Positions 1 through 64,000 of a DNA stretch of 64,000 nt are shown here, in pieces. The first letter of the stretch is position 1. Each line of letters opens with the position of its first letter. The DNA comes from Nucisporomicrobium flavum (GTDB taxonomy: Bacteria; Actinomycetota; Actinomycetes; Mycobacteriales; Micromonosporaceae), in NCBI RefSeq assembly GCF_016464385.1, contig NZ_JADMLH010000019.1, positions 1 to 64,000 of the forward strand. The letters run 5' to 3'. The position numbers and the translations under genes are program-made. The notes under the pieces were generated by a model, which saw only the letters and a list, made by a program, of their open reading frames with translations, had not been told where the DNA came from and did not search any database.

Positions 1-80
1 GGCACGGCGCGGGGCGGGGCGGCGCGGGGCGGGGCGGCGCGGGGCGGCGCGGGGCGGGGCGGCGCGGGGCGGCGCGGGGC
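1..80. repeat. GC-rich decamer-like tandem repeat
   Basis: The first 80 bases are built almost entirely from GGGGCGGCGC and the shorter GGGGC/GGCGC units repeated head to tail, with essentially no A or T. The tract may continue beyond the window. No gene is visible from 1 to 236. It lies downstream of the leftward response-regulator gene, so it sits in a 3-prime flank like several other minisatellites in this window. Confidence 0.8.
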
Positions 81-236
81 CGGGTGGGCGACGCGGGCCG
101 AGCGTGCATGCGCGGCACGGCGCAGGCACGGCGGAACAGCCCGGCCGCGGCTGACACTGCCAAGCGCCGACCGCGCACCGGGGCAGCGGTGCCCACGGAG
201 CCCCGAAGACCCCGGAGCCGGGGCCTCGGGGACCGC

Positions 237-902
237 TCAGACGAGCCGGCGGTCCGCTGCCCAGCGGGAGAGCTCGTACCGGTTGGACATCTGCAACTTC
301 CGCAGCACGTTCGACACGTGCGTCTCGACCGTCTTGATCGAGATGAAGAGCTCCTTGGCGATCTCCTTGTACGCGTACCCCCGGGCCAGCAGCCGCAGGA
401 CCTCGCGCTCGCGGTTGGTGAGCTGGTCGAGTTCCGGGTCGGCGACCGGGACGTCCGGGCGGGCCGCGAAGGCGTCGAGCACGAAGCCGGCGAGCCGGGG
501 GCTGAAGACCGCGTCGCCGTCGGCCACGCGCTTGATCGCGGCGGCCAGCTCGTCCGGGGAGATGGTCTTGGTGACGTAGCCGCGGGCGCCGGCACGGATC
601 AGGCCGATCACGTCCTCCGCGGCGTCGGACACCGACAGGGCCAGGAACTTGACCTGGGGGTGGCTGCGGCGCATGGCCTCCAGAACGGCGCGGCCGCCTC
701 CGTCGGGCATGTGGACGTCGAGGAGCACCACGTCGGGCATGGTGGCGGCGATGCGGGAGACCGCTTCGGCGACGGAGCTGGCCTCCCCCACCACGTCGAC
801 GTGCGCGCCCAGCTCGGCGCGTACGCCGGCGCGGAACATGGCGTGGTCGTCCACGAGGAAGACGGTGAGGCGTCGGCCCTCGTCTGCGGTGGGTTCGGTC
901 AT
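237..902 (-). CDS. NarL/FixJ-family response regulator (LiaR-like)
   Basis: This 221-residue two-component response regulator binds DNA after phosphorylation by a partner histidine kinase. The receiver domain (about residues 12-128) has the acidic pair D18-D19, phosphoacceptor D62 in LLDVHMPD, and the conserved lysine K112. A LuxR-type helix-turn-helix follows (about residues 158-215), with LTNREREVLRLLARG and the recognition stretch IKTVETHVSNVL. The start overlaps the end of the upstream kinase gene by 4 nt, so the pair is translationally coupled. By context it should control the divergent PspC/LiaF-like gene and perhaps its own operon. The family assignment is firm; the stimulus (cell-envelope stress) is inferred from the partners. 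Confidence 0.95.
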   Translation of the reverse strand: MTEPTADEGRRLTVFLVDDHAMFRAGVRAELGAHVDVVGEASSVAEAVSRIAATMPDVVLLDVHMPDGGGRAVLEAMRRSHPQVKFLALSVSDAAEDVIGLIRAGARGYVTKTISPDELAAAIKRVADGDAVFSPRLAGFVLDAFAARPDVPVADPELDQLTNREREVLRLLARGYAYKEIAKELFISIKTVETHVSNVLRKLQMSNRYELSRWAADRRLV

Positions 903-2161
903 CGTGCGTTCTCCTTTCCGGCGGTGACGCTCTCGCGCGAGGCGGGCAGCGTCAGGCGCACCTCGGTGCCGTCCCCCGGTGAACTGCGGATCACGGCCTT
1001 GCCGCCGTGCCGCTGCATGCGCCCGATGATCGAACCACGGACGCCGTGCCGGGTCTCGGCCACGGCGGTGAGGTCGAAGCCGGCGCCGCGGTCGCGGACG
1101 AAGACGCTGAGCTCCTCGTCCTCCACCTCGGCGTAGAGCGAGACGGTCTGGACGCCCGCGTGCCGGGCCGCGTTGACCAGGGCTTCCCGGGCGGCCGCGA
1201 CGAGGGCGGCGACCCGTTCATCACACTGCGTGTCGCCCACGACGACGGTCTCGACGGAGATCGCGTACGTGTCCTCGACCTCGGCGGCGGCCTGCTCCAG
1301 CGCCGCCCCGAACCGCTCGGTCGGCGACGCGGCCGGCTTGTAGAGCCAGTTGCGCAGCGAGCGCTCCTGCCCCCGGGCGAGCCGCTGGACCTCCTTGATG
1401 TCGGTCGAGTTGCGCTGGATGAGGGCGAGCGTGTGCAGCACCTGGTCGTGGATCATGGCGGCCACCTCGGCGCGCTCCTGCTCGCGGATGCGGCCCTCGC
1501 GCTCGTTGCGCAGCTGGCTGAACGTCCGCCAGAGCAGCGGAGCCACCACCACGCCGACGCCGAGCAGGCCGACGAGGGCGAAAATCACCCCGTTGAGCAC
1601 GATGACGAGGTTGTTCTTGGGGCCGTACACGGCGAAGACGCCGATGACGCCGACCGCGACCAGGACGCCGCCGCCGATGAAGCGGAACAGGAAGGAGCGG
1701 CGGTCGCTCTCCGCGACGACGGCGGCGAGCCAGGGCGCCTGGTTGTCGCCCCAGTGGCCGCGCCGGGTGGGGTCGGACTGGTGCCAGATCACGCCGGCGC
1801 CCACCGCAATGACGGCGACCAGCCAGCCGGCGGTGCCGGCCACGCCCTTGTCGTCGCCGAACAGCAGTCCCTCGAGCAGGATCACGCCGAGGCCGATCGC
1901 GCCGAACGGCAGCAGGAGCACCAGGTCGCGGCGGGGTTTCGGCTCTCCGGTGGGCACCTGCTGCGGCAGCACCGCCCAGAACACGGCATAGAGCAGAAGA
2001 CCAAGACCGTTGAAGCCCAGGAGTACGACCAGAGCGACGCGCACCGCGGTCACGGGAATGCTGAGGTGACGCGCGATCCCGGAAGCGACCCCGGCGATGA
2101 CACGGTGGTCGCGCGGCCGGTACAGGCGGCGCGTCGGCGAGGGTGCTGCGGTGGCGGTGAT
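899..2161 (-). CDS. PspC-domain sensor histidine kinase (LiaS/NarX-like)
   Basis: This membrane histidine kinase is the cognate partner of the adjacent regulator. Reading from complement 2161 it has 420 residues: a PspC domain (about residues 10-65, DHRVIAGVASGIARHL then a membrane helix), several more membrane helices, a HisKA_3-type dimerisation helix with the phospho-accepting His in MIHDQVLHTL, and an HATPase with NAARHA and DRGAGFD boxes. The first ATG/GTG in frame is the GTG at 2053, but it would remove the first half of the PspC domain. The frame stays open upstream to an ATC at 2161-2159, which lies 6 nt after a perfect AGGAGG (2173-2168). I therefore propose the longer protein with a rare ATC start. 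The fallback starts are the in-frame CTG twelve codons downstream or GTG 2053. Confidence 0.9.
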   Translation of the reverse strand: MTATAAPSPTRRLYRPRDHRVIAGVASGIARHLSIPVTAVRVALVVLLGFNGLGLLLYAVFWAVLPQQVPTGEPKPRRDLVLLLPFGAIGLGVILLEGLLFGDDKGVAGTAGWLVAVIAVGAGVIWHQSDPTRRGHWGDNQAPWLAAVVAESDRRSFLFRFIGGGVLVAVGVIGVFAVYGPKNNLVIVLNGVIFALVGLLGVGVVVAPLLWRTFSQLRNEREGRIREQERAEVAAMIHDQVLHTLALIQRNSTDIKEVQRLARGQERSLRNWLYKPAASPTERFGAALEQAAAEVEDTYAISVETVVVGDTQCDERVAALVAAAREALVNAARHAGVQTVSLYAEVEDEELSVFVRDRGAGFDLTAVAETRHGVRGSIIGRMQRHGGKAVIRSSPGDGTEVRLTLPASRESVTAGKENAR

Positions 2162-2167
2162 CGCTGT

Positions 2168-2173
2168 CCTCCT
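2168..2173 (-). promoter_or_regulatory. Shine-Dalgarno AGGAGG that points to an ATC start
   Basis: A perfect AGGAGG on the minus strand lies 6 nt before the ATC at 2161-2159. No ATG, GTG or TTG occurs at the right distance in the kinase frame. This site is the main sequence argument for the ATC start of the PspC kinase. Confidence 0.6.
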
Positions 2174-2331
2174 TCGTCACGCCGTACTCGTGGACCGGTT
2201 CGATCGTCACACGCCGCGGTGAGCGGGGGCTACGGGGAATGACCCCCAGGTATCCGTGTCCCCGATCTCAGGGTGGCATCAGGGTCGGCGCCTGAGGCGG
2301 GCCGGGTGCCCGTACCGCCAGTATCGAAGCC

Positions 2332-3996
2332 ATGACCGACGAAGCTGCCCAGTCCCGCGGAGCTGCCGGGTCGTCGCAGGACGTTCCGGCACCTTCGGCC
2401 GTCCCGCCGGCGCCCCCGCAGGCGCCGGCCTCGGGCGAGGTCCCGCCGGCGTACGAGCCGCCCGCACCGGGCGCTCCGCCGGCCGACGACCCGCCGCCGC
2501 CCCCGCCGGGCGCCACCACACCCCCATCCGAAACCCCCTCGGGCAGCACGCCGCCCCCCGCTGGAAGCATGCCGCCTCCGCCGGGCAGCCCGCCGCCGTG
2601 GTTCGGCGCGCCCGACGGGCCCACGTTCTCCCGCGACAAGCTCATCCGCCCGGCCCGCGGCCGGTACATCGCCGGCGTCTGCGGCGCGATCGGCCGCGCC
2701 ACCAACACCGACCCGGTGCTCTGGCGGGTGCTGCTGGCCGTCCTCGGCTTCTTCGGCGGCGTCGGGGTGCTGATCTACCTCGCCGGGTGGCTGCTGATCC
2801 CCGCCGAGGGTGACACGGCCTCCCCGATCGAGTCCCTGCTCGGCCGGGGCCGCTCGACCATGGCGCCGCTGTCCGTGGTGCTGCTCGGTGCCGCCGCGGC
2901 CCTGACGTTCGCCTTCATCGTCCGCGACGGCTTCCGCGCGACGCTGCTCGCCGCCGCGGTGCTGGTCGTCGGCGCGCTGGCCCTCAAGAAGTCGAACCGG
3001 GCCGGCGGTCCCGTGACCGCTGGGCCCGCTCCGGCCGACCCGTGGGCCGCCACCGCGACGTTTCCCGCTGCAGCACCGGCGCAGCCGGCCACGACGGCGC
3101 CGGCCCCCGCGGAGGCGCCGGCTGAGGAGCCCGCGACCGCGTTCACCGAGACGGCCGCCGCAGAACCGGCCGGCGAACCGGTGACCGCCCCGCTGCCGCC
3201 GATGCCCCCCATGCCCCCGATGCCGCCCTTCCCGACAAACACGTCCGCGCCACTGCCGCCGATTCCGCCGTCGTTCGCCCGGCCGACCGAGGGCTACCGG
3301 CCGCCGTTCGCGCCGCACGGGCCGTGGGCACAGGGGGCCGCGCAGCCGCCGTACGCTCCTCCGGCACCGCCGTCACCACCCAAGGCGCCGAAGCCGCCCC
3401 GCGAGCGTTCCAAGCTGGGCCGCATCACGTTCTCCCTGCTGGTGGTCGTGATGGGCGTCCTTGCGCTGTTCGACTCCGCCGGCGCGGACGTTCCGGTGTC
3501 GGGGTACTTCGCCGCCGCGCTGGCCACCATCGCGCTCGGGCTGGTCGTCGGCGCGTGGTTCGGCCGGGCCCGCGGGCTCATCTTCCTGGCCGTGCTCGCG
3601 ACCTTCGGGCTGGCCGTCTCCAGCGGCGTCGAGCGCTTCGGCGGCGAGTTCGCCAACAGCTCGTACCGGCCGCAGAGCCTCGCCGCCGTGGCCGACCGCT
3701 ACGACTTCTCGGTGGGCAACGCGACGCTGGACCTGCGCTCGGTCAATTTCGCCGGGCACGACCAGGCGGTCACCGTGGCGATGAAGTTCGGGCAGGTCAG
3801 GGTGCTCCTGCCGGCGAACGTCGACACCACGACCTCGCTGACCATGAACGACGGGCGGGCGCTGCTGTACGGCCGCGAGCTGACCGGCAACCTGAACGTG
3901 CAGGCGGTCTCCGATCTCGGCCCCGACGGCGAGGGCGGCGGCACGCTACGGCTGACCGTCGAGATGAACACGGGCAACGTGGAGGTGACCCGATGA
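2332..3996 (+). CDS. PspC-domain membrane protein with LiaF-like C-terminus
   Basis: This 554-residue protein is probably a membrane modulator of the divergent kinase/regulator pair. Residues 1-95 are a Pro/Ala/Gly-rich cytoplasmic segment. Residues about 103-160 form a PspC domain (RGRYIAGVCGAIGRATNTDP, then a helix). Further membrane helices and a second Pro-rich linker (about 220-345) follow, with more helices about 360-440. The last 100 residues look like the beta-rich LiaF/YvqF C-terminal domain (FSVGNATLDLRSV through MNTGNVEV). LiaF proteins hold LiaS-type kinases inactive until the envelope is stressed; that role here is inferred from domain content and the divergent arrangement. Its stop overlaps the next start (ATGA). 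Confidence 0.88.
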   Translation: MTDEAAQSRGAAGSSQDVPAPSAVPPAPPQAPASGEVPPAYEPPAPGAPPADDPPPPPPGATTPPSETPSGSTPPPAGSMPPPPGSPPPWFGAPDGPTFSRDKLIRPARGRYIAGVCGAIGRATNTDPVLWRVLLAVLGFFGGVGVLIYLAGWLLIPAEGDTASPIESLLGRGRSTMAPLSVVLLGAAAALTFAFIVRDGFRATLLAAAVLVVGALALKKSNRAGGPVTAGPAPADPWAATATFPAAAPAQPATTAPAPAEAPAEEPATAFTETAAAEPAGEPVTAPLPPMPPMPPMPPFPTNTSAPLPPIPPSFARPTEGYRPPFAPHGPWAQGAAQPPYAPPAPPSPPKAPKPPRERSKLGRITFSLLVVVMGVLALFDSAGADVPVSGYFAAALATIALGLVVGAWFGRARGLIFLAVLATFGLAVSSGVERFGGEFANSSYRPQSLAAVADRYDFSVGNATLDLRSVNFAGHDQAVTVAMKFGQVRVLLPANVDTTTSLTMNDGRALLYGRELTGNLNVQAVSDLGPDGEGGGTLRLTVEMNTGNVEVTR

Positions 3997-4385
3997 GGCC
4001 GCACCGTACCGACGGCATCTCACTGAGCTTCGGCCTGATCTTCCTGCTGGTGGCGGCCTGGTGGGCGGTCGCTCAGGTGGTCACCGTACGGCTCCCCGCG
4101 CTGGGCTGGCTCGTCGCCGGCGTACTGATCCTCTTCGGCGCCCTGGGCCTGCTCGGCGCGATCCGGTCCGGCCGGCGCACCGAGGTCCCGGCGCCGGTGG
4201 CGGCGGAGGCCGAGGTGGAGGTGCCGGGCGACCTGCCGCCCGAGATGCACGCCGACATCGTCCGGGAGCTGCTGGAGAACCCGGCGGAGCGGGTCGACCT
4301 GCCGCCGGCGCCGCCGGCAGCCGCCGAGAAGCCCGACGCGTCGCGGCACCACGGGCAGCCGCGGCACCACGGGCACCAGGACTGA
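3993..4385 (+). CDS. Small two-helix membrane protein coupled to the PspC/LiaF-like gene
   Basis: The 130-residue product has two hydrophobic segments (about residues 10-28, ISLSFGLIFLLVAAWWAVAQ, and about 35-55, LGWLVAGVLILFGALGLLGA). A cytoplasmic tail of about 75 residues follows, rich in Glu, Ala and Pro and ending in a His-rich stretch (RHHGQPRHHGHQD). The ATG overlaps the previous stop in an ATGA, so it is translated with the PspC/LiaF-like protein. I do not recognise a named family. Its position suggests an accessory subunit of the same membrane complex. Confidence 0.85.
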   Translation: MRPHRTDGISLSFGLIFLLVAAWWAVAQVVTVRLPALGWLVAGVLILFGALGLLGAIRSGRRTEVPAPVAAEAEVEVPGDLPPEMHADIVRELLENPAERVDLPPAPPAAAEKPDASRHHGQPRHHGHQD

Positions 4386-4442
4386 GCGACACAGCGCCGT
4401 CCGTCGGTCACACCAGCGGGTGGGACCGGCGGGCGGCGCAAT

Positions 4443-5699
4443 ATGCTCTTGCGCATGACGCCGTTTCCCTCCGTGTCCACCGCCCCCGTGACCGGCGTCG
4501 GCCCGCGCGCCGCACGCAGCCTCACGGCCGAGTTCGCCCGCCACAACGCGGCGACGACGGCCCTGGTGGTCGGCGCCGACCACTCCTCGGCCGTGGTGGC
4601 CGCGGCGGTCGAGGCGCTGCTGCCCGGCGACACGCTGACCCTGGTCGCGGGCGAGCGCAGCACCGCCGAGCTGCTGCGGGACCACATCACCGGCCTCGGC
4701 AGCTGGATCGCCGACCGGGTCCGGATCGTCGAGTCGCTGGCCGAGGCGGAGCCCGCCGACGTGGTGGTGCTCGGCGAGCCGCTGACCGGCACCGCCGAGG
4801 AGACCCGCGCGACGCTCGACGGCCTCAGCAAGTACCTGGCGGACGGCGCGGTCGTCTCGGTGGCCACGCCGGCGGTGCCCGGGCGTACGGGCGGGGCGGC
4901 CGCCGAGCTGTTCCGGCAGAGCGCCCTGTTCGGGGTGGGTTCCGACCTCGTCGCCCGCAACCAGCCTCCGCTGCGGATCCACCGGCTCCGGTTCAGCCCG
5001 GCGGACACCGCGAAGGCGGCCACGCTGGCCCCGGCGTACCGTCCCTCGAGCGTGCCGGTGACCCGCAGCATGCACATCGACTCGAACGGCGTCGCGGCGG
5101 CCGGCATCGCCCTCGGCCTGGCCGCGCTGGCCCGCTCGGCGCGCCCCAAGTCCCGGCTCTGGCTGCTGCCTGCCCTGCTGGCGGCGCCGGTGGCGGCATT
5201 CTTCCGGGACCCCGAGCGGGACGTGCCCACCGACCCGAACGCGGTCGTGGCGGCCAGCGACGGCCGGGTGCTCTCGGTCGAGCGGCTCACCGACGAGCGC
5301 CTGGGCGAGGGCGAGTTCCTGCGCATCGCGGTGTTCCTGTCGGTCCTCGACGTGCACGTCAACCGGATGCCGGTGGCCGGCCGGGTGACGGACTACTTCG
5401 TCATCGACGGCGGCTACGCGAACGCCATGACGGCGGCGGCGGAGCACAACGTGGCGGCGTACACGATCCTCGACACCGACCACGGCACGGTCGCGGTCGC
5501 CCAGCGGACCGGCCTGATCGCCCGCCGGATCGTGCAGCGCACGCCGGTCGGCTCGCTGGTCGCCCGCGGCGAGCGGATGGGCCTGATCCGCTTCGGTTCC
5601 CGCACCGACGTCTACCTCCCCGCCGACAAGGCCGACGCCACGGTCACGGTCGGCGAGACGGTCCGCGGCGGCACCTCGGTCATCGCGCGCTGGAAGTGA
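4443..5699 (+). CDS. psd: Phosphatidylserine decarboxylase with extra N-terminal domain
   Basis: This pyruvoyl enzyme converts phosphatidylserine to phosphatidylethanolamine at the membrane. The catalytic domain occupies about residues 205-418: D273 in ASDGRVL, H305 in DVHVNRMP, and the self-cleavage motif F384-G385-S386, where the Gly-Ser bond breaks to make the pyruvoyl group. Residues 1-200 are not part of the usual 200-280 residue enzyme and resemble a Rossmann or small-methyltransferase fold (LVVGADHSSAVVAAAVEALLPGD, DVVVLGEPL), though without a clear SAM motif. The start could be ATG 4443 or ATG 4455; neither has a good ribosome site. It faces the phosphatidylserine synthase gene across a strong terminator. 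Confidence 0.93.
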   Translation: MLLRMTPFPSVSTAPVTGVGPRAARSLTAEFARHNAATTALVVGADHSSAVVAAAVEALLPGDTLTLVAGERSTAELLRDHITGLGSWIADRVRIVESLAEAEPADVVVLGEPLTGTAEETRATLDGLSKYLADGAVVSVATPAVPGRTGGAAAELFRQSALFGVGSDLVARNQPPLRIHRLRFSPADTAKAATLAPAYRPSSVPVTRSMHIDSNGVAAAGIALGLAALARSARPKSRLWLLPALLAAPVAAFFRDPERDVPTDPNAVVAASDGRVLSVERLTDERLGEGEFLRIAVFLSVLDVHVNRMPVAGRVTDYFVIDGGYANAMTAAAEHNVAAYTILDTDHGTVAVAQRTGLIARRIVQRTPVGSLVARGERMGLIRFGSRTDVYLPADKADATVTVGETVRGGTSVIARWK

Positions 5700-5705
5700 A
5701 CGCGA

Positions 5706-5738
5706 AAGTGCCCACCCAGCGAGGCTGGGTGGGCACTT
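5706..5738. terminator. Bidirectional terminator between psd and pssA
   Basis: A perfect 15-bp stem (AAGTGCCCACCCAGC paired with GCTGGGTGGGCACTT) closes on a GAG triloop. It lies between the convergent psd and pssA genes, and the stem ends give an A-run on one side and a T-rich flank on the other. It is suited to stop transcription from both directions. Confidence 0.9.
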
Positions 5739-5751
5739 CTCGTCGATCGGG

Positions 5752-6741
5752 TCAGACGCCCCGGGTGCGCAGCCACATGACCGGGCCGCTGACCAGGTAG
5801 GTCCCGACGATCAGCACGAACGTGAGCCGGGCGTCGACCAGGGCACCCACGATCGGCAGGAGCCACAGCCACGGCGGCAACTTCACAATCCGGGCGAGCT
5901 TCGCGTACGGGAAGCTGGACACCATCGCGAACGCCAGCACGGCCACGCCGCCCAGCACCGCGATCCCCGGAAGCGGGAGCCCGATCAGCACGGTCACGGC
6001 GAGCACCGCCGCGGCCATGGTCGTGGGGACACCGGCGAAGAACTTGCCGTCCTTCGGCGAGACGTTGAAGCGGGCGAGCCGGATGGCCGCGCAGCCGGCG
6101 ACGAGCATGCAGGCCACCGCGGCGGCCGCGGTGGGAACCGTGTGGGCCAGGGACGCGTACACGACGACCGGCGCGGCCAGGCCGAACGAGCACATGTCGG
6201 CCAGGGAGTCCATCTGGGCCCCGAACGGGCTGGACACCCCGAGCCGGCGCGCGAGGGCGCCGTCGAGCCCGTCGAACGCCACGCAGGCGATGAGGCAGGC
6301 CGCGGCGAACCGGGGCTCGCCCTGCATGGCCAGGAAGATGGCGAGCAGGCCCAGGGCCAGGCTCGCGAGGGTGCAGCCGTTGACGACGGCGAAGCTGATC
6401 CGGCGGCGTACGGTGCGCTCACCGGGGAGCAGGGCTCCGGAATCGGCCTCGACGACGACCGGCTGGGCCATGGCGACGGGGCCATGGCTGCCGGAGGTGG
6501 CCACTGTACGGCCACGCCCGGCGTACGGAGCGAGCTCCGTGCCGGTGTAGATCACCTCGGCCCGGGTGGCCGTGGCAGCGCGTCCGGCATCACCGGAACG
6601 GCGCCCCACTCGCACCAGCAGGGCCTGCCGGGCGAGACTTCCGCCGCGGCGCAGCCGGCCTGCCCAACGACGTCCGGCGGGACGGGGACTATCCGTCGTA
6701 CGACGCCGGCGCCAAGGGGTTCTCGGCACGTGCTCCTCCAT
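5752..6741 (-). CDS. pssA: CDP-diacylglycerol-serine O-phosphatidyltransferase
   Basis: This integral membrane enzyme makes phosphatidylserine from CDP-diacylglycerol and serine, supplying Psd encoded opposite. The CDP-alcohol phosphotransferase signature D-G-x2-A-R-x8-G-x3-D-x3-D is intact in FDGLDGALARRLGV followed by GAQMDSLAD. Several membrane helices follow, for example VAVLAFAMVSSFPY and LWLLPIVGALV. The 329-residue frame has a long, Arg-rich N-terminal extension of about 100 residues (MEEHVPRTPWRRRRTTDSP). The true start may lie further in, for example at the Met of MAQPVVVEADSG. The pairing with psd supports the serine rather than the glycerol-phosphate branch of the family. Confidence 0.92.
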   Translation of the reverse strand: MEEHVPRTPWRRRRTTDSPRPAGRRWAGRLRRGGSLARQALLVRVGRRSGDAGRAATATRAEVIYTGTELAPYAGRGRTVATSGSHGPVAMAQPVVVEADSGALLPGERTVRRRISFAVVNGCTLASLALGLLAIFLAMQGEPRFAAACLIACVAFDGLDGALARRLGVSSPFGAQMDSLADMCSFGLAAPVVVYASLAHTVPTAAAAVACMLVAGCAAIRLARFNVSPKDGKFFAGVPTTMAAAVLAVTVLIGLPLPGIAVLGGVAVLAFAMVSSFPYAKLARIVKLPPWLWLLPIVGALVDARLTFVLIVGTYLVSGPVMWLRTRGV

Positions 6742-6955
6742 CTGGGGGTCGGTTAGCCCGCCGGCATCGGCCGTCGCGGGGTGCTGCCCATCGCCCGTAC
6801 GTCTACGGACCGTAATTTAGGCGGGTTACACGATCGCACAGCCGGGCTCTCTTGGCGAGAGAGGAAATCGACCGTCGTGTGTAACAACGTCATGTGGAGT
6901 TTTCATCCTCCGTGGGGGCGAGGAGGCACGCTCACTACCTGGCCCTGTGACGAGT

Positions 6956-7915
6956 CTAACCGAGGTCGCGCAACCCGATCACCGATGACCACTTTCCTCC
7001 GCGTGCCGCCGGCCCCTCCCCGGCGACCGTCCGCAGCGCCGCGGCGGCAACATCGGTCAGTGGTAGCTCACGCACCGTGACCTTGTCGAACCACCCCACC
7101 GCCGCCGTCGAGCCGCCCGCTTCCTCCATCACCACTGGTTCTGTCGGCCGGTCGACGAAAACCCTGAACAGCACGCGCACGACGTGCCAATCCACCGGTA
7201 CGCCCTCCGGGCCCAGCGCGGCGGGGTCGTGGCGGTGCGACGTACCGATCAGACCGGTCACCCGTCCGTGCTGCCCGGTCTCCTCGGCCAGCTCCCGGGC
7301 GAGCGCCACCTCGGGCAGCTCACCGTGATCGGTCCCCCCGCCGGGGAGGTGCCACATTCCGGCGCCCGGATAGCCCGGGGCGATCTCGGTCAGCAGAATT
7401 CGCCCATCCGGGTCGGTCACCACCCCGTACGCCCCGAAGCGCTGATTGGTGCGCACCGGCGGCTCGTCCGGATCGGCGGGCACGTCGGAGGGGGCCACGG
7501 GCAGCCCCAGCACGCCGGCGGTGAACGGCATCACCGGCACCTCGCCCGGCGTCACCCACGCGACGCGGTCCGTCGTACCGGAGGCCTCATCACGCAGGTC
7601 CCCGCCCACGACCTCGACGTCGTAGATGATCCGATCGGTGTGCTCCCACGTATCCGTCCCCGGAAGGCGGAAGACGTCGGAGGTGACGGAGTGCAGGCCG
7701 ATGATGCGTACCCGGAGGCCGGTCTCCTCGGCGAACTCCCGCACGACGGTGTCGTCCGGGTCCTCACCCTGCTCGACACCGCCGCCGGGCAGCGTCCACA
7801 GGCCGGGGAACGCGGACAGGGCCGAGTTGTGGGCGAGCAGGACGCTGCCGGCGGCATCACGGCACAGGCCGTACGCGCCGATTCGTCTGACCTTCACACC
7901 GGCAAGGCTAGCCAC
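6956..7915 (-). CDS. Double-NUDIX hydrolase
   Basis: This cytosolic protein has two NUDIX domains in one chain. Each domain has a canonical G-x5-E-x7-R-E-U-x-E-E-x-G-U box: GGVEQGEDPDDTVVREFAEE in the first half and GGTDHGELPEVALARELAEE in the second. Family members hydrolyse nucleoside diphosphates linked to other moieties; the substrate cannot be read from the sequence. The GTG start at 7915 is one base beyond the upstream stop. An in-frame GTG six codons later fits the alignment with its paralog (RIGAYGL against RIAAYAV) and may be the real start. It is about the same length as the upstream neighbour and forms a tandem duplicate with it. Confidence 0.9.
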   Translation of the reverse strand: MASLAGVKVRRIGAYGLCRDAAGSVLLAHNSALSAFPGLWTLPGGGVEQGEDPDDTVVREFAEETGLRVRIIGLHSVTSDVFRLPGTDTWEHTDRIIYDVEVVGGDLRDEASGTTDRVAWVTPGEVPVMPFTAGVLGLPVAPSDVPADPDEPPVRTNQRFGAYGVVTDPDGRILLTEIAPGYPGAGMWHLPGGGTDHGELPEVALARELAEETGQHGRVTGLIGTSHRHDPAALGPEGVPVDWHVVRVLFRVFVDRPTEPVVMEEAGGSTAAVGWFDKVTVRELPLTDVAAAALRTVAGEGPAARGGKWSSVIGLRDLG

Positions 7916-7916
7916 C

Positions 7917-8873
7917 TCACATCAGGCCGGCCGCCTTGAGTGCCTCGGCGGTGACCTCGGTGACCTGGTCGTCCGGCAGCTCGCCGACCTCCCTGAGCGC
8001 CATCCAGCAGGCCTCGGACGTCGACCCGCCCACGTCCCCGACGGTCACGTCCGTCGGCGACTCGACGAAGACCCGGTAGAAGGCGCGTACGCCGTGCCAG
8101 TCGATCGGGTAGCCCTCGGGGCCGAGCGAGGCCGCGTCCCGATGGCTGGCGACGCCGAGAAGCTCCAGGAGGCGCCCCTGCTGGCCGGTCTCCTCGACCA
8201 GCTCGCGAATCAGGGCGGTGCCGGGCTGCTCGCCGTAGTCCGTGCCGCCGCCGGGCAGGTGCCAGCGCCCCTCCCCCGGATACCCCGGAGCGATGCGGGT
8301 CATCAGCAGACGATCAAAAGGATCGGTCGCAATCGCGTACGCGGCGAAGCGCTGCGCGCGGTGCAGCCCATCCGGTCCGGCGTACGCGTAGAACGACGGG
8401 AAGTCGGGCACTTCCTCGGGCCGCAGGTCCGCGGAGGCGGCCGGAAGCCCCAGGGCGGCGGCCGTGAACGGACGCAGCTTCAGCTCCTGAGCTTCCTCGA
8501 GGGTGTGCCACCGAGCCATGTCGGTCGGCTGCCCGACGCGGTCGATGAGGTTCCCGCCGCGGACGGACACCTCGTAGATCAGGCGGTCGGTGTGGATCGT
8601 GACGCCACGGTGCGGCAACGACCTCATGTCGGCCAGGACGTCGCGAAGGCCGGTGACGGCGACGGACAGGCCGGTCTCGGCGGCGGTCTCCCGTACGACG
8701 GTGTGGTTGGGATCCTCACCGTGGTCGACGGCGCCGCCGGGCAACGACCAGACGCCGGGCGTACCCGACCGGGTCGAGGCACGGACGAGAAGGACGCGAC
8801 CTTCGGGGTCGGTCGCGACGGCATATGCCGCGATCCTGCGAAGCGGCTCCAGTGCGGGGGTCACGGGCGGCAT
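7917..8873 (-). CDS. Double-NUDIX hydrolase, paralog with one degenerate box
   Basis: This 318-residue protein has the same two-domain NUDIX layout as the gene downstream. The second box is canonical (GGTDYGEQPGTALIRELVEE). In the first box, GGAVDHGEDPNHTVVRETAAE, the first Glu of the metal-binding EE pair is replaced by Ala, so that site may be weak or dead. Upstream is a relatively AT-rich stretch that likely carries the promoter for both genes. The tandem pair gives four NUDIX modules, three with intact motifs. Substrates are unknown. Confidence 0.9.
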   Translation of the reverse strand: MPPVTPALEPLRRIAAYAVATDPEGRVLLVRASTRSGTPGVWSLPGGAVDHGEDPNHTVVRETAAETGLSVAVTGLRDVLADMRSLPHRGVTIHTDRLIYEVSVRGGNLIDRVGQPTDMARWHTLEEAQELKLRPFTAAALGLPAASADLRPEEVPDFPSFYAYAGPDGLHRAQRFAAYAIATDPFDRLLMTRIAPGYPGEGRWHLPGGGTDYGEQPGTALIRELVEETGQQGRLLELLGVASHRDAASLGPEGYPIDWHGVRAFYRVFVESPTDVTVGDVGGSTSEACWMALREVGELPDDQVTEVTAEALKAAGLM

Positions 8874-9438
8874 CTTGCCCGGTTTATGTTAACTCCAGGA
8901 AACGTCTGTCGGATTCCTGACAGGGCGATAGCCCTCAGTAATCGCAGATCAGGGCGGTTCTGCGCACCGATCGCAGCAAGTATGTAACACACAGCAATGT
9001 GTCGTAACCCACCCGGTTGGGGTGCAGGGGACGGGCCGCCCTGACGGGACGAATCCGGCCGGGCGACGGAGTGGCTGCGGCCCGGACCGACCGCCGACGA
9101 CCGCCGTTCACCGCCGCCGCTTTCCCGCCGACCGCGGCCCTCGTCGCCGCCCTCTTGTCGCCGCCCCTCTGTCGCCGCCCTCTTGTCGCCGCCCCTCTGT
9201 CGCCGCCCTCTTGTCGCCGCCCCTCTGTCGCCGCCGCTCCCCGCTGACGCCCCCGTTCGCCGTCGGCCCCGTCGCCGGCCGGGCCCGCCGCCGATCGCCA
9301 TCGCTCACCGCAGACCGTCCGGGTGGCTTTCCGGGGCGGGTTTCGCGCGGTGCAGTGTCCGTACCCGGGGACGAATCAGGGTCGCTCTCCGGGCAGTCAC
9401 CGAGGTCGGCGAGGCACCCCGGGGACGACCCTTGAGGC
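8874..9438. other. Divergent intergenic region with AT-rich island and minisatellite
   Basis: No gene is supported here. Bases about 8880-9010 are clearly less GC-rich than the surroundings and probably hold the promoter of the leftward NUDIX operon. An imperfect palindrome (8984-9008, GTAACACACAGC and its partner TGTGTCGTAAC) is the best operator candidate. Bases 9143-9240 hold a 28-nt tandem repeat. The right end leads into the small PspC gene. Confidence 0.6.
9143..9240. repeat. 28-nt tandem repeat (two alternating 14-mers)
   Basis: The 14-mers GTCGCCGCCCTCTT and GTCGCCGCCCCTCT alternate three times without error from 9143 to 9226. A diverged seventh 14-mer (9227-9240) follows. The strict alternation means the 28-nt pair was duplicated as a unit. 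Confidence 0.9.
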
Positions 9439-9780
9439 ATGACTCAACCGACTGTCGCCCCGTACAAGCAACTTCGCCGCCCGCTCGACGACCGGATCGT
9501 GGCCGGGGTCTGCAGCGGCATCGGCCGGTACCTGTCCGTCGACCCGGTGCTGATCCGGGTCGGGTTCGCCGTCCTCACGGTGATGACCTGGGGGGTCGGG
9601 CTGCTCGCCTACCCGATCGCATGGTTCCTGATGCCGGAGGAGCCGGCGCCGGCCGGACCCGCCTGGCGCGACCCGGCCGACCCGTCGTGGGGTCAGCCTG
9701 CCGGGTACCCGGCCGGGCCGGCGTGGACGCAGCCCGCCGCCGGCCAGCCGGGCCCGACGAGCACGCCGCCGGCAGCCTGA
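9439..9780 (+). CDS. Small PspC-domain membrane protein
   Basis: The 113-residue protein has an N-terminal PspC domain (residues about 9-65: LDDRIVAGVCSGIGRYLSVDPVL, then a membrane helix VGFAVLTVMTWGVGLLAYPI). A cytoplasmic tail rich in Pro, Ala, Gly and Trp follows (residues about 70-113). It is a paralog of the PspC parts of the sensor kinase and the LiaF-like protein near the left end. PspC proteins usually sense or buffer membrane stress; no more precise role can be read. It shares the upstream decamer ATCAGGGTCG with the other rightward pspC gene. Confidence 0.9.
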   Translation: MTQPTVAPYKQLRRPLDDRIVAGVCSGIGRYLSVDPVLIRVGFAVLTVMTWGVGLLAYPIAWFLMPEEPAPAGPAWRDPADPSWGQPAGYPAGPAWTQPAAGQPGPTSTPPAA

Positions 9781-10355
9781 CACCTGCCAGGCGGTGTCCC
9801 GCCGGGAGGGTGGACGATGAGCGCCGCGCACGGGCGAAACCGGCCGGGCCGGCTGCGGAAAGCGGCCGATACGCCACGGTGAGCAGGCACGACGCGTGCG
9901 TGGTGGTCACGGTGGGCCCGGCACGACCGGCCGGCGTGGGACGGCGCCAGCCGCAGACCCGGCACGGCCTGGCCCGCACGGCCTGGCCGGCCCGGCCCGG
10001 CACGGCACGGCACGGCACGGCCAGCGCAGCGCAAGCCCGCACACCCAGCGCGAACCGCCCGGCACGACCCGCCCGGCGTAACGCGGCGCAAGCCCGCAGA
10101 CCCAGCGCGGCCCGGCCAGCGCAGCCCGGCGCAAACCGCGGGCTCGACGCGACTCGGCGCAGCGCGAGCGGCGGCGCAAGCCCGCGGCGGATCGCAATCC
10201 TGGCGCGGCGGAACCGGAGCGCCGCCGAGGCGCGGCCGGGGCTCAGCCTGAGCGGGCCGGTGCGGCCGGGGCTCAGCCTGAGCGGGCCGGTGCGGCCGGG
10301 GCTCAGCCTGAGCGGGCCGGTACGGCCGGGGCTCAGCCTGAGCGGGCCGGTGGGG
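9781..10355. other. Convergent gene-free tract rich in repeats
   Basis: The 575 bases between the small pspC gene and the end of guaA contain no convincing gene. They are built of GC-rich imperfect repeats: CGGCAC/CGGCC runs near 9985-10020, the string GCGCAAGCCCGC three times between about 10028 and 10185, and a 30-nt array at 10231-10350. Long open frames here are a by-product of extreme GC content. Confidence 0.7.
10231..10350. repeat. Four copies of a 30-nt hairpin-containing repeat
   Basis: Four head-to-tail 30-nt units occupy 10231-10260, 10261-10290, 10291-10320 and 10321-10350, differing only in the first bases. Each contains GCTCA-GCC-TGAGC, a small inverted repeat inside a GC-rich frame. 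Transcripts leaving guaA on the minus strand would carry four successive hairpins. The array starts 6 nt beyond the guaA stop codon and may act as its terminator or 3-prime stabiliser. Confidence 0.9.
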
Positions 10356-11909
10356 TTACTCCCACTCGATCGTGCCCGGGGGCTTGCTGGTTACGTCGAG
10401 GACGACTCGGTTGATTTCTCGGACCTCGTTGGTGATGCGGGTGGAGATTGTGGCGATCACGTCGTACGGGAGGCGGGACCAGTCGGCCGTCATGGCGTCT
10501 TCGCTGGAGACCGGGCGGAGGACGATCGGGTGGCCGTAGGTGCGGCCGTCGCCCTGGACGCCGACGCTGCGGACGTCCGCGAGGAGGACCACCGGGAACT
10601 GCCAGACGTCGCGGTCGAGGCCCGCCGCGGTGAGTTCTTCGCGGGCGATGAGGTCGGCTGCGCGGAGGATGTCGAGGCGTTCGCGGTCGACCGCGCCGAT
10701 GATGCGGATGGCGAGGCCCGGGCCCGGGAACGGGTGGCGCTGGACGATCTCCTCGGGGAGGCCGAGCTCGGCGCCGAGGGCGCGTACCTCGTCCTTGAAG
10801 AGGGTGCGGAGCGGCTCGATCAGGGCGAACTGCAGGTCGTCCGGGAGGCCGCCGACGTTGTGGTGCGACTTGATGTTGGCAGTGCCCGTGCCACCGCCCG
10901 ACTCGACCACATCCGGGTAGAGGGTGCCCTGGACGAGGAACTCGATGTGGCGCTCGGCGTCGAGCTCGCGGGCCGCCGCCTCGAAGGTACGGATGAACTC
11001 CCGGCCGATGATCTTGCGCTTCTGCTCGGGGTCGGTGACGCCGGCGAGGTGGCCTAGGAACTGGTCGGAGGCGTCGACCACCTTGAGCCGGATGCCGGTC
11101 GCCGCGACGTAGTCCTTCTCGACCTGCTCGGCCTCGCCCGCGCGCAGCAGGCCGTGGTCGACGAAGATGCAGGTCAGCTGGTCGCCGACCGCCTTGTGGA
11201 CGAGCGCCGCCGCGACGGCCGAGTCGACGCCGCCGGACAGGCCGCAGATCACCTGCTTGTCGCCGACCTGCTCGCGGATCGCGGCGACCTGGTCCTCGAT
11301 GATGTTCGTCGGGGTCCAGGTGGGCTCGATGCCCGCGATGTCGTACAGGAAGCGCTGCAGCATCTCCTGGCCCTGCTGGGTGTGCGCCACCTCGGGGTGG
11401 AACTGCACGCCGGCGCGGCGGGTGCCGAGGTCCTCGAACGCGGCGACGGGCGCGCCGGCCGAGGAGGCGGTCACCGAGAAGCCGGACGGCGCCTCCGTCA
11501 CCGAGTCGCCGTGCGACATCCAGACGGGCAGGTCCGCGGGCAGTTCGCGCAGCAGCGTCCCGGCCTGGGAGGCGGGGGCGAGAAGGGTGCGCCCGTACTC
11601 CCGGGATCCGGTGTGCGCGACGGTGCCGCCGAGCGCCTGGGCCATGGCCTGGAAGCCGTAGCAGATGCCGAACACCGGCACGTCGTTGGCGAACAGCGAC
11701 GGGTCGAGCACCGGGGCGCCGGGCTCGTACACACTGGACGGTCCGCCGGACAGGATGATCGCGGCCGGCTTCTTGGCGAGCATCTCCGCGACCGGCATCG
11801 AGTGCGGCACGATCTCGGAGTAGACCCGCGCCTCGCGGACCCGGCGGGCGATCAGCTGGGCGTACTGGGCGCCGAAGTCGACGACAAGGACCGGACGCGG
11901 TGTGCTCAT
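10356..11909 (-). CDS. guaA: GMP synthase (glutamine-hydrolysing)
   Basis: GuaA converts XMP, ATP and glutamine to GMP, the last step of guanine nucleotide synthesis. At 517 residues it has the usual length. The N-terminal class I amidotransferase has the nucleophilic Cys in GICYGFQ and the His/Glu pair in [10 protein letters not shown]. The ATP pyrophosphatase has the PP-loop SGGVDSAV. The C-terminal dimerisation domain ends in the typical KPPGTIEWE. It stands apart from guaB and guaB3, about 7 kb away on the same strand, separated by peptidase genes. Confidence 0.98.
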
Positions 11910-11962
11910 GGCCCGCGAGTTTACCGGCGGGAGGGACGGCCCTCCCGGCCCGGGGCGGCAGC

Positions 11963-11971
11963 TGTGGACAA
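11963..11971 (-). promoter_or_regulatory. Single DnaA-box-like site near guaA
   Basis: TTGTCCACA on the minus strand matches the actinobacterial DnaA box. It lies 54 nt upstream of the guaA start, in the 87-nt gap after the subtilase gene. A single 9-mer can occur by chance; it is listed because a cluster of the same motif occurs near 47.2 kb. Confidence 0.35.
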
Positions 11972-11996
11972 CCGCACCGGAACCGGCGAGGGGACG

Positions 11997-13703
11997 TCAG
12001 CGGTACCAGGTGCGGGCGGGAGCGTACGAGACGTTGCCTGCACGGTCGTAGGCGCGGATCTGGACCTTGAGTTTGCTGCCGAACTTCCACGTCTGTACGG
12101 CGAAGGTGTGCGTGCTGCCCGCGTACCGTTGAATGATCTTGCCGTTGACCAGCAGTTCCATGCTCCGGATGCCGTTGCGGTCCGTGGCCTGGGCGCCCAC
12201 GTAGCGGGTCTTGCGAATGTGGCGGGTGCCGCTGGCCGGGCCCGAGGTGATCCGGACCGCCGGTCCCCAGTTGTCGACGAGGACCTTGCGGGTGGCGGTC
12301 GCCACGTTGCCGCCACGGTCGTACGCGCGCAGCATGAGCGTCATCGTCCCGCCGCGGATCGCCGGCCGCCACGCGAGCGTGTACGGCGCCACCCGGTCGA
12401 CGTTGACGACCACGCCGCCGGCGAGCAGTTCGACCTTGGCGATGCCGATGTCGTCGGTGGCCTTGGCGCTCACCTTGACCGTGCCGCGGACGAGAGCCGA
12501 GGCGGACGGCGACACGAACGACGTGGCCGGAGCGACCGCGTCGTCGGCGACCGGCAGCGACGCGAGGGCCGCCGCGGCGTTGACGCGGCCCGAGGAGGAG
12601 GCGACCCAGCCGCCCGTGATCTTGTCCGCCGACGTGGTGAGGGCGGACCGGATCGTCGCGGCGGTCGGGGTGGGCGTGGTCGAGGCCAGCAGCGCCGCGA
12701 CGCCGGCCGCGAACGGCGTGGCGGACGACGTACCGCAGAACTGGGTGACGATGCCGTTCATGGACTGGGCCGGGTTGCAGCCCGGCGCCGCGAGATCCAC
12801 CCAGCTGCTGCCGTAGTTCGACCACGAGTAGCGGGTGTCGGTGCTGGTGGAGGCGCCGACCGCGATCACCGACGGGATGGCCGCCGGGTAGTGCAGAGCG
12901 GAGCTGCCGTCGTTGCCCGCGGCCGCGAGGACGAGGACGCCCTTGCTACTGGCGTACGCGACGGCGTCCCGCAGCACCTGACTGTCCGAGTCGCCGCCCA
13001 GCGACAGGTTGATGATGTCGGCGCCCTTGTCCGCGGCCCAGCGGATCCCCTCGGCGATGTCGCTGTACGAGCCGACGCCGGACGAGTTGAGCACCTTCAC
13101 CGGCAGGATCTTGCAGAACCAGCAGATGCCCGCGATCCCCACGCCGTTGTCGCCCGAGCCGGCGATGACGTCGGCGGTCGACGTGCCGTGTCCCTGGTCG
13201 TCGGTGGCGTTGCTGTCGTCGTTGACGAAGTCGTACCCGGGCAGGATCCGCCCGGAGAGGTCGGGGAGCGCCTTGACGCCGGTGTCGACCACGGCGACGA
13301 CCACGCCGCCGCGGCCCCGGGTGGTGTCCCAGGCGTCGTCGACGCGGGTCCGGGTGACGCCCCACTGGGCGCCGTACGCGGGGTCGTTCGGGGTGGTGGC
13401 GATGGTGGCGAGGTGGTCCTGCTCGACGTACGCGACGGCGGGATCGGCGCGCAGCACGTCGGCGGCCTCGGTGGCCTGGCCGGCGGGTACGTCCACCGCG
13501 ACCGCGCCGGTCAGCGGTTCGGCGGCGACGACGTCGACGCTCTTCTCCAGGTCCGCGACGACGCCGGCGCTGTCCCCGGCGCGCAGCCCCACGACGAGCG
13601 AGACCGGTTCGGCGTCGGCGGGAGAGGGAGCGGCGAGCACCGGCGAGGGGGCCAGCGCGATGCCACCGGCGATCAGACCGGCCGTCAGTGCACGCAGAAT
13701 CAT
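11997..13703 (-). CDS. Secreted subtilisin-like serine peptidase (S8) with Ig-like repeats
   Basis: This 568-residue exported protease has a signal peptide (residues about 1-24, ending VLAA) and an inhibitor-like propeptide (about 33-105). The S8 domain has the catalytic triad D140 (VVDTG), H172 (GHGTS) and S326 (CGTSSATP). The C-terminal 180 residues are two Ig-like modules of about 90 residues carrying YDRGGNV and YDRAGNV motifs, probably for wall or substrate contact. An unusual C194-W-F-C197 sits just before KILPVKVL. The neighbouring gene encodes a similarly built protease, so the two are tandem paralogs. Confidence 0.95.
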   Translation of the reverse strand: MILRALTAGLIAGGIALAPSPVLAAPSPADAEPVSLVVGLRAGDSAGVVADLEKSVDVVAAEPLTGAVAVDVPAGQATEAADVLRADPAVAYVEQDHLATIATTPNDPAYGAQWGVTRTRVDDAWDTTRGRGGVVVAVVDTGVKALPDLSGRILPGYDFVNDDSNATDDQGHGTSTADVIAGSGDNGVGIAGICWFCKILPVKVLNSSGVGSYSDIAEGIRWAADKGADIINLSLGGDSDSQVLRDAVAYASSKGVLVLAAAGNDGSSALHYPAAIPSVIAVGASTSTDTRYSWSNYGSSWVDLAAPGCNPAQSMNGIVTQFCGTSSATPFAAGVAALLASTTPTPTAATIRSALTTSADKITGGWVASSSGRVNAAAALASLPVADDAVAPATSFVSPSASALVRGTVKVSAKATDDIGIAKVELLAGGVVVNVDRVAPYTLAWRPAIRGGTMTLMLRAYDRGGNVATATRKVLVDNWGPAVRITSGPASGTRHIRKTRYVGAQATDRNGIRSMELLVNGKIIQRYAGSTHTFAVQTWKFGSKLKVQIRAYDRAGNVSYAPARTWYR

Positions 13704-13766
13704 GCCTCCACGCTGGGCCGGGCGGGTGCCGGAACCCGGACCGTACGGGGAGCTATCGGGTAGCAG

Positions 13767-13800
13767 AAAGCCCCTGCCGGGAGCGCTCGGCAGGGGCTTT
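13767..13800 (-). terminator. Terminator of the second subtilase gene
   Basis: A 13-bp GC-rich stem, AAAGCCCCTGCCG paired with CGGCAGGGGCTTT, lies 15 nt beyond the stop of the upstream leftward gene. The T-rich end on the minus strand fits an intrinsic terminator. Confidence 0.85.
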
Positions 13801-13814
13801 CGGTGCTGTTCAGG

Positions 13815-15602
13815 TCAGCGCTTGTACGTCCTCGTCGGCGCGGACTTGACGTTGCCGGCGTTGTCGGTCGCCCGGATCTGCACCTTCATGCCCGAGGCGT
13901 AGCTCGACGCCTTGAAGCTGAAGTTGTACGGCGACGTGGTGTCCGTGGCCTTCACCGAGCCGTTGATCAGCATCTCGACCCGCCGGACGCCGTTCGTGTC
14001 CGAGGCGGTGGCGGCCAGCTTCACCGTGCCGGAGACCGTGGCGCCGCTCGCCGGGCCGCTGGTGATCGTCACCGTCGGCGCGACGTTGTCCGCGATGATC
14101 GAGCGGGTGAAGATCGTACGGTTGCCGGCCTTGTCGTAGACCTTGATCTCGAGCTTGACCTTGCCGTTCTTGCCGGCCGTGTCGTACGTGAACTCGTACG
14201 GCGCGGTGCGGTCCTGGGCCTTGTAGACGCCGTCGGCGAACAGGTCGACGTTGCGCACGCCGGACCAGTTGTCGGCGATGCCGGTGGTCTTGACCGGGAT
14301 CTTGCCGTGCACGCGCCAGCCCTCGCCCGGGGTAGACACGCCGGTGATGGTCGGTGCGGTGGTGTCGGTGCTGACGTTCAGCGCCTTGGCGGCGTCGAGC
14401 ATGCCGTACTTGGCCCAGCCGTTGTCGGCGCCGATCGAGCGGGCCGAGGTGAGCAGCGACCGCTGCAGCGACCAGGCGGTGTAGTCGGGGTGCATGGTCT
14501 TGATGAGGCCGGCCGCGCCGGAGACCATCGGCGCCGCGAACGACGTGCCGGGCTCGCCGGTGTGGTAGTTCTCGTACCGGTCCATGCCGGTGACGATGCC
14601 CGGGGCCGCCATGTCGACCCAGCTGTCGCCGGACTTGTTGTAGCTGGAGAAGCTCGCCCGCTCGTCGGAGTTGCGGTCGGTGGCGCCGACGGCGACCACG
14701 TCCGGGTACGCCGCGGGGTACTGCTTGGTGGTCGCGTACTGCGTGTTGCCGGCGTTACCGGCGGCGGCGACGACGAGCACGCCCTTGAGGTTCGCGTACG
14801 AGACGGCGTCGGCGAGCACCTTGGTGTTCTCGGTGCCGCCCAGCGACATGTTGATGATCTTCGCGCCGTTGCTGGTCGCGTACACGATGCCCTTGGCGAT
14901 GTTGCTGTCGTAGCCGGAGCCGTTCTTGTCCAGCACCTTGACCGGGAGGATCATGCAGCTCCAGCAGCCGCCTGCCATGCCCTTGCCGTTGTTGCCGCGG
15001 GCCGCGATGAGCGACGCGACAGTGGTGCCGTGACCGAAGTCGTCAGCGGTGTTGGTGTTGTTGCTGACGTAGTTGTAGCCGGCCAGCACCGCGCCGGACA
15101 GGTCGCCGACCTTTGCGACGCCGGTGTCCAGCACGGCGATCTTGACGGCGCTGCCCGTCGTCGTCTCCCAGGCCGCGGGAAGGTTCACCTGGTCGACCTC
15201 GGGCTGCAGCCCCGTCCCCTCGGTCCCCACGTACATCGGGTCGTTCGGGTGGACGTCGTACGCCTTGCGGACGCGGTCGACCTCGACGTACGCGACGTTC
15301 GGGTCGCTCTTGAGCGCCTCGACGACCCGCGACCGGCGCGCCTGCGAAACCTCGAGGGTCTGCGCGCGCAGCTCGGACATCGCCTGCTGCGCCGGACCCG
15401 AGGCGTCCACGGCACGGGCACCCATCGCCGAGACGGTACGCATGGGGGCGGCGGCGTCCGCGCCCTTCTTCAGGCCGACGACGAGCCGCACCGGCGCCGA
15501 CGGCGTCTCGTCGGCCAGGGCCCAGGTCGAGATGCCGGCGGTAGCCGCGACGACCGTGGCCGCCAGTGCTCCGACGACGACGCGCCGTGAGACAAGCTTC
15601 AT
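13815..15602 (-). CDS. Secreted subtilisin-like serine peptidase (S8) with Ig-like repeats
   Basis: This 595-residue secreted protease starts at the ATG at complement 15602, preceded by GGGGAGG. It has a signal peptide (residues about 1-30, ending WALA), an inhibitor-like propeptide (about 36-112), and a catalytic domain with D159 (VLDTG), H191 (GHGTT) and S354 (GTSFAAPMV). About 200 C-terminal residues form two Ig-like repeats (YDKAGNR and TDNAGNV). Like its neighbour it carries C213-W-S-C216 before ILPVKVL. A longer open frame extends upstream to 16823 but overlaps the LCP gene and has no signal peptide at its start, so I reject it. The promoter must lie in the 147-nt gap to the divergent LCP gene. 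Confidence 0.95.
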   Translation of the reverse strand: MKLVSRRVVVGALAATVVAATAGISTWALADETPSAPVRLVVGLKKGADAAAPMRTVSAMGARAVDASGPAQQAMSELRAQTLEVSQARRSRVVEALKSDPNVAYVEVDRVRKAYDVHPNDPMYVGTEGTGLQPEVDQVNLPAAWETTTGSAVKIAVLDTGVAKVGDLSGAVLAGYNYVSNNTNTADDFGHGTTVASLIAARGNNGKGMAGGCWSCMILPVKVLDKNGSGYDSNIAKGIVYATSNGAKIINMSLGGTENTKVLADAVSYANLKGVLVVAAAGNAGNTQYATTKQYPAAYPDVVAVGATDRNSDERASFSSYNKSGDSWVDMAAPGIVTGMDRYENYHTGEPGTSFAAPMVSGAAGLIKTMHPDYTAWSLQRSLLTSARSIGADNGWAKYGMLDAAKALNVSTDTTAPTITGVSTPGEGWRVHGKIPVKTTGIADNWSGVRNVDLFADGVYKAQDRTAPYEFTYDTAGKNGKVKLEIKVYDKAGNRTIFTRSIIADNVAPTVTITSGPASGATVSGTVKLAATASDTNGVRRVEMLINGSVKATDTTSPYNFSFKASSYASGMKVQIRATDNAGNVKSAPTRTYKR

Positions 15603-15749
15603 GTAGGACGTGCCTCCCCGTGTTCGACCGCCGCTTGAGCGAATCGCGGCGGTCAGCGTACGGCCGATCTTGTGTTTTTCAATGCCCCGTTCCACAACGC
15701 GAGATTTCATCCCATTGAGCAGGTTGTTGGTGTCGCTTACTGTTCCACC

Positions 15750-16844
15750 ATGCGGAACAACAAGATCCTGTGGACGGCGGCCGCGGTCGTGGTCGTCCTC
15801 CTGGCCGGCGTGGGGATCGCCTTCGCGCTGCGTGCCGACTCGGACGGATCGGACATCACCGCAGCTCCGGCCCCCGCCGCGTCGTCCACGGCACCGGCGC
15901 CGTCGAGCGCTCCCCCGCCGCCCGGAGCCGACATCACCGGCCCGCTGGACCTGCTCCTGATCGGCGTCGACACCCGCGTCAGCATCCCGGACTGGCAGCC
16001 GCATGCCGACGCCATCATGCTGCTGCACGTCGACGAGGGACTCAAGAGCGGATATCTGTACTCGCTGCCGCGGGACCTCCGCGTCGACATCCCCGCGTAC
16101 GCGAAGAACGGCTACGGCGGCGGGCGGCACAAGCTGACCGAGGCGATGTCGTACGGCTCGGAGCTCGCCGGGACGGACAAGGCGAACGTCTTCAACGGGT
16201 ACGAGCTGCTGAGCCGGACGATCGCCGGGTACACCGGCATCAAGAAGTTCGACGCGGGCGCCATCCTGACGTTCAACGGCCTCAGCAAGCTGACCGACGC
16301 CCTCGGCGGCGTCACCATGACCATCGACCAGAAGGTCGTCTCGCACCACCGCAAGCCGGACGGCACCGCACGTCCCCTGCGCGCGGGCGGCGGCGACTAC
16401 GTCGGCCCGCAGGCGACCTACCTCCCCGGGACGCGCACGCTCGTCGGCTGGCAGGCCATCGACTACGCCCGCCAGCGCTACGGGCTGCCGAACGGCGACT
16501 ACGACCGGCAGCGCCACCAGCGGCAGCTCGTCAAGGCCCTGCTCACCAAGGCGGAGACCGCCGGCCTGGCGACCGACCAGGCCAAGCTCCGGTCGGTGCT
16601 GGGCGCGCTGGGGGACACGCTGGTGACGTCGGGGAGCCGGACACCGCTGGAGTACGCGTACGCGCTGCGGGACCTGAAGCCGTCCGGGCTGACGTTGGTG
16701 TCGCTGCCGGGGAGTTCGGTGTTCTCCGGAGGCGGCTACATCGGCGAGCAGTTGACGTCGACGGGGCGCGGCTTCGTGCGGGCGGTGGCGGCCGGGAACC
16801 CGCAGGCGTACCTGGCAAAGCACCCGGAGCTGCGCGCCAAGTAG
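15750..16844 (+). CDS. LytR-CpsA-Psr (LCP) family protein
   Basis: LCP proteins transfer undecaprenyl-linked polymers (teichoic acid, arabinogalactan or capsule) to peptidoglycan on the outer face of the membrane. The 364-residue protein starts at the ATG encoding MRNNKILW and has one membrane anchor (about residues 6-27) and a Pro/Ala-rich linker. The LCP domain has the arginine-rich phosphate-binding features YSLPRDLRVDIP, HKLTEAMSYG, and DYARQR followed by DYDRQRHQRQ. A frame extending 26 codons further upstream lacks a signal anchor at its start and is less likely. Confidence 0.92.
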   Translation: MRNNKILWTAAAVVVVLLAGVGIAFALRADSDGSDITAAPAPAASSTAPAPSSAPPPPGADITGPLDLLLIGVDTRVSIPDWQPHADAIMLLHVDEGLKSGYLYSLPRDLRVDIPAYAKNGYGGGRHKLTEAMSYGSELAGTDKANVFNGYELLSRTIAGYTGIKKFDAGAILTFNGLSKLTDALGGVTMTIDQKVVSHHRKPDGTARPLRAGGGDYVGPQATYLPGTRTLVGWQAIDYARQRYGLPNGDYDRQRHQRQLVKALLTKAETAGLATDQAKLRSVLGALGDTLVTSGSRTPLEYAYALRDLKPSGLTLVSLPGSSVFSGGGYIGEQLTSTGRGFVRAVAAGNPQAYLAKHPELRAK

Positions 16845-16850
16845 GGCCGG

Positions 16851-16940
16851 GCGGGACGGCCGCGGCGCGGAAGCAGCGCGGCGGGACGGCCGCGGCGCGG
16901 GAGCGACCCGGCGGGACGGCTGCGGAGCGGGAGCGACCCG
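16851..16940. repeat. Three 30-nt tandem repeats between convergent genes
   Basis: Units at 16851-16880, 16881-16910 and 16911-16940 all begin GCGGGACGGC and differ at a few positions. A fourth partial unit starts at 16941. The array fills most of the 118-nt gap between the convergent LCP and M1 peptidase genes. The unit length equals that of the array after guaA, but the sequence differs. Confidence 0.85.
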
Positions 16941-16962
16941 GCGGCCGGCGGCGGGTGGGTCG

Positions 16963-18390
16963 TCAGGGCCGCGGCGGGGCGGTCGTTCCGAACAACCAGG
17001 CCTCGAAGAAGTCGCCCAGGTCCTTGCCCGCGGCCGCCTCGGCGTCGCTGATGAAGGCGACCGTGGTCGCGTTGCCGTCGCTGTGGGACTGGGGCCAGGA
17101 CCGCAGCAGCTTGAAGAACGCGGCGTCGCCGATCGTCGTGCGGAGGGCGTGCACAGTCATGGCGCCGCGCTGGTAGACGGCTTCGCCGAAGAGGCGCTCG
17201 GGGCCCGGGTCGCCGGTCGGGACCTTCCAGTCGAAGCCCTGGTAGACGCGGTCGAACGCCTGCTGGGCGGTCTGTTCGCCCTCGTGCTCCTGCCAGAGCC
17301 ATTCGGCGTACGTGGCGAAGCCCTCGTTGAGCCAGATGTCCTGCCAGCGGTCGAGGCTGACGCTGTCGCCGTACCACTGGTGGGCCAGTTCGTGGGCGAC
17401 GACCGTGGCGTTGGGCCGGGTGCGGAAGAAGACGTTGCCGTAGACCGGCCGTGACTGGGTCTCCAGCGCGTAGCCGACCCGGTTGTCGTCGATGACCACC
17501 CCGCCGTACGCGTCGAACGGGTACGGGCCGAACTGGGTGGCGAGGAAGTCGGCGACCTCCGTGGTGCGAGCCATGGCCTTGGCCGCCGGGCCGTCCGCGG
17601 GCAGGGACTCGGGGATGGCCGTCACGACCGGTTTGCCGTCGTGGGTGGAGGTCTGCACCCTGTACTGGCCGATGACGACCGTGGCGAGGTAGCTGGCCAT
17701 CGGCTTCGACTCGGTCCACGTCCAGGTGGTCCAGCCGTCGGCGGTGGTGCGCCGGCCGGGCACGCCGTTGCCGATCGCCTCGACGCCCTCGGGCACGGTC
17801 ATGGCCAGCGCGAACGTCGCCTTGTCGGAGGGGTGGTCGTTCACGGGGAACCAGGTGCTGGCCGACTCCGGCTGGCCCAGGGCGAACCCGCCGTCGGCCG
17901 TACGCAGCCAGCCGCCCACGCCGAGCGCCTCGTTGCTGAGCGGCTCGGGCTCGCCGCCGTACTCGACGACGACGGTGAACCGCTGCCCGCCGACGATGCC
18001 GGCCGCCGGGGTCACGATCAGTTCGTTCTTCTCCGCCTTCGCGGTGGCGGGCCGCCCGTCGATCGTCACCTTGCCGACGGTGAGGCCGGCGAGGTCGAGG
18101 TGGAAGCTGGAGAGGTCCTGCGTCGCCCCGGCCGTGATCGTGGCGGTGCCCTCGAGCCGCCCCTTGGCGGGGTCGTAGCGCAGCTTCAGGTCGTATCCCA
18201 CGACGTCATAGCCGCCGTTGCCGTACGTCGGGAAGTAGGGATCCCCGGCCCCCTCGGCCCCCGGCGCAAAACTCGGCGCGACAGACGGCGACGCGGAGGC
18301 GGCCGGCTGGGGATCATCATCGCCCGTGCAGCCGGCCACGGCGACCAGCACGGCGACGACCACCGCCGCGATCCGAACCCGCATGCCCAT
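16963..18390 (-). CDS. M1-family zinc metallopeptidase, lipoprotein
   Basis: This 475-residue surface-anchored aminopeptidase-like enzyme has a lipoprotein signal with lipobox VAGC (Cys about residue 20) and an acidic/Pro linker. The M1 catalytic domain has the zinc motif HELAHQWYGD with the third ligand Glu in WLNEGFATYAE, 18 residues on. The usual GxMEN exopeptidase motif is replaced by VGYALETQSRP, as in many actinobacterial relatives. The protein is shorter than full M1 aminopeptidases, lacking the large C-terminal helical domain. It probably trims peptides outside the membrane. It is monocistronic as far as can be seen. Confidence 0.93.
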   Translation of the reverse strand: MGMRVRIAAVVVAVLVAVAGCTGDDDPQPAASASPSVAPSFAPGAEGAGDPYFPTYGNGGYDVVGYDLKLRYDPAKGRLEGTATITAGATQDLSSFHLDLAGLTVGKVTIDGRPATAKAEKNELIVTPAAGIVGGQRFTVVVEYGGEPEPLSNEALGVGGWLRTADGGFALGQPESASTWFPVNDHPSDKATFALAMTVPEGVEAIGNGVPGRRTTADGWTTWTWTESKPMASYLATVVIGQYRVQTSTHDGKPVVTAIPESLPADGPAAKAMARTTEVADFLATQFGPYPFDAYGGVVIDDNRVGYALETQSRPVYGNVFFRTRPNATVVAHELAHQWYGDSVSLDRWQDIWLNEGFATYAEWLWQEHEGEQTAQQAFDRVYQGFDWKVPTGDPGPERLFGEAVYQRGAMTVHALRTTIGDAAFFKLLRSWPQSHSDGNATTVAFISDAEAAAGKDLGDFFEAWLFGTTAPPRP

Positions 18391-18443
18391 TCCCCCATCG
18401 CCTGGACTGCGACTCTACGTCCGCGCCGGGCCCAGGCCGCCGG

Positions 18444-18452
18444 TTATCCACA
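18444..18452 (+). promoter_or_regulatory. Single TTATCCACA DnaA-box-like site
   Basis: A perfect match to the classical DnaA 9-mer TTATCCACA lies in the 197-nt gap between guaB3 and the M1 peptidase gene. The same gap carries a short GATCAA-type direct repeat next to the guaB3 stop. Function is unproven. Confidence 0.35.
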
Positions 18453-18587
18453 GGGCGGGGTTTGCCCACTTACGCACAATGAAGGCCGAGGGCCAGCGGA
18501 TGCTGGGCCCCCGGCCGGCCTCGGCGGGAGCGACGATCTGCGCCACCCACCGAGCTACGACATGGAGCTCTTGACCTTGATCTTGAT

Positions 18588-19706
18588 CTACCGGTCGAGA
18601 ACGAGCGACACCTTCTGGAACTCCTTGACGTCGCTGTAGCCGCACTTGGCCATCGCGCGCTTGAGGCCGCCGAAGAGGTTGAGCTGGCCGTCCGGGCGGT
18701 CCGCGGGGCCGTAGAGGATCTCCTCGAGGGTGCCGTCCGGCTCGCCCGCGATGCAGAAGCCGCCGCGGGGCAGGCTCGGGTGGCTGGCGGCCGAGTGCCA
18801 CCAGGCGCCGCCGGCCGGGGCGCCCTCGGCGAGGGACAGCGGCTCGCCCAGCATGACCGCGTCGGCGCCGCAGCCGATCGCCTTGGCGATGTCGCCGGAG
18901 GTCTGGATGCCGCCGTCTGCGATGAGGTGCACGTAGCGGCCGCCGGTCTCGTCGAGGTAGTCCCGGCGGGCCGCCGCCGCATCGGCGATCGCGGTCGCCA
19001 TCGGTACGCGGATGCCGAGAACCGTGTCCGTTGTGGACCACTCGTCGGCGCCGATGCCGACGATGACGCCGGCCGCCCCCGTGCGCATGAGGTGCAGCGC
19101 GGTCTTGTAGTCGGTGCAGCCGCCGACGATGACCGGCAGGTCGAGGTCGGCGATGAACTCCTTGAGGTTCAGCGGCTCGTCCGTGGTGGAGACGTGCTCG
19201 GCGCTGACCAGCGTGCCCTGGATGACGAGCAGGTCGACGCCCGCGTCGAGGATCACCGGGGCGAGCGCGAGGGTGTGCTGCGGCGAGACGCGGACGGCGA
19301 CCGTGACGCCGCCCTCGCGGATCGCGCGGACCCGCTCGGCGATCAGTTCCGGCCGGATCGGCTCGGCGTAGACCTCCTGGAGGCGCTTCGTGGCGTCGGC
19401 CTCCTCGTCGAGCGAGGCCAGCTCCTCAAGGATCTTGGTGGGGTCCTCGTAGCGCGTCCAGAGCCCCTCGGCGTTGAGCACGCCCAGGCCGCCGAGGCGG
19501 CCCAGGGCGATCGCCGAGGCGGGGCTCATGGTCGCGTCCGACGGGTGCGCGACGCAGGGAATCCTGAACGGGTACGCGTCCACCTTCCAGTCCGTGGACA
19601 CGTCGTCCACGTCCCGGGTACGGCGGCTCGGGACGATCGCGATGTCGTCCAGGTGGTACCCGCGCTGGGCCGTCTTGCCCAGACCGATCTCCACAACGTC
19701 ACGCAT
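18588..19706 (-). CDS. guaB3: GuaB3 family IMP dehydrogenase-related protein
   Basis: This 372-residue IMPDH-fold protein lacks the CBS pair found in GuaB. It retains the phosphate-binding [28 protein letters not shown] region. At the place where GuaB has the catalytic Cys loop (GPGAICTTR) it reads GIGADEWSTTD, without Cys, so ordinary IMP oxidation is doubtful. It lies 12 nt after guaB on the same strand and is almost certainly cotranscribed, the order seen in mycobacteria and Streptomyces. The start has AGGGGC upstream. The exact reaction remains open. Confidence 0.95.
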   Translation of the reverse strand: MRDVVEIGLGKTAQRGYHLDDIAIVPSRRTRDVDDVSTDWKVDAYPFRIPCVAHPSDATMSPASAIALGRLGGLGVLNAEGLWTRYEDPTKILEELASLDEEADATKRLQEVYAEPIRPELIAERVRAIREGGVTVAVRVSPQHTLALAPVILDAGVDLLVIQGTLVSAEHVSTTDEPLNLKEFIADLDLPVIVGGCTDYKTALHLMRTGAAGVIVGIGADEWSTTDTVLGIRVPMATAIADAAAARRDYLDETGGRYVHLIADGGIQTSGDIAKAIGCGADAVMLGEPLSLAEGAPAGGAWWHSAASHPSLPRGGFCIAGEPDGTLEEILYGPADRPDGQLNLFGGLKRAMAKCGYSDVKEFQKVSLVLDR

Positions 19707-19718
19707 GATTCAAGCCCC

Positions 19719-21209
<1,491 letters not shown>

Positions 21210-21326
21210 TCATCCCTAGAGAAGAGGCGGAGTGTTACATCCTACTCATCGGCCAGGGCGTGCCCGAGGGGGCGGACAGCACGTGCGGGCCAGCACACAG
21301 TGCCGCTTGATGGGTACGGTAGACGC

Positions 21327-21740
21327 GTGCAAGAAGAGCCGATCGACCCGTTCAACGGTGACCCCGCCGACCCGGCCGCGGGACTCGACGACCTCACGGA
21401 GGACGCCGAGCAGGATCCGCTGACCGAGGCCGAGCGGCAGGACGTCCTCGAGGACCTGTCCGACCTGGAGATCTACCAGGCCTTGCTGAGCCCCACGGGG
21501 ATCCGCGGGCTGGTCATAGAGTGCGAGGACTGCCACGAGCCGCACTACTTCGACTGGGATCTGCTGCGGGGCAACCTGCGGCATCTGCTGTCGAACGGCC
21601 GGCCGAGGGTGCACGAGCCGGCGTTCGACCCGGACCCCGACCACTACGTCACGTGGGAGTACGCCCGCGGGTATGCGGACGGTGTGCACGACACGCTGAC
21701 GGAGGGTACGGACGACGACGCGTCGTCATCGTCGTCCTGA
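21327..21740 (+). CDS. DUF5319 family protein
   Basis: This 137-residue acidic cytosolic protein starts at a GTG. It has an N-terminal Asp/Glu-rich half (DPFNGDPADPAAGLDDLTED) and a conserved core with the cysteine pair in VIECEDCHEPHYFDWD, which could bind a metal. It ends in an acidic and polyserine tail. The family is found next to guaB across actinobacteria (Rv3412 in M. tuberculosis holds this position). The function is unknown. The much longer open frame reading through from upstream is a shadow of guaB and guaB3. Confidence 0.88.
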   Translation: MQEEPIDPFNGDPADPAAGLDDLTEDAEQDPLTEAERQDVLEDLSDLEIYQALLSPTGIRGLVIECEDCHEPHYFDWDLLRGNLRHLLSNGRPRVHEPAFDPDPDHYVTWEYARGYADGVHDTLTEGTDDDASSSSS

Positions 21741-21840
21741 CAGTCGTCGTACAGCTCACGGGCCGCCCCTGGAGGGCGGCCCGTTCGCTTCGAAGGGCTC
21801 GGCTGACGCCGGTCACGACCCACCCCGGCCGTGACAGGGG

Positions 21841-22686
21841 TCAGGCGACGAGACCGGCGCGGAAGCCCGCGGCCACCGCGTGCGCCCGGTCGCGGGCGCC
21901 CAGCTTGCGGAAGAGCCGGCGGGCGTGGGTCTTGACCGTGTCCTCGGACACGAACAGTTCCCGCCCGATCTCCGCGTTGCTCTTGCCGTCGGCCATGCCG
22001 CGCAGCACCTGCAGCTCCCGCTCGGTGAGGGTCAGGCGCCGACCGGCCGGAGCGGCCTCGCCGACCCGGCCGTCGTTGCCGGGCCACACCAGCGGCCGGC
22101 CCGTGACCGGGTCGATGTCGGGCCCGTCGCCACGCTGGGCGGGAACCATCGGGGAGTTCGGCAGCATCGCCGGGATACCCGCGGCGTTCGGGGTTCCGGC
22201 CATCGCCAGGCCGTCACGGTGCAGGCCACGCGCGGCGGCCGAGTTGTTGTTGCGCCCCGCCTGACCGACCGCGGCCGGCTGGGCGTTCGCTCCGTTGATC
22301 GGCATGCCCTGGGGGCGTACCGGGAGCAGCAGGAGCAGCAGTGCCTTGGCGACGACACTGACCAGGTCGTGCTCGACGCCGCGGATGACGCCGCGGGCGC
22401 CGGCGGCGACCGTGGCGGCGGCGACCCGGGGGTCTTCCGCGCCGAAGAGGACGACCTGCGCCTGCGGGGCGCGGGCGAGGACGCGCCGGGTGAAACCGAC
22501 GCTGTCGGGACGGGTCACGGCGGTGTCGGCCAGAACGACCTCGGCCGGCCGCTCAGCCAGACGGATCATGGCCTCGGTCTCGCTGACCGCTGTCCGCACG
22601 ACACCGGTCATCCCGAGCCGGGCCGCGGTCGACGCGACGGTCTGGGCCGCCAGTGGGGTACGGACGCACACGAGGACGGTACGCAC
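21841..22686 (-). CDS. BldM-like regulator with degenerate receiver domain
   Basis: This 281-residue LuxR-type regulator starts at a GTG 6 nt after AAGGAGG. Its C-terminal DNA-binding domain (residues about 217-281, LTERELQVLRGMADGKSNAE and SEDTVKTHARRLF) is nearly identical to what I recall of Streptomyces BldM, and its place between guaB/DUF5319 and a whiB gene matches the bldM locus. The receiver has lost the acidic pair (V8-R9 instead of DD) and the conserved Lys; D54 remains. An approximately 95-residue Asn/Pro/Gly/Ala-rich linker (121-215) separates the domains. It probably acts without phosphorylation, as reported for BldM. Orthology is inferred. Confidence 0.88.
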   Translation of the reverse strand: MRTVLVCVRTPLAAQTVASTAARLGMTGVVRTAVSETEAMIRLAERPAEVVLADTAVTRPDSVGFTRRVLARAPQAQVVLFGAEDPRVAAATVAAGARGVIRGVEHDLVSVVAKALLLLLLPVRPQGMPINGANAQPAAVGQAGRNNNSAAARGLHRDGLAMAGTPNAAGIPAMLPNSPMVPAQRGDGPDIDPVTGRPLVWPGNDGRVGEAAPAGRRLTLTERELQVLRGMADGKSNAEIGRELFVSEDTVKTHARRLFRKLGARDRAHAVAAGFRAGLVA

Positions 22687-22916
22687 AGTGATCCTCCTTC
22701 TCTCTCAGAGGAGATCACGCGAGGGCCGCAGCATTACGCGCTTTAGATGGAAAAAATGGGAAACATCGGAACGGTTTTCGGCACCGGTGAGATACGGCCG
22801 ACGAAGACATCGACAACTCGTGTGTGATCCGGCGTTCGCCGGGGTACACGGGCGACAGGCCTGAGCCAGGCCCCTCATGAGAACACTCCGCGGTGCCGCG
22901 CGGGAGGAGGGTGTTG
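22687..22916. promoter_or_regulatory. Shared promoter region of the bldM-like and whiB genes
   Basis: The 230-nt divergent gap includes an AT-rich patch near 22738-22775 (TTTAGATGGAAAAAATGGGA) in otherwise GC-rich DNA. No clear -35/-10 pair for the housekeeping sigma factor stands out on either strand. Both developmental-type genes must be controlled from here. Confidence 0.5.
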
Positions 22917-23306
22917 ATGTCGAACGTTCGCAGACTGCCCGGGCCCATCGCCGACCTTTGGGATTGGCAGCGACTCGGCCTGTGCAGAGGGCGGGACAGC
23001 GCTCAGTTCTTCCACCCCGACGGCGAGCGCGGATCGTCCCGCAACCGCCGCGAGGCGAAGGCCAAGGCGATGTGCGGCGCCTGCCCGGTCCGGGCCGAAT
23101 GCGCCGCCCATGCTCTGGCGGTCCGTGAGCCGTACGGCGTCTGGGGAGGCTTCAGCGAAGCGGAGCGGCTGCGGCTGCTCGCAGTCGGCTGGGAGGACCT
23201 TGCCGATCGCCATCACGGACGGGTCGACCTTGCCCGGCTCGAGGCCCGCCTCGGCCGGCCCCACAAGTCCACGGTGCCGGCACAGCGGCAGGCACCGGCA
23301 GCCTGA
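22917..23306 (+). CDS. WhiB-family iron-sulfur transcription factor
   Basis: This 129-residue WhiB-like protein starts at the ATG 22917 with GGGAGGAGG just upstream; an upstream in-frame ATG at 22893 lacks this. Four cysteines for a [4Fe-4S] cluster are present: one in LGLCRG, then CGACPVRAEC (C-x2-C-x5-C). The turn GVWGGFSE and a basic C-terminal tail for DNA or sigma-factor contact follow. It lies divergent from the BldM-like gene; in M. tuberculosis whiB3 holds the related position between guaB2 and groEL1. Assignment to a particular Wbl subfamily is not certain. Confidence 0.94.
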   Translation: MSNVRRLPGPIADLWDWQRLGLCRGRDSAQFFHPDGERGSSRNRREAKAKAMCGACPVRAECAAHALAVREPYGVWGGFSEAERLRLLAVGWEDLADRHHGRVDLARLEARLGRPHKSTVPAQRQAPAA

Positions 23307-23341
23307 CGCCGCCACAGACGCGGCACGACAACACACCTGAC

Positions 23342-23369
23342 GGCGCGGCCTCCTGCGGGAAGCCGCGCC
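23342..23369 (+). terminator. Terminator after whiB
   Basis: GGCGCGGC pairs perfectly with GCCGCGCC across a 12-nt loop, 35 nt after the whiB stop. There is no strong T-run, which is common in high-GC actinobacteria. Confidence 0.6.
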
Positions 23370-23885
23370 GGCGTCGTCGGCGGCTTGTCAGTCGCATCGG
23401 TGAACATGCAAGCCACCGTATGAGCGAACTTGCCCTTGACGTCGGACGAAGAGTGCGTCTTCCGCGTGACACGATTCCACCGCCCGGGGACCGTGGTCAT
23501 AGCCGCCCGCGGATGCCATCCCGCGTTTGCCGGACAGCCGCGGTGGTGCCGGTCGGCCGGTTCGGATCCCTCTTCGTGACCTGCGCGGCCGTTGGCTCGA
23601 GACGGTACGACCGCAGCATGCGGCGGGCGTCGAGGGTCGGTGAGCGGCTGACGGCGGGTCAGGCGGGAAGCTGGACGAAAGCAGTCAGCTAGCACAGGGT
23701 TACGGAACGCGCAAGCCGCACGGCGCGGACATCGTGACGGGGTCGGGGTGGGTTGCGCTGTGCGGAAGGGCTGTCACGGCCCTGTTGGGGGGCGGGCGCG
23801 GCTCGCGGGCCGGCCGACGGGCAGGGCTTTCGCCGGAAGTCGCGCGCGGCGCGGGGCGAGCGCGCGGGGCGGGCGAGCGCGCGCC

Positions 23886-23957
23886 ACGGGGCAAGCGCGC
23901 GGCGCGGGGCAAGCGCGCGCCACGGGGCAAGCGCGCGCCACGGGGCAAGCGCGCGGC
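23886..23957. repeat. Four 18-nt tandem repeats
   Basis: Four units of the form (A/G)CGGGGCAAGCGCGCG(C/G)C occupy 23886-23903, 23904-23921, 23922-23939 and 23940-23957. They differ only at the first base and near the last two. Diverged copies extend on both sides. Confidence 0.88.
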
Positions 23958-24293
23958 GCGAGCGGCGCGTGCGCGGCAAGCGGCGCGTGCGGCGCAGGCA
24001 CGGCGAAGCGCAAGCGGCCCGTGCGGCGCAGGCAGCGAGCAGCGCCAGTGCGGCGCAATCGGCGAGCGGCGCCAGCAGTCGGCGCGGCGCCAGCTAAGAG
24101 GCGGCGCAGGCGGCAAGCGCGGCGGAAACGGCAAGCGCGGCCCACGCCAAGGCGCGGCCCAAGCGGCGAGCGCGCCGCACGCAGCAGACGCCGCCGGAAC
24201 CGGTCGAGGGTGGCAGGCTCAGCGCCGCTGGCCGGACACGTTCATCGGCTAGATCGGTGCGCGGCCGAACGCGAGCGCCCGGCGCCGAGGGGG

Positions 24294-24413
24294 CGGCGCG
24301 ACCACGGCAGGCGCGAAAGCACCCGTGCGAGCACGGCAGCCGCTAAAGCAGCCCGTGCGAGCACGGCAGCCGCTAAAGCAGCCCGTGCGAGCACGGCGGG
24401 CGGGAAGGCGTCC
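24294..24413. repeat. 30-nt tandem repeats upstream of the oxidoreductase end
   Basis: Two identical 30-nt units (24324-24353 and 24354-24383, beginning CGTGCGAGCACGGCAGCCGC) are flanked by a diverged copy on each side. Open frames across the array read as 10-residue Ala-rich repeats in several frames. I treat these as by-products of the 30-nt period. Confidence 0.85.
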
Positions 24414-24488
24414 CGCGCGAGCCCCCAGCGCGCGGCCGCTCGGCCGGCAGGCCCCACCACCGGCGACGGCCGGGAGGGAGGGCGGTGG

Positions 24489-26063
24489 TCAGTCGATGGA
24501 GATGCGGATCGAGTGCCAGCCTGTGGCGCCGTTCGGGGGTGGCGGGGCCGGGGTGCTGGGCTGGGTCTCGCCCTCGCTGTCGGTGGCCCGGACCTGGATG
24601 GTGTGGTCGCCCGGCGTGGCCTGCCATTCGTACGACCACTGGACCCACGTGTCGGCGGAGACAGCTGGTGCGAGCTTGGCCTTCTGCCACGGGTTCGCGT
24701 CGACCTGGATCTCGACGCGGGTGATGCCGCGGTGCTGGGCCCACGCGACGCCGCCGATCATCACGGGGCCCTGTTTGCGCTTGGCGCCGTTGCGGGGCGT
24801 GTCGATGCGGGACTCGGTCTTGATGGGACCCAGGGCCGACCAGCCGCGTGGGACCCAGTAGGCGTCGAAGTCGGCGAAGCGGGTCAGCTCGATCTCCGTG
24901 ATCCATTTGCAGGCGGAGACGTAGCCGTACAGGCCGGGGACCACCATGCGGACCGGGAAGCCGTGGCCGACCGGGAGGGGTTCGCCGTTCATGCCGATCG
25001 CGAGCAGCGCGTCGCGGCCGTCGCGGAGGACGGAGGTGGGCGTGCCGCAGGTCCAGCCGTCGGCCGAGCGGGACACCGTCTGGTCGGCGTCGGGCAGGGG
25101 CTGGGCTTCCTCCAGCAGGTCCTTGACGGGGACGCCGAGCCACAACGCGTTTCCTATGAGGTCGCCGCCGACCTCGTTGGAGACGCAGGCGAGCGTGACG
25201 TAGCGGGACACCATGGGCCGCTGCAGCAGCTGCTCCCACGTCAGCGTGATGGGGTTGCGAACCATGCCGTGGATGCGCAGTTCCCACGTCGACGGGTCGA
25301 TCTGCGGCGGGTACAGCGCGGTGTCGATGCGGTAGAAGTCCTTGTTCGAGGTCACGTACGCGGTGACGCCCGGGACCTGGGCACCCGCCGGAACCGTCGG
25401 TGCGGTCGCCACGGGCGGGGGTAGCACGACGGCGTTGCGGGCGGCGGTGACCGCGCGCCGGGACGTGAGGAAGCGGCCGCCGACGCCGCCCACCACCGCG
25501 ATGCCCGCCGTGACGCCGAGGCCGATGAGGAAGCGGCGGCGGCTGTCGTCCGGGAACGGGGTGGAGGGACGGGTCTCCGCGATGGCGCCGCCCTCGCCGC
25601 CGACCGTCACGAGCGAGCGGGTCTCGGCCGGGGAGGCCGCGACGGCGAGCGTGACCAGGTAACGCAGCGCCACCATCGCGGCGACGCCGGCCGCGATGGA
25701 CGGCAGGGCGGCGACGATCCCGGCGTCGTGGCGGGTCAGGGCCGCGGCCGTGCCGACGCCGGTGAACAGCACGACGCCGGCCAGGGCGAGGCTCCACGAC
25801 CGGAGCGCGACGACGCCGACCGCTGCGGCGTAGAGCGCGAGCAGGATCATCGTGCCGGCGATGAGGGCGGTCTTGTCGTGCGTGCCGAAGACCGCGATGG
25901 CGGCGTCCTTGACGGTGCCCGGCACGGTGTCGACGACCACGCCGCCGACCGCGAGCAGCGGCGAGGAGAGCGGCCCGGTGACGACGGCGACGATCTCCGC
26001 GATGCCGAGCGCAACCGCCGCGGCCGCGATCCCGGCCAGCCCGGCCCGAACGGAAAGCTTCAC
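24489..26063 (-). CDS. Membrane-anchored molybdopterin oxidoreductase (sulfite oxidase family)
   Basis: The 524-residue protein starts at a GTG. Residues about 1-150 contain four to five membrane helices, followed by a cytoplasmic-type linker and a further helix near 178-196 preceded by SRRRFL. The molybdenum-cofactor domain of the sulfite oxidase family (about 215-410) has the Mo-ligating Cys in LACVSNEVGG and the conserved GYVSACKWITEIELT. A C-terminal Ig-like dimerisation domain (about 415-524, GVAWAQHRGITRVEIQVD) completes it. No heme or cytochrome partner gene is adjacent. The substrate is unknown; protein methionine-sulfoxide or sulfite chemistry are possibilities from the family. Confidence 0.92.
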   Translation of the reverse strand: MKLSVRAGLAGIAAAAVALGIAEIVAVVTGPLSSPLLAVGGVVVDTVPGTVKDAAIAVFGTHDKTALIAGTMILLALYAAAVGVVALRSWSLALAGVVLFTGVGTAAALTRHDAGIVAALPSIAAGVAAMVALRYLVTLAVAASPAETRSLVTVGGEGGAIAETRPSTPFPDDSRRRFLIGLGVTAGIAVVGGVGGRFLTSRRAVTAARNAVVLPPPVATAPTVPAGAQVPGVTAYVTSNKDFYRIDTALYPPQIDPSTWELRIHGMVRNPITLTWEQLLQRPMVSRYVTLACVSNEVGGDLIGNALWLGVPVKDLLEEAQPLPDADQTVSRSADGWTCGTPTSVLRDGRDALLAIGMNGEPLPVGHGFPVRMVVPGLYGYVSACKWITEIELTRFADFDAYWVPRGWSALGPIKTESRIDTPRNGAKRKQGPVMIGGVAWAQHRGITRVEIQVDANPWQKAKLAPAVSADTWVQWSYEWQATPGDHTIQVRATDSEGETQPSTPAPPPPNGATGWHSIRISID

Positions 26064-26107
26064 GCCCCCAATCCTGCCCCGGCAGCGCGGGAACGCCTCT
26101 TACAAAG

Positions 26108-26719
26108 TCATGACGGTGGGGCCAGGGGCGGCAGCGCCGCCACGAGCGCGTCGAGCAGGGCCAGATCGCACCGCTCCGTCCGGGGCTCCGGCAGCTTCGG
26201 CACCCCCTCGACCGGCAGCTCCCAGATCACCCGTCCGGGCGACAAGCTCTCCAGCGCCGCGTACCACTGCTGCAGCGGCTCCCTCAGCTGCACGTGAGCG
26301 GCGAAATTGCGCCGGCGGCGGGTGTCGTCACCATCGCGACGGCGCTGCAGGGTGGCCGTGTCGGGCAGACCTACGAGTACGGCGTCAGCAAACCCCAGCC
26401 GCCCGGTCCGGAAGGCCTCCCGCGTGACGACGAGCTCGCGGTCGAAGCGGGACCGGGGTGCGAGCCCGAGCGCCGCCATCCCCCACGCGTAGTGCAGCTT
26501 CACAGGGTCGGTGTCGCAGTACGCGATCCCGTCGGCGCGTTCGTGCTCGAGTGCGGTCTCCCAGCGCTGGATGCCCGCCCGAACCCAGTGCCGGGCGAGC
26601 GCCATGGCGTCGACCGGTTCGCGGCCCGTCGGGGTGTGTTCGGGGACGTATCTGCCGACGTACCGGCGGCACCAGGAGGTCTTGCCGGCCGCGCTGGGCC
26701 CCTCCACGACGACGATCAT
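26108..26719 (-). CDS. P-loop nucleoside/nucleotide kinase-like protein
   Basis: This 203-residue cytosolic protein has a Walker A at the extreme N-terminus (VVVEGPSAAGKTSW), a thymidylate-kinase or AAA-type layout, and a lid-like basic stretch (RRRDGDDTRRRR) in the second half. The target is not identifiable. It lies 44 nt upstream of the oxidoreductase gene on the same strand, and the two may form an operon after the groEL terminator. Confidence 0.82.
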   Translation of the reverse strand: MIVVVEGPSAAGKTSWCRRYVGRYVPEHTPTGREPVDAMALARHWVRAGIQRWETALEHERADGIAYCDTDPVKLHYAWGMAALGLAPRSRFDRELVVTREAFRTGRLGFADAVLVGLPDTATLQRRRDGDDTRRRRNFAAHVQLREPLQQWYAALESLSPGRVIWELPVEGVPKLPEPRTERCDLALLDALVAALPPLAPPS

Positions 26720-26757
26720 CGGCGCACCTTTCCCCCGGAGCTTGCATCACACACGAG

Positions 26758-26787
26758 AAGGGCGCGCCGCGGAAGCGACGCGCCCTT
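26758..26787 (-). terminator. Terminator of the groESL operon
   Basis: AAGGGCGCG pairs with CGCGCCCTT across a 12-nt loop, 17 nt beyond the groEL stop. The outer AAG/CTT pairs give a short T-run at the 3-prime end on the minus strand. Confidence 0.8.
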
Positions 26788-26803
26788 GCCGGAACGGTAC
26801 GGA

Positions 26804-28465
<1,662 letters not shown>

Positions 28466-28526
28466 TCACGCACCACCGCCCTGACCCGAGGTGTGTCGGG
28501 CCAGGGCGGCAAGCACTGTCAGTAGG

Positions 28527-28841
28527 TCACTTCTCGATGACCGCGAGGACGTCGCGGGCGGAGAGCACCAGGTACTCCTCGCCGGCGTACTTGACCTCGG
28601 TGCCGCCGTACTTCGAGTAGAGGACCGTCTCGCCGACCTTGACGTCAACCGGGATGCGGTTGCCCTTGTCGTCGATGCGGCCCGGGCCCACAGCGAGGAC
28701 GGTGCCCTCCTGCGGCTTCTCCTTGGCGGTGTCGGGGATCACGATGCCCGACGCCGTGGTCGTCTCAGCCTCGTTCGCCTGGACCACGATCCGGTCCTCG
28801 AGCGGCTTGATCGCAACCTTGGTCGCGGTAGTCACGGGCAT
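28527..28841 (-). CDS. groES: Co-chaperonin GroES
   Basis: GroES caps GroEL. The 104-residue protein has the mobile loop ([20 protein letters not shown]) and the C-terminal [18 protein letters not shown]. Two starts compete: ATG 28841, only 2 nt after the AGGAGG at 28849-28844, and GTG 28835, at a better 8 nt. I give the ATG, but ribosome spacing favours the GTG, which is two codons shorter. The gene leads the groES-groEL operon (73-nt gap) under a promoter flanked by two CIRCE operators. Confidence 0.97.
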
Positions 28842-28967
28842 ACCCTCCTGGGTACAGGTTTCGCCGGCCTGCATCGGCCGATCTGATGCCTCATGCCACC
28901 GGGCGGGGCCGTCGTCGCGGGTGCCGGTCCGCCTGGCGCAAGCACGCGCCCCGGAGCGGGCCGCGCG

Positions 28968-28994
28968 CTGGCACCCTCGGGTTGAGAGTGCTAA
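28968..28994 (-). promoter_or_regulatory. CIRCE operator, downstream copy
   Basis: CTGGCACCC - 9 nt - GAGTGCTAA is an imperfect copy of the HrcA-binding CIRCE element (TTAGCACTC-N9-GAGTGCTAA). It lies between the predicted -10 box and groES. Confidence 0.8.
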
Positions 28995-28998
28995 CCGG

Positions 28999-29027
28999 AG
29001 ATTATGCCGGAACTAGCACTCCGTCAA
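28999..29027 (-). promoter_or_regulatory. groES promoter
   Basis: On the minus strand, TTGACG (29027-29022) and TAATCT (29004-28999) are separated by exactly 17 nt, a good housekeeping-sigma promoter. The -35 box lies inside the spacer of the upstream CIRCE element, so HrcA binding would block RNA polymerase directly. Confidence 0.8.
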
Positions 29028-29039
29028 GGAGAGTGCCAA
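29013..29039 (-). promoter_or_regulatory. CIRCE operator, upstream copy
   Basis: CTAGCACTC - 9 nt - GAGTGCCAA is a near-consensus CIRCE element for the heat-shock repressor HrcA. It overlaps the -35 box of the groES promoter and is only 19 nt from the start of the divergent methyltransferase gene. Confidence 0.9.
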
Positions 29040-29058
29040 CACGGCAGAATGACCCGTC

Positions 29059-30225
29059 GTGGACCTGGAACTGCTCGCTGCCCTGCGTACCCCGGAAGGG
29101 TCGGCCGCCCTGGCCGCCGCGGCCGAGGTGGCCGGCGGTGATCCCCTCGCAGCGGCCTCGGCCCTGCGCTCGCGTGGCGTGCCCGCCCCGCTCGCCGCCG
29201 CCGCGCTGACCCAGACCGACCTGCGCAGACGTGCGGTGGGCAAGTTCGGCGCCGGCGCGGCGGCGATGTTCTTCACCCGGGCCGGCTTCGAGCAGGCGAC
29301 CCGCGCGGTGGTCGCCGATCGCCGCGCCGCGCGGCTGCGCGCCGCGGGCGTCGCCAGCCTCGCCGATCTGGGGTGCGGGCTGGGCTCGGACGCCCTCGCC
29401 GCGGCCCGTCAGGGCATCCGGGTGTACGCGGTCGACGCGGACCCGTTGACCGCCGCGGTGGCCCGCGCCAACGCCGAGGCGGCCGGCCTCGCGGACCTCG
29501 TGACCGTGGAGTGCGCCGACGCGACGAGCGTCCGCGTGGAGCGGTTCGACGCGGTGTTCGCCGACCCGGCTCGCCGCCGCGCGGGGCGGGGACGGCTCAT
29601 GGACCCCCAGGCATGGTCGCCGCCGTGGGACTTCATCGCCGCCCTGCCGCAACGGGTACCCCGGACCGTGCTGAAGCTCGCGCCCGGCATCGACCACGCG
29701 CTGCTGCCGCCGGGCGCCGAGGGTGAGTGGGTCAGCGTCGACGGCGACCTGGTCGAGGCGGCGTTCTGGTGCGGGCCGCTCGCCGAATTTGCTCGCCGGG
29801 CGAGCTTGGTGCCGTCGGGCGGGATGCTGCACGGCTCGGGCGTCGAGGCGGCGCCGGTGGGGCCGGTCGGGCGTTTCCTGTACGACCCGGATCCGGCCGT
29901 CGTCCGCTCGCACCTCGTCGCCGAGTTCGCGGCCGTGGTCGGCGGGCGCCTGGCGGACCCGGACATCGCGTACGTCCACACCGACGCGCCCGTGGACACC
30001 GCGTACGCGCGCCGCTTGGAGATCACCGACGTGATGCCGTTCTCGCTCAAGCGGCTGCGGGCCCTGCTGCGCGAGCGTGGCGTGGGCCGGCTCGAGATCC
30101 GCAAGCGGGGTTCCGCGCTGGAGCCCGAGCAGCTCCGCCGGGATCTCCGGCTCAACGGGAGCGCCGCGGCGTCTCTGGTGCTGACGCGGGTGGCTGGCGC
30201 GCCGACCGTCCTGCTGTGCCGTTAA
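29059..30225 (+). CDS. Class I methyltransferase with THUMP-like domain
   Basis: The 388-residue protein starts at a GTG. The N-terminal region is helical. The SAM-binding fold carries motif I in LADLGCGLGSDAL, an acidic motif II in YAVDADPL, and VFADPARR in the position of motif IV. The C-terminal part (about residues 300-388, LEITDVMPFSLKRLRALLRE and VLTRVAGAPTVLLCR) matches the THUMP-like domain, suggesting RNA as substrate. It is divergent from groES, and HrcA at the CIRCE site might affect it too. The precise target is not known. Confidence 0.9.
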   Translation: MDLELLAALRTPEGSAALAAAAEVAGGDPLAAASALRSRGVPAPLAAAALTQTDLRRRAVGKFGAGAAAMFFTRAGFEQATRAVVADRRAARLRAAGVASLADLGCGLGSDALAAARQGIRVYAVDADPLTAAVARANAEAAGLADLVTVECADATSVRVERFDAVFADPARRRAGRGRLMDPQAWSPPWDFIAALPQRVPRTVLKLAPGIDHALLPPGAEGEWVSVDGDLVEAAFWCGPLAEFARRASLVPSGGMLHGSGVEAAPVGPVGRFLYDPDPAVVRSHLVAEFAAVVGGRLADPDIAYVHTDAPVDTAYARRLEITDVMPFSLKRLRALLRERGVGRLEIRKRGSALEPEQLRRDLRLNGSAAASLVLTRVAGAPTVLLCR

Positions 30226-30236
30226 CCTCCGTGATC

Positions 30237-30719
30237 GTGGCTAAGAAGGCGGCCGGGACCCCGGCGACCGTACTGCTGTCGGCGCAGAAGGTGGCGCACG
30301 AGCTGCACCCGTACGACGTCTCGCCGGACGCGCCGAACTACGGGGCGCTGGTGGCCGAGGCGCTGGGCGTACCCCCGGAGTCGCTCTTCAAGACCCTGAT
30401 CGCCGAGGTGGACGGCGCGCTGACCGTGGCCGTCGTACCGGTGACCGGGGAGCTGGATCTGAAGGCCCTGGCCGGTGCTGCCGGCGGCAAGCGGGCCGCG
30501 CTCGCCGACCGGGCGGCGGCGGAGCGCAGCAGCGGCTATGTCCGCGGCGGCATCAGCCCGCTCGGGCAGCGCAAGCGGCTCCCGACGGTGATCGACGACT
30601 CGGCGACCGGGCTGGACCGGATGTACGTCTCGGCGGGCCGCCGGGGCCTGCAGGTCTCGCTGGCGCCGACCGATCTGATCCGGCTGACGGACGCCACAAC
30701 GGCTCGAATTCGGACATAG
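30237..30719 (+). CDS. ybaK: Cys-tRNA(Pro)/aminoacyl-tRNA deacylase, YbaK/EbsC family
   Basis: YbaK-type enzymes hydrolyse misacylated tRNA, mainly Cys-tRNA(Pro). The 160-residue protein has the family core: KTLIAEVDGALTVAVVPV, with the conserved lysine of FKTL, and GYVRGGISPLGQRKRLPTVID. The start is a GTG at 30237; another GTG two codons upstream is possible. It begins 11 nt after the methyltransferase stop and is probably cotranscribed with it. Confidence 0.92.
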   Translation: MAKKAAGTPATVLLSAQKVAHELHPYDVSPDAPNYGALVAEALGVPPESLFKTLIAEVDGALTVAVVPVTGELDLKALAGAAGGKRAALADRAAAERSSGYVRGGISPLGQRKRLPTVIDDSATGLDRMYVSAGRRGLQVSLAPTDLIRLTDATTARIRT

Positions 30720-31013
30720 CTAGCGATACTTCCTGGCTCCCCGTGATCGTTACGCCACCGTTACGGGCAAAACGGATCTTTCTCCGGAGAACCGCCGATT
30801 TCGGGTCCAGATGTGACCTAGCGTCGCGGTGTGGAGCAACTTCCGCGACCGGCTCCCCGGGTCCGCGTGATCGCTGGACCGAGCCGGTCGTGCTGCACCG
30901 CGCGACGGGAAAGCGTTGCCCGACACACAAGAACCGCACCCGAGCGGCAATCCCCGTTACGCGCGCCAGGGAATCCGAGGCAAGATCCGGATTGATCCGA
31001 GAGGACACGAGGA

Positions 31014-32117
31014 ATGCGTAAGGGAATGTTCGCTCTTGCCGCGGCGGGTCTGCTGGCCACCGGCAGCATGGCCGCCTGCGGCGGCGACAGTGGTGACGAT
31101 GCCGGCAACAGCGGCACGAGCGGGTCGTCGATCGGCAAGGTGGGCGTGATCCTGCCCGACACCGCCAGCTCGCAGCGGTGGGGTTCGGACGACCCGAAGT
31201 TCCTGAAGGCGGCGTTCGACGCGGCCGGCGTCCAGGTCGACATCCAGAACGCGCAGGGCGACAAGAGCCAGTTCCAGACCATCGCCGACGGCATGATCTC
31301 CAGCGGCGTCAAGGTGCTCATGATCGTCAACCTGGACTCCGGTACCGGCAAGGCCGTGCTGGACAAGGCCAAGAGCGCCGGTGTCGCCACGATCGACTAC
31401 GACCGGCTCACCCTCAACGGTGGCGCCCAGTACTACGTCAGCTTCGACAACGTCGCGGTCGGCAAGCTGCAGGGCGAGGGCCTGGTCAAGTGCCTGACCG
31501 ACATGAAGGCGACCAAGCCGGTGGTGGCCGAGCTCAACGGCTCCCCCACCGACAACAACGCCACCCTGTTCAAGGAGGGCTACGACTCGGTCCTCAAGCC
31601 CAAGTACGACTCGGGCGACTACGTGAAGGGTCCGGACCAGTCCGTACCCGACTGGGACAACGCGCAGGCCGGCACGATCTTCGAGCAGATGCTGACCCAG
31701 AAGAAGGACATCAAGGGCGTGCTCGCGGCCAACGACGGCCTCGGCAACGCGGTCGTCTCGGTGCTCAAGAAGAACAAGCTGAACGGCAAGGTGCCGGTCA
31801 CCGGCCAGGACGCCACCGTCCAGGGTCTGCAGAACATCCTCGCCGGCGACCAGTGCATGACGGTCTACAAGGCGATCAAGCAGGAGGCCGACGCCGCCGC
31901 CGACCTCGCCATCTCGCTCGCCAAGGGTGAGAAGAAGTCGGTCACCCAGAGCATCAAGGACCCGGAGTCGGGCCAGGACGTGCCCTCGGTGCTGCTCACC
32001 CCGAAGGCCATCTACAAGGAGAACGTCAAGGACGTCGTGGCGGACGGCTTCGTGACGAAGGATCAGCTGTGCACCGGCGACTTCGCCAAGCTCTGCACGG
32101 ACAACGGGGTCAGCTGA
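31014..32117 (+). CDS. Sugar ABC transporter substrate-binding lipoprotein (xylose type)
   Basis: The 367-residue lipoprotein captures a sugar outside the membrane for the importer encoded downstream. The signal peptide ends in the lipobox SMAAC (Cys about residue 22), followed by a Gly/Asp/Ser linker. The mature part is a periplasmic-binding-protein-like I fold of the ribose/xylose group (KVGVILPDTASSQRW, MIVNLDSGTGKAVL, GVLAANDGLGNAVVSVL). It is the first and most strongly expressed-looking gene of the operon, with a hairpin after its stop. A xylose or related pentose ligand is inferred from similarity to XylF and is not proven. Confidence 0.92.
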   Translation: MRKGMFALAAAGLLATGSMAACGGDSGDDAGNSGTSGSSIGKVGVILPDTASSQRWGSDDPKFLKAAFDAAGVQVDIQNAQGDKSQFQTIADGMISSGVKVLMIVNLDSGTGKAVLDKAKSAGVATIDYDRLTLNGGAQYYVSFDNVAVGKLQGEGLVKCLTDMKATKPVVAELNGSPTDNNATLFKEGYDSVLKPKYDSGDYVKGPDQSVPDWDNAQAGTIFEQMLTQKKDIKGVLAANDGLGNAVVSVLKKNKLNGKVPVTGQDATVQGLQNILAGDQCMTVYKAIKQEADAAADLAISLAKGEKKSVTQSIKDPESGQDVPSVLLTPKAIYKENVKDVVADGFVTKDQLCTGDFAKLCTDNGVS

Positions 32118-32143
32118 CCGCGGTAGGACGCTGAATCACCGGA

Positions 32144-32173
32144 GCCGCCCACGCCTGGCCGGGCGTGGGCGGC
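32144..32173 (+). promoter_or_regulatory. Intercistronic hairpin in the sugar ABC operon
   Basis: GCCGCCCACGCC pairs perfectly with GGCGTGGGCGGC across a 6-nt loop, between the binding-protein and ATPase genes. There is no T-run. Such hairpins commonly protect the upstream mRNA segment or reduce downstream transcription, so the binding protein exceeds the membrane components. Confidence 0.75.
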
Positions 32174-32195
32174 GCCGCATCGAGAAGGAGTATTC

Positions 32196-33008
32196 GTGGC
32201 CGCGACACCTCTTCTGGAGCTGCGCGGGATCGACAAGAGTTTCGGTCCCGTCCAGGTCCTGCACGACGTCGGACTCAGCGTCTACCCCGGCGAGGTCACC
32301 GCGCTCGTCGGCGACAACGGCGCCGGCAAGTCGACCCTGGTCAAGTGCGTCAGCGGGATCTACACCATGGACGCCGGCACGGTCACGTTCGACGGCAACC
32401 AGGTGGCGATCCACACCCCGCGCGACGCCGCGTCGCTGGGCATCGAGGTCGTCTACCAGGACCTCGCGCTCTGCGACAACCTCGACATCGTCCAGAACAT
32501 GTTCCTCGGACGGGAGAAGGTACGCGGCATCGTCCTCGACGAGCCGACCATGGAACAGATGGCCGGCGACACCCTCGCCAGCCTCTCGGTGCGTACGGTG
32601 AAATCCCTGCGGCAGCTCGTGGCCAGCCTCTCCGGCGGCCAGCGGCAGACCGTGGCGATCGCCAAGGCCGTGCTCTGGAACAGCCGCGTGGTGATCCTCG
32701 ACGAGCCCACCGCCGCCCTCGGCGTGGCCCAGACCGCCCAGGTCCTCGAGCTGGTCCGCCGCCTCGCCGACAACGGTCTCGGCGTGGTGCTCATCTCGCA
32801 CAACATGAACGACGTGTTCGCCGTCTCCGACCGCATCGCCGCGCTCTACCTCGGCCGGATGGCGGCCCAGGTCAAGACCAGCGACGTCACGCACGCCCAG
32901 GTGGTCGAGCTGATCACGGCCGGCCGCAGCGGGAACCTCGGCCTGCCGCCCGAGAAGCCGGCCGCCGCCGGCTTCGCCGACCTCACGCCCCCGGGAGCCG
33001 ACCTATGA
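32196..33008 (+). CDS. Sugar ABC transporter ATP-binding protein
   Basis: The 270-residue ATPase powers the importer. It starts at a GTG after AGAAGGAG. Motifs are intact: Walker A GDNGAGKST, Q-loop in VVYQDLALCD, signature LSGGQRQ, Walker B VVILDEPTAALG and H-loop VVLISHNMND. It holds a single nucleotide-binding domain, unlike the double-domain XylG/RbsA proteins of enteric bacteria, so two copies probably form the dimer. It overlaps the permease start by 4 nt. Confidence 0.95.
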   Translation: MAATPLLELRGIDKSFGPVQVLHDVGLSVYPGEVTALVGDNGAGKSTLVKCVSGIYTMDAGTVTFDGNQVAIHTPRDAASLGIEVVYQDLALCDNLDIVQNMFLGREKVRGIVLDEPTMEQMAGDTLASLSVRTVKSLRQLVASLSGGQRQTVAIAKAVLWNSRVVILDEPTAALGVAQTAQVLELVRRLADNGLGVVLISHNMNDVFAVSDRIAALYLGRMAAQVKTSDVTHAQVVELITAGRSGNLGLPPEKPAAAGFADLTPPGADL

Positions 33009-34258
33009 CAACCATGACCACGTCCAGTGGCCCGGTCCAGGTGGCCAAGCCGACGGTGGCCAGCCACCTGCACGACTACTGGGGCCGGGTACGCGGCGGC
33101 GACATCGGCAGCCTGCCCGCCATCCTGGGCCTCATCGTGCTCTGCCTGATCTTCGGCACCGCCCGCCCGACCTTCTTCAGCGCGGTCAACTTCGCCAACC
33201 TCTTCTCCCAGGGCGCGGCGGTCATCTTCATCGCGATGGGCCTGGTGTTCGTCCTGCTGCTGGGCGAGATCGACCTCTCGGCCGGCTTCGCCAGCGGCGT
33301 CTGCGGCGCGGTCATGGCGATCCTGCTCACCGACCACGGCTGGGACTGGTACAGCGCCATCCCGGTCTCCCTGGTGACCGGCCTGGTCATCGGCTTCGTG
33401 CTGGGTTTCCTGGTGTCGAAGGTCGGGATCCCGTCGTTCGTGGTCACGCTCGCCGCGTTCCTCGCCTTCCAGGGCATCCTCCTGGTGCTGCTCAGCGGCG
33501 GCAAGAACATCTCGATCCGTGACAAGTTCGTCCTTTCGCTCGCCAACGACAACATGTCGGTGGGGCTGAGCTGGGTGCTGGCGATCATCGCGATCGTCGG
33601 GTACGCCGCCGTGCAGTTCATGCGGCTGCGAGGGCGGGCCGCGCGCGGGCTGGTGACCGACCCGATGGGTATCGTGCTGGCACGGATCGCGGCGCTGGCC
33701 GTACTGCTGCTGGCGGCGGTCGCCGTGCTGACCCAGGAGCGCAGCATCAACCCGTTGATCATTTCGGTGAAGGGCGTACCGATCGTCGCCCCGATCATCG
33801 CGGTGGTGCTGATCGTCTGGACGTTCGTGCTGGGACGCACCACGTACGGCCGGCACGTCTACGCGGTCGGCGGCAACAAGGAGGCCGCGCGCCGGGCCGG
33901 CATCCCGGTCGACCGGATCCGCATCTCGGTGTTCGTGATCGGCTCGTTCATGGCCTCGATCGGCGGCATCGTCGCCGCCAGCCGGGCCAACTCGGTCGAC
34001 CCGAACTCCGGCGGCAGCAACGTCCTGCTGTACGCGGTCGGTGCCGCGGTCATCGGCGGCACCAGCCTCTTCGGCGGCAAGGGCCGGGTGCTGGACGCGA
34101 TCATCGGCGGCGCGGTCATCGCCGTGATCGACAACGGCATGGGCCTGATGGGGTACAGCGCCGGCACGAAGTTCGTGGTCACCGGCCTGATCCTGCTGCT
34201 CGCCGCCAGCGTCGACGCGCTCTCCCGCCGCAGGGCGGCCGCCACCGGAAACCGATGA
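33005..34258 (+). CDS. Sugar ABC transporter permease (xylose/ribose type)
   Basis: The 417-residue integral membrane permease has about ten hydrophobic helices and the family motif LLLGEIDLSAGFASG near the N-terminal third. FVVTLAAFLAFQGILL and AVGGNKEAARRAGIPV are hallmarks of the XylH/RbsC group. The ATG overlaps the ATPase stop, and its own stop overlaps the regulator start, both as ATGA. That gives a translationally coupled trio. Confidence 0.95.
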   Translation: MTTMTTSSGPVQVAKPTVASHLHDYWGRVRGGDIGSLPAILGLIVLCLIFGTARPTFFSAVNFANLFSQGAAVIFIAMGLVFVLLLGEIDLSAGFASGVCGAVMAILLTDHGWDWYSAIPVSLVTGLVIGFVLGFLVSKVGIPSFVVTLAAFLAFQGILLVLLSGGKNISIRDKFVLSLANDNMSVGLSWVLAIIAIVGYAAVQFMRLRGRAARGLVTDPMGIVLARIAALAVLLLAAVAVLTQERSINPLIISVKGVPIVAPIIAVVLIVWTFVLGRTTYGRHVYAVGGNKEAARRAGIPVDRIRISVFVIGSFMASIGGIVAASRANSVDPNSGGSNVLLYAVGAAVIGGTSLFGGKGRVLDAIIGGAVIAVIDNGMGLMGYSAGTKFVVTGLILLLAASVDALSRRRAAATGNR

Positions 34259-35427
34259 GGGCGGGACCGAGCCAGGAAGAGGTACGCCGGCACAACCTGG
34301 GCACGTTGCTCCGTTATGTTCACGTTCATGGGGCTACGTCCCGCGCCGAACTCACCACCCGGCTCGGCCTCAACCGCAGCACCATCGGAGCGCTGACGGC
34401 GGACCTCACCGCCGCCGGGCTGGTCTCCGAGAAGACCCAACGCGACACCGGCCGGGCCGGGCGACCCTCACTGGTCGTCCGGCCCGAGTCGTCCAAGGTC
34501 TACGCGTACGCGCTCAACATCGAGGTCGACCGGCTGCGCGCGGCCCGGGTCGGGCTCGGCGGCATGATCCTGGACCGGCGGGAGGCGCCCCGGCCCCGCG
34601 GCATGCAGGTGGTCGACGCCGTCAAGCCGCTCGCCGGCTTCATCCACGAGCTGAACGACGTGCCGGACGGCTCCCGCTGCGTCGGCGTCGGACTCGCCAT
34701 CGCCGGCATGGTGCGCCGCGCGGACGGCATGGTCCGCCTCGCGCCCACGATCGGCTGGAAGGACGAACCCGTCGGGGAAGCCCTCGTCGAGGAGATCGGC
34801 GACGTCGGCCCGGTGACCGTCGGCAACATCGCCGACGTGTCCGCGCTGGTCGAGCACAGCCGCGGCGCGGCGGCCGGGCGGGACAACGTCATCTACCTGT
34901 ACGGCGACGTCGGCGTCGGCGCGGGCATCATCGCGGGCGGCCGGCCCATCACCGGCCACGGCGGCTACGGCGGCGAGGTGGGCCACATGGTGGTCAACCC
35001 GCGGGGCCGGCCGTGCAGCTGCGGTTCGCGTGGCTGCTGGGAGACCGAGATCGGCGAGTACCCGCTGCTCAGACTGGCCGGCCGGGGTGACCGCAGCGGC
35101 CGCGAAGCGGTGCTCGGCGTGGTCGAGGCGGCGATGCGCGGCGACTGGGTGGCCCAGCAGGCGGTCCGGCACGTCGGCGAATGGCTCGGCCTGGGCGTCG
35201 GCAACCTGGTCAACATCTTCAACCCGGAAGCGGTGATCTTCGGCGGTACGCTGCGCGACCTGTACCTGGTGGCGGCGGCGCAGATCCGCTCCAAGCTCAC
35301 CGAGGTGGCGCTGCCGGCCTGCCGCGAGGACATCCGGCTGCGCACGCCCGAGCTGGGCCGGGACGCGGCGCTCATCGGGGCGGCGGAGCTCGCTTTCGAA
35401 CGGCTGCTGGCGGATCCGCTGTTGTAA
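34255..35427 (+). CDS. ROK-family transcriptional regulator (XylR-like)
   Basis: The 390-residue sugar-responsive repressor has an N-terminal winged helix-turn-helix (about residues 10-70, HNLGTLLRYVHVHGATSRAE, LGLNRSTIGALTADL) and a ROK sugar-binding domain. The latter has the zinc motif CSCGSRGCWE preceded by GEVGHMVVNPRGRP. It is translationally coupled to the permease gene, so it very likely controls this importer, binding DNA in the absence of the sugar. The operator is expected in the 294 bases before the binding-protein gene. Confidence 0.93.
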   Translation: MRAGPSQEEVRRHNLGTLLRYVHVHGATSRAELTTRLGLNRSTIGALTADLTAAGLVSEKTQRDTGRAGRPSLVVRPESSKVYAYALNIEVDRLRAARVGLGGMILDRREAPRPRGMQVVDAVKPLAGFIHELNDVPDGSRCVGVGLAIAGMVRRADGMVRLAPTIGWKDEPVGEALVEEIGDVGPVTVGNIADVSALVEHSRGAAAGRDNVIYLYGDVGVGAGIIAGGRPITGHGGYGGEVGHMVVNPRGRPCSCGSRGCWETEIGEYPLLRLAGRGDRSGREAVLGVVEAAMRGDWVAQQAVRHVGEWLGLGVGNLVNIFNPEAVIFGGTLRDLYLVAAAQIRSKLTEVALPACREDIRLRTPELGRDAALIGAAELAFERLLADPLL

Positions 35428-35436
35428 GGTGCGGCC

Positions 35437-35703
35437 GTGAGCATGCGTGCGTCCGACGAGGATCGGCAGCGGGTGATGGCCGCGCTCGAACGGCACACCG
35501 GCGCCGGCCGGCTGACGCTTGACGAGTTCACCGAACGGGTCGGGGTGGTGGCCGACGCCCGCACGCTGGACGAGCTCGCCGCCGTGGTCAGCGACCTGCC
35601 CGCGGAGCAGGCGGAAGAACGGCAGCAGCGCGAGTTCCTGCTGCTGCTCGCGGTCGCGATCGTCACGCTGGTTCTGCTGGGCGCGTTCTTGGCGCTGCGC
35701 TAG
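35437..35703 (+). CDS. DUF1707 (SHOCT-like) small membrane protein
   Basis: The 88-residue protein has an N-terminal DUF1707 module (RASDEDRQRVMAALERHTG, AGRLTLDEFTERV), a charged linker, and a C-terminal membrane helix (EFLLLLAVAIVTLVLLGAFL). Such proteins are very common in actinobacteria and of unknown role. The start is a GTG at 35437 or the ATG two codons later. Its 3-prime end overlaps the convergent ABC exporter gene by 41 nt. Confidence 0.9.
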   Translation: MSMRASDEDRQRVMAALERHTGAGRLTLDEFTERVGVVADARTLDELAAVVSDLPAEQAEERQQREFLLLLAVAIVTLVLLGAFLALR

Positions 35704-37450
35704 TCGTACCGACCGGTGGCGTGCCGTGCCACGACGCCCACAGGGCCGCGTACGAGCCACCCGCCGCGACCAGCTCGTCGTGCGAACCCAGCTCGGTGAT
35801 CCGCCCGTCCTCCACCACCGCCACCCGGTCGGCGTCGTGGGCGGAGAACAGCCGGTGCGCGATCGCGACGACCGTACGCCCCTTCAGCACCGCCGCCAGC
35901 GACTGCTCCAGGTCCCGGGCGGCCCGCGGGTCCAGCATCGCCGTCGCCTCGTCGAGCACCAGCGTGTGCGGGTCGGCCAGCACCAGCCGGGCCAGCGCCA
36001 CCTGCTGCGCCTGGGCGGCGGACAGGCTCACCCCGCCCGTGCCGACCACCGTGTCCAGCCCGTCGGGCAGCTGGTCCGCCCACTTCAGGGCGTGCACGGC
36101 GGCCAGCGCCTGCCGGACGTCGGCCGCGGAGGAGCCCGGCCGGACCATGGCGATGTTGTCGCGCAGCGTACCGATGAAGACGTGGTGTTCCTGGCTGACC
36201 AGGGCGACCTCGGAGCGCAGCCGGTCCAGGGGCAGCCCGGCCAGCGCGACCCCGCCGACGGTGATCGACCCGCGCCCGGGCGCGTGCACCCCGGCCAGCA
36301 GCCGGCCCAGCGTGGACTTGCCGGCGCCGGACGGCCCCACGATCGCCAGCCGCTCCCCCGGTGCGATGGTCAGCGAGATGCCGTGCAGCACCTCGCGCCC
36401 CGGCACGTACGAGAACCGCACGTCCCGGGCGACGATCGCCGCGCCGTCCGGGGTCTGCGACGTGGGCGCCCCCGTGCTGAACGAGACGCCGAGCAGCCGG
36501 GCGAGCGACGCGGCCCCCACCTGCAGCTCGTCGAGCCAGCCGAGGAACCGGTCGATGGGGTCGACGAGCATCTGCGCGTACAGCACGGCGGCGGTGACCT
36601 GGCCGAGCCCGACCCAGCCCTCCAGATAGAACCAGCCACCCAGCAGCAGCGTGCCGACCACGGGCAGCACATAGCCGACCTCGATCGACGGCATCCAGAC
36701 CGTCCTGAGATACAGCGTGTACCGCTCGGCGGCCCAGGAGTTACGCAGGTCGTCGTCCGTACGCCCGATCCGCTGCCGCTGCCGGCGCAGGGCGTCCACG
36801 GTGCGCGCCCCCTCGACGGTCTCCGCGAGACCGTCGGTGACCTGCGAGTAAGCGGCGTTCTGCCGCAGGTAGCCGGCGGACGCGCGGCGCAGGTACCACC
36901 GCGTGGACCAGGTCAGCAGCGGCACGGCGAACAGCAGCGGGAGCGCGAGCAGCGGGCTGACCAGGATGAGAGCGCTCACCGCGAGGCAAGCCGTGATCAG
37001 GGCGATCAGCGTCTCGGGCACGGCGAACCGCAGGCACCTCGACAGCGCGTCGACGTCCCGCGACGTACGGGTCAGCAGGTCACCGGTGCCCGCCTTCTCC
37101 ACCGTGGAGAGCGGAATCGTCAGCACCCGGTCGACGAACTCCTCCCGCAACTCGGCCAGCACCCGCTCCCCGAGCCGCGCCGACGCCAGGTACGCGAACC
37201 GCACCAGCACCGCCTGCGTGACGACGAAGACGGCGATGGTGATCGCGATGCGGTCGACCGTACCCACGCCCGCACCGTGCTGAATCGATTCGACAAGATC
37301 GCCGAACAGCCGCGGGCCGACCAGGCCCGCGATCGCGGCGACCGCATGCAGGACGACGGCGGTCAGCAGGGCGCGCGGATGCCGGCGGAACAGATCGCGG
37401 GCGTACCGGCGCACCTGGCGGTCATCCGCCACCGGGAGCGCGTTGCTCAC
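35663..37450 (-). CDS. ABC exporter half-transporter with intact ATP site, degenerate signature
   Basis: The 595-residue protein has six membrane helices (about residues 1-320) fused to an ATPase (about 350-580). Walker A GPSGAGKST, Walker B TLVLDEATAMLD and the H-loop AIAHRL are intact, but the signature reads LSAAQAQQ instead of LSGGQ. The partner half encoded upstream has the opposite pattern, so the pair should make one active composite ATP site. The start overlaps the partner stop by 4 nt. Substrate is unknown; lipids, peptides or drugs are typical for the family. Confidence 0.94.
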   Translation of the reverse strand: MSNALPVADDRQVRRYARDLFRRHPRALLTAVVLHAVAAIAGLVGPRLFGDLVESIQHGAGVGTVDRIAITIAVFVVTQAVLVRFAYLASARLGERVLAELREEFVDRVLTIPLSTVEKAGTGDLLTRTSRDVDALSRCLRFAVPETLIALITACLAVSALILVSPLLALPLLFAVPLLTWSTRWYLRRASAGYLRQNAAYSQVTDGLAETVEGARTVDALRRQRQRIGRTDDDLRNSWAAERYTLYLRTVWMPSIEVGYVLPVVGTLLLGGWFYLEGWVGLGQVTAAVLYAQMLVDPIDRFLGWLDELQVGAASLARLLGVSFSTGAPTSQTPDGAAIVARDVRFSYVPGREVLHGISLTIAPGERLAIVGPSGAGKSTLGRLLAGVHAPGRGSITVGGVALAGLPLDRLRSEVALVSQEHHVFIGTLRDNIAMVRPGSSAADVRQALAAVHALKWADQLPDGLDTVVGTGGVSLSAAQAQQVALARLVLADPHTLVLDEATAMLDPRAARDLEQSLAAVLKGRTVVAIAHRLFSAHDADRVAVVEDGRITELGSHDELVAAGGSYAALWASWHGTPPVGTTSAAPRTRPAEPA

Positions 37451-39138
37451 TCGCGCAGCACCGTCCTCGCATAGGCGAAGCTGCTGTCCAGCAGCTCGCG
37501 ATGGGTTCCCTCGGCGACCACGGTCCCGTCCTCGACGTAGACGACGTGGTCGGCGCGGTCCAGCACCAGCGGGCTGGTGGAGCAGACGACGGTGGTGCGA
37601 CCGGCGCGGGCCGTCGCGAGCCGGTCGGCGATGCGGGCCTCGGTGTGCGCGTCCACCGCGCTGGTCGGCTCGACCAGCACGAGGATCTCCGGGTCGGCGA
37701 CGAGCGCACGGACCAGCCGGAGCCGCTGCTGCTGACCACCGGAGAAGCTGCGGCCGCGCTCGGCGACCTCACTGTCCAGGCCGTCCGGCAGGGCCGCCAC
37801 GACATCGGTCGCCGACGCGGCCTCCAGCGCCACCGCGACCCTGCCGGTCGCCTCCGGGTCCAGGTCGTCGCGCAGCGACCCCGAGAACAGCCGGGCGTCG
37901 TTGTCGGCCACGACGATCCGCGCCCGCACGGCCGCGGGGTCCAGGTCCTTCAGCGGTACGCCGCCCAGCGTCGTCCCCGCGCCCGAGGCGGTGTAGCGGC
38001 CGAGCCTGTCCGCGACGGCCACGGCGTCGGCGGGCACCGCGGCGGCGATGGCCGTGACCAGCCCCGGCCGCACGACCACACCGGACACCGGGTCGACCAG
38101 CTCACCGCGCTCGGGCATCGGCAGGGGCCGGGCGGGACCGGGGAGATCCGTACGCACCCGCAGCATCGACACGACCCGGCGGCTGGACACGTGCCCGCGG
38201 ATCAGCTTGTCGATCGTCTCCGTGAGCTGGCGCAGCGGCGAGACGAGGAACGCCGCGTACCCGTAGAAGGAGACGAGCTGACCGACCGTGATCTTCCCGG
38301 AGATCGCGAACCGGGCACCGAGCCACGTGACCAGCACCAGGAACGTCCCCGGCAGCAGCACCTGCGCCGCATGGAGCAGCGCCTCCACCCGGGCGACGCG
38401 GACGCCCGCGGCGCGCAGCGTCTGGGACTCGGCGCGGTACCGCTGGGACATGACCGGCTCGCCGCCGACGCCCCGCAGCACCCGCAGGCCGCCGACCATG
38501 TCCGTGGCCCGGCCGGTGAGCCGCCCCTGCTGTTCCCGGTAGGCCTGCTGCCGGTGGTGCAGCGGCCGGATGAGCACGCTGACCACGGCCATCAGCAGCG
38601 GGATGCCCAGCACCACGACCAGGCCCAGCGGCACCGACGTGACCAGCAGGATCGTGGTGACGGTGACGACGGCGACGACCGAGCCGACCCCGCGCGCGGT
38701 GATGTCGACGGCGTTGCCGATGTGCGTGATGTCGGCCGTACCGATGGCGACGACCTCGCCCGCGTCCAGCCGCCGCGGCAGGGCCACCCCGAGCCACCCC
38801 GCCTGCCGGACGGCGACCTGCACCGTACGGTAGGCCGACGCCAGCCAGTTGTAGACGGCCCGGCGGTGGCGCAGCAGGCCGGCGCCGGCCTGCACGAGGC
38901 CCACGACGAACAGGACCATGCTCCAGATCAGCAGCTGGCCGCCGTCGTGGTGGGCCAGGCCGGCGTCGATGGCCTTGCCGATCACCGCGGGGGTGAAGGC
39001 CTGGCAGACCATCCACACGACGGCGAAGAAGACGGCGGCGCTGACGGATACCCACGCCTGCCGGACGAGCCACCCCAGGTAGCGGGTGGCGGACCGGTCG
39101 TCGGGGGAGCCCGGATCGGGTGGGGGCAGTTCACGCAT
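37447..39138 (-). CDS. ABC exporter half-transporter with degenerate Walker A and B
   Basis: The 563-residue protein has six membrane helices and an ATPase half that has lost its own catalytic motifs. The Walker A position reads IAAAVPADAVAVADRL (no GKS/T), Walker B reads ILVLVEPTSAVD (Asp replaced by Val), and the H-loop His is Ser in VVCSTSPL. The signature FSGGQQQRL is intact. It can therefore complete the ATP site of its partner but not bind ATP productively itself. It is the first gene of the coupled pair, preceded by a 43-nt gap. Confidence 0.93.
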   Translation of the reverse strand: MRELPPPDPGSPDDRSATRYLGWLVRQAWVSVSAAVFFAVVWMVCQAFTPAVIGKAIDAGLAHHDGGQLLIWSMVLFVVGLVQAGAGLLRHRRAVYNWLASAYRTVQVAVRQAGWLGVALPRRLDAGEVVAIGTADITHIGNAVDITARGVGSVVAVVTVTTILLVTSVPLGLVVVLGIPLLMAVVSVLIRPLHHRQQAYREQQGRLTGRATDMVGGLRVLRGVGGEPVMSQRYRAESQTLRAAGVRVARVEALLHAAQVLLPGTFLVLVTWLGARFAISGKITVGQLVSFYGYAAFLVSPLRQLTETIDKLIRGHVSSRRVVSMLRVRTDLPGPARPLPMPERGELVDPVSGVVVRPGLVTAIAAAVPADAVAVADRLGRYTASGAGTTLGGVPLKDLDPAAVRARIVVADNDARLFSGSLRDDLDPEATGRVAVALEAASATDVVAALPDGLDSEVAERGRSFSGGQQQRLRLVRALVADPEILVLVEPTSAVDAHTEARIADRLATARAGRTTVVCSTSPLVLDRADHVVYVEDGTVVAEGTHRELLDSSFAYARTVLRE

Positions 39139-39181
39139 CGCCCCTCGACGTTACGTAACGCTGCCGTCACGATCCAGAGTG

Positions 39182-39436
39182 TTATCTATCGACCGGAGTG
39201 AAATCCCACACGTGTGGCGAACGGGCCACCAGGTGTTGCGGCGGCGCGGGCAGCTCACCGGGGGTGTTCCGCCACTTGGAGATGACCACGATGCGCTGAT
39301 CGGTGGAGGAGAAGACCTCGCTGGACACGTGGGAGGGCAGCACCTCCAGCTTGGGCAGTTCCCGGTCGCAGACCCAGCTGAGCAGCTCGTCGAAGCCGCC
39401 GCGCGAGGCGCGTACCTCCCACATCCGTGCGATCAT
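39182..39436 (-). CDS. Small ABM-like (antibiotic biosynthesis monooxygenase fold) protein
   Basis: The 84-residue protein has a dimeric ferredoxin-like ABM pattern (MIARMWEVRASRGGFDELLS, then RIVVISKWRNTP). No cofactor is expected and no substrate can be named. It lies 9 nt after tsaD on the same strand, at the end of the long leftward gene run, so it is probably cotranscribed with the t6A genes without an obvious functional tie. Confidence 0.8.
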   Translation of the reverse strand: MIARMWEVRASRGGFDELLSWVCDRELPKLEVLPSHVSSEVFSSTDQRIVVISKWRNTPGELPAPPQHLVARSPHVWDFTPVDR

Positions 39437-39445
39437 GCGAGCTTC

Positions 39446-40498
39446 CTACCCCGCCACAGCGACCGAGGTCAATGACATCGCCGAATCCGCCGGCAGGTCC
39501 AGCCGGCTCGGGGCCACGCCGGCCGCGACCAGGTGCGAGCCCAGCGCCGCCACCATCGCGCCGTTGTCGGTGCACAGCTGCGGGCGCGGTACGCGTACCC
39601 GGATGCCCAGCTTGGCCGCACGCTCCTCGGCCAGCACCCGGAGCCGCGAGTTGGCGGCCACCCCGCCGCCGATGATCAGCGTCTCGACGCCGTGCTCCCG
39701 GCACGCGTCCAGCGCCTTCGCGGTCAGCACGTCGCAGACCGCCTCCTGGAACCCGGCGGCGACGTCGGCCACCGGCACCGGCTCACCGCTGCGCTCGCGG
39801 GCCTCCACCCAGCGCGCCACGGCGGTCTTCAACCCGGAGAACGAGAAGTCGAAGCGGTGGCGCAGCAGATCCTTCGGGGCGGTGAGGCCGCGGGGGAAGG
39901 CGATCGCACCCGGGTCGCCGTCACGCGCCGTACGGTCGATCACCGGCCCGCCGGGGAACCCCATGCCGAGCAGCCGGGCCACCTTGTCGAACGCCTCGCC
40001 GGCCGCGTCGTCGATCGTCGCGCCGAGCGGGGTCACGCCGGCGGTCAGATCGTCGACCAGCAGCAACGACGAGTGGCCGCCGGACACGAGCATCGCCACG
40101 GCGGGCTCCGGCAGCGGCCCGTGCTCCAGGGTGTCCACCGCGACGTGCGCCGCGAGGTGGTTCACCCCGTAGATCGGCTTGTCGGCTGCCAGCGCGTACC
40201 CCTTGGCGGCGGCGACCCCGACCAGGAGCGCGCCCGCGAGACCCGGGCCGGCCGTCACGGCGATCGCGTCGACGTCGGCGAGCGTGACGCCCGCCTCGTC
40301 GAGCGCCCGCTGCATGGTCGGGACGATCGCCTCCAGGTGGGCGCGGCTGGCGACCTCCGGCACGACCCCGCCGAACCGCGCATGCTGGTCGACGCTCGAA
40401 GCCAGCGCGTCGGCCAGCAGCGTGTGCCCGCGCACGATGCCGACGCCGGTCTCGTCGCAGGAGGTCTCGATCCCGAGGACCAGAGGCTCGTCAGGCAT
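39446..40498 (-). CDS. tsaD: tRNA t6A threonylcarbamoyltransferase TsaD
   Basis: TsaD transfers threonylcarbamoyl to A37 of ANN-decoding tRNAs with TsaB and TsaE. The 350-residue ASKHA-fold protein has [14 protein letters not shown] at the N-terminus, the metal-binding histidines in [10 protein letters not shown], and [13 protein letters not shown]. Its start overlaps the rimI stop by 8 nt. TsaB and TsaE are encoded just upstream on the same strand, so three of the four t6A genes are clustered here; tsaC is not in the window. Confidence 0.97.
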
Positions 40499-40919
40499 CG
40501 CGCATCATCACCAAGGCGTCCGTGTTGCTGGGCTGGTAGTAGCCGCGCCGGATCCCGACGGGCTCGAAATCGTACGTCGCGTACAGGTGCTGGGCCGGCG
40601 CGTTGTCCACAGCCACCTCCAGCAGCACCTTCCGGCCGCCGGCCCGCTCGAGCAACGTCTCCAGCAGCCGGCGCCCGATCCCCCGCTTCTGCGCGTCCCG
40701 CCGCACCGCGATGTTCTGCACCCACGACTCGGTGTCATCGGTCACGGAGAGACCCGCGTAGCCGAGCACCCCGCCGTCCTCCTCGGCGACCACGTAGAAA
40801 TGCCGCTGGGCCAGCTCGTTCCAGAACATGGCCGCCGACCACTTCTCGGCGCCGAACAGGTCCTCCTCGAGAGGCAGCACCTCGGCGATGTGCCACCACC
40901 GGAACCGCACGATCTCCAT
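40491..40919 (-). CDS. rimI: Ribosomal protein alanine N-acetyltransferase RimI
   Basis: This 142-residue GNAT acetyltransferase modifies the N-terminus of ribosomal protein S18 in E. coli; actinobacterial homologs may be broader. The acetyl-CoA motif is [20 protein letters not shown], with a typical C-terminal [12 protein letters not shown] segment. It is sandwiched between tsaB (1-nt overlap) and tsaD (8-nt overlap), a conserved arrangement. Confidence 0.94.
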
Positions 40920-41581
40920 CAGGGCAGCACGGGCTTCCGCTCGGTGGCCGCGACGGCATCGGGCCGGCGCAGATACAGCGGGGTCAGCGGGGCCGCGGCC
41001 GCCTTCGCCCGGATGTCGTCCGCCGCCAGCGCGATCAGCGCCTCCCCGGACGGATACAGCACCCGGTCGTCGATCGGCACGCCGAACACCTCGCTGTACT
41101 TCACAGCGCCCTCGCCCACGGCCCGGTCCGCGTCGACCCGCACGTCGGCGGGCTTCGCCACGTCCGGTGCTGTCACCCGTACACCGTCGAGATAGGTGGC
41201 GAAGTACACCTCCCGGCGCCGGGCGTCGGTCGCCACCAGCACCCGCCCGGGACCGGCGGCCCGGCCGATCGCATCCAGCGAGCAGATCCCGTACGCGGGA
41301 ATGCCCAGCGCCTGCCCCATGCTCGCCGCCGTGGCCAGGCCCACCCGCAAGCCGGTGAAAGGTCCGGGGCCGGTGCCGGCCACGATCGCGCCGAGCTCCG
41401 CCGGACGCACCCCGGCGTCGGCAAGCACCCGCCCGATCTGCGGCGCGAGCAGCTCGCCGTGCGCCCGCGGGTCGACGGTCCGCCGTTCCCCCAGCCCTTT
41501 GAGACCGCCGTCGGTGACCTCGGCCAGCGCGGCGGTGACCGCGGGGGTCGCGGTGTCAAGAGCGAGAACGAGCACCACCAA
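40919..41581 (-). CDS. tsaB: tRNA t6A complex subunit TsaB
   Basis: TsaB is the non-catalytic partner of TsaD. The 220-residue protein has the N-terminal LALDTATPAVTAAL and the conserved GTGPGPFTGLRVGLATA stretch. The start at 41581 has an in-frame alternative two codons later (VLVLALD). It overlaps rimI by one base. Upstream is a 17-nt minisatellite that separates it from ung. Confidence 0.94.
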   Translation of the reverse strand: MVVLVLALDTATPAVTAALAEVTDGGLKGLGERRTVDPRAHGELLAPQIGRVLADAGVRPAELGAIVAGTGPGPFTGLRVGLATAASMGQALGIPAYGICSLDAIGRAAGPGRVLVATDARRREVYFATYLDGVRVTAPDVAKPADVRVDADRAVGEGAVKYSEVFGVPIDDRVLYPSGEALIALAADDIRAKAAAAPLTPLYLRRPDAVAATERKPVLP

Positions 41582-41629
41582 ACACTAGCCGCCGCGCAGT
41601 GAGGCGCTGCGAACCCTTCCCGCCCGATT

Positions 41630-41731
41630 GACCGCCGCCGACTCCCGACCGCCGCCGACTCCCGACCGCCGCCGACTCCCGACCGGCACCGACTCCCGAC
41701 CGGCACCGACTCCCAGCCGTCACCGACTCCC
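41630..41731. repeat. Six 17-nt tandem repeats between tsaB and ung
   Basis: The unit GACCGCCGCCGACTCCC occurs three times exactly (41630-41680). Then come two copies with GGCACC in the middle, then a more diverged sixth (41715-41731). The array fills most of the 189-nt gap between two same-strand genes. Confidence 0.88.
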
Positions 41732-41770
41732 GGCCGCCGCCGGCCGGCGGCTCGCTGGCGCGGGCTGACG

Positions 41771-42460
41771 TCAGGCGCGCGGGTCCCAGTCGATCAGCGG
41801 GCGGCCGGCGTCCGCGAGGGCCTTGTTGGTGGCGCTGAACATGCGGGCGCCGAGGAAGTCCTTGCCTCCGTTGAGCGGGCTCGGATGACCGGATTCGATC
41901 ACCACGTGCGCCGGGTTGGTCACCAGGGCGGCCTTCTTGCGGGCGTACGAGCCCCAGAGCAGGAAGACCACCCGCTCGGCCCGCGCGTTCAGCGCCCGGA
42001 TCGTGGCGTCGGTGAAGACCTCCCAGCCCCTGTTCTTGTGCGAGGCGGCAGCTCCCGCGCGGACGGTCAGCACCGCGTTGAGCAGCAGCACCCCCTGCCG
42101 CGCCCACCCGGTCAGGTCGCCGCTCGCCGGCGGGGCGACGCCGACGTCCGAGGCCAGCTCCTTGTAGACGTTACGCAGCGACGGCGGCACCCGGACGCCG
42201 TCGCGGACGCTGAAGCTCAGCCCGTGCGCCTGCCCCGGCCCGTGGTACGGGTCCTGCCCCAGCAGCAGCACCCGGGTCCGTTCCGGCGGGCACAGCCGGT
42301 ACGCCGCGAACAGGTCCTCGACCGGCGGGTACACGGTGTGCCGGGCGTACTCGTCCGCCACGAACGCACCCAGCGCCTCCGTGGCAGCCGGGTCGAGGAG
42401 CGGGGTGAGCTCGGCGCGCCATTCCGGCGGGAGCAGCTCAAGCAGGTTCACAGGCGTCAC
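41771..42460 (-). CDS. ung: Uracil-DNA glycosylase
   Basis: Ung removes uracil from DNA to start base-excision repair. The 229-residue family 1 enzyme has the water-activating motif GQDPYHGPGQAHGLSFSV and the HPSPLN loop in GHPSPLNGG. The start is the GTG at 42460, overlapping the tsaE stop by 4 nt; a frame extending to 42592 has only an Arg-rich shadow sequence. It is coupled to tsaE, an unusual partner for ung and probably a lineage-specific operon arrangement. Confidence 0.95.
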   Translation of the reverse strand: MTPVNLLELLPPEWRAELTPLLDPAATEALGAFVADEYARHTVYPPVEDLFAAYRLCPPERTRVLLLGQDPYHGPGQAHGLSFSVRDGVRVPPSLRNVYKELASDVGVAPPASGDLTGWARQGVLLLNAVLTVRAGAAASHKNRGWEVFTDATIRALNARAERVVFLLWGSYARKKAALVTNPAHVVIESGHPSPLNGGKDFLGARMFSATNKALADAGRPLIDWDPRA

Positions 42461-42939
42461 AGTTTCTCGAGGCGGTCGGCCCAGTCGCCGCCGTACGGCA
42501 GCAGGTCCAGCACGCGGGTGTCGTCGTCGAGGCGGTCGATGCGGACCGCCAGGTATTCGTCGTTCAGCTGCTCGACAAGCCCGGCGCCCCACTCGACGAC
42601 GGTGACCGCCTCCTCGGCGGACGCGTCCAGGTCGAGGTCGTCGATCTCGGCGCGCGGGTCGGCGGCGTCCCCCAGCCGGTACGCGTCCGCGTGCACCAGC
42701 GGCACCGTGCCACCCCGCGCCGGGTCGGGCCGGTGCACCCGGGCGATGACGAACGTCGGCGAGGTGATGTCGCCGAGCACCCCCAGCCCCCCGCCGATGC
42801 CCTGCACCAGCGCGGTCTTGCCGGCGCCGAGCGGGCCGGTGAGCAGCAACAGGTCGCCGGCGCGCAGCAGCCCGGCGAGGCGCCGGCCGAAGTCGCGCGT
42901 GTCGTCCACGGTGGCGAGCCGGATCCCGGTGGTCGTCAC
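42457..42939 (-). CDS. tsaE: tRNA t6A complex ATPase TsaE
   Basis: TsaE is the P-loop ATPase that resets the TsaB-TsaD complex. The 160-residue protein has Walker A LTGPLGAGKTALVQGI, the TSPTF switch segment, and the C-terminal VVEWGAGL motif. The GTG start at 42939 overlaps the upstream hydrolase stop (4 nt) and its stop overlaps ung (4 nt). The open frame reading further upstream to 43476 is a shadow of the hydrolase. Confidence 0.94.
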   Translation of the reverse strand: MTTTGIRLATVDDTRDFGRRLAGLLRAGDLLLLTGPLGAGKTALVQGIGGGLGVLGDITSPTFVIARVHRPDPARGGTVPLVHADAYRLGDAADPRAEIDDLDLDASAEEAVTVVEWGAGLVEQLNDEYLAVRIDRLDDDTRVLDLLPYGGDWADRLEKL

Positions 42940-44048
42940 GAGACCTTCTTCAGGAAGGCGATCAGGGCCTCGTTGACCTCGTCGGCCTTCTCCAGCATCA
43001 CCACGTGCCCGGTGTTCTCCACCTTCAGCAGCTCGGCCTCCGGGAGGTGCCGGAGGATCTCCTCCGAGTGGGTCACCGGCGTGAGGTAGTCCTTCGTGCC
43101 GACCACGACCAGCACCGGCACGCCCCGCAGCGCGGACAGCGCCGGGAAGCGGTTGTGCGTGTACAGCGTGCGCAGATACCGGGTGAGCGTCTCGACCGAC
43201 GTCCGGGAGTTCATGTGCTCCACGAACGTGACCAACGACGGGCTGGGCCGGGCGTCGCCGAAGCCGTACCGGCGGGTGAGCAGCCAGGCGAGGTCCGACG
43301 AGGCGACCCGCGCCCGGTCGATCGAGGCACCGCCGATCCGGGCGGCGCCGCCCCACAGCGGGAAGAACGGCGCGCTGGCCCGGGCGACCAGGGACTGCAC
43401 GCCGATCCTGGTTTTGTCGACCAGCCCGGCGGAGGTCGACATGAGCACCACGCCGGTGACCCGGTTGCCGAACCACTCCGGATACTGCTCGGCGAACGCC
43501 ATGATCGTCATGCCGCCCATCGAGTGCCCGACCAGGATGATCTCGCCCTCGGGCACGGTCTCGTCCAGCACGGCGGCGAGCGACTTCCCGAGCGCGGCCA
43601 GGTCGTAGTCGCCGGACTCGAGGCGCCCGGACCGGCCGTGACCGGGCTGGTCGTAGAAGACGAGCCGGTATTCGCCCAGCTCCGTCAGCGCCTGCCGCTG
43701 GAAGTAGAACGTGCCCATGTCCAGTGCGAACCCGTGCACGAACACGACCGTCGGCTTGCCGGGCCGCTCCGGCTCCACGATCTCGACGTGCAGGTCGGTG
43801 CCGTCCGCGGCGGTCACGGTGAGCTCGCTGTCGTACGGCTGGTCGCCGAAGCCCTCGTCGGCGTACGGATCGCCGGGCGCGGCCTGTGACCGGCGCACCA
43901 GAGCCCGCTCGACGGCGAACGCGGTGGCCAGCCCGGCAGCGGCGACACCGATGACGGCGCCGGCGATGCCGACCTGCTTGGCCCGCCGGTGCGGACCCGA
44001 CAGGACCGCCCGCGACGAGGACCGCCCGTGCGCCTTACCGTGACTCAT
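42936..44048 (-). CDS. Membrane-associated alpha/beta hydrolase
   Basis: The protein (370 residues from the Met of MSHGKAHG; 377 from complement 44069) has one N-terminal membrane helix (QVGIAGAVIGVAAAGLATAF). A serine-hydrolase domain follows with the nucleophile elbow VGHSMGGM, the oxyanion region VFVHGFALD, an Asp near VGTKDYLTP and the catalytic His in NTGHVVMLE. The substrate is unknown. The gene between alr and tsaE is a conserved neighbour in actinobacteria, where it is annotated only as a hydrolase. Confidence 0.9.
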   Translation of the reverse strand: MSHGKAHGRSSSRAVLSGPHRRAKQVGIAGAVIGVAAAGLATAFAVERALVRRSQAAPGDPYADEGFGDQPYDSELTVTAADGTDLHVEIVEPERPGKPTVVFVHGFALDMGTFYFQRQALTELGEYRLVFYDQPGHGRSGRLESGDYDLAALGKSLAAVLDETVPEGEIILVGHSMGGMTIMAFAEQYPEWFGNRVTGVVLMSTSAGLVDKTRIGVQSLVARASAPFFPLWGGAARIGGASIDRARVASSDLAWLLTRRYGFGDARPSPSLVTFVEHMNSRTSVETLTRYLRTLYTHNRFPALSALRGVPVLVVVGTKDYLTPVTHSEEILRHLPEAELLKVENTGHVVMLEKADEVNEALIAFLKKVS

Positions 44049-44068
44049 CCGCCCTCCCCGGCGTTCCA

Positions 44069-45247
44069 TCAGACCTGCCCGGAACCGTCGGCTCCTCGGG
44101 AGCCCGGATCGTCGCTCCCCCCGGAGCCCGGGACCGAACCGTCGTAGACCCGGGGGATCCGGGAGCCTCCGAACCGCGTCACGATCTCGTAGTTGATCGT
44201 CCCGATCGCGTCGGCCCAGTCGGTGGCCGTCGGCTCGCCGTGATCGCCCGGGCCGAAGAGCGTCGCCACGTCGCCGGCCGCCACCGGGTCGTCGCCGCAG
44301 TCCAGCACGAACTGGTCCATGCAGACCCGGCCGGCGATCGTCCGCACGGCGTCACCGAGCAGCACCGGCCCGACGTTGGACGCGTGCCGCGGCACCCCGT
44401 CGCCGTAGCCGAGCGGCACCAGCGCCAGCGTCGCCTCGCGTGACGTGTGGTACGCGTGCCCGTACGAGACGCCCTGGCCGGCCGGGACGCGCTTGGTCTG
44501 GGTGATCCGGGCGCGGGCGGTCATCGCCGGGCGCAGGCGGACCGGCGGCGGACCGGGCAACGGGCAGAGACCGTAGATGGCCACGCCGGGACGCACCAGG
44601 TCGTAGTGCGCGTCGGGCCGGGTGAGGGTGGCCGCCGAGTTGGCGATGTGCCGGTAGCGCGGCTCGATGCCGTAACGCTCGGCGGTGGCCAGCCCTTCGG
44701 CGAAGACGGCGAGCTGATGGTCGATCGTCTCGTGACCGGGGGCGTCCGCGTACACGAAGTGGCTCCAGATGCCGACCACCTCGAGCTCGCCGTCGGCCTG
44801 GGCCTTGGCCGCGGCCTCGAGCAACGCCGGCCAGTCGGCCGGGGTGGCGCCGCCGCGGGCCAGCCCGGTGTCGAGCTTGAGGTGCGCGCGCACCGGACGC
44901 TGGGCACGGCGGGCGGCGGTGACCAGCTCGCCGAGCTGGCCGAGGCTGCCCGCGTTGAGGTCCACGCCGGCCTCGGCACCCTCGTGCAGCGGCATCCCGG
45001 GCGCGTTCAGCCAGGCCAGCACGGGAACGGTCAGCCCGGCCCGGCGCAGCGTCAGGGCCTCGTCGAGGGTGGCCACCCCCAGCCACGTCGCGCCACCGGC
45101 GAGCGCCGCGCGGGCGGCCGGCAGCATGCCGTGCCCGTACCCGTCCGCCTTGACGACCGCCATGATCTCAGCGGTCGTGCCGGCGCGCAGCGTCGCCACA
45201 TTGTCCCGGATCGCGTCCAGATCGATCCGGACCTCGGCCTGCCACAT
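44069..45247 (-). CDS. alr: Alanine racemase
   Basis: Alr makes D-alanine for peptidoglycan with PLP. The protein has the PLP lysine in AVVKADGYGHG, the conserved RPGVAIYGL, and the second catalytic tyrosine in GVSYGHAYHT. The core begins MWQAEVRIDLDAI at complement 45247, giving about 392 residues. A GTG at 45289 that overlaps the nnr stop would add 14 residues and gives coupling, so both starts are plausible. A Gly/Ser/Asp-rich tail of about 25 residues ends the protein. Confidence 0.95.
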   Translation of the reverse strand: MWQAEVRIDLDAIRDNVATLRAGTTAEIMAVVKADGYGHGMLPAARAALAGGATWLGVATLDEALTLRRAGLTVPVLAWLNAPGMPLHEGAEAGVDLNAGSLGQLGELVTAARRAQRPVRAHLKLDTGLARGGATPADWPALLEAAAKAQADGELEVVGIWSHFVYADAPGHETIDHQLAVFAEGLATAERYGIEPRYRHIANSAATLTRPDAHYDLVRPGVAIYGLCPLPGPPPVRLRPAMTARARITQTKRVPAGQGVSYGHAYHTSREATLALVPLGYGDGVPRHASNVGPVLLGDAVRTIAGRVCMDQFVLDCGDDPVAAGDVATLFGPGDHGEPTATDWADAIGTINYEIVTRFGGSRIPRVYDGSVPGSGGSDDPGSRGADGSGQV

Positions 45248-45285
45248 GCCCCTCAGCCTACTGACCGCCTGTGACAGAACCGCCG

Positions 45286-46740
45286 TCACAGCAGGTCGGC
45301 GAGGACGGGCCGCAGCGCCGCGGCGACGTCCGCCGACGTCGCCGGACCGTCGAGGCCGGCGCGGCGCCCGGCGAGGCCGTGCACGTACGCGGCAGCCACG
45401 GCCGCCCGTTCCGCCGGCAGCCCCGCGGCGAGCAACGAACCCAGCAGCCCCGCCAGCACGTCACCGGAACCGGCTGTCGCGAGGTGGGCGCTCCCCGTCG
45501 GATTGGCCCACACCTCGCCGCTCGGGGTCGCCACGATGGTCCGGTCGCCCTTGAGCAGCACGACCGCGTTGATCCACGCGGCCAGGCGGCAGGCGGCCCC
45601 GGCCCGGTCCGCGCCGGGCGCCTCACCCGCGAGCCGGGCGAATTCGCGGTCGTGCGGCGTGATCACCAGGGGCGCGTCGCGTCGCAGGTCGGCCGCGTGC
45701 TGCCCGTCGACGAGCAGGGTCAGCGCGTCGGCGTCCAGCAGGACGGGCAGCGAGGTGGCGAGGACGCTGCGGAGTTCCGTACGGGCGTCGTCGCTGGTCC
45801 CGAGCCCGGACCCGCACACCCACGCCTGCACCCGTCCAGCGTCGGCCACGCGTTTGACCGCAACCACCGACGGGTGCTGGCGGACGACCTCCTGATCGGC
45901 GGTGCCCGCGTAGCGGACCATGCCGGTGGGCCCGGCGAGCGCCCCGGAGACCGACAGCAGCGCGGCGCCCGGGTACGTGGCCGAGCCCGTGGCCACCCCG
46001 ACCACACCGCGCGTGTACTTGTCGGAGGCGACGTTCGGGCGCGGCCACCACGAGGCGACGTCGGCCGCGTCGGGCACGCGTACCGCCGGAGAAGGGTGCA
46101 GCGTCGCGCCCAGCCCGATGTCCACCAGGTCGACGTAACCCGCCAGGGCCGCGGCGGGACCGAGCACATGCGCCGGCTTGAGGCACCCGAAGGTGACCGT
46201 GACATCGGCGTGCACCGCGTCGCCGGGCACGTCTCCGGTGTCGACCGCGACGCCGCTGGGCACATCCACGGCCACGACAGGGGTACGCGCGCCCGCACGG
46301 TTGCGCACCTGCGGCAGCGCGCCGACCAGCGCGGCCGCCGCGGGCCGCAACCCGCCGCTCGCGCCGATGCCCACGATGCCGTCCACCACCAGGTCGGCGC
46401 GGGCGGGCAGGTCGACGACCGTACGCCCGCCGGCCCGCCGCAGCGCGTCCAGACCCGCCGCGTGCACGTGGTCGGGTTGCATCACAATCGCCTGCACTCC
46501 CGCCCCGCGCGCGGCCAGGCGGGCACCCGCGTAGAGCGCGTCACCACCGTTGTCGCCGCTGCCGACCAGCAGGACGACCGTCGCGCCGTACACCCCGCCG
46601 GTCTCCTGCAGCAGCAGCGCGCACCGACGGGCCAGACCGGCGGCGGCGCGCTGCATCAGGGTGCCGTCCGGCAGAGCCGCCATCAGCGCCTTCTCGGCCG
46701 ACCGTACGTCGCTCACCCGCCATGCCTGCCGCATTCGCAA
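45286..46740 (-). CDS. nnr: Bifunctional NAD(P)HX epimerase/dehydratase
   Basis: Nnr repairs hydrated NADH and NADPH. The N-terminal YjeF epimerase domain (about residues 1-205) has VGSGDNGGDALYAG. The C-terminal ADP-dependent dehydratase (about 215-484) has the nucleotide loop ATAGSGDVLAGLLGSLL. At 484 residues it matches the bacterial fusion length. It lies between acpS and alr in the leftward run, the order found in mycobacteria. Confidence 0.95.
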   Translation of the reverse strand: MRMRQAWRVSDVRSAEKALMAALPDGTLMQRAAAGLARRCALLLQETGGVYGATVVLLVGSGDNGGDALYAGARLAARGAGVQAIVMQPDHVHAAGLDALRRAGGRTVVDLPARADLVVDGIVGIGASGGLRPAAAALVGALPQVRNRAGARTPVVAVDVPSGVAVDTGDVPGDAVHADVTVTFGCLKPAHVLGPAAALAGYVDLVDIGLGATLHPSPAVRVPDAADVASWWPRPNVASDKYTRGVVGVATGSATYPGAALLSVSGALAGPTGMVRYAGTADQEVVRQHPSVVAVKRVADAGRVQAWVCGSGLGTSDDARTELRSVLATSLPVLLDADALTLLVDGQHAADLRRDAPLVITPHDREFARLAGEAPGADRAGAACRLAAWINAVVLLKGDRTIVATPSGEVWANPTGSAHLATAGSGDVLAGLLGSLLAAGLPAERAAVAAAYVHGLAGRRAGLDGPATSADVAAALRPVLADLL

Positions 46741-46758
46741 TCCCGCCTTTGCGTGATT

Positions 46759-47127
46759 TCAGGCCTCGGCGACGACCATGGCCGAGGCGATGCCGCCGTC
46801 GTGGGACAGCGACAGGTGCCACCGGTGGATGCCACGCTCGGCGGCCACCGCGGCGACCGTACCGGAGACGGTCAGCCAGGGACGCCCGTCCGGATCCGAG
46901 ACGATCTCGCAGTCGTGCCAGCGCAGCCCGGCAGGCGCGCCGAGAGCCTTCGCGACGGCCTCCTTCGCGGCGAACCGGGCGGCCAGCGACTCCGCCGAGC
47001 GCGGGTTTCCGGACGTCGTCATCCGCTCCCCGTCGGTGAAGAGCCGGTCGCCCAGCAGCGGCGTCCGGTCCAGCGCACGGGCGAACCGCTCGACCAGCAC
47101 CACGTCGATCCCGACAGAGACGATCAC
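46759..47127 (-). CDS. acpS: Holo-[acyl-carrier-protein] synthase
   Basis: AcpS transfers 4-phosphopantetheine from CoA to acyl carrier protein. The 122-residue protein starts at the GTG at 47127. Mg-binding Asp is in [11 protein letters not shown] and the catalytic Glu in [31 protein letters not shown] closes the fold. The frame extends upstream to 47568 only as a shadow. The four DnaA-box-like repeats begin 24 nt upstream of the start. Confidence 0.95.
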
Positions 47128-47150
47128 ACGCCCAACCCTAGCGAAACCCG

Positions 47151-47220
47151 TTGTCCACAGCCCGGCGTCATCCACAGGCCGGCCCGTTGTCCACAGGCCG
47201 GGTCTTTCATCCACAGGCCG
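47151..47220 (+). repeat. Four DnaA-box-like tandem repeats upstream of acpS
   Basis: Four same-orientation 9-mers fit the actinobacterial DnaA box: TTGTCCACA (47151-47159), TCATCCACA (47168-47176), TTGTCCACA (47187-47195) and TCATCCACA (47207-47215). Their starts are spaced 17, 19 and 20 nt apart, about two helical turns. Each is followed by AGGCCGG or a near copy, so the cluster is also a tandem repeat of about 19 nt. It lies in the divergent gap between acpS and the small helical gene. No dnaA, dnaN or other origin gene is near. Confidence 0.75.
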
Positions 47221-47286
47221 GTCCCGCCGACGGCCGGGTTTCCCTAACGTCGTCGCCCCGAGTCCTTCACCTTCCGGAGGTTGCCC

Positions 47287-47565
47287 ATGACGCCCGATCT
47301 CGAGATCGACGCCGAGGCCGCACGCCGCTGGGCCGCGGCGCTGCACGACGCGGGCGGCCGCCTGCATGCCGGCCCGATGCCGCCGGCCCCGGGCCCACGA
47401 TGGTCCAGCACCGATGCGGGTACGGCCGCAGTCGCAGCGGCGCGCCGCTTCCTGATGGCGCTGACCGACGACATCATCGCCACGGGCCGAGCTGTCGTCA
47501 CGACGGTCGACGACTACGAGACCACCGACGATCGCGCCGCAGCCCGGCTCCGGCGGATCAAATGA
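47287..47565 (+). CDS. Small helical protein, ESX/EspC-like or WXG100-like
   Basis: The 92-residue protein has no signal peptide and is predicted helix-rich. Its N-terminus ([20 protein letters not shown]) resembles the EspC-like type VII secretion family, and Trp residues stand near positions 16 and 39. The ATG 47287 follows GGAGG by 6 nt; an upstream TTG is less likely. The stop overlaps the start of the DUF1023 gene, so the two are translationally coupled. Secretion is inferred only; no ESX genes are in the window. Confidence 0.8.
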
Positions 47566-49061
47566 CAACGCTCGGGGCGACCGACCGGGGTCCGGGCTCG
47601 GTGGGGCTCGCCTCCGCAGCCCACGGGCCGGAGGCGGGTGCGCATACGGCGACCGACCCGGGTCCGGGATCAGCGGGGCTCACCCACACCGCCCATGGGC
47701 CGGGCTCGGCTGCGCTCGCGGCGACCAATCCCGGTGGGTGGCGGGATGCGGCCGGTGATTGGCGGGCCTGGGCAGCGACGGCGGGTCGCTGGGTGGCGGA
47801 GCTGCGCACCTGCGCGGCCGGCCTGCGCACTGCCTGGAGGGGCGCCGCCGCGGACGCCCTCGCCGCCCGGATCGGCGGCCTGCTGCGCCGGCTCGACCTG
47901 TTCCGGCTCGGCTGCTGGGCCGCTGATCAGGCCCTCAGCGAGTTCGCCGCCGCGATAGCGCGGGCGAAGCCGGGCAGCGACGTTGCGGCCGCCACCGGCG
48001 CCGACCAGGCGACAGCCCGGATCCTGGACGGGCTGTTCGAGACGGCCGCGTGCCCACCGGGCGGCGATCCGCCCGCCTGCACCGCCGGTCCCGCCGAGGT
48101 GGCCCGCTGGTGGGCCGCCCTGTCCCCGGCCCAGCAAGAGTGGATGTGCGCGGCTCGGCCCGGCTGGGTCGGCTCTTTGGACGGCGTGCCGGCCGCCGCC
48201 CGTGACCGCGCCAACCGCCTGGTGATCGACGGCCTGCCGCTCGAGGGCGCACTGCCCGGCCGGCTCGCCGACGGGGACGGCCCGCGGGCGTACCTGCTCG
48301 AGGTCGATCCGGCGGGCGACGGGCGGGCGGTGGTCGCGCTCGGCGACCCGGACCGGGCCACCGGCATCGTCACGCAGGTGCCGGGCATGACCGCCGACCT
48401 CGCGTCGTACGGCGGCGAACTGGCCCGCGCCGAGCGGATCGCGGTCCGGGCGGCCGAGCTGGCACCCGAGCGGTCGACAAGCGCGATCATGTGGCTCGGC
48501 TACGACGCTCCGGACTTCCTCGGCGAGGCGGCCGGCCGGTCCTCCGCGAACTCGGGCGCCCCGGCGTTACGCCGGTTCCAGGCCGGCCTGCGCGCCAGCC
48601 ACGAGGGCAGGCCGGCCCGGCAGACCGTCGTCGGGCACAGTTACGGCTCGCTCGTGGTCGGCACCGCCGCGGCCGAGCCCGGCTTCGACGCCGACAGCCT
48701 CGTCTTCGTCGGCTCCCCGGGCGTCGGCGTGGATTCCGCCAAGGACCTGCACGCACCGCCCGGTGAGGTGTGGGCGTCCACCTCGCGCTCCGACGTCATC
48801 CAGTACGCGGCCGTCTCGCCGAGGAGCATCGTGGAGGACCTCGTCGCCAGTCAGGCCCGGCCGGCCGGGGCGTTGCTCGCCTTCGGCCGGCCGGAGAACG
48901 ACCTGTACTTCGGCACCAACCCGGCCGACCCGTCGTTCGGGGCCCGCCGCTTCGTCAGCAGTCCCGGGGGCGGGCACCTCGGCTACTGGGACGAGGGCGG
49001 ACCGGCACTCGACGCGCTCGCCGGCATCGCGTTGGGGAGGGGCGATGTCACTCCACGGTGA
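47562..49061 (+). CDS. DUF1023 alpha/beta hydrolase
   Basis: The 499-residue protein begins with an irregular Gly/Ala/Thr-rich repeat region (about residues 8-58, with GPGSxGL and AHGP recurring). A helical segment like the WXG-type hydrolase N-terminus follows (about 60-135), then a DUF1023 serine-hydrolase domain with the nucleophile in [22 protein letters not shown], and a likely catalytic His in GGGHLGYW. No signal peptide is seen. Coupling to the small helical protein suggests a two-gene unit. The 3-prime end overlaps the convergent glmS gene by 14 nt. Confidence 0.88.
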
Positions 49062-50931
49062 CGGACTTGGCCAGGTTGCGCGGCTGGTCGACGTCGTGGC
49101 CCCGGGCCGCCGCGATCTCGCACGCCAGGATCTGCAGCGGCACGGTGGTCATCAGCGGCGCCAGCAGGGTGGGCGTACGCGGCACGGGGATCAGGTGATC
49201 GGCGTACGCGGCCACGGCGTCGTCGCCCTCCTCGGCGATGACGATCGTGCGGGCGCCCCGGGCGCGGACCTCCTGGATGTTCGAGACGACCTTGTCGCGC
49301 AGCACGCCACGGCCGGCCGGCGAAGGTACGACGCAGACGACCGGCGTGCCCTCGTCGATGAGCGCGATCGGGCCGTGCTTCAGCTCGCCGGCCGCGAAGC
49401 CCTCGGCGTGCATGTACGCGAGCTCCTTGAGCTTCAACGCGCCCTCGAGCGCCACCGGGAAGCCGACGTGGCGGCCGATGAACAGCACCGTCGACGCCGT
49501 CTTGAGGTCCCGTGCGAGCGCACGCACGTCCTCCATCTGGTTGAGCAGCGTCCGCAGGTCGTCCGGGGTGCGCTGGAGGCGGGACACCACGGCGGCGACC
49601 TCGTCGGCGTACATGACGCCGCGGATCTGCGCGAGGTGCAGGCCGATCAGGTAGCAGGCGACCAGCTGGGTGAGGAACGCCTTGGTCGAGGCCACCGCGA
49701 TCTCCGGCCCGCCGTGGGTGTAGAGCACCGCGTCGGACTCGCGCGGGATCGTGGAGCCGTTGGTGTTGCAGATGGCGAGCACGCGCGCCTTCTGCTCCTT
49801 GGCGTGCCGCAGCGCCATCAGCGTGTCCATCGTCTCGCCGGACTGGCTGATCGCGATCACCAGCGTCGACCGGTCCAGCACCGGGTCGCGGTAGCGGAAC
49901 TCGCTGGCGAGCTCCACCTCGCACGGGATGCGGGTCCAGTGCTCGATGGCGTATTTGGCGACCATGCCGGAGTGGTACGCCGTACCGCACGCGATGATGA
50001 AGACCTTGTCGACGTCGCGCAGGTCCTGGTCGGTCAGGCGCACCTCGTCGAGGACGATCTCGCCGCGCTCGGAGAGACGGCCGAGCAGGGTGTCCGCGAT
50101 GGCCTGCGGCTGCTCCGCGATCTCCTTGAGCATGAAGTAGTCGTAGCCGCCCTTCTCCGCGGCCGAGGCGTCCCAGTCGATGTGGAACTCCTTGCCCGTG
50201 GCGGACGCGCCGGCGAAGTCGGTGATCTCGATGGCGCCCGGCGTGATCAGCACGACCTGGTCCTGCCCGAGCTCGATCGCCTCGCGGGTGTGCTCGATGA
50301 ACGCGGACACGTCGCTGGCGAGGAAATTCTCCCCGTCTCCCCGCCCGACGACCAGCGGCGAGTTGCGGCGGGCGGCCACCACGGCGTCCGGCACGTCGAC
50401 GTCGATCGCCAGCAGCGTGAAGGCGCCCTCGAGCCGCCGTACGGCCCAGCGCATGCCCTCGGCGAGCAGCTGCGGGCCCTCGACGTCGCCGGCCTCCCGC
50501 AGCGCGCGGATCTCGGCGGCGAGCAGGTGCGCCGCGCACTCGGTGTCGGTGTCGCTGACGAACTCGACGCCGGTGGCCTCGAGCTCGGCGCGCAGCCGGG
50601 AGAAGTTCTCGATGATGCCGTTGTGGATCACCGCCACCCGCCCGTCCCCGGACAGGTGCGGGTGCGCGTTGCGGTCCGTCGGCCCGCCGTGGGTGGCCCA
50701 CCGCGTGTGCCCGATGGCGGTCGAGCCGGTGGCGATCCCGTCGCCCACCCGCTCCGCCAGCGCCTTCTCGAGGTTGGCCAGCTTGCCCGCCCGCTTCTCC
50801 GTCAGGACGGCGGCGCCGTCGATGACCGCGACACCGGCGGAGTCATAGCCGCGGTACTCCAACCGGCGGAGCCCGTCCAGAACGATCTGCAGTGCCGGCC
50901 GATTGCCGACGTATCCCACGATCCCACACAT
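49048..50931 (-). CDS. glmS: Glucosamine-6-phosphate synthase (isomerising)
   Basis: GlmS makes glucosamine-6-phosphate from fructose-6-phosphate and glutamine, the first step to UDP-GlcNAc for the cell wall. The 627-residue protein starts MCGIVGYVGN, with Cys2 as amidotransferase nucleophile. Two SIS sugar domains follow (FIACGTAYHSGMVAKYAIEH and SQSGETMDT) and the terminal AKSVTVE. There is no clear ribosome site and no visible glmS ribozyme. GlmM, two steps from the same pathway, is encoded 2.5 kb to the right. Confidence 0.97.
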   Translation of the reverse strand: MCGIVGYVGNRPALQIVLDGLRRLEYRGYDSAGVAVIDGAAVLTEKRAGKLANLEKALAERVGDGIATGSTAIGHTRWATHGGPTDRNAHPHLSGDGRVAVIHNGIIENFSRLRAELEATGVEFVSDTDTECAAHLLAAEIRALREAGDVEGPQLLAEGMRWAVRRLEGAFTLLAIDVDVPDAVVAARRNSPLVVGRGDGENFLASDVSAFIEHTREAIELGQDQVVLITPGAIEITDFAGASATGKEFHIDWDASAAEKGGYDYFMLKEIAEQPQAIADTLLGRLSERGEIVLDEVRLTDQDLRDVDKVFIIACGTAYHSGMVAKYAIEHWTRIPCEVELASEFRYRDPVLDRSTLVIAISQSGETMDTLMALRHAKEQKARVLAICNTNGSTIPRESDAVLYTHGGPEIAVASTKAFLTQLVACYLIGLHLAQIRGVMYADEVAAVVSRLQRTPDDLRTLLNQMEDVRALARDLKTASTVLFIGRHVGFPVALEGALKLKELAYMHAEGFAAGELKHGPIALIDEGTPVVCVVPSPAGRGVLRDKVVSNIQEVRARGARTIVIAEEGDDAVAAYADHLIPVPRTPTLLAPLMTTVPLQILACEIAAARGHDVDQPRNLAKSVTVE

Positions 50932-50952
50932 GTGGGGCAGCGTAGCGGACTA

Positions 50953-51005
50953 TCGCTCACGACTGCTGCGCAAGAAGCATACTTTCGCGCATCGTACGTG
51001 AGCGA
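50953..51005. promoter_or_regulatory. Inverted repeat upstream of glmS
   Basis: TCGCTCACG (50953-50961) and CGTGAGCGA (50997-51005) form a perfect 9-bp inverted repeat with 35 nt between the arms. It sits in the divergent gap between glmS and the MmpS-like gene, 22 nt from the glmS start, and overlaps the likely promoter zone. It may be an operator pair or an mRNA stem. Confidence 0.55.
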
Positions 51006-51130
51006 AAGGGCCGTTCGGCCGGGTGGAGGCCACCTCCCGGCCAGGTCACGGGCGTATGCGACACGACCGGGTGATCCGTCTCTGGCGGCGAAGGCGTACC
51101 GTCGGGCCGACGCCTCCCCGGGAGACACCA

Positions 51131-52117
51131 TTGAGTTACCCACCGCCACCGGACCCCACGCGCCCGCTCCCGCCCGAGGAGCCCGCCTCGGGGCAGCCCT
51201 GGTCCGCGCAGTCGGGCGACCCGCTCGCGGCGCAGCCCCCGCAGCCGCCGGCCACCCCGCAGTTCCAGCCCGGGTACGCGCCCCTGCCCACGGCCGACAG
51301 CCAGACAAGCGCCCCGCCGGACGGCTACCCGCCGACGTCGCAGTTCCCGGCCGTGCAGGACGCCTATCCCCCACCGCCGGGCAGCTACGGCACCCAGCCG
51401 CCGGGAGGCTACGACTCGTCCCAGCCCAGCTACGGCACGCCGTCCCAGCCCGGTTACGGCACGCCGCCGCCGGCCGGCTACGGGCCGCCTCAGCCCGGTT
51501 ACGGCAGCGAGCAGCCGAGTTACGGTCCGCCCGGGTACGGACCACCGCCGGGATACGGCGCCCCGCCGCCCCGGCCGCCGAAGCGCAGCAACACGCCGCT
51601 GGTGGCCGTACTGATCGCGGTCACGCTCCTGCTCTGTGCGGGCGGCGTGACCTCCGCGGTGCTGCTGGTCAACCGGGCCACCGACAAGGCCAAGGAGGCC
51701 ATCGACTCGCTGCCCACCGCGGTGCCGACCGAGGACGTGCCGGACCTTCCCGACGACCTCCCCACCGATCTGCCGACGCTGCCCACCCTCCCGACGGACC
51801 TGCCGACCGGCATCCCGAACGCCCCGGGCAAGGGCGCCGCGATGAAGGTCGAGTACGAGATCACCGGCGACGGGCCGGTCGAGATCGTCTACATGGAGGA
51901 GCTGGGCAAGGATCCCAAGCGGGTCCGCAACGCCTCCCTGCCGTGGCGCAAGAAGGTGACGCTGCACGGCGCGGCGCTGATCTCCGTCGTGGCGGTGCGT
52001 GGCAGCACCACGGAGGGCACGATCTCCTGCCGGGCCACGGTCGACGGGAAAGAGGTCGCCCAGAAGACCAGGACGGGCACCTTCATCACGACCAGCTGCA
52101 GCAAGGTGTTCTTCTAG
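51131..52117 (+). CDS. MmpS-like membrane protein with long Pro/Tyr/Gly-rich N-terminus
   Basis: The 328-residue protein starts at a TTG 6 nt after GGGAG. Residues about 1-150 are Pro/Gly/Tyr repeats (GYGTPPPAGYGPPQPGYG). One membrane helix follows (LVAVLIAVTLLLCAGGVTSAVLL), then a Pro/Leu/Thr repeat spacer (DLPTLPTLPTDLPT) and an exported beta domain. This matches the MmpS C-terminal domain: VEYEITGDGPVEIVYME, SLPWRKKVTL, and two cysteines in TISCRATVDG and TTSCSKVF. MmpS proteins usually work with MmpL exporters; none is nearby. Confidence 0.87.
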   Translation: MSYPPPPDPTRPLPPEEPASGQPWSAQSGDPLAAQPPQPPATPQFQPGYAPLPTADSQTSAPPDGYPPTSQFPAVQDAYPPPPGSYGTQPPGGYDSSQPSYGTPSQPGYGTPPPAGYGPPQPGYGSEQPSYGPPGYGPPPGYGAPPPRPPKRSNTPLVAVLIAVTLLLCAGGVTSAVLLVNRATDKAKEAIDSLPTAVPTEDVPDLPDDLPTDLPTLPTLPTDLPTGIPNAPGKGAAMKVEYEITGDGPVEIVYMEELGKDPKRVRNASLPWRKKVTLHGAALISVVAVRGSTTEGTISCRATVDGKEVAQKTRTGTFITTSCSKVFF

Positions 52118-52140
52118 CGGAGCCACGTAGGCTGGCGGGC

Positions 52141-53328
52141 GTGACGTCGTCGATCTCGGCGGACCCGCTCGTCGGCCGCATGCGCCCGTTCGGCACCACC
52201 ATCTTCACCGAGATGTCCGCGCTGGCCGCGCGGACCGGCTCGGTGAACCTGGGGCAGGGCTTCCCCGACACCGACGGCCCGCCGGAGATGCTCGCCGCCG
52301 CCGCGGAGGCCCTGCGCTCCGGCGCCAACCAGTACCCTCCGCTGCCCGGCATCCCGGCGCTGCGCCGAGCGATCGCCGCCCACGAGGAACGCTTCTGGGG
52401 GCTGGGCCGCGACCCGGACACCGAGGTCGTGGTCACCGCCGGCGCCACCGAGGCCGTCGCCGCCGCGATCCTCGCGCTGTGTGAGGCCGGGGACGAGGTG
52501 GTGTGCTTCGAGCCGTACTACGACTCGTACGCGGCGTCCATCGCCCTCGCCGGCGCGGTCCGACGCCCGGTGACGCTGCGGCCGGGTTCCGACGGGCGCT
52601 ACGGCCTCGACGAGGGCGAGCTGCGCGCCGCGTTCGGGCCGCGGACCCGCATGGTCCTGCTGAACTCGCCGCACAATCCCACCGGCAAGGTCTTCACCAC
52701 GGACGAACTCGCGCTCATCGCGCGGCTCTGCCAGGAGCATGACGTGTACGCCGTGACCGACGAGGTCTACGAGCATCTCGTGTTCACCGACGCCGCCACG
52801 CCGCACGTACCGCTGGCGTCCCTGCCGGGCATGCGGGAGCGCACCTTGCGCATCTCGTCGGCCGGCAAGACGTTCTCGTGCACGGGCTGGAAGGTCGGCT
52901 GGGCGACCGGCCCCGCGCACCTCGTCTCGGCGGTGACGCGGGTGAAGCAGTTCCTCACGTTCGTCAACGCGGGCCCGTTGCAGCCGGCCGTCGCCGTGGC
53001 GCTCGCCCTGCCGGACTCGTACTTCGCGACGTTCCGCGACGGGCTCCAGGCACGCCGGGACCGGCTGGTGTCGGGGCTGACCGCTGCCGGCTTCGCCGTC
53101 CTGCCGTCGGAGGGCACGTACTTCGTCACCGCCGACATCACGCCGCTGGGCGGGACGGACGGGGTCGCGTTCTGCCGTACGCTCCCGGAGCGCTGCGGCG
53201 TGGTGGCCGTGCCGACGCAGGTCTTCTACGACCACCAGGAGTACGGGCGCCACCTCATCCGCTTCGCCTTCTGCAAGCGCGAGGACGTCATCGACGAGGC
53301 CGCCCGCCGCCTGAGCACCCTGGCCTGA
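52141..53328 (+). CDS. Class I/II PLP aminotransferase (DapC/kynurenine aminotransferase type)
   Basis: The 395-residue cytosolic aminotransferase starts at a GTG. It has NLGQGFPDTDGPPEML at the N-terminus, NSPHNPTGKVF, DEVYEHLVF, and the PLP lysine in SSAGKTFSCTGWKVGW. The family includes N-succinyldiaminopimelate aminotransferase DapC, which would fit a wall-precursor neighbourhood, and methionine or kynurenine aminotransferases. The sequence alone does not decide. It lies 23 nt after the MmpS-like gene and may be cotranscribed. Confidence 0.93.
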   Translation: MTSSISADPLVGRMRPFGTTIFTEMSALAARTGSVNLGQGFPDTDGPPEMLAAAAEALRSGANQYPPLPGIPALRRAIAAHEERFWGLGRDPDTEVVVTAGATEAVAAAILALCEAGDEVVCFEPYYDSYAASIALAGAVRRPVTLRPGSDGRYGLDEGELRAAFGPRTRMVLLNSPHNPTGKVFTTDELALIARLCQEHDVYAVTDEVYEHLVFTDAATPHVPLASLPGMRERTLRISSAGKTFSCTGWKVGWATGPAHLVSAVTRVKQFLTFVNAGPLQPAVAVALALPDSYFATFRDGLQARRDRLVSGLTAAGFAVLPSEGTYFVTADITPLGGTDGVAFCRTLPERCGVVAVPTQVFYDHQEYGRHLIRFAFCKREDVIDEAARRLSTLA

Positions 53329-53339
53329 GGGAAAGCGGG

Positions 53340-53440
53340 CCCGGCCCGGCGCGCCGAAGCGGAAGCGCCCCGGCCTAGACCGCCGAAGCGGAAGCGGCCC
53401 GGCCCGGCGCGCCGAAGCGCCCCGGCCCGGCAGGCCGGGG
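53340..53440. repeat. 29-nt imperfect tandem repeat between convergent genes
   Basis: The string GCCGAAGC recurs at 53353, 53382 and 53411, defining a 29-nt period within a CCGGCCCGGC-rich tract. The array fills the 124-nt gap between the convergent aminotransferase and glmM genes, and its right end (CCCCGGCCCGGCAGGCCGGGG) can fold as a hairpin. Confidence 0.75.
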
Positions 53441-53452
53441 CGCACACCTCGA

Positions 53453-54805
53453 TCAGGCGGGGCTGGCCGCCCGCACCTCGTCGGCGACGCGCTCAGCGAC
53501 CGTACGGGCCTGCTCCTCGGTCTCGGCCTCGACCATGACCCGGACCAGGTGTTCCGTGCCGGACGGGCGCAGCAGCACCCGGCCCGTCTCGCCCAGCTCG
53601 TTCTCGGCCAGCGCCACCGCCGCCTGGACGGTCGGGGCCTGCGCGCCCGCCTCGCGGTCCTTCACCGGCACGTTGATCAGCACCTGCGGGAGCTTGTGCA
53701 CCACCGCGGCCAGGTCGGCCAGGGACTTGCCGGTGGCGGCGATCGTGGCCATCAGGTGCAGGCCGGTGAGGACGCCGTCGCCGGTCGTGGCGTACGCCGG
53801 CATCACGATGTGGCCGCTCTGCTCGCCCCCGAGGGCGTAGCGGTTGGCGGCGAGCTCCTCCAGCACGTACCGGTCGCCGACCTTGGTCTCGACCAGCCGG
53901 ATGCCGGCCTGCTTCATCGCGAGCCGCAGGCCCAGGTTGCTCATCACCGTCGCCACCAGCGTGCCGTCGGTGAGCGTGCCCGCGTCCCGCATGGCCAGGG
54001 CCAGGATCGCCATGATCTGGTCGCCGTCGACGACGTCGCCGGCGGCGGTGACCGCCAGGCACCGGTCCGCGTCACCGTCGTGGGCCAGCCCGAGATCGGC
54101 GCCCTCGCGGAGGACCGTCTCGCGGACCGCCTCGAGGTGGGTGGAACCGCAGTTGTCGTTGATGTTGAGCCCGTCCGGCTCGGCGTGGATGGCGATGACC
54201 TCCGCGCCGGCCTGCTCGTACGCGGACGGGCCGACGTCGCTGGCCGCGCCGTTCGCACAGTCGACGACCACCTTGATGCCGGTGAGGCTGTGCGGTGTCG
54301 AGCCCACGAGGTGCTTCACGTAGTGCTCGGCGCCGTCGAGGAGGTCGTGGACGCGGCCGACGCCGGCGCCGGTGGGCCGCCCGACCAGCCCGTGCCCGTC
54401 GGCGACCGCCGCCTCGATCCGCTGTTCGAGCTCGTCGGGAAGTTTGAGGCCGCCGGGGGCGAACAGCTTGATGCCGTTGTCGGGCATCGGGTTGTGCGAG
54501 GCCGACAGCATGACGCCGAGGTCTGCCTGTGCCTGCCCCACGAGGTACGCCACGGCCGGCGTGGGCAGCACACCGACCCGTACGACGTTGGCCCCGGCAC
54601 TGGTCAGCCCCGCGACGACCGCGGCCTCCAGCATCTCGCCGCTGGCCCGCGGGTCACGGCCCACGATGGCGAGCGGCTGATGGCTCCGATCGCTCTCGAT
54701 GAGGACCCGGGCGGCCGCTACCGCGACCGAGAGGGCCAGTTCCGGCGTGAGGAGGTCGCCGTTGGCGAGCCCGCGTACGCCGTCCGTGCCGAAGAGTCGC
54801 CCCAT
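53453..54805 (-). CDS. glmM: Phosphoglucosamine mutase
   Basis: GlmM converts glucosamine-6-phosphate to glucosamine-1-phosphate for UDP-GlcNAc synthesis. The 450-residue protein has the phospho-serine loop [15 protein letters not shown], the metal loop [10 protein letters not shown], the sugar-binding GGEQSGHIV and the C-terminal phosphate site [14 protein letters not shown]. The ATG follows GAAAGGAAC. It lies 152 nt after rpsI, beyond a terminator, the conserved rplM-rpsI-glmM order. Confidence 0.97.
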
Positions 54806-54882
54806 GGAGCCGTTCCTTTCGCCGGTCCTGTCCCTGTCCAGTAAAGGCGGACCGGTGCGTTGTTCGGGGAAGGAAACGGGAA

Positions 54883-54923
54883 ACGGCCGGGCGCGCCTCC
54901 AGCGAAGGGGCGCACCCGGCCGT
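54883..54923 (-). terminator. Terminator after rpsI
   Basis: On the minus strand a stem of about 16 bp (ACGGCCGGGTGCGCC with AGGCGCGCCCGGCCGT, one mismatch) is followed by TTTCCCGTTTCC. It stands between rpsI and glmM and can partly separate ribosomal protein expression from glmM. Confidence 0.8.
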
Positions 54924-54957
54924 CCCGGTCAGACGTGGTGCAAGGCGAGCGCTGCGA

Positions 54958-55467
54958 TCAGCGCTTCGAGTACTGCGGAGCCTTACGGGCCTTCTTGAGG
55001 CCGTACTTCTTGCTTTCCTTGACCCGCGCGTCACGGGTGAGGAAGCCGGCCTTCTTGAGCGCCGGGCGGTCGTCGCCGTCGTTCGCGATGAGCGCGCGGG
55101 CGATGCCGAGGCGCAGGGCGCCGGCCTGGCCGGTGATGCCGCCGCCGCGGAGGTTGGCGATCACGTCGAACTGCTCGGCCTTCTCGGCGGTGCTCAGCGG
55201 CTCGCGGATGAGCTGCTGGTGCACCTTGCTCGGGAAGTAGGCCTCGAGGTCGCGGCCGTTGCAGGTGATCTTGCCGGTGCCGGGGATGAGACGCACCCGG
55301 ACGATGGCCTCCTTGCGGCGGCCCACGGTCTGGATCGGACGGTCACCCGGGCGCGGCGCGCGCACGGCCGGCGCGGGCGCCTCGACGACCACCACGGTCT
55401 CCGCGGGGGTCTCCTCCGCGGGCGCCTCGACGGTCTCGACGACCTCGGGCTCGACGATGTCGGACAT
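54958..55467 (-). CDS. rpsI: 30S ribosomal protein S9
   Basis: S9 is a small-subunit protein reaching the P site with its C-terminal tail. The 169-residue chain has an acidic Glu/Val/Ala-rich N-terminal extension of about 45 residues typical of actinobacteria, then [20 protein letters not shown] and the canonical [12 protein letters not shown] end. I start at the ATG of MSDIVEP, preceded by GAAGGAAA; a start eight codons upstream is less likely. It is 20 nt after rplM. Confidence 0.97.
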
Positions 55468-55487
55468 GCTGTTTCCTTCGCCCGCGC

Positions 55488-55931
55488 TCACTGCGCGATC
55501 TGCTTGATTTCGAACGGCACCGGCTGCTGAGCGGCGTGCGGGTGCTCGGCGCCGGGGTAGACCTTCAGCTTCTTGAGGATCTGGCGGGCGAGCTTGTTGT
55601 GCGGGAGCATGCCCTTGACGGCCAGCTCCACCGCGTGCTCGGGCCGCTTGGTGAGCAGCTCCTCGTAGCCGACCTGCTTGAGGCCACCCGGGTAGCCCGA
55701 GTGCCGGTAGGCGACCTTGGTCTGCCGCTTGTTGCCGGTCAGCGCGACCTTGCCCGCGTTGATGATCACCACGAAGTCGCCGGTGTCGACGTGCGGGGCG
55801 AACGTCGGCTTGTGCTTCCCACGCAGGAGGGTGGCGGCGTGGGTGGCCAGGCGGCCCAGAACGACGTCAGAAGCGTCGATAATGTGCCACTGACGCTCGA
55901 TCTCACCCGGCTTCGGGCTGTACGTACGCAC
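55488..55931 (-). CDS. rplM: 50S ribosomal protein L13
   Basis: L13 is an early-assembly large-subunit protein. The 147-residue length is standard, with [20 protein letters not shown] at the GTG start, [19 protein letters not shown] and [22 protein letters not shown] stands 7 nt before the GTG. It heads the rplM-rpsI operon under a strong promoter about 110 nt upstream. Confidence 0.98.
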
Positions 55932-56645
55932 AGAATTACCTTGTCTCGTCGTCGGTCTGGGGGCGCGCGCTGGTCGTGAGAGCACGAACCTCAAGCGTAC
56001 CCGAGAGGGAACGCTCGCAGCTGTCGCACAACAGCAGGCAACAATACCCGCCAGCGCGGCGCACGGTCAAAACGGGCTGCGTATGGAACGTCAGTGGCCC
56101 GTCAAGGCCGACGGACCGCACAACTTACCGGGCCCAGGATAGGCCGTGACCCATGGCACGCCGACAGCGGGTGACGTGATTCCACCCACGATGGGGACCC
56201 GCGGGCATGAATGCCTCTTAGCAGGCTCGAAACATACGGGACGCAGGGCCGAAATTCCCCACCGGCACGCTTCGGTCATGGCAAGCGGTGCGGCCCCGGC
56301 GACGCGGCCCGGACGGACGTCCGGAGACGCGCGCCACCGCACGGCCGGCCCAGGTGCGGCCCCGGCGAGCAGGCTCGGACGGAACTCCGGCGACGCTCAC
56401 CGCCGCACCGGACAGGAACCACCGCCAGGGTTGAGGACGGACCTGGCGGTGCCCGCCGGAACGGGTGACCGCTCCGGCGAAGAAGAGTCGCGGCGTGCGC
56501 CGGCCGGAGGTACGGCGGAGAACGTAGGCGTGACATGGGAGCGGGTCGACGCTGAGGACGGCGTGCTCCGGGCGTGCCCTTCGGTGGACCGGCCGGCCAC
56601 GCCGCGGCTCGAACAACCGTCCGACAACCTGCGCACGGGCGTCGG
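55932..56645. other. Divergent intergenic region upstream of rplM and the hemD fusion
   Basis: No gene is supported in these 714 bases. The left part holds the rplM leader and promoter. The right part contains two diverged 66-nt direct repeats (56288-56353 and 56354-56419, both beginning GTGCGGCCCCGGCGA) and GC-rich sequence leading to the HemD-fusion start. Long open frames here lack ribosome sites and recognisable domains. Confidence 0.65.
56041..56070 (-). promoter_or_regulatory. rplM-rpsI promoter
   Basis: On the minus strand TTGACC (56070-56065) and TATTGT (56046-56041) are 18 nt apart, a good housekeeping promoter. It would give a leader of about 100 nt. A weaker second pair, TTGACG (56105-56100) and TACGCA (56083-56078), lies 35 nt further upstream. 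Confidence 0.7.
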
Positions 56646-57791
56646 ATGACGGAACGCACGGGGGGCACGCGCAAATCCGTGATCGCGGCGTCGGCGCTCA
56701 CGGAGCCGACGGCGTCGCTGGCCGGGTACACGATCGGGGTGACCTCGGACCGGCGCCGCGACGAGCTGGCCGGCCTGCTGGAGCACCGCGGCGCCCGGGT
56801 CGTGATCGCACCGGCCCTGCGCATCGTGCCGATCGCGGACGACGCGGAGCTGCGCGCCGCGACCCGCCACTGTCTGGCGACGCCACCCGACATCGTGCTG
56901 GTCAACACCGGCATCGGGATGCGGGGCTGGATGGAGGCCGCCGAGGGCTGGGGGCTGGCGGAGGCGCTGCGGGGGGTCCTCTCGGGCGCCTACCTGGTGG
57001 CCAGGGGGCCCAAAGCGAGGGCGGCGGTCCGCTCCGCAGGCCTGCAGGACCAGTGGTCCCCCGAGGGTGAGGGCTACGAGGAGGTCGTCGACCACCTGAC
57101 CGCCCGCGGCCTGGCCGGGCTGACCGTGGCGACGCAGCTGCACGGCGAGAGCCAGCCGGAGTACACCGAGGCGCTGCAGGCTGCCGGTGCACGGGTGATC
57201 GAGGTGCCGGTGTACCGCTGGGCGCCACCGATCGACCCCGCGCCGCTGCATCGCCTGGTGGATCTCATCGCGGGCCGGCTCGTGGACGCGGTCACGTTCA
57301 CCTCGGCACCCGCCGTCGCGGCCCTGCTGCGCGCCGCCGGCCCCAGCACCGAGCCGCTGCTGGAGGCGCTGCGCCACCACGTGCTCGCGGCGTGCGTCGG
57401 GCCGGTGACCGCGGCTCCGCTGCGCAGGCACGACGTTCCGGTGGTCGCGCCCGCGAGGGCACGCCTGGGCGCACTGGTACGCACCATCGTCGACGAGCTG
57501 CCGAAGCGGGCGATGAGCCTCGAGGTGGCCGGCCATACGCTGACGTTGCGGGGCCACGCGGCGATCGTGGACGGCAACCTGAAACCCCTGGCCCCCGCGC
57601 CGATGGCGGTGCTGCGAGCGCTCGCCGCCGCGCCGGGGCGGGTGCTGTCCCGGGCGGCGCTGCTGCGGACGCTCCCGCGCGGCGCGGACGAGCACGCGGT
57701 GGAGATGGCCGTGGCGCGGCTCCGGGCCGGCCTGGGCGCCCCGGGCGTGATCCAGACCGTGGTGAAGCGCGGGTACCGCCTGCCCACCTGA
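56646..57791 (+). CDS. Uroporphyrinogen-III synthase fused to a winged-helix DNA-binding domain
   Basis: The 381-residue protein joins a HemD-like domain (about residues 25-265, GYTIGVTSDRRRDELAGLLE, DAVTFTSAPAVAALL) to an OmpR-type winged helix (about 285-381, LTLRGHAAIVDGNLKPLAPA, VLSRAALLRTLPRGADEHAVE, TVVKRGYRLPT). HemD closes the tetrapyrrole ring; the fusion suggests a regulator that senses a tetrapyrrole or uses the fold only for ligand binding. The start is ATG 56646. No other heme gene is adjacent. A similar fusion is known in mycobacteria (Rv0260c). Confidence 0.9.
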   Translation: MTERTGGTRKSVIAASALTEPTASLAGYTIGVTSDRRRDELAGLLEHRGARVVIAPALRIVPIADDAELRAATRHCLATPPDIVLVNTGIGMRGWMEAAEGWGLAEALRGVLSGAYLVARGPKARAAVRSAGLQDQWSPEGEGYEEVVDHLTARGLAGLTVATQLHGESQPEYTEALQAAGARVIEVPVYRWAPPIDPAPLHRLVDLIAGRLVDAVTFTSAPAVAALLRAAGPSTEPLLEALRHHVLAACVGPVTAAPLRRHDVPVVAPARARLGALVRTIVDELPKRAMSLEVAGHTLTLRGHAAIVDGNLKPLAPAPMAVLRALAAAPGRVLSRAALLRTLPRGADEHAVEMAVARLRAGLGAPGVIQTVVKRGYRLPT

Positions 57792-57793
57792 CC

Positions 57794-57811
57794 CCGCCCG
57801 CGGGGGCGGCC
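57794..57811. terminator. Short GC hairpin between convergent genes
   Basis: CCCCGCCCGCGGGGGCGG can fold as a compact stem just after the hemD-fusion stop and 20 nt before the end of the convergent cvnD gene. It has no T-run, so its strength is uncertain. Confidence 0.45.
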
Positions 57812-57830
57812 TCAGGTGGGCGGACGTCCG

Positions 57831-58451
57831 CTATCCGACCGGGGTCGGAAAGCCGCGTTCCTGCTCGGCCACCAGCGTGCGCATGGCATGCTCGACGACG
57901 CCGACCAGCACCTGCTTGACGGAGTCGCGGTTCCGGGCGTCGCACATGATCAGCGGCACCTGCGGCGCGATGGCCAGCGCCTCGCGTACCTCCTCCGGCT
58001 CGTACCGCGGCGCGCCGTCGAAGCAGTTCAGCGCGACGAGGTACGGCAGGTGACGGTTCTCGAAATAGTCGAGCGGCGCGAAGGCGTCGGAGATCCGACG
58101 GGTGTCCACCAGGACCGCGGCACCCACGGCTCCCCGGATCAGCTCGTCCCACATGAACCAGAAACGGGTCTGGCCCGGGGTACCGAACAGGTACAGGATC
58201 AGGTCGTCGGCCATGGTGATGCGACCGAAGTCCATCGCCACCGTGGTCGTCTCCTTGCCCGGCACCTTGGACGCGTCGTCGATGCCCTGTCCCGCCGAGG
58301 TCATCACGGCCTCGGTGGTCAGCGGCTCGATCTCGGAGACCGCGCCCACGAGCGTGGTCTTTCCCACGCCGAAGCCACCAGCGACGACGATCTTCGCGGA
58401 GGTGATCTCCTTGGGTTGCGCCCCCGCCCGCTCAGAGCTTGCGAAGTCCAC
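57831..58451 (-). CDS. cvnD: Conservon small GTPase (CvnD)
   Basis: This 206-residue Ras-like GTPase is the output switch of the conservon. It has a P-loop GGFGVGKTT, switch regions around TTTVAMDFGRI, DxxG replaced by FGTPGQTRFWF, and VALNCFDG in the place of NKxD. It overlaps cvnC by 20 nt. In Streptomyces the CvnA-D proteins form a membrane-bound, G-protein-coupled-receptor-like complex affecting development and antibiotic production. Confidence 0.95.
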   Translation of the reverse strand: MDFASSERAGAQPKEITSAKIVVAGGFGVGKTTLVGAVSEIEPLTTEAVMTSAGQGIDDASKVPGKETTTVAMDFGRITMADDLILYLFGTPGQTRFWFMWDELIRGAVGAAVLVDTRRISDAFAPLDYFENRHLPYLVALNCFDGAPRYEPEEVREALAIAPQVPLIMCDARNRDSVKQVLVGVVEHAMRTLVAEQERGFPTPVG

Positions 58452-58794
58452 TCAACACCCTTTCCAGCAGATCCATCCGCTCCGTGAACCCTTCCTTGGG
58501 AGCGGCGCTGTGCAGCGACAGCATCCCGTCGGCGACCATGTCGGCGACGAGTACCCGGGCGACACCCAGCGGGAGCCGGCTGTAGGCCGCGATCTCGGCC
58601 AGCGACTGCGCCCGTGGCTCGCACAGCACGGCTATGCGGTACTTGTCGTGCCCGGCGAACCGGGCTTCCTGAACGGCGGCCTGGCTGGCGACCAGGACCG
58701 CCTCGATGGGAATGTCCCGGCGCGGCTCCGTCCGGCCGCGGGTGACCGCATACGGTCGGACCAGGTTGCCGCGGGGGTCGTGCGGCTGTCCCAT
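58432..58794 (-). CDS. cvnC: Conservon DUF742 protein (CvnC)
   Basis: The 120-residue DUF742 protein begins VRPYAVTRGRTEPR, with a winged-helix-like middle (YSRLPLGVARVLVADMVADG) and the usual C-terminal ERVLSGLRKL. The last 20 nt overlap cvnD. It bridges the roadblock protein and the GTPase in the conservon; a separate DNA-binding role is not established. Confidence 0.94.
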   Translation of the reverse strand: MGQPHDPRGNLVRPYAVTRGRTEPRRDIPIEAVLVASQAAVQEARFAGHDKYRIAVLCEPRAQSLAEIAAYSRLPLGVARVLVADMVADGMLSLHSAAPKEGFTERMDLLERVLSGLRKL

Positions 58795-58845
58795 CGAACG
58801 GTCACCTCCTTCGCGAGCTGGACGTAGGGACGTGCGGGATCCTTG

Positions 58846-59259
58846 CTAGACCTGGTGGGCGACGGCCTCACGCGGCGCCGGCACCAGGGCGGCGCCGACC
58901 CGCTCGACGAGCAGCGCCATCTCGTAGCCGACCTGGCCCACGTCACAGCTGCGGGCGGCCAGGACGGCCATCGACGATCCGTCGCTGATGGACATCAGGA
59001 AGAGGTATCCGCTGTCCATCTCGATGATCGTCTGTTGCACCGCGCCCGCGTTGAACATGCGGGAGGCGCCGTCGGTCAGGCTGACCACGCCGGAGGTGAT
59101 CGCGGCGAGCTGGTCGGCACGGTCCGCGGGCAGATCCCGCGACGAGGCCAGCAGCAGGCCGTCGGCGGAGACCGCGACCACGTGCGCGATCCCGGCCACG
59201 CTGTCGGCGAAGTTGCTGAGCAGCCAGCCCATGTCCTGCATGGTGGGGGGCCTGGTCAC
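58846..59259 (-). CDS. cvnB: Conservon roadblock/LC7 protein (CvnB)
   Basis: The 137-residue roadblock/LC7 protein has MGWLLSNFADSVAGIAHVVA, ITSGVVSLTDGASRMF and the C-terminal VGYEMALLVERVG. Such proteins act as GTPase-activating or scaffold partners of the cognate small GTPase. The start overlaps the cvnA stop by 4 nt, and cvnC follows after 51 nt. Confidence 0.95.
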   Translation of the reverse strand: MTRPPTMQDMGWLLSNFADSVAGIAHVVAVSADGLLLASSRDLPADRADQLAAITSGVVSLTDGASRMFNAGAVQQTIIEMDSGYLFLMSISDGSSMAVLAARSCDVGQVGYEMALLVERVGAALVPAPREAVAHQV

Positions 59260-62200
59260 TGTCCGTTCTCCTTCGGAGCAGGGGCGCCCTCGGCAGCTTC
59301 CTCACTGCCGGCTGTACGCCCTCGTTGCACGCCTCGGTGGTACGCGGAGAGGAGCCCGCGCACCTCATCCGGGCTGCGCCGTTTCTGGTTTCGGGGAGCG
59401 GTCTGCACGCCGCCGGGCACGAGCTGTGCCTGGGGCGTCCGCTTGGGCAGCCCGGAGCGGGTGGTGTCGCTGACGGTGGGTGCCGCCGCCGCCATCGCCC
59501 GCTGCCATCCTTCGTCGGCCGCGGTGCGCCAGGCGTCCTCGGCCGACCTGCGAGGCCGGGGTACTGACTGGTTACCGCCGTCCGGACCGGCGTCAGCCGG
59601 CCGCGAACCATTCTGCCCCGCCGTGTCGGAACCGGCGGCGACCGGAGCCGGGGACGCCGGAGCGGCGGGGACCGCGGGCGACACCGGGGCGGGCGGAGCC
59701 GTGACGGGCCGGGCGGCCGGGGCGGTCGTCCGGGGTGCCGCGCTCGCGGTCTGCGGTGCGGCGGTCGTGGTCGTGGTGCCGGCCGGGGACGACTGGTTCG
59801 GCGGCGGCGCGTAGCCCGCGGTCGGCATGCCCCACTCCTCCGTGATCGGCCCGTCGTGACCCTTGAACCAGCTCTGTTGCATCTGCAGGAAGATCGGCGC
59901 CGCTTCCGGCCGCTCCTCCTGCTGCGCCGCGGGAGGCGGGGGCGGTGGCGGCATCGCGGCGAGCGCGGCGCCCCAGCCGTTGGGCTCGGGACTCACGGGC
60001 CGGTGCGGTGCCGTCGGGGTCACCGGCCGCGACACCTGGGTGTCGGCCGCCGAGCCCTGCATCGTCGGGTACGCCATCGTCGGCGAGCCGGCCACCCCCG
60101 AGTCGTACGCCGAGGTCCCCGCCGGCACCGGGTCGACCGGCTGCGTCACCCGGGTGGGCAGCGGCGGACGCTCGTCGGCGCCGCGCTTGGGCAGCGCGGG
60201 CCGGTTCGGGGTCGGGAAGCCGTCCCCCTGCTGCGGCCGCTGCGACGGCTGCACCGGAAGCTGAGGGTGGCTCGGGATGTCGGGCTGCCGCGGCGGCGCG
60301 GAGATCGTCGGCGGAGCGCTCCGGTCCGCGGCGGGGAAGCTGTCGGAGCGGTGCTGCCACGGCTCGGGCGCGATCGCCGGCAGGGTGGCTGTCGCCGCGC
60401 TGCCCCGGCCCAGCGGCATCGGGTCGTTCCAGCCGCCGGGCGTCGGCTCGAGCTGTCGGTTGCCGCGCGAGGGCGGGTCCAGCGGCCGGTTGTTCGGCAG
60501 CACCACGATGTGGTTCGGCAGGATCACCTGGGCGACCGTGCCGCCCTCGATGTTGGCGCGCAGCTCGACGCGGATGCCGTACCGGTTGGCGAGCCGGCTC
60601 ACGACGGCGAGACCCATCAGGCGGAACGCGGCCACGTCGACGTCGGGCGTCTCGGCGAGGCGCCGGTTCAGGCTGTCCATCTGTTCCTCGGACATCCCGA
60701 GCCCGCGGTCCTCGACCTGGATCACCACGTAGTCGCGGATCCGGCGGCCGTCCGCCACCACCACGGTGTTCGGCGGCGAGAAGCGGGTCGCGTTGTCGAG
60801 CAGCTCGGCGACGAGGCGTACCACGTCGTTGACGGCGACGGCGCTGATCGCGATGTCGGTGTCGACCGTGCCGAACTCGATGCGGTTGTACAGCTCGACC
60901 TCGGACTGAGCGGCGCGCAGCGCGTCGACCACCAGGGCGTCCTCGCGGCGCGGGGCGCTGGAGTCGGCGCCGGCGAGGACCAGCAGGTTCTCGTCGTTGC
61001 GGCGCATCCGGGTGGCGAGGTGGTCCAGCTCGAAGAGCTGGGCGAGCCGCTTGGGGTCCTCCTCGCCGCGCTCGATCTGGTCGAGCTCGCCGATCATCCG
61101 GTCGACCAGGCTCTGCGAGCGCCGGGCCAGGTTGAGGAACATCGCCGAGACGCTGGTCCGCAGGGCGGCCTGCTCGGCGGCGATGCGGACCGCCTCGCGG
61201 TGGACCACGTTGAACGCCTGCGCCACCTGGCCGACCTCGTCGCGGTTGCTGAGCCGGATCGGGTCGCGCACCTGGCGCACGATGTCGTCGGCGCCGCCCT
61301 CGCCCAGGTTGCGGACGTCGCGCAGCCGGGCGACGGCGTCGGGCAGGTCGCGGTTGGCCACCGCCAGGGCGCCCTCCCGCAGCCGGCGGAGGGAGAGGTT
61401 GAGCGAGCGGGCGAGCAGCACGGCCAGGGCCACAGCGATGATCAGCGTGAGCAGCACCAGGGCGGCCTCGATGGCGGCCTGCCGGGTCACCGAGGCGCTC
61501 TCGTCGCTCGCCTGCCGCAACGCCTGGCTCTCGAGCCGTTGCTCGGCCCAGCGCATCAGGTCGACCACCGAGCCCATCGACTGGGTGATGTCCTGCGGCG
61601 GCACCGCGCTGCCCCGGGTGAGGCGCAGCGCGACCTGGTCGGCCAGGTTCACCGCGTCGCCGGTGACGGTGTTCTCGACGAGCGCCTGCTGCTCGGGGGT
61701 GGCCACCAGGGCGAAGCCCTCGAGCGCCTCCTGCTGGCTGGTCTGCGTCGCGGTGAAGACGGACAGCTGCTCGTCGCTGACGTCGCCGGCGATGCGGGCG
61801 GCGTACGCGACCGCTTCCTGCTCCGCCGTGCCCGCCTTGGCCCGGGAGAACGCCGAGACCGCGCGGAGGCTGTCGGCGACCTTGCCGGCGCCGGCGTACT
61901 GGCTGAGCACCTCGCCGTACCCGACGAGGTCGGTGATGACGACGCCGTAGCGCAGCACGGCCTCGGACACGGCGATCTGGTCGCGGTCCGTGATCTTCTT
62001 GCGGGTCGCGTCCATCGTGCGCAGGTGGTCGTCGATCCGGGCGAGCCGGTCCTCCACGGCCGGCGGCGGCTCGTCGAGCGCCCGCCGGTCCGTCGTGTAC
62101 CTCTGGATCCGCTGATCACTCTGGGCGATGACGGCGTTGTAACCGTCCGGCTTCGAGCCGGGGGTCGCGAGGTACTCGGCGGCCGCCATCCGCTCCTTGT

Positions 62201-62510
62201 GCAGGTACTGCGTCAGCTCCGACACGTCGGTGGAGAGCCGGGTCAGGTCCTCCACCTGGCTCGCGTCGAGGGCGCGGCCGCCGACGTCGATCAGCCGTAC
62301 GGTGGCCAGGGCGAGCACGGCCAGCAGCGGCACGAAGAGGATCATGGCCAGCTTCGAGCGGATGCGGGCGTCCCGCAGCCGCGGCAACCGGCCGCGGCGC
62401 TCGCGGGTTCCAGCGCCGCCATCCCTGCCGCCGTCGTCACTGCCTGCGGCAGGATCGGCGGCGGAGCCCGCGGGATAGGTCGAGGCCTGGGTCGAAGAAC
62501 CGGTGCTCAC
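59256..62510 (-). CDS. cvnA: Conservon sensor histidine kinase-like protein (CvnA)
   Basis: The 1084-residue membrane sensor has a first helix at about residues 53-74, an extracellular nitrate/nitrite-sensor-type domain (about 80-340), a second helix (346-368), a HAMP segment (about 370-450) and an HATPase domain with the N-box around N573 (LLDNATRFSPP) and VEDRGLGMS at 599-607. No clear phospho-accepting His motif is seen. Residues about 680-1084 form a very long Pro/Ala-rich disordered tail. It is the first gene of the four-gene conservon and transmits the signal to CvnB-D. Confidence 0.94.
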   Translation of the reverse strand: MSTGSSTQASTYPAGSAADPAAGSDDGGRDGGAGTRERRGRLPRLRDARIRSKLAMILFVPLLAVLALATVRLIDVGGRALDASQVEDLTRLSTDVSELTQYLHKERMAAAEYLATPGSKPDGYNAVIAQSDQRIQRYTTDRRALDEPPPAVEDRLARIDDHLRTMDATRKKITDRDQIAVSEAVLRYGVVITDLVGYGEVLSQYAGAGKVADSLRAVSAFSRAKAGTAEQEAVAYAARIAGDVSDEQLSVFTATQTSQQEALEGFALVATPEQQALVENTVTGDAVNLADQVALRLTRGSAVPPQDITQSMGSVVDLMRWAEQRLESQALRQASDESASVTRQAAIEAALVLLTLIIAVALAVLLARSLNLSLRRLREGALAVANRDLPDAVARLRDVRNLGEGGADDIVRQVRDPIRLSNRDEVGQVAQAFNVVHREAVRIAAEQAALRTSVSAMFLNLARRSQSLVDRMIGELDQIERGEEDPKRLAQLFELDHLATRMRRNDENLLVLAGADSSAPRREDALVVDALRAAQSEVELYNRIEFGTVDTDIAISAVAVNDVVRLVAELLDNATRFSPPNTVVVADGRRIRDYVVIQVEDRGLGMSEEQMDSLNRRLAETPDVDVAAFRLMGLAVVSRLANRYGIRVELRANIEGGTVAQVILPNHIVVLPNNRPLDPPSRGNRQLEPTPGGWNDPMPLGRGSAATATLPAIAPEPWQHRSDSFPAADRSAPPTISAPPRQPDIPSHPQLPVQPSQRPQQGDGFPTPNRPALPKRGADERPPLPTRVTQPVDPVPAGTSAYDSGVAGSPTMAYPTMQGSAADTQVSRPVTPTAPHRPVSPEPNGWGAALAAMPPPPPPPAAQQEERPEAAPIFLQMQQSWFKGHDGPITEEWGMPTAGYAPPPNQSSPAGTTTTTAAPQTASAAPRTTAPAARPVTAPPAPVSPAVPAAPASPAPVAAGSDTAGQNGSRPADAGPDGGNQSVPRPRRSAEDAWRTAADEGWQRAMAAAAPTVSDTTRSGLPKRTPQAQLVPGGVQTAPRNQKRRSPDEVRGLLSAYHRGVQRGRTAGSEEAAEGAPAPKENGQ

Positions 62511-62983
62511 GACATCTCCTCGCTGATCTTCCCCGCATCTCTTCGCCCGCCCGATCGCCGGCGCCCGGGCCCAGCCGTTGGCTGCGGCAAGGCTGGTGCC
62601 GCACGCGGCACGGCCGCGATTTCATCAGAGTCGGCAACCCTTTGGGAAGCCCGAGACATCCCGGAAACAGGGCTCACGCGCACCCGGCGATCACCCGAAG
62701 GGGTCGACAATCGACGGTGAGTAGGCGTTGACGTGGGCGAATGTAACCGTAACGACGGTCTGTGTCGACACAGTGACGCATGTCCATCAAGATTCCAACC
62801 ACTATGTGGGATGCCTGTCCCGCGCCCCTGTCGAGGGCACGGCTTGACCACGACTCTTCACGTTGGCAAGGTTTGGCGCGATTGGACGGACGGACTGTCC
62901 GTGTTCACGCGGTCCACTCCGGACAACGTTGCGTTCTGCGGGACACCTCATGTCCCGGCACCGCCCTCGAGGAGGCACCCCCA
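62511..62983. promoter_or_regulatory. Divergent control region of cvn and the solute-binding gene
   Basis: The 473-nt gap holds no gene. Bases 62720-62900 are less GC-rich than the surroundings and likely hold both promoters. A perfect 14-bp palindrome CTGTGTCGACACAG (62760-62773) is the best operator candidate. No convincing -35/-10 pair was identified on either strand. Confidence 0.6.
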
Positions 62984-64000
62984 GTGAGGCTCCCCCGTCG
63001 CCTGACGGCGTCCGTCGCCGCATCGGCGCTCGTCGTCACCGCCCTCGCGGCCTGCGACTCCGACAGCGAGGCGAGCGGCAAGACCGACGTCGTGATCGGC
63101 GCCGACCTGGCCTCCGGCTCCGCCGTGGACGCCGCGTACGCCCGCGCCCTGCAGTTGCGCGTCGAGCAGGTGAACGCGTCCGGACAGCTCGGCAACTACA
63201 ACCTCGTCCTGCGCATCCAGGACAACAAAGCCGACCCCACGTCCTCGCTGCGCAACATCAGCACCATGGGCGACGACGCGTCGGTGGCCGCGATCGTCTC
63301 CGGTGTCTGCAGCGAGTGCGCAGTGGCCGCAGCGAAGACGATCAACGACAAGCGGGTGCCGACCATCGCGCTCGCGCCCGCCGACGAGATCAGCACGCCG
63401 GTGGAGAGCCGGCGCTACCTGTTCAAGCTCGGCCCGAACGCAGCCGACAGCGCGGCGGCGCTCACCGCGGAGCTCGTGCGTACGAACACCAAGTCGGTGG
63501 CACTGCTCTACTCCGACGACCTGTACGGCAAGGGCGGCCGCAGCCACATGGTCAAGGACCTCGCCAAGGCGAACATCGAGGTGACGAACCAGCTGCCGGT
63601 GAAGCCGACCGCCACGGACGTCACCCAGACGGTGGGCACGCTGACCGACACCGAGCCGGACGCGCTGGTGGTCTGGACCGGTGCGGACCAGGCGACGCTC
63701 GCCGCCACCAGCGCCAAGGTGGCCAAGTACAAGGGCCGGGTGTACTTCGACGCGGCCGCCGCGGGGGACCTGTTCCTCCCGCAGGAGGCCGCCGCGGCGA
63801 CGAACAACACGACGATGGTGTTCACCCAGATCCTCGCGATCGACGACGTGATCGCCACGACGCCGGCCAAGGCCGCCCGCAAGCAGTGGTTCCGCGACTA
63901 CACCTCGCGCTATGGCAGCTACTCGGGCGCCGCGTCGTTCGGCGCCGACGCGATCTCGCTCATCGCCGACGCCGTGGCCAAGGCCGGCACGAACCGGCAG
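62984..64000 (+). CDS. ABC transporter substrate-binding lipoprotein (partial)
   Basis: The reading frame from the GTG at 62984 stays open to the window end (339 codons), so the gene is cut. GAGGAGG lies 8 nt before the start. The signal peptide ends in the lipobox LAAC (Cys about residue 24). The mature part (VVIGADLASGSAVDAAYARA, LRIQDNKADPTS, GVCSECAVAAAKTINDK) is a periplasmic-binding-protein-like I fold of the branched-chain amino acid type. It carries an unusual pair of cysteines in VCSEC. It is divergent from cvnA. Ligand and partner genes lie outside the window. Confidence 0.9.
   Translation, partial: MRLPRRLTASVAASALVVTALAACDSDSEASGKTDVVIGADLASGSAVDAAYARALQLRVEQVNASGQLGNYNLVLRIQDNKADPTSSLRNISTMGDDASVAAIVSGVCSECAVAAAKTINDKRVPTIALAPADEISTPVESRRYLFKLGPNAADSAAALTAELVRTNTKSVALLYSDDLYGKGGRSHMVKDLAKANIEVTNQLPVKPTATDVTQTVGTLTDTEPDALVVWTGADQATLAATSAKVAKYKGRVYFDAAAAGDLFLPQEAAAATNNTTMVFTQILAIDDVIATTPAKAARKQWFRDYTSRYGSYSGAASFGADAISLIADAVAKAGTNRQ

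Follow-up and report, generated by a model that had tools for sequence, protein, structure and literature searches.

The window, by which is meant here the whole stretch of 64,000 nucleotides from Nucisporomicrobium flavum that was analyzed, carries on its minus strand a gene for a histidine kinase with an N-terminal PspC domain (899-2161; 420 codons, counted from an ATC to the stop). On the same strand lies a LuxR-type response regulator (237-902; PF00072 and PF00196), whose ATG overlaps the stop of the kinase gene in the sequence ATGA. On the plus strand, a divergent gene (2332-3996) encodes a membrane protein in which Pfam finds a PspC domain (63.9 bits) and a LiaF-like C-terminal part, the latter (LiaF-like_C) at 26.5 bits and below its cut-off of 29. 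Within the long frame of the kinase, HATPase_c (PF02518) is matched at 34.5 bits and HATPase_c_2 is matched as well. The Pfam family HisKA_3 gives no match at an E value of 0.001; the pair H243-D244 is invariant across 14 aligned orthologues.

The locus thus holds a kinase with N-terminal PspC and HATPase_c, a LuxR-type regulator, and an adjacent PspC/LiaF-like membrane protein, and by this gene layout it resembles three-component envelope-stress loci of the PspC type, EsrISR and LiaFSR being examples. In EsrISR of Corynebacterium glutamicum, as described in an excerpt of PMC9239133, PspC is the N-terminal input of a histidine kinase within a three-component system, and the window kinase has the same architecture. 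The same excerpt counts LiaFSR as a three-component system. The layout is shared with EsrISR and with LiaFSR of Bacillus subtilis; a role of the window locus in envelope stress is putative. By adjacency, the response regulator would be the cognate partner of the kinase, and the divergent protein is likely to be the third component. The divergent intergenic region contains two copies of CAGGGT (2269-2285, plus strand, beginning at 2269 and 2280). This hexamer or its complement occurs in all 131 of the full 260-nt stretches upstream of orthologues, 2.1 times each on average; among coding stretches of equal length, it occurs in 27 of 402. The CAGGGT/ACCCTG repeats are therefore a good candidate for the operator of the response regulator.

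The kinase gene and the whole of its start region lie on the minus strand. Read 5' to 3', that strand presents TGA, CGA, AGGAGG, ACAGCG, ATC, and then ACC GCC ACC GCA GCA CCC TCG CCG ACG CGC CGC CTG. Here, AGGAGG (2173-2168) is a Shine-Dalgarno (SD) sequence standing 6 nt (ACAGCG) upstream of the ATC (2161-2159), which the reading of the sequence, together with the DNA of orthologues, points to as the start codon (AUC in the message). The original prediction, which proposed that translation begins at this ATC, had the coordinates and the spacing of both elements right. It had also described the 36 codons that precede the first GTG in frame as free of ATG, GTG and TTG, and so they are; the GTG at 2053 lies exactly 36 codons downstream of ATC, and no in-frame ATG, GTG or TTG is found in the window sequence between the upstream TGA and that GTG. 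The TGA that closes the frame had been counted as four codons above ATC. It is in fact six codons above (2179-2177), with five sense codons between. The CTG said to follow twelve codons after ATC is found at 2125-2123.

The original prediction argued from the PspC domain, which is complete only if translation begins upstream of the GTG. With the upstream residues included, Pfam aligns PspC (PF04024) to residues 16-72 (1961-2131, minus strand) at 72.5 bits, covering positions 1-57 of a profile of 58. A protein begun at GTG 2053, the first standard in-frame start (2051-2053, minus strand), would keep only the second half of the domain, positions 28-57 of 58, at 23.3 bits and under the cut-off of 25; this start is rejected. 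Against the GTG, the argument is sound. It cannot, of course, decide between ATC and CTG, as the match to the domain starts two residues before the leucine that the CTG encodes.

Further upstream, a -10-like hexamer GACGAT within GTGTGACGATCG (2203-2208, minus strand) lies 41 nt from ATC. It may act as a promoter -10, fitting TAnnnT at A2 and T6 only. The leader shows no unusual RNA fold in the window (z 0.45); for the orthologue L023 the value is z 0.73, which shows little, as the folded stretch began inside the SD. The idea of a leader hairpin around the SD and the start was dropped on the folding of these two sequences, and, since no unusual fold was found, it is the codon alone that hints at regulation. 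Initiation at the GTG at 2180, which is out of frame, followed by a frameshift was also entertained and rejected; in the DNA read, such a codon is not common to the relatives. As a separate observation, the minus strand at 2220-2250 reads GGGGGTCATTCCCCGTAG. Of 135 orthologues, 122 carry CCCCGTAG/CCCCGTGG ahead of the start, often within an imperfect GGGG...CCCC palindrome.

The DNA of orthologues bears most directly on the choice of start. All 100 genomes searched gave some match to the kinase, and a strong one was obtained from each of the 60 that belong to the genus of the window, its own among them. The start region was read in 136 distinct Micromonosporaceae sequences and in outgroups, after 35 copies identical over 120 nt had been merged. 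Seven same-family genomes (genus code g31) gave only distant matches and contributed no sequence. Seven of 40 regions had no anchor and were left out, one of these (L183) being read by eye; L068, also left out for want of an anchor, reads ATG-ACG-ATC-ACC. The anchors of L017 and L127 were set by hand, as was the assignment to the GTG class of L043 and L046, which are SD-ATC by rule, and of L085, which is unclassed by rule.

Among the 136 sequences, ATC stands behind an SD in 104, GTG takes its place in 21, and ATG in 5 (Dactylosporangium and allies); GTG-ATC is read in 5 and ATG-ATC in 1. The 32 sequences outside the SD-ATC class thus have ATG or GTG either at the homologous codon or directly before it. 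Of thirteen extra same-family regions, one (L308) was unreadable, and the 12 readable ones were made up of 4 duplicates of sequences in the count and 8 new ones. These 8 and the divergent L183 were read by eye, and all nine have SD-ATC. No codon other than ATC, GTG or ATG was found at the start place in the family sequences read, and in none of them does ATC stand there without an SD. SD-ATC is kept in Micromonospora, Salinispora, Plantactinospora, Asanoa and Spirilliplanes, and in Actinoplanes in the wide sense (s.l.), which here means records of Micromonosporaceae named Actinoplanes, Paractinoplanes, Amorphoplanes, Couchioplanes, Winogradskya, Pseudosporangium, Symbioplanes or Jidongwangia. 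Lineages that lack ATC have ATG or GTG at the homologous codon, GTG in one clade and ATG in Dactylosporangium. This is the comparison that the original prediction had proposed, and it answers in favor of ATC.

AGGAGG, GGAGG, AGGAG or GGGAG lies 4-7 nt before ATC in 103 of the 104 ATC-class orthologues, a count that is partly built in, as the class label itself demanded a looser SD-like match. In any phase of the same genes, one of these four motifs is followed 4-7 nt on by ATC at 87 places in 161,318 bases. This chance rate amounts to about 0.03 per 60 nt, to be set against 104 of 136 at one homologous place, where the 136 are related sequences and not independent ones. The codons that follow ATC vary, the commonest codon at positions 3-11 of an alignment of 134 sequences being found in at most 64 of them. 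In that alignment the ATC itself falls at position 2 in 91 sequences and at position 1 in 15, a split made by the aligner. The spacing between ATC and the PspC leucine, a whole number of codons, is no evidence, the ATC having been sought in frame only. Nor does it tell anything that the codon is ATC rather than ATT, because the other isoleucine codons of the gene are mostly ATC too. Sixteen other ATC columns have a median exact ATC share of 89% (range 2 to 134 of 134). With ATC so strictly kept in other columns, the argument rests on the position of the codon and on the pattern of its replacement.

What, then, of the frame above ATC? In 41 Actinoplanes s.l. sequences, the spacing between the -10-like motif and ATC is found in each of the three phases (8, 23 and 10 sequences). 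Because the phase changes, the leader above ATC is not coding in the kinase frame. Further, 18 of the 104 ATC-class sequences have no in-frame ATG, GTG or TTG between the upstream stop and the PspC leucine, the codon of that leucine excluded. These are 12 Actinoplanes s.l., 5 Micromonospora and 1 Asanoa, and they include the window and its nearest relative. A non-standard codon therefore opens the frame in 18 sequences, with an SD at a working distance and at a position conserved in 104 of 136.

Three other accounts of the start deserve weighing against this record. That translation might begin at the CTG (2123-2125, minus strand), with ATC untranslated or a chance triplet, is not absurd in itself; weak initiation at CTG is known, and a protein begun there would lose only two aligned residues of PspC. 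The original prediction saw in it the main rival. Among the 106 sequences then labelled as ATC class, the codon at this place is CTG in 32, CTC in 65, TTG in 5, CTT in 3 and ATC in 1, and the window, inspected by eye, has no SD at the right distance from its CTG. The persistence of SD-ATC in 104 of 136 orthologues would be unexpected if the CTG were the start. This account is accordingly held to be highly improbable. A sequencing or assembly error is easily imagined, as a single substitution would turn ATC into ATG, and the original prediction named a read error among the things that would overturn it. The identical ATC is, however, present in the closest relative (G054, 98% identical in protein) and in 102 further distinct family sequences. 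It is therefore not a read error, and the chance that it is one can be treated as negligible.

The more serious of these accounts would have each species use whatever standard codon lies upstream or nearby, with ATC a conserved internal isoleucine. Candidates are indeed at hand: the GTG in the GTGTGACGATC motif, a GTG immediately ahead of the SD in Micromonospora, and a GTG just after ATC. In-frame NTG codons occur 11 codons before ATC in 16 of the 106 sequences, 5 or 6 codons before it in 25, and 3 or 4 codons after it in 33. It is because so many species have a standard in-frame start near ATC that only 18 sequences are strictly free of rivals. Yet no nearby in-frame NTG position is common to the whole family, and those 18 sequences do without any. 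The NTG at -11 proves, where inspected, to be the GTG of the -10-like motif, whose distance to ATC shifts phase. The GTG before the SD is GCG, CTG, TCG, CCG or ACG in other Micromonospora and in Plantactinospora. The GTG at +3 would stand about 15 nt from the SD, beyond the usual spacing. Such a patchwork of starts is considered improbable. That ATC is the start codon of the kinase gene is supported, it being the orthologues that decide, and by this comparison the ATC start is real and inherited across about a hundred related species.

The kinase start appears to be built like that of infC, the gene for initiation factor IF3. In the genome of the window, infC begins GGAGGCCCC-ATC-AGC, and of 30 genomes of the order, counting this one, 29 have ATC as the start of infC and one has ATT (27 ATC and the ATT were matched by script too; the two ATC that the script missed were read by eye). 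The comparison with infC that the original prediction drew is thus literally right. This, in turn, means that initiation at AUC behind an SD would be ordinary practice for one essential gene here. The context TGAGGAGGCCCC-ATC-AGC, with a stop TGA directly above, is shared by 17 of the 18 Actinoplanes s.l. genomes. Both genes place an SD within a few nucleotides of an AUN start against which IF3 discriminates. Where infC has AGGAGG-CCCC-ATC-AGC, 23 of the 104 kinase orthologues share the AGGAGG exactly 4 nt before ATC. The likeness has its limits, as infC starts with ATC or ATT while the kinase starts with GTG or ATG in some lineages. Further, infC encodes IF3 itself, which closes a feedback loop, whereas no role in translation is known for the kinase.

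Elsewhere in the window genome, the pattern AGGAGGN{3,6}ATCASC occurs at 14 places, against 3 for a control with the pattern reversed. At four of these places, a stop lies close upstream and no NTG occurs between it and ATC or directly after ATC: infC, the PspC kinase, an alpha/beta-hydrolase-like open reading frame (L263), and a frame of 118 codons (L257). A fifth (L254) has an ATG two codons after ATC, and the remaining nine have upstream in-frame NTG codons or a frame of only 4 codons. L263 (1512-2360, plus strand; G000:C28:6095-6943) is an open reading frame of 283 codons that begins AGGAGG-CTGCC-ATC-ACC, is open upstream for only 3 codons and lacks NTG in its first 60; its name comes from reading its sequence. 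One relative, L268 (71% identical), has a frame without NTG up to residue 46, and each of the other 28 relatives compared has at least one. L263 is possibly a third ATC-started gene of the genome. L257 (G000:C7:187439-187456, plus strand; AGGAGG-ACGCCG-ATC-AGC) is open upstream for 12 codons and lacks NTG before codon 56. This frame may be due to chance and no gene at all.

The orthologues that start with GTG present a different design. In all 21, the GTG lies exactly 6 nt after GACGAT, the script having chosen the GTG with the better -10 where two were close. In the ATC class, by contrast, the gap from the -10-like motif to ATC is at least 24 nt in the 103 of 104 sequences where a loose form of it was found, the largest gaps possibly being chance matches. 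For Streptomyces lividans, an excerpt of PMC8079986 gives leaderless promoters a -10 of TAnnnT at a mean spacing of 6.3 nt, with A2 in 94.5% and T6 in 97.4%, and leaderless transcripts that start only with ATG (67.8%) or GTG (32.2%). An extract of PMC7682106 puts the share of coding sequences with an assigned leaderless transcript at about 14% in Actinoplanes sp. SE50/110. The arrangement GACGAT-6 nt-GTG in 21 of 21 therefore makes the GTG class look leaderless, and these orthologues most likely are; they share with the leaderless GUG messages of actinobacteria a hexamer with A2 and T6 and the spacing of 6 nt. The window gene differs from these in its SD and in a leader of probably about 35 nt, and a leader would likewise belong to the ATC class as a whole.

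Outside the family, GTG lies 6 nt after an A2/T6 hexamer in L194, L195, L201, L203, L204 and L219 (two other families), these six being the regions inspected by eye and no systematic count. In L071 and L073, from two further families, ATC stands behind an SD. The nearest upstream NTG in L071 is a TTG 8 codons away, and L073 has none within 30 codons of the PspC leucine. On a quick tree (LG+G4, with long outgroup branches, and with L214 and L221 too short to be included), the start state changes 6 times over 134 family rows, two of these changes being between GTG and ATC in Actinoplanes s.l. Three Actinoplanes sequences with leader, SD and ATC (L042, L051 and L056) are placed inside the GTG clade, which suggests that ATC came back. 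The simplest reading would be one loss of the leader with a change from ATC to GTG, followed by one return. The only two independent contrasts both run as expected, leaderless GTG going with the loss of ATC, and, two being too few, no test of significance attaches to them.

Given the observed anatomy of the start, its conservation in the family, the GTG or ATG that replaces it at the same codon and the lack of conservation of rival starts, a mechanism may be proposed. The strong SD, 6 nt upstream, would hold the ribosome on AUC. The initiator fMet-tRNA would read AUC with a mismatch at the third position, as it presumably does for infC in the same cells, so that methionine would be inserted. 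A strong SD joined to a poor codon should give low synthesis of the kinase, rising when IF3 is scarce or busy, and the product would be the sensor of an EsrISR/LiaFSR-like envelope-stress locus. An excerpt of PMC4611024 has IF3 discriminating against AUC and against starts other than AUG, GUG and UUG. Synthesis would be low and yet adjustable precisely because IF3 rejects AUC. That AUC keeps kinase output low is the modest part of this proposal; that IF3 tunes this output is the bolder part. The kinase is very probably translated from AUC; a low and IF3-responsive output and the sensing of envelope stress are the proposed parts of this reading.

The AUC start may, of course, be real and yet neutral, having arisen once in the ancestor of the family and persisting by drift as adequate behind a strong SD. 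The few blocks that ATC forms on the tree agree with this, and so does its replacement by ATG or GTG in other lineages. AUC is evidently not essential, because six sequences have GTG or ATG before ATC and Dactylosporangium has plain ATG. Drift sits less well with the fact that a single substitution leads from ATC to ATG and yet most of the family keeps ATC, and with the return of ATC suggested by the three Actinoplanes within the GTG clade. Neutrality is a possibility to be taken seriously, although not one to be expected. The six sequences with a standard codon directly before ATC (L125, L126, L154, L165, L214 and L009) leave only 2-3 nt between that codon and the SD.

To return to an AUC that serves to limit output, its use may perhaps be to keep the sensor scarce. 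A further step is conceivable. IF3 inhibits leaderless translation as well, according to an extract of the review PMC9031893, which notes conflicting data. As both AUC starts and leaderless messages are reported to be disfavored by IF3, low-level translation sensitive to IF3 may itself be the conserved trait. It would be reached by two start designs, apparently an SD-led AUC in most of the Micromonosporaceae examined and a leaderless GUG in one Actinoplanes clade and, it would seem, in other families of the order. Synthesis of the kinase would then report the state of translation initiation to envelope-stress signaling. This is a tentative idea and, as matters stand, an unlikely one. If true, a kinase that reports on IF3 would run parallel to IF3's own AUC-started gene.

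An AUC start is of a known kind, being found in infC and in rnhC of Listeria, where an excerpt of PMC13068326 reports ATC initiation as experimentally confirmed. Listeria monocytogenes rnhC resembles the kinase gene in having a fixed ATC start outside infC; it differs in encoding an enzyme and in belonging to another phylum. Control of a regulator through a start other than ATG has its precedent in the GTG of lacI, as presented in an extract of PMC11445065. Altered start codons of Listeria rsbW appear, in excerpt, as a further example of such control. Among the matches listed from the open-access literature, none concerns AUC initiation of a PspC kinase or within Micromonosporaceae, which is weak evidence of absence. 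Deinococcus deserti is said to have ATC starts, pcnB of E. coli reportedly starts with AUU, and initiation data on 64 codons reportedly exist for E. coli. The well-conserved case of a sensor kinase would be new.

Common gene finders accept ATG, GTG and TTG. A conserved AUC start will therefore be misread or truncated wherever it is present, and truncation at the GTG would cost this kinase half of its sensing domain. Natural GTG-ATC and ATG-ATC variants are useful for comparing AUC with NTG starts. The natural swaps between an SD-led AUC and an apparently leaderless GUG amount to an evolutionary experiment on the choice of start site. Finally, a signaling gene that carries the odd start of infC in most members of a family offers a test of whether starts discriminated against by IF3 serve as control beyond IF3 itself.
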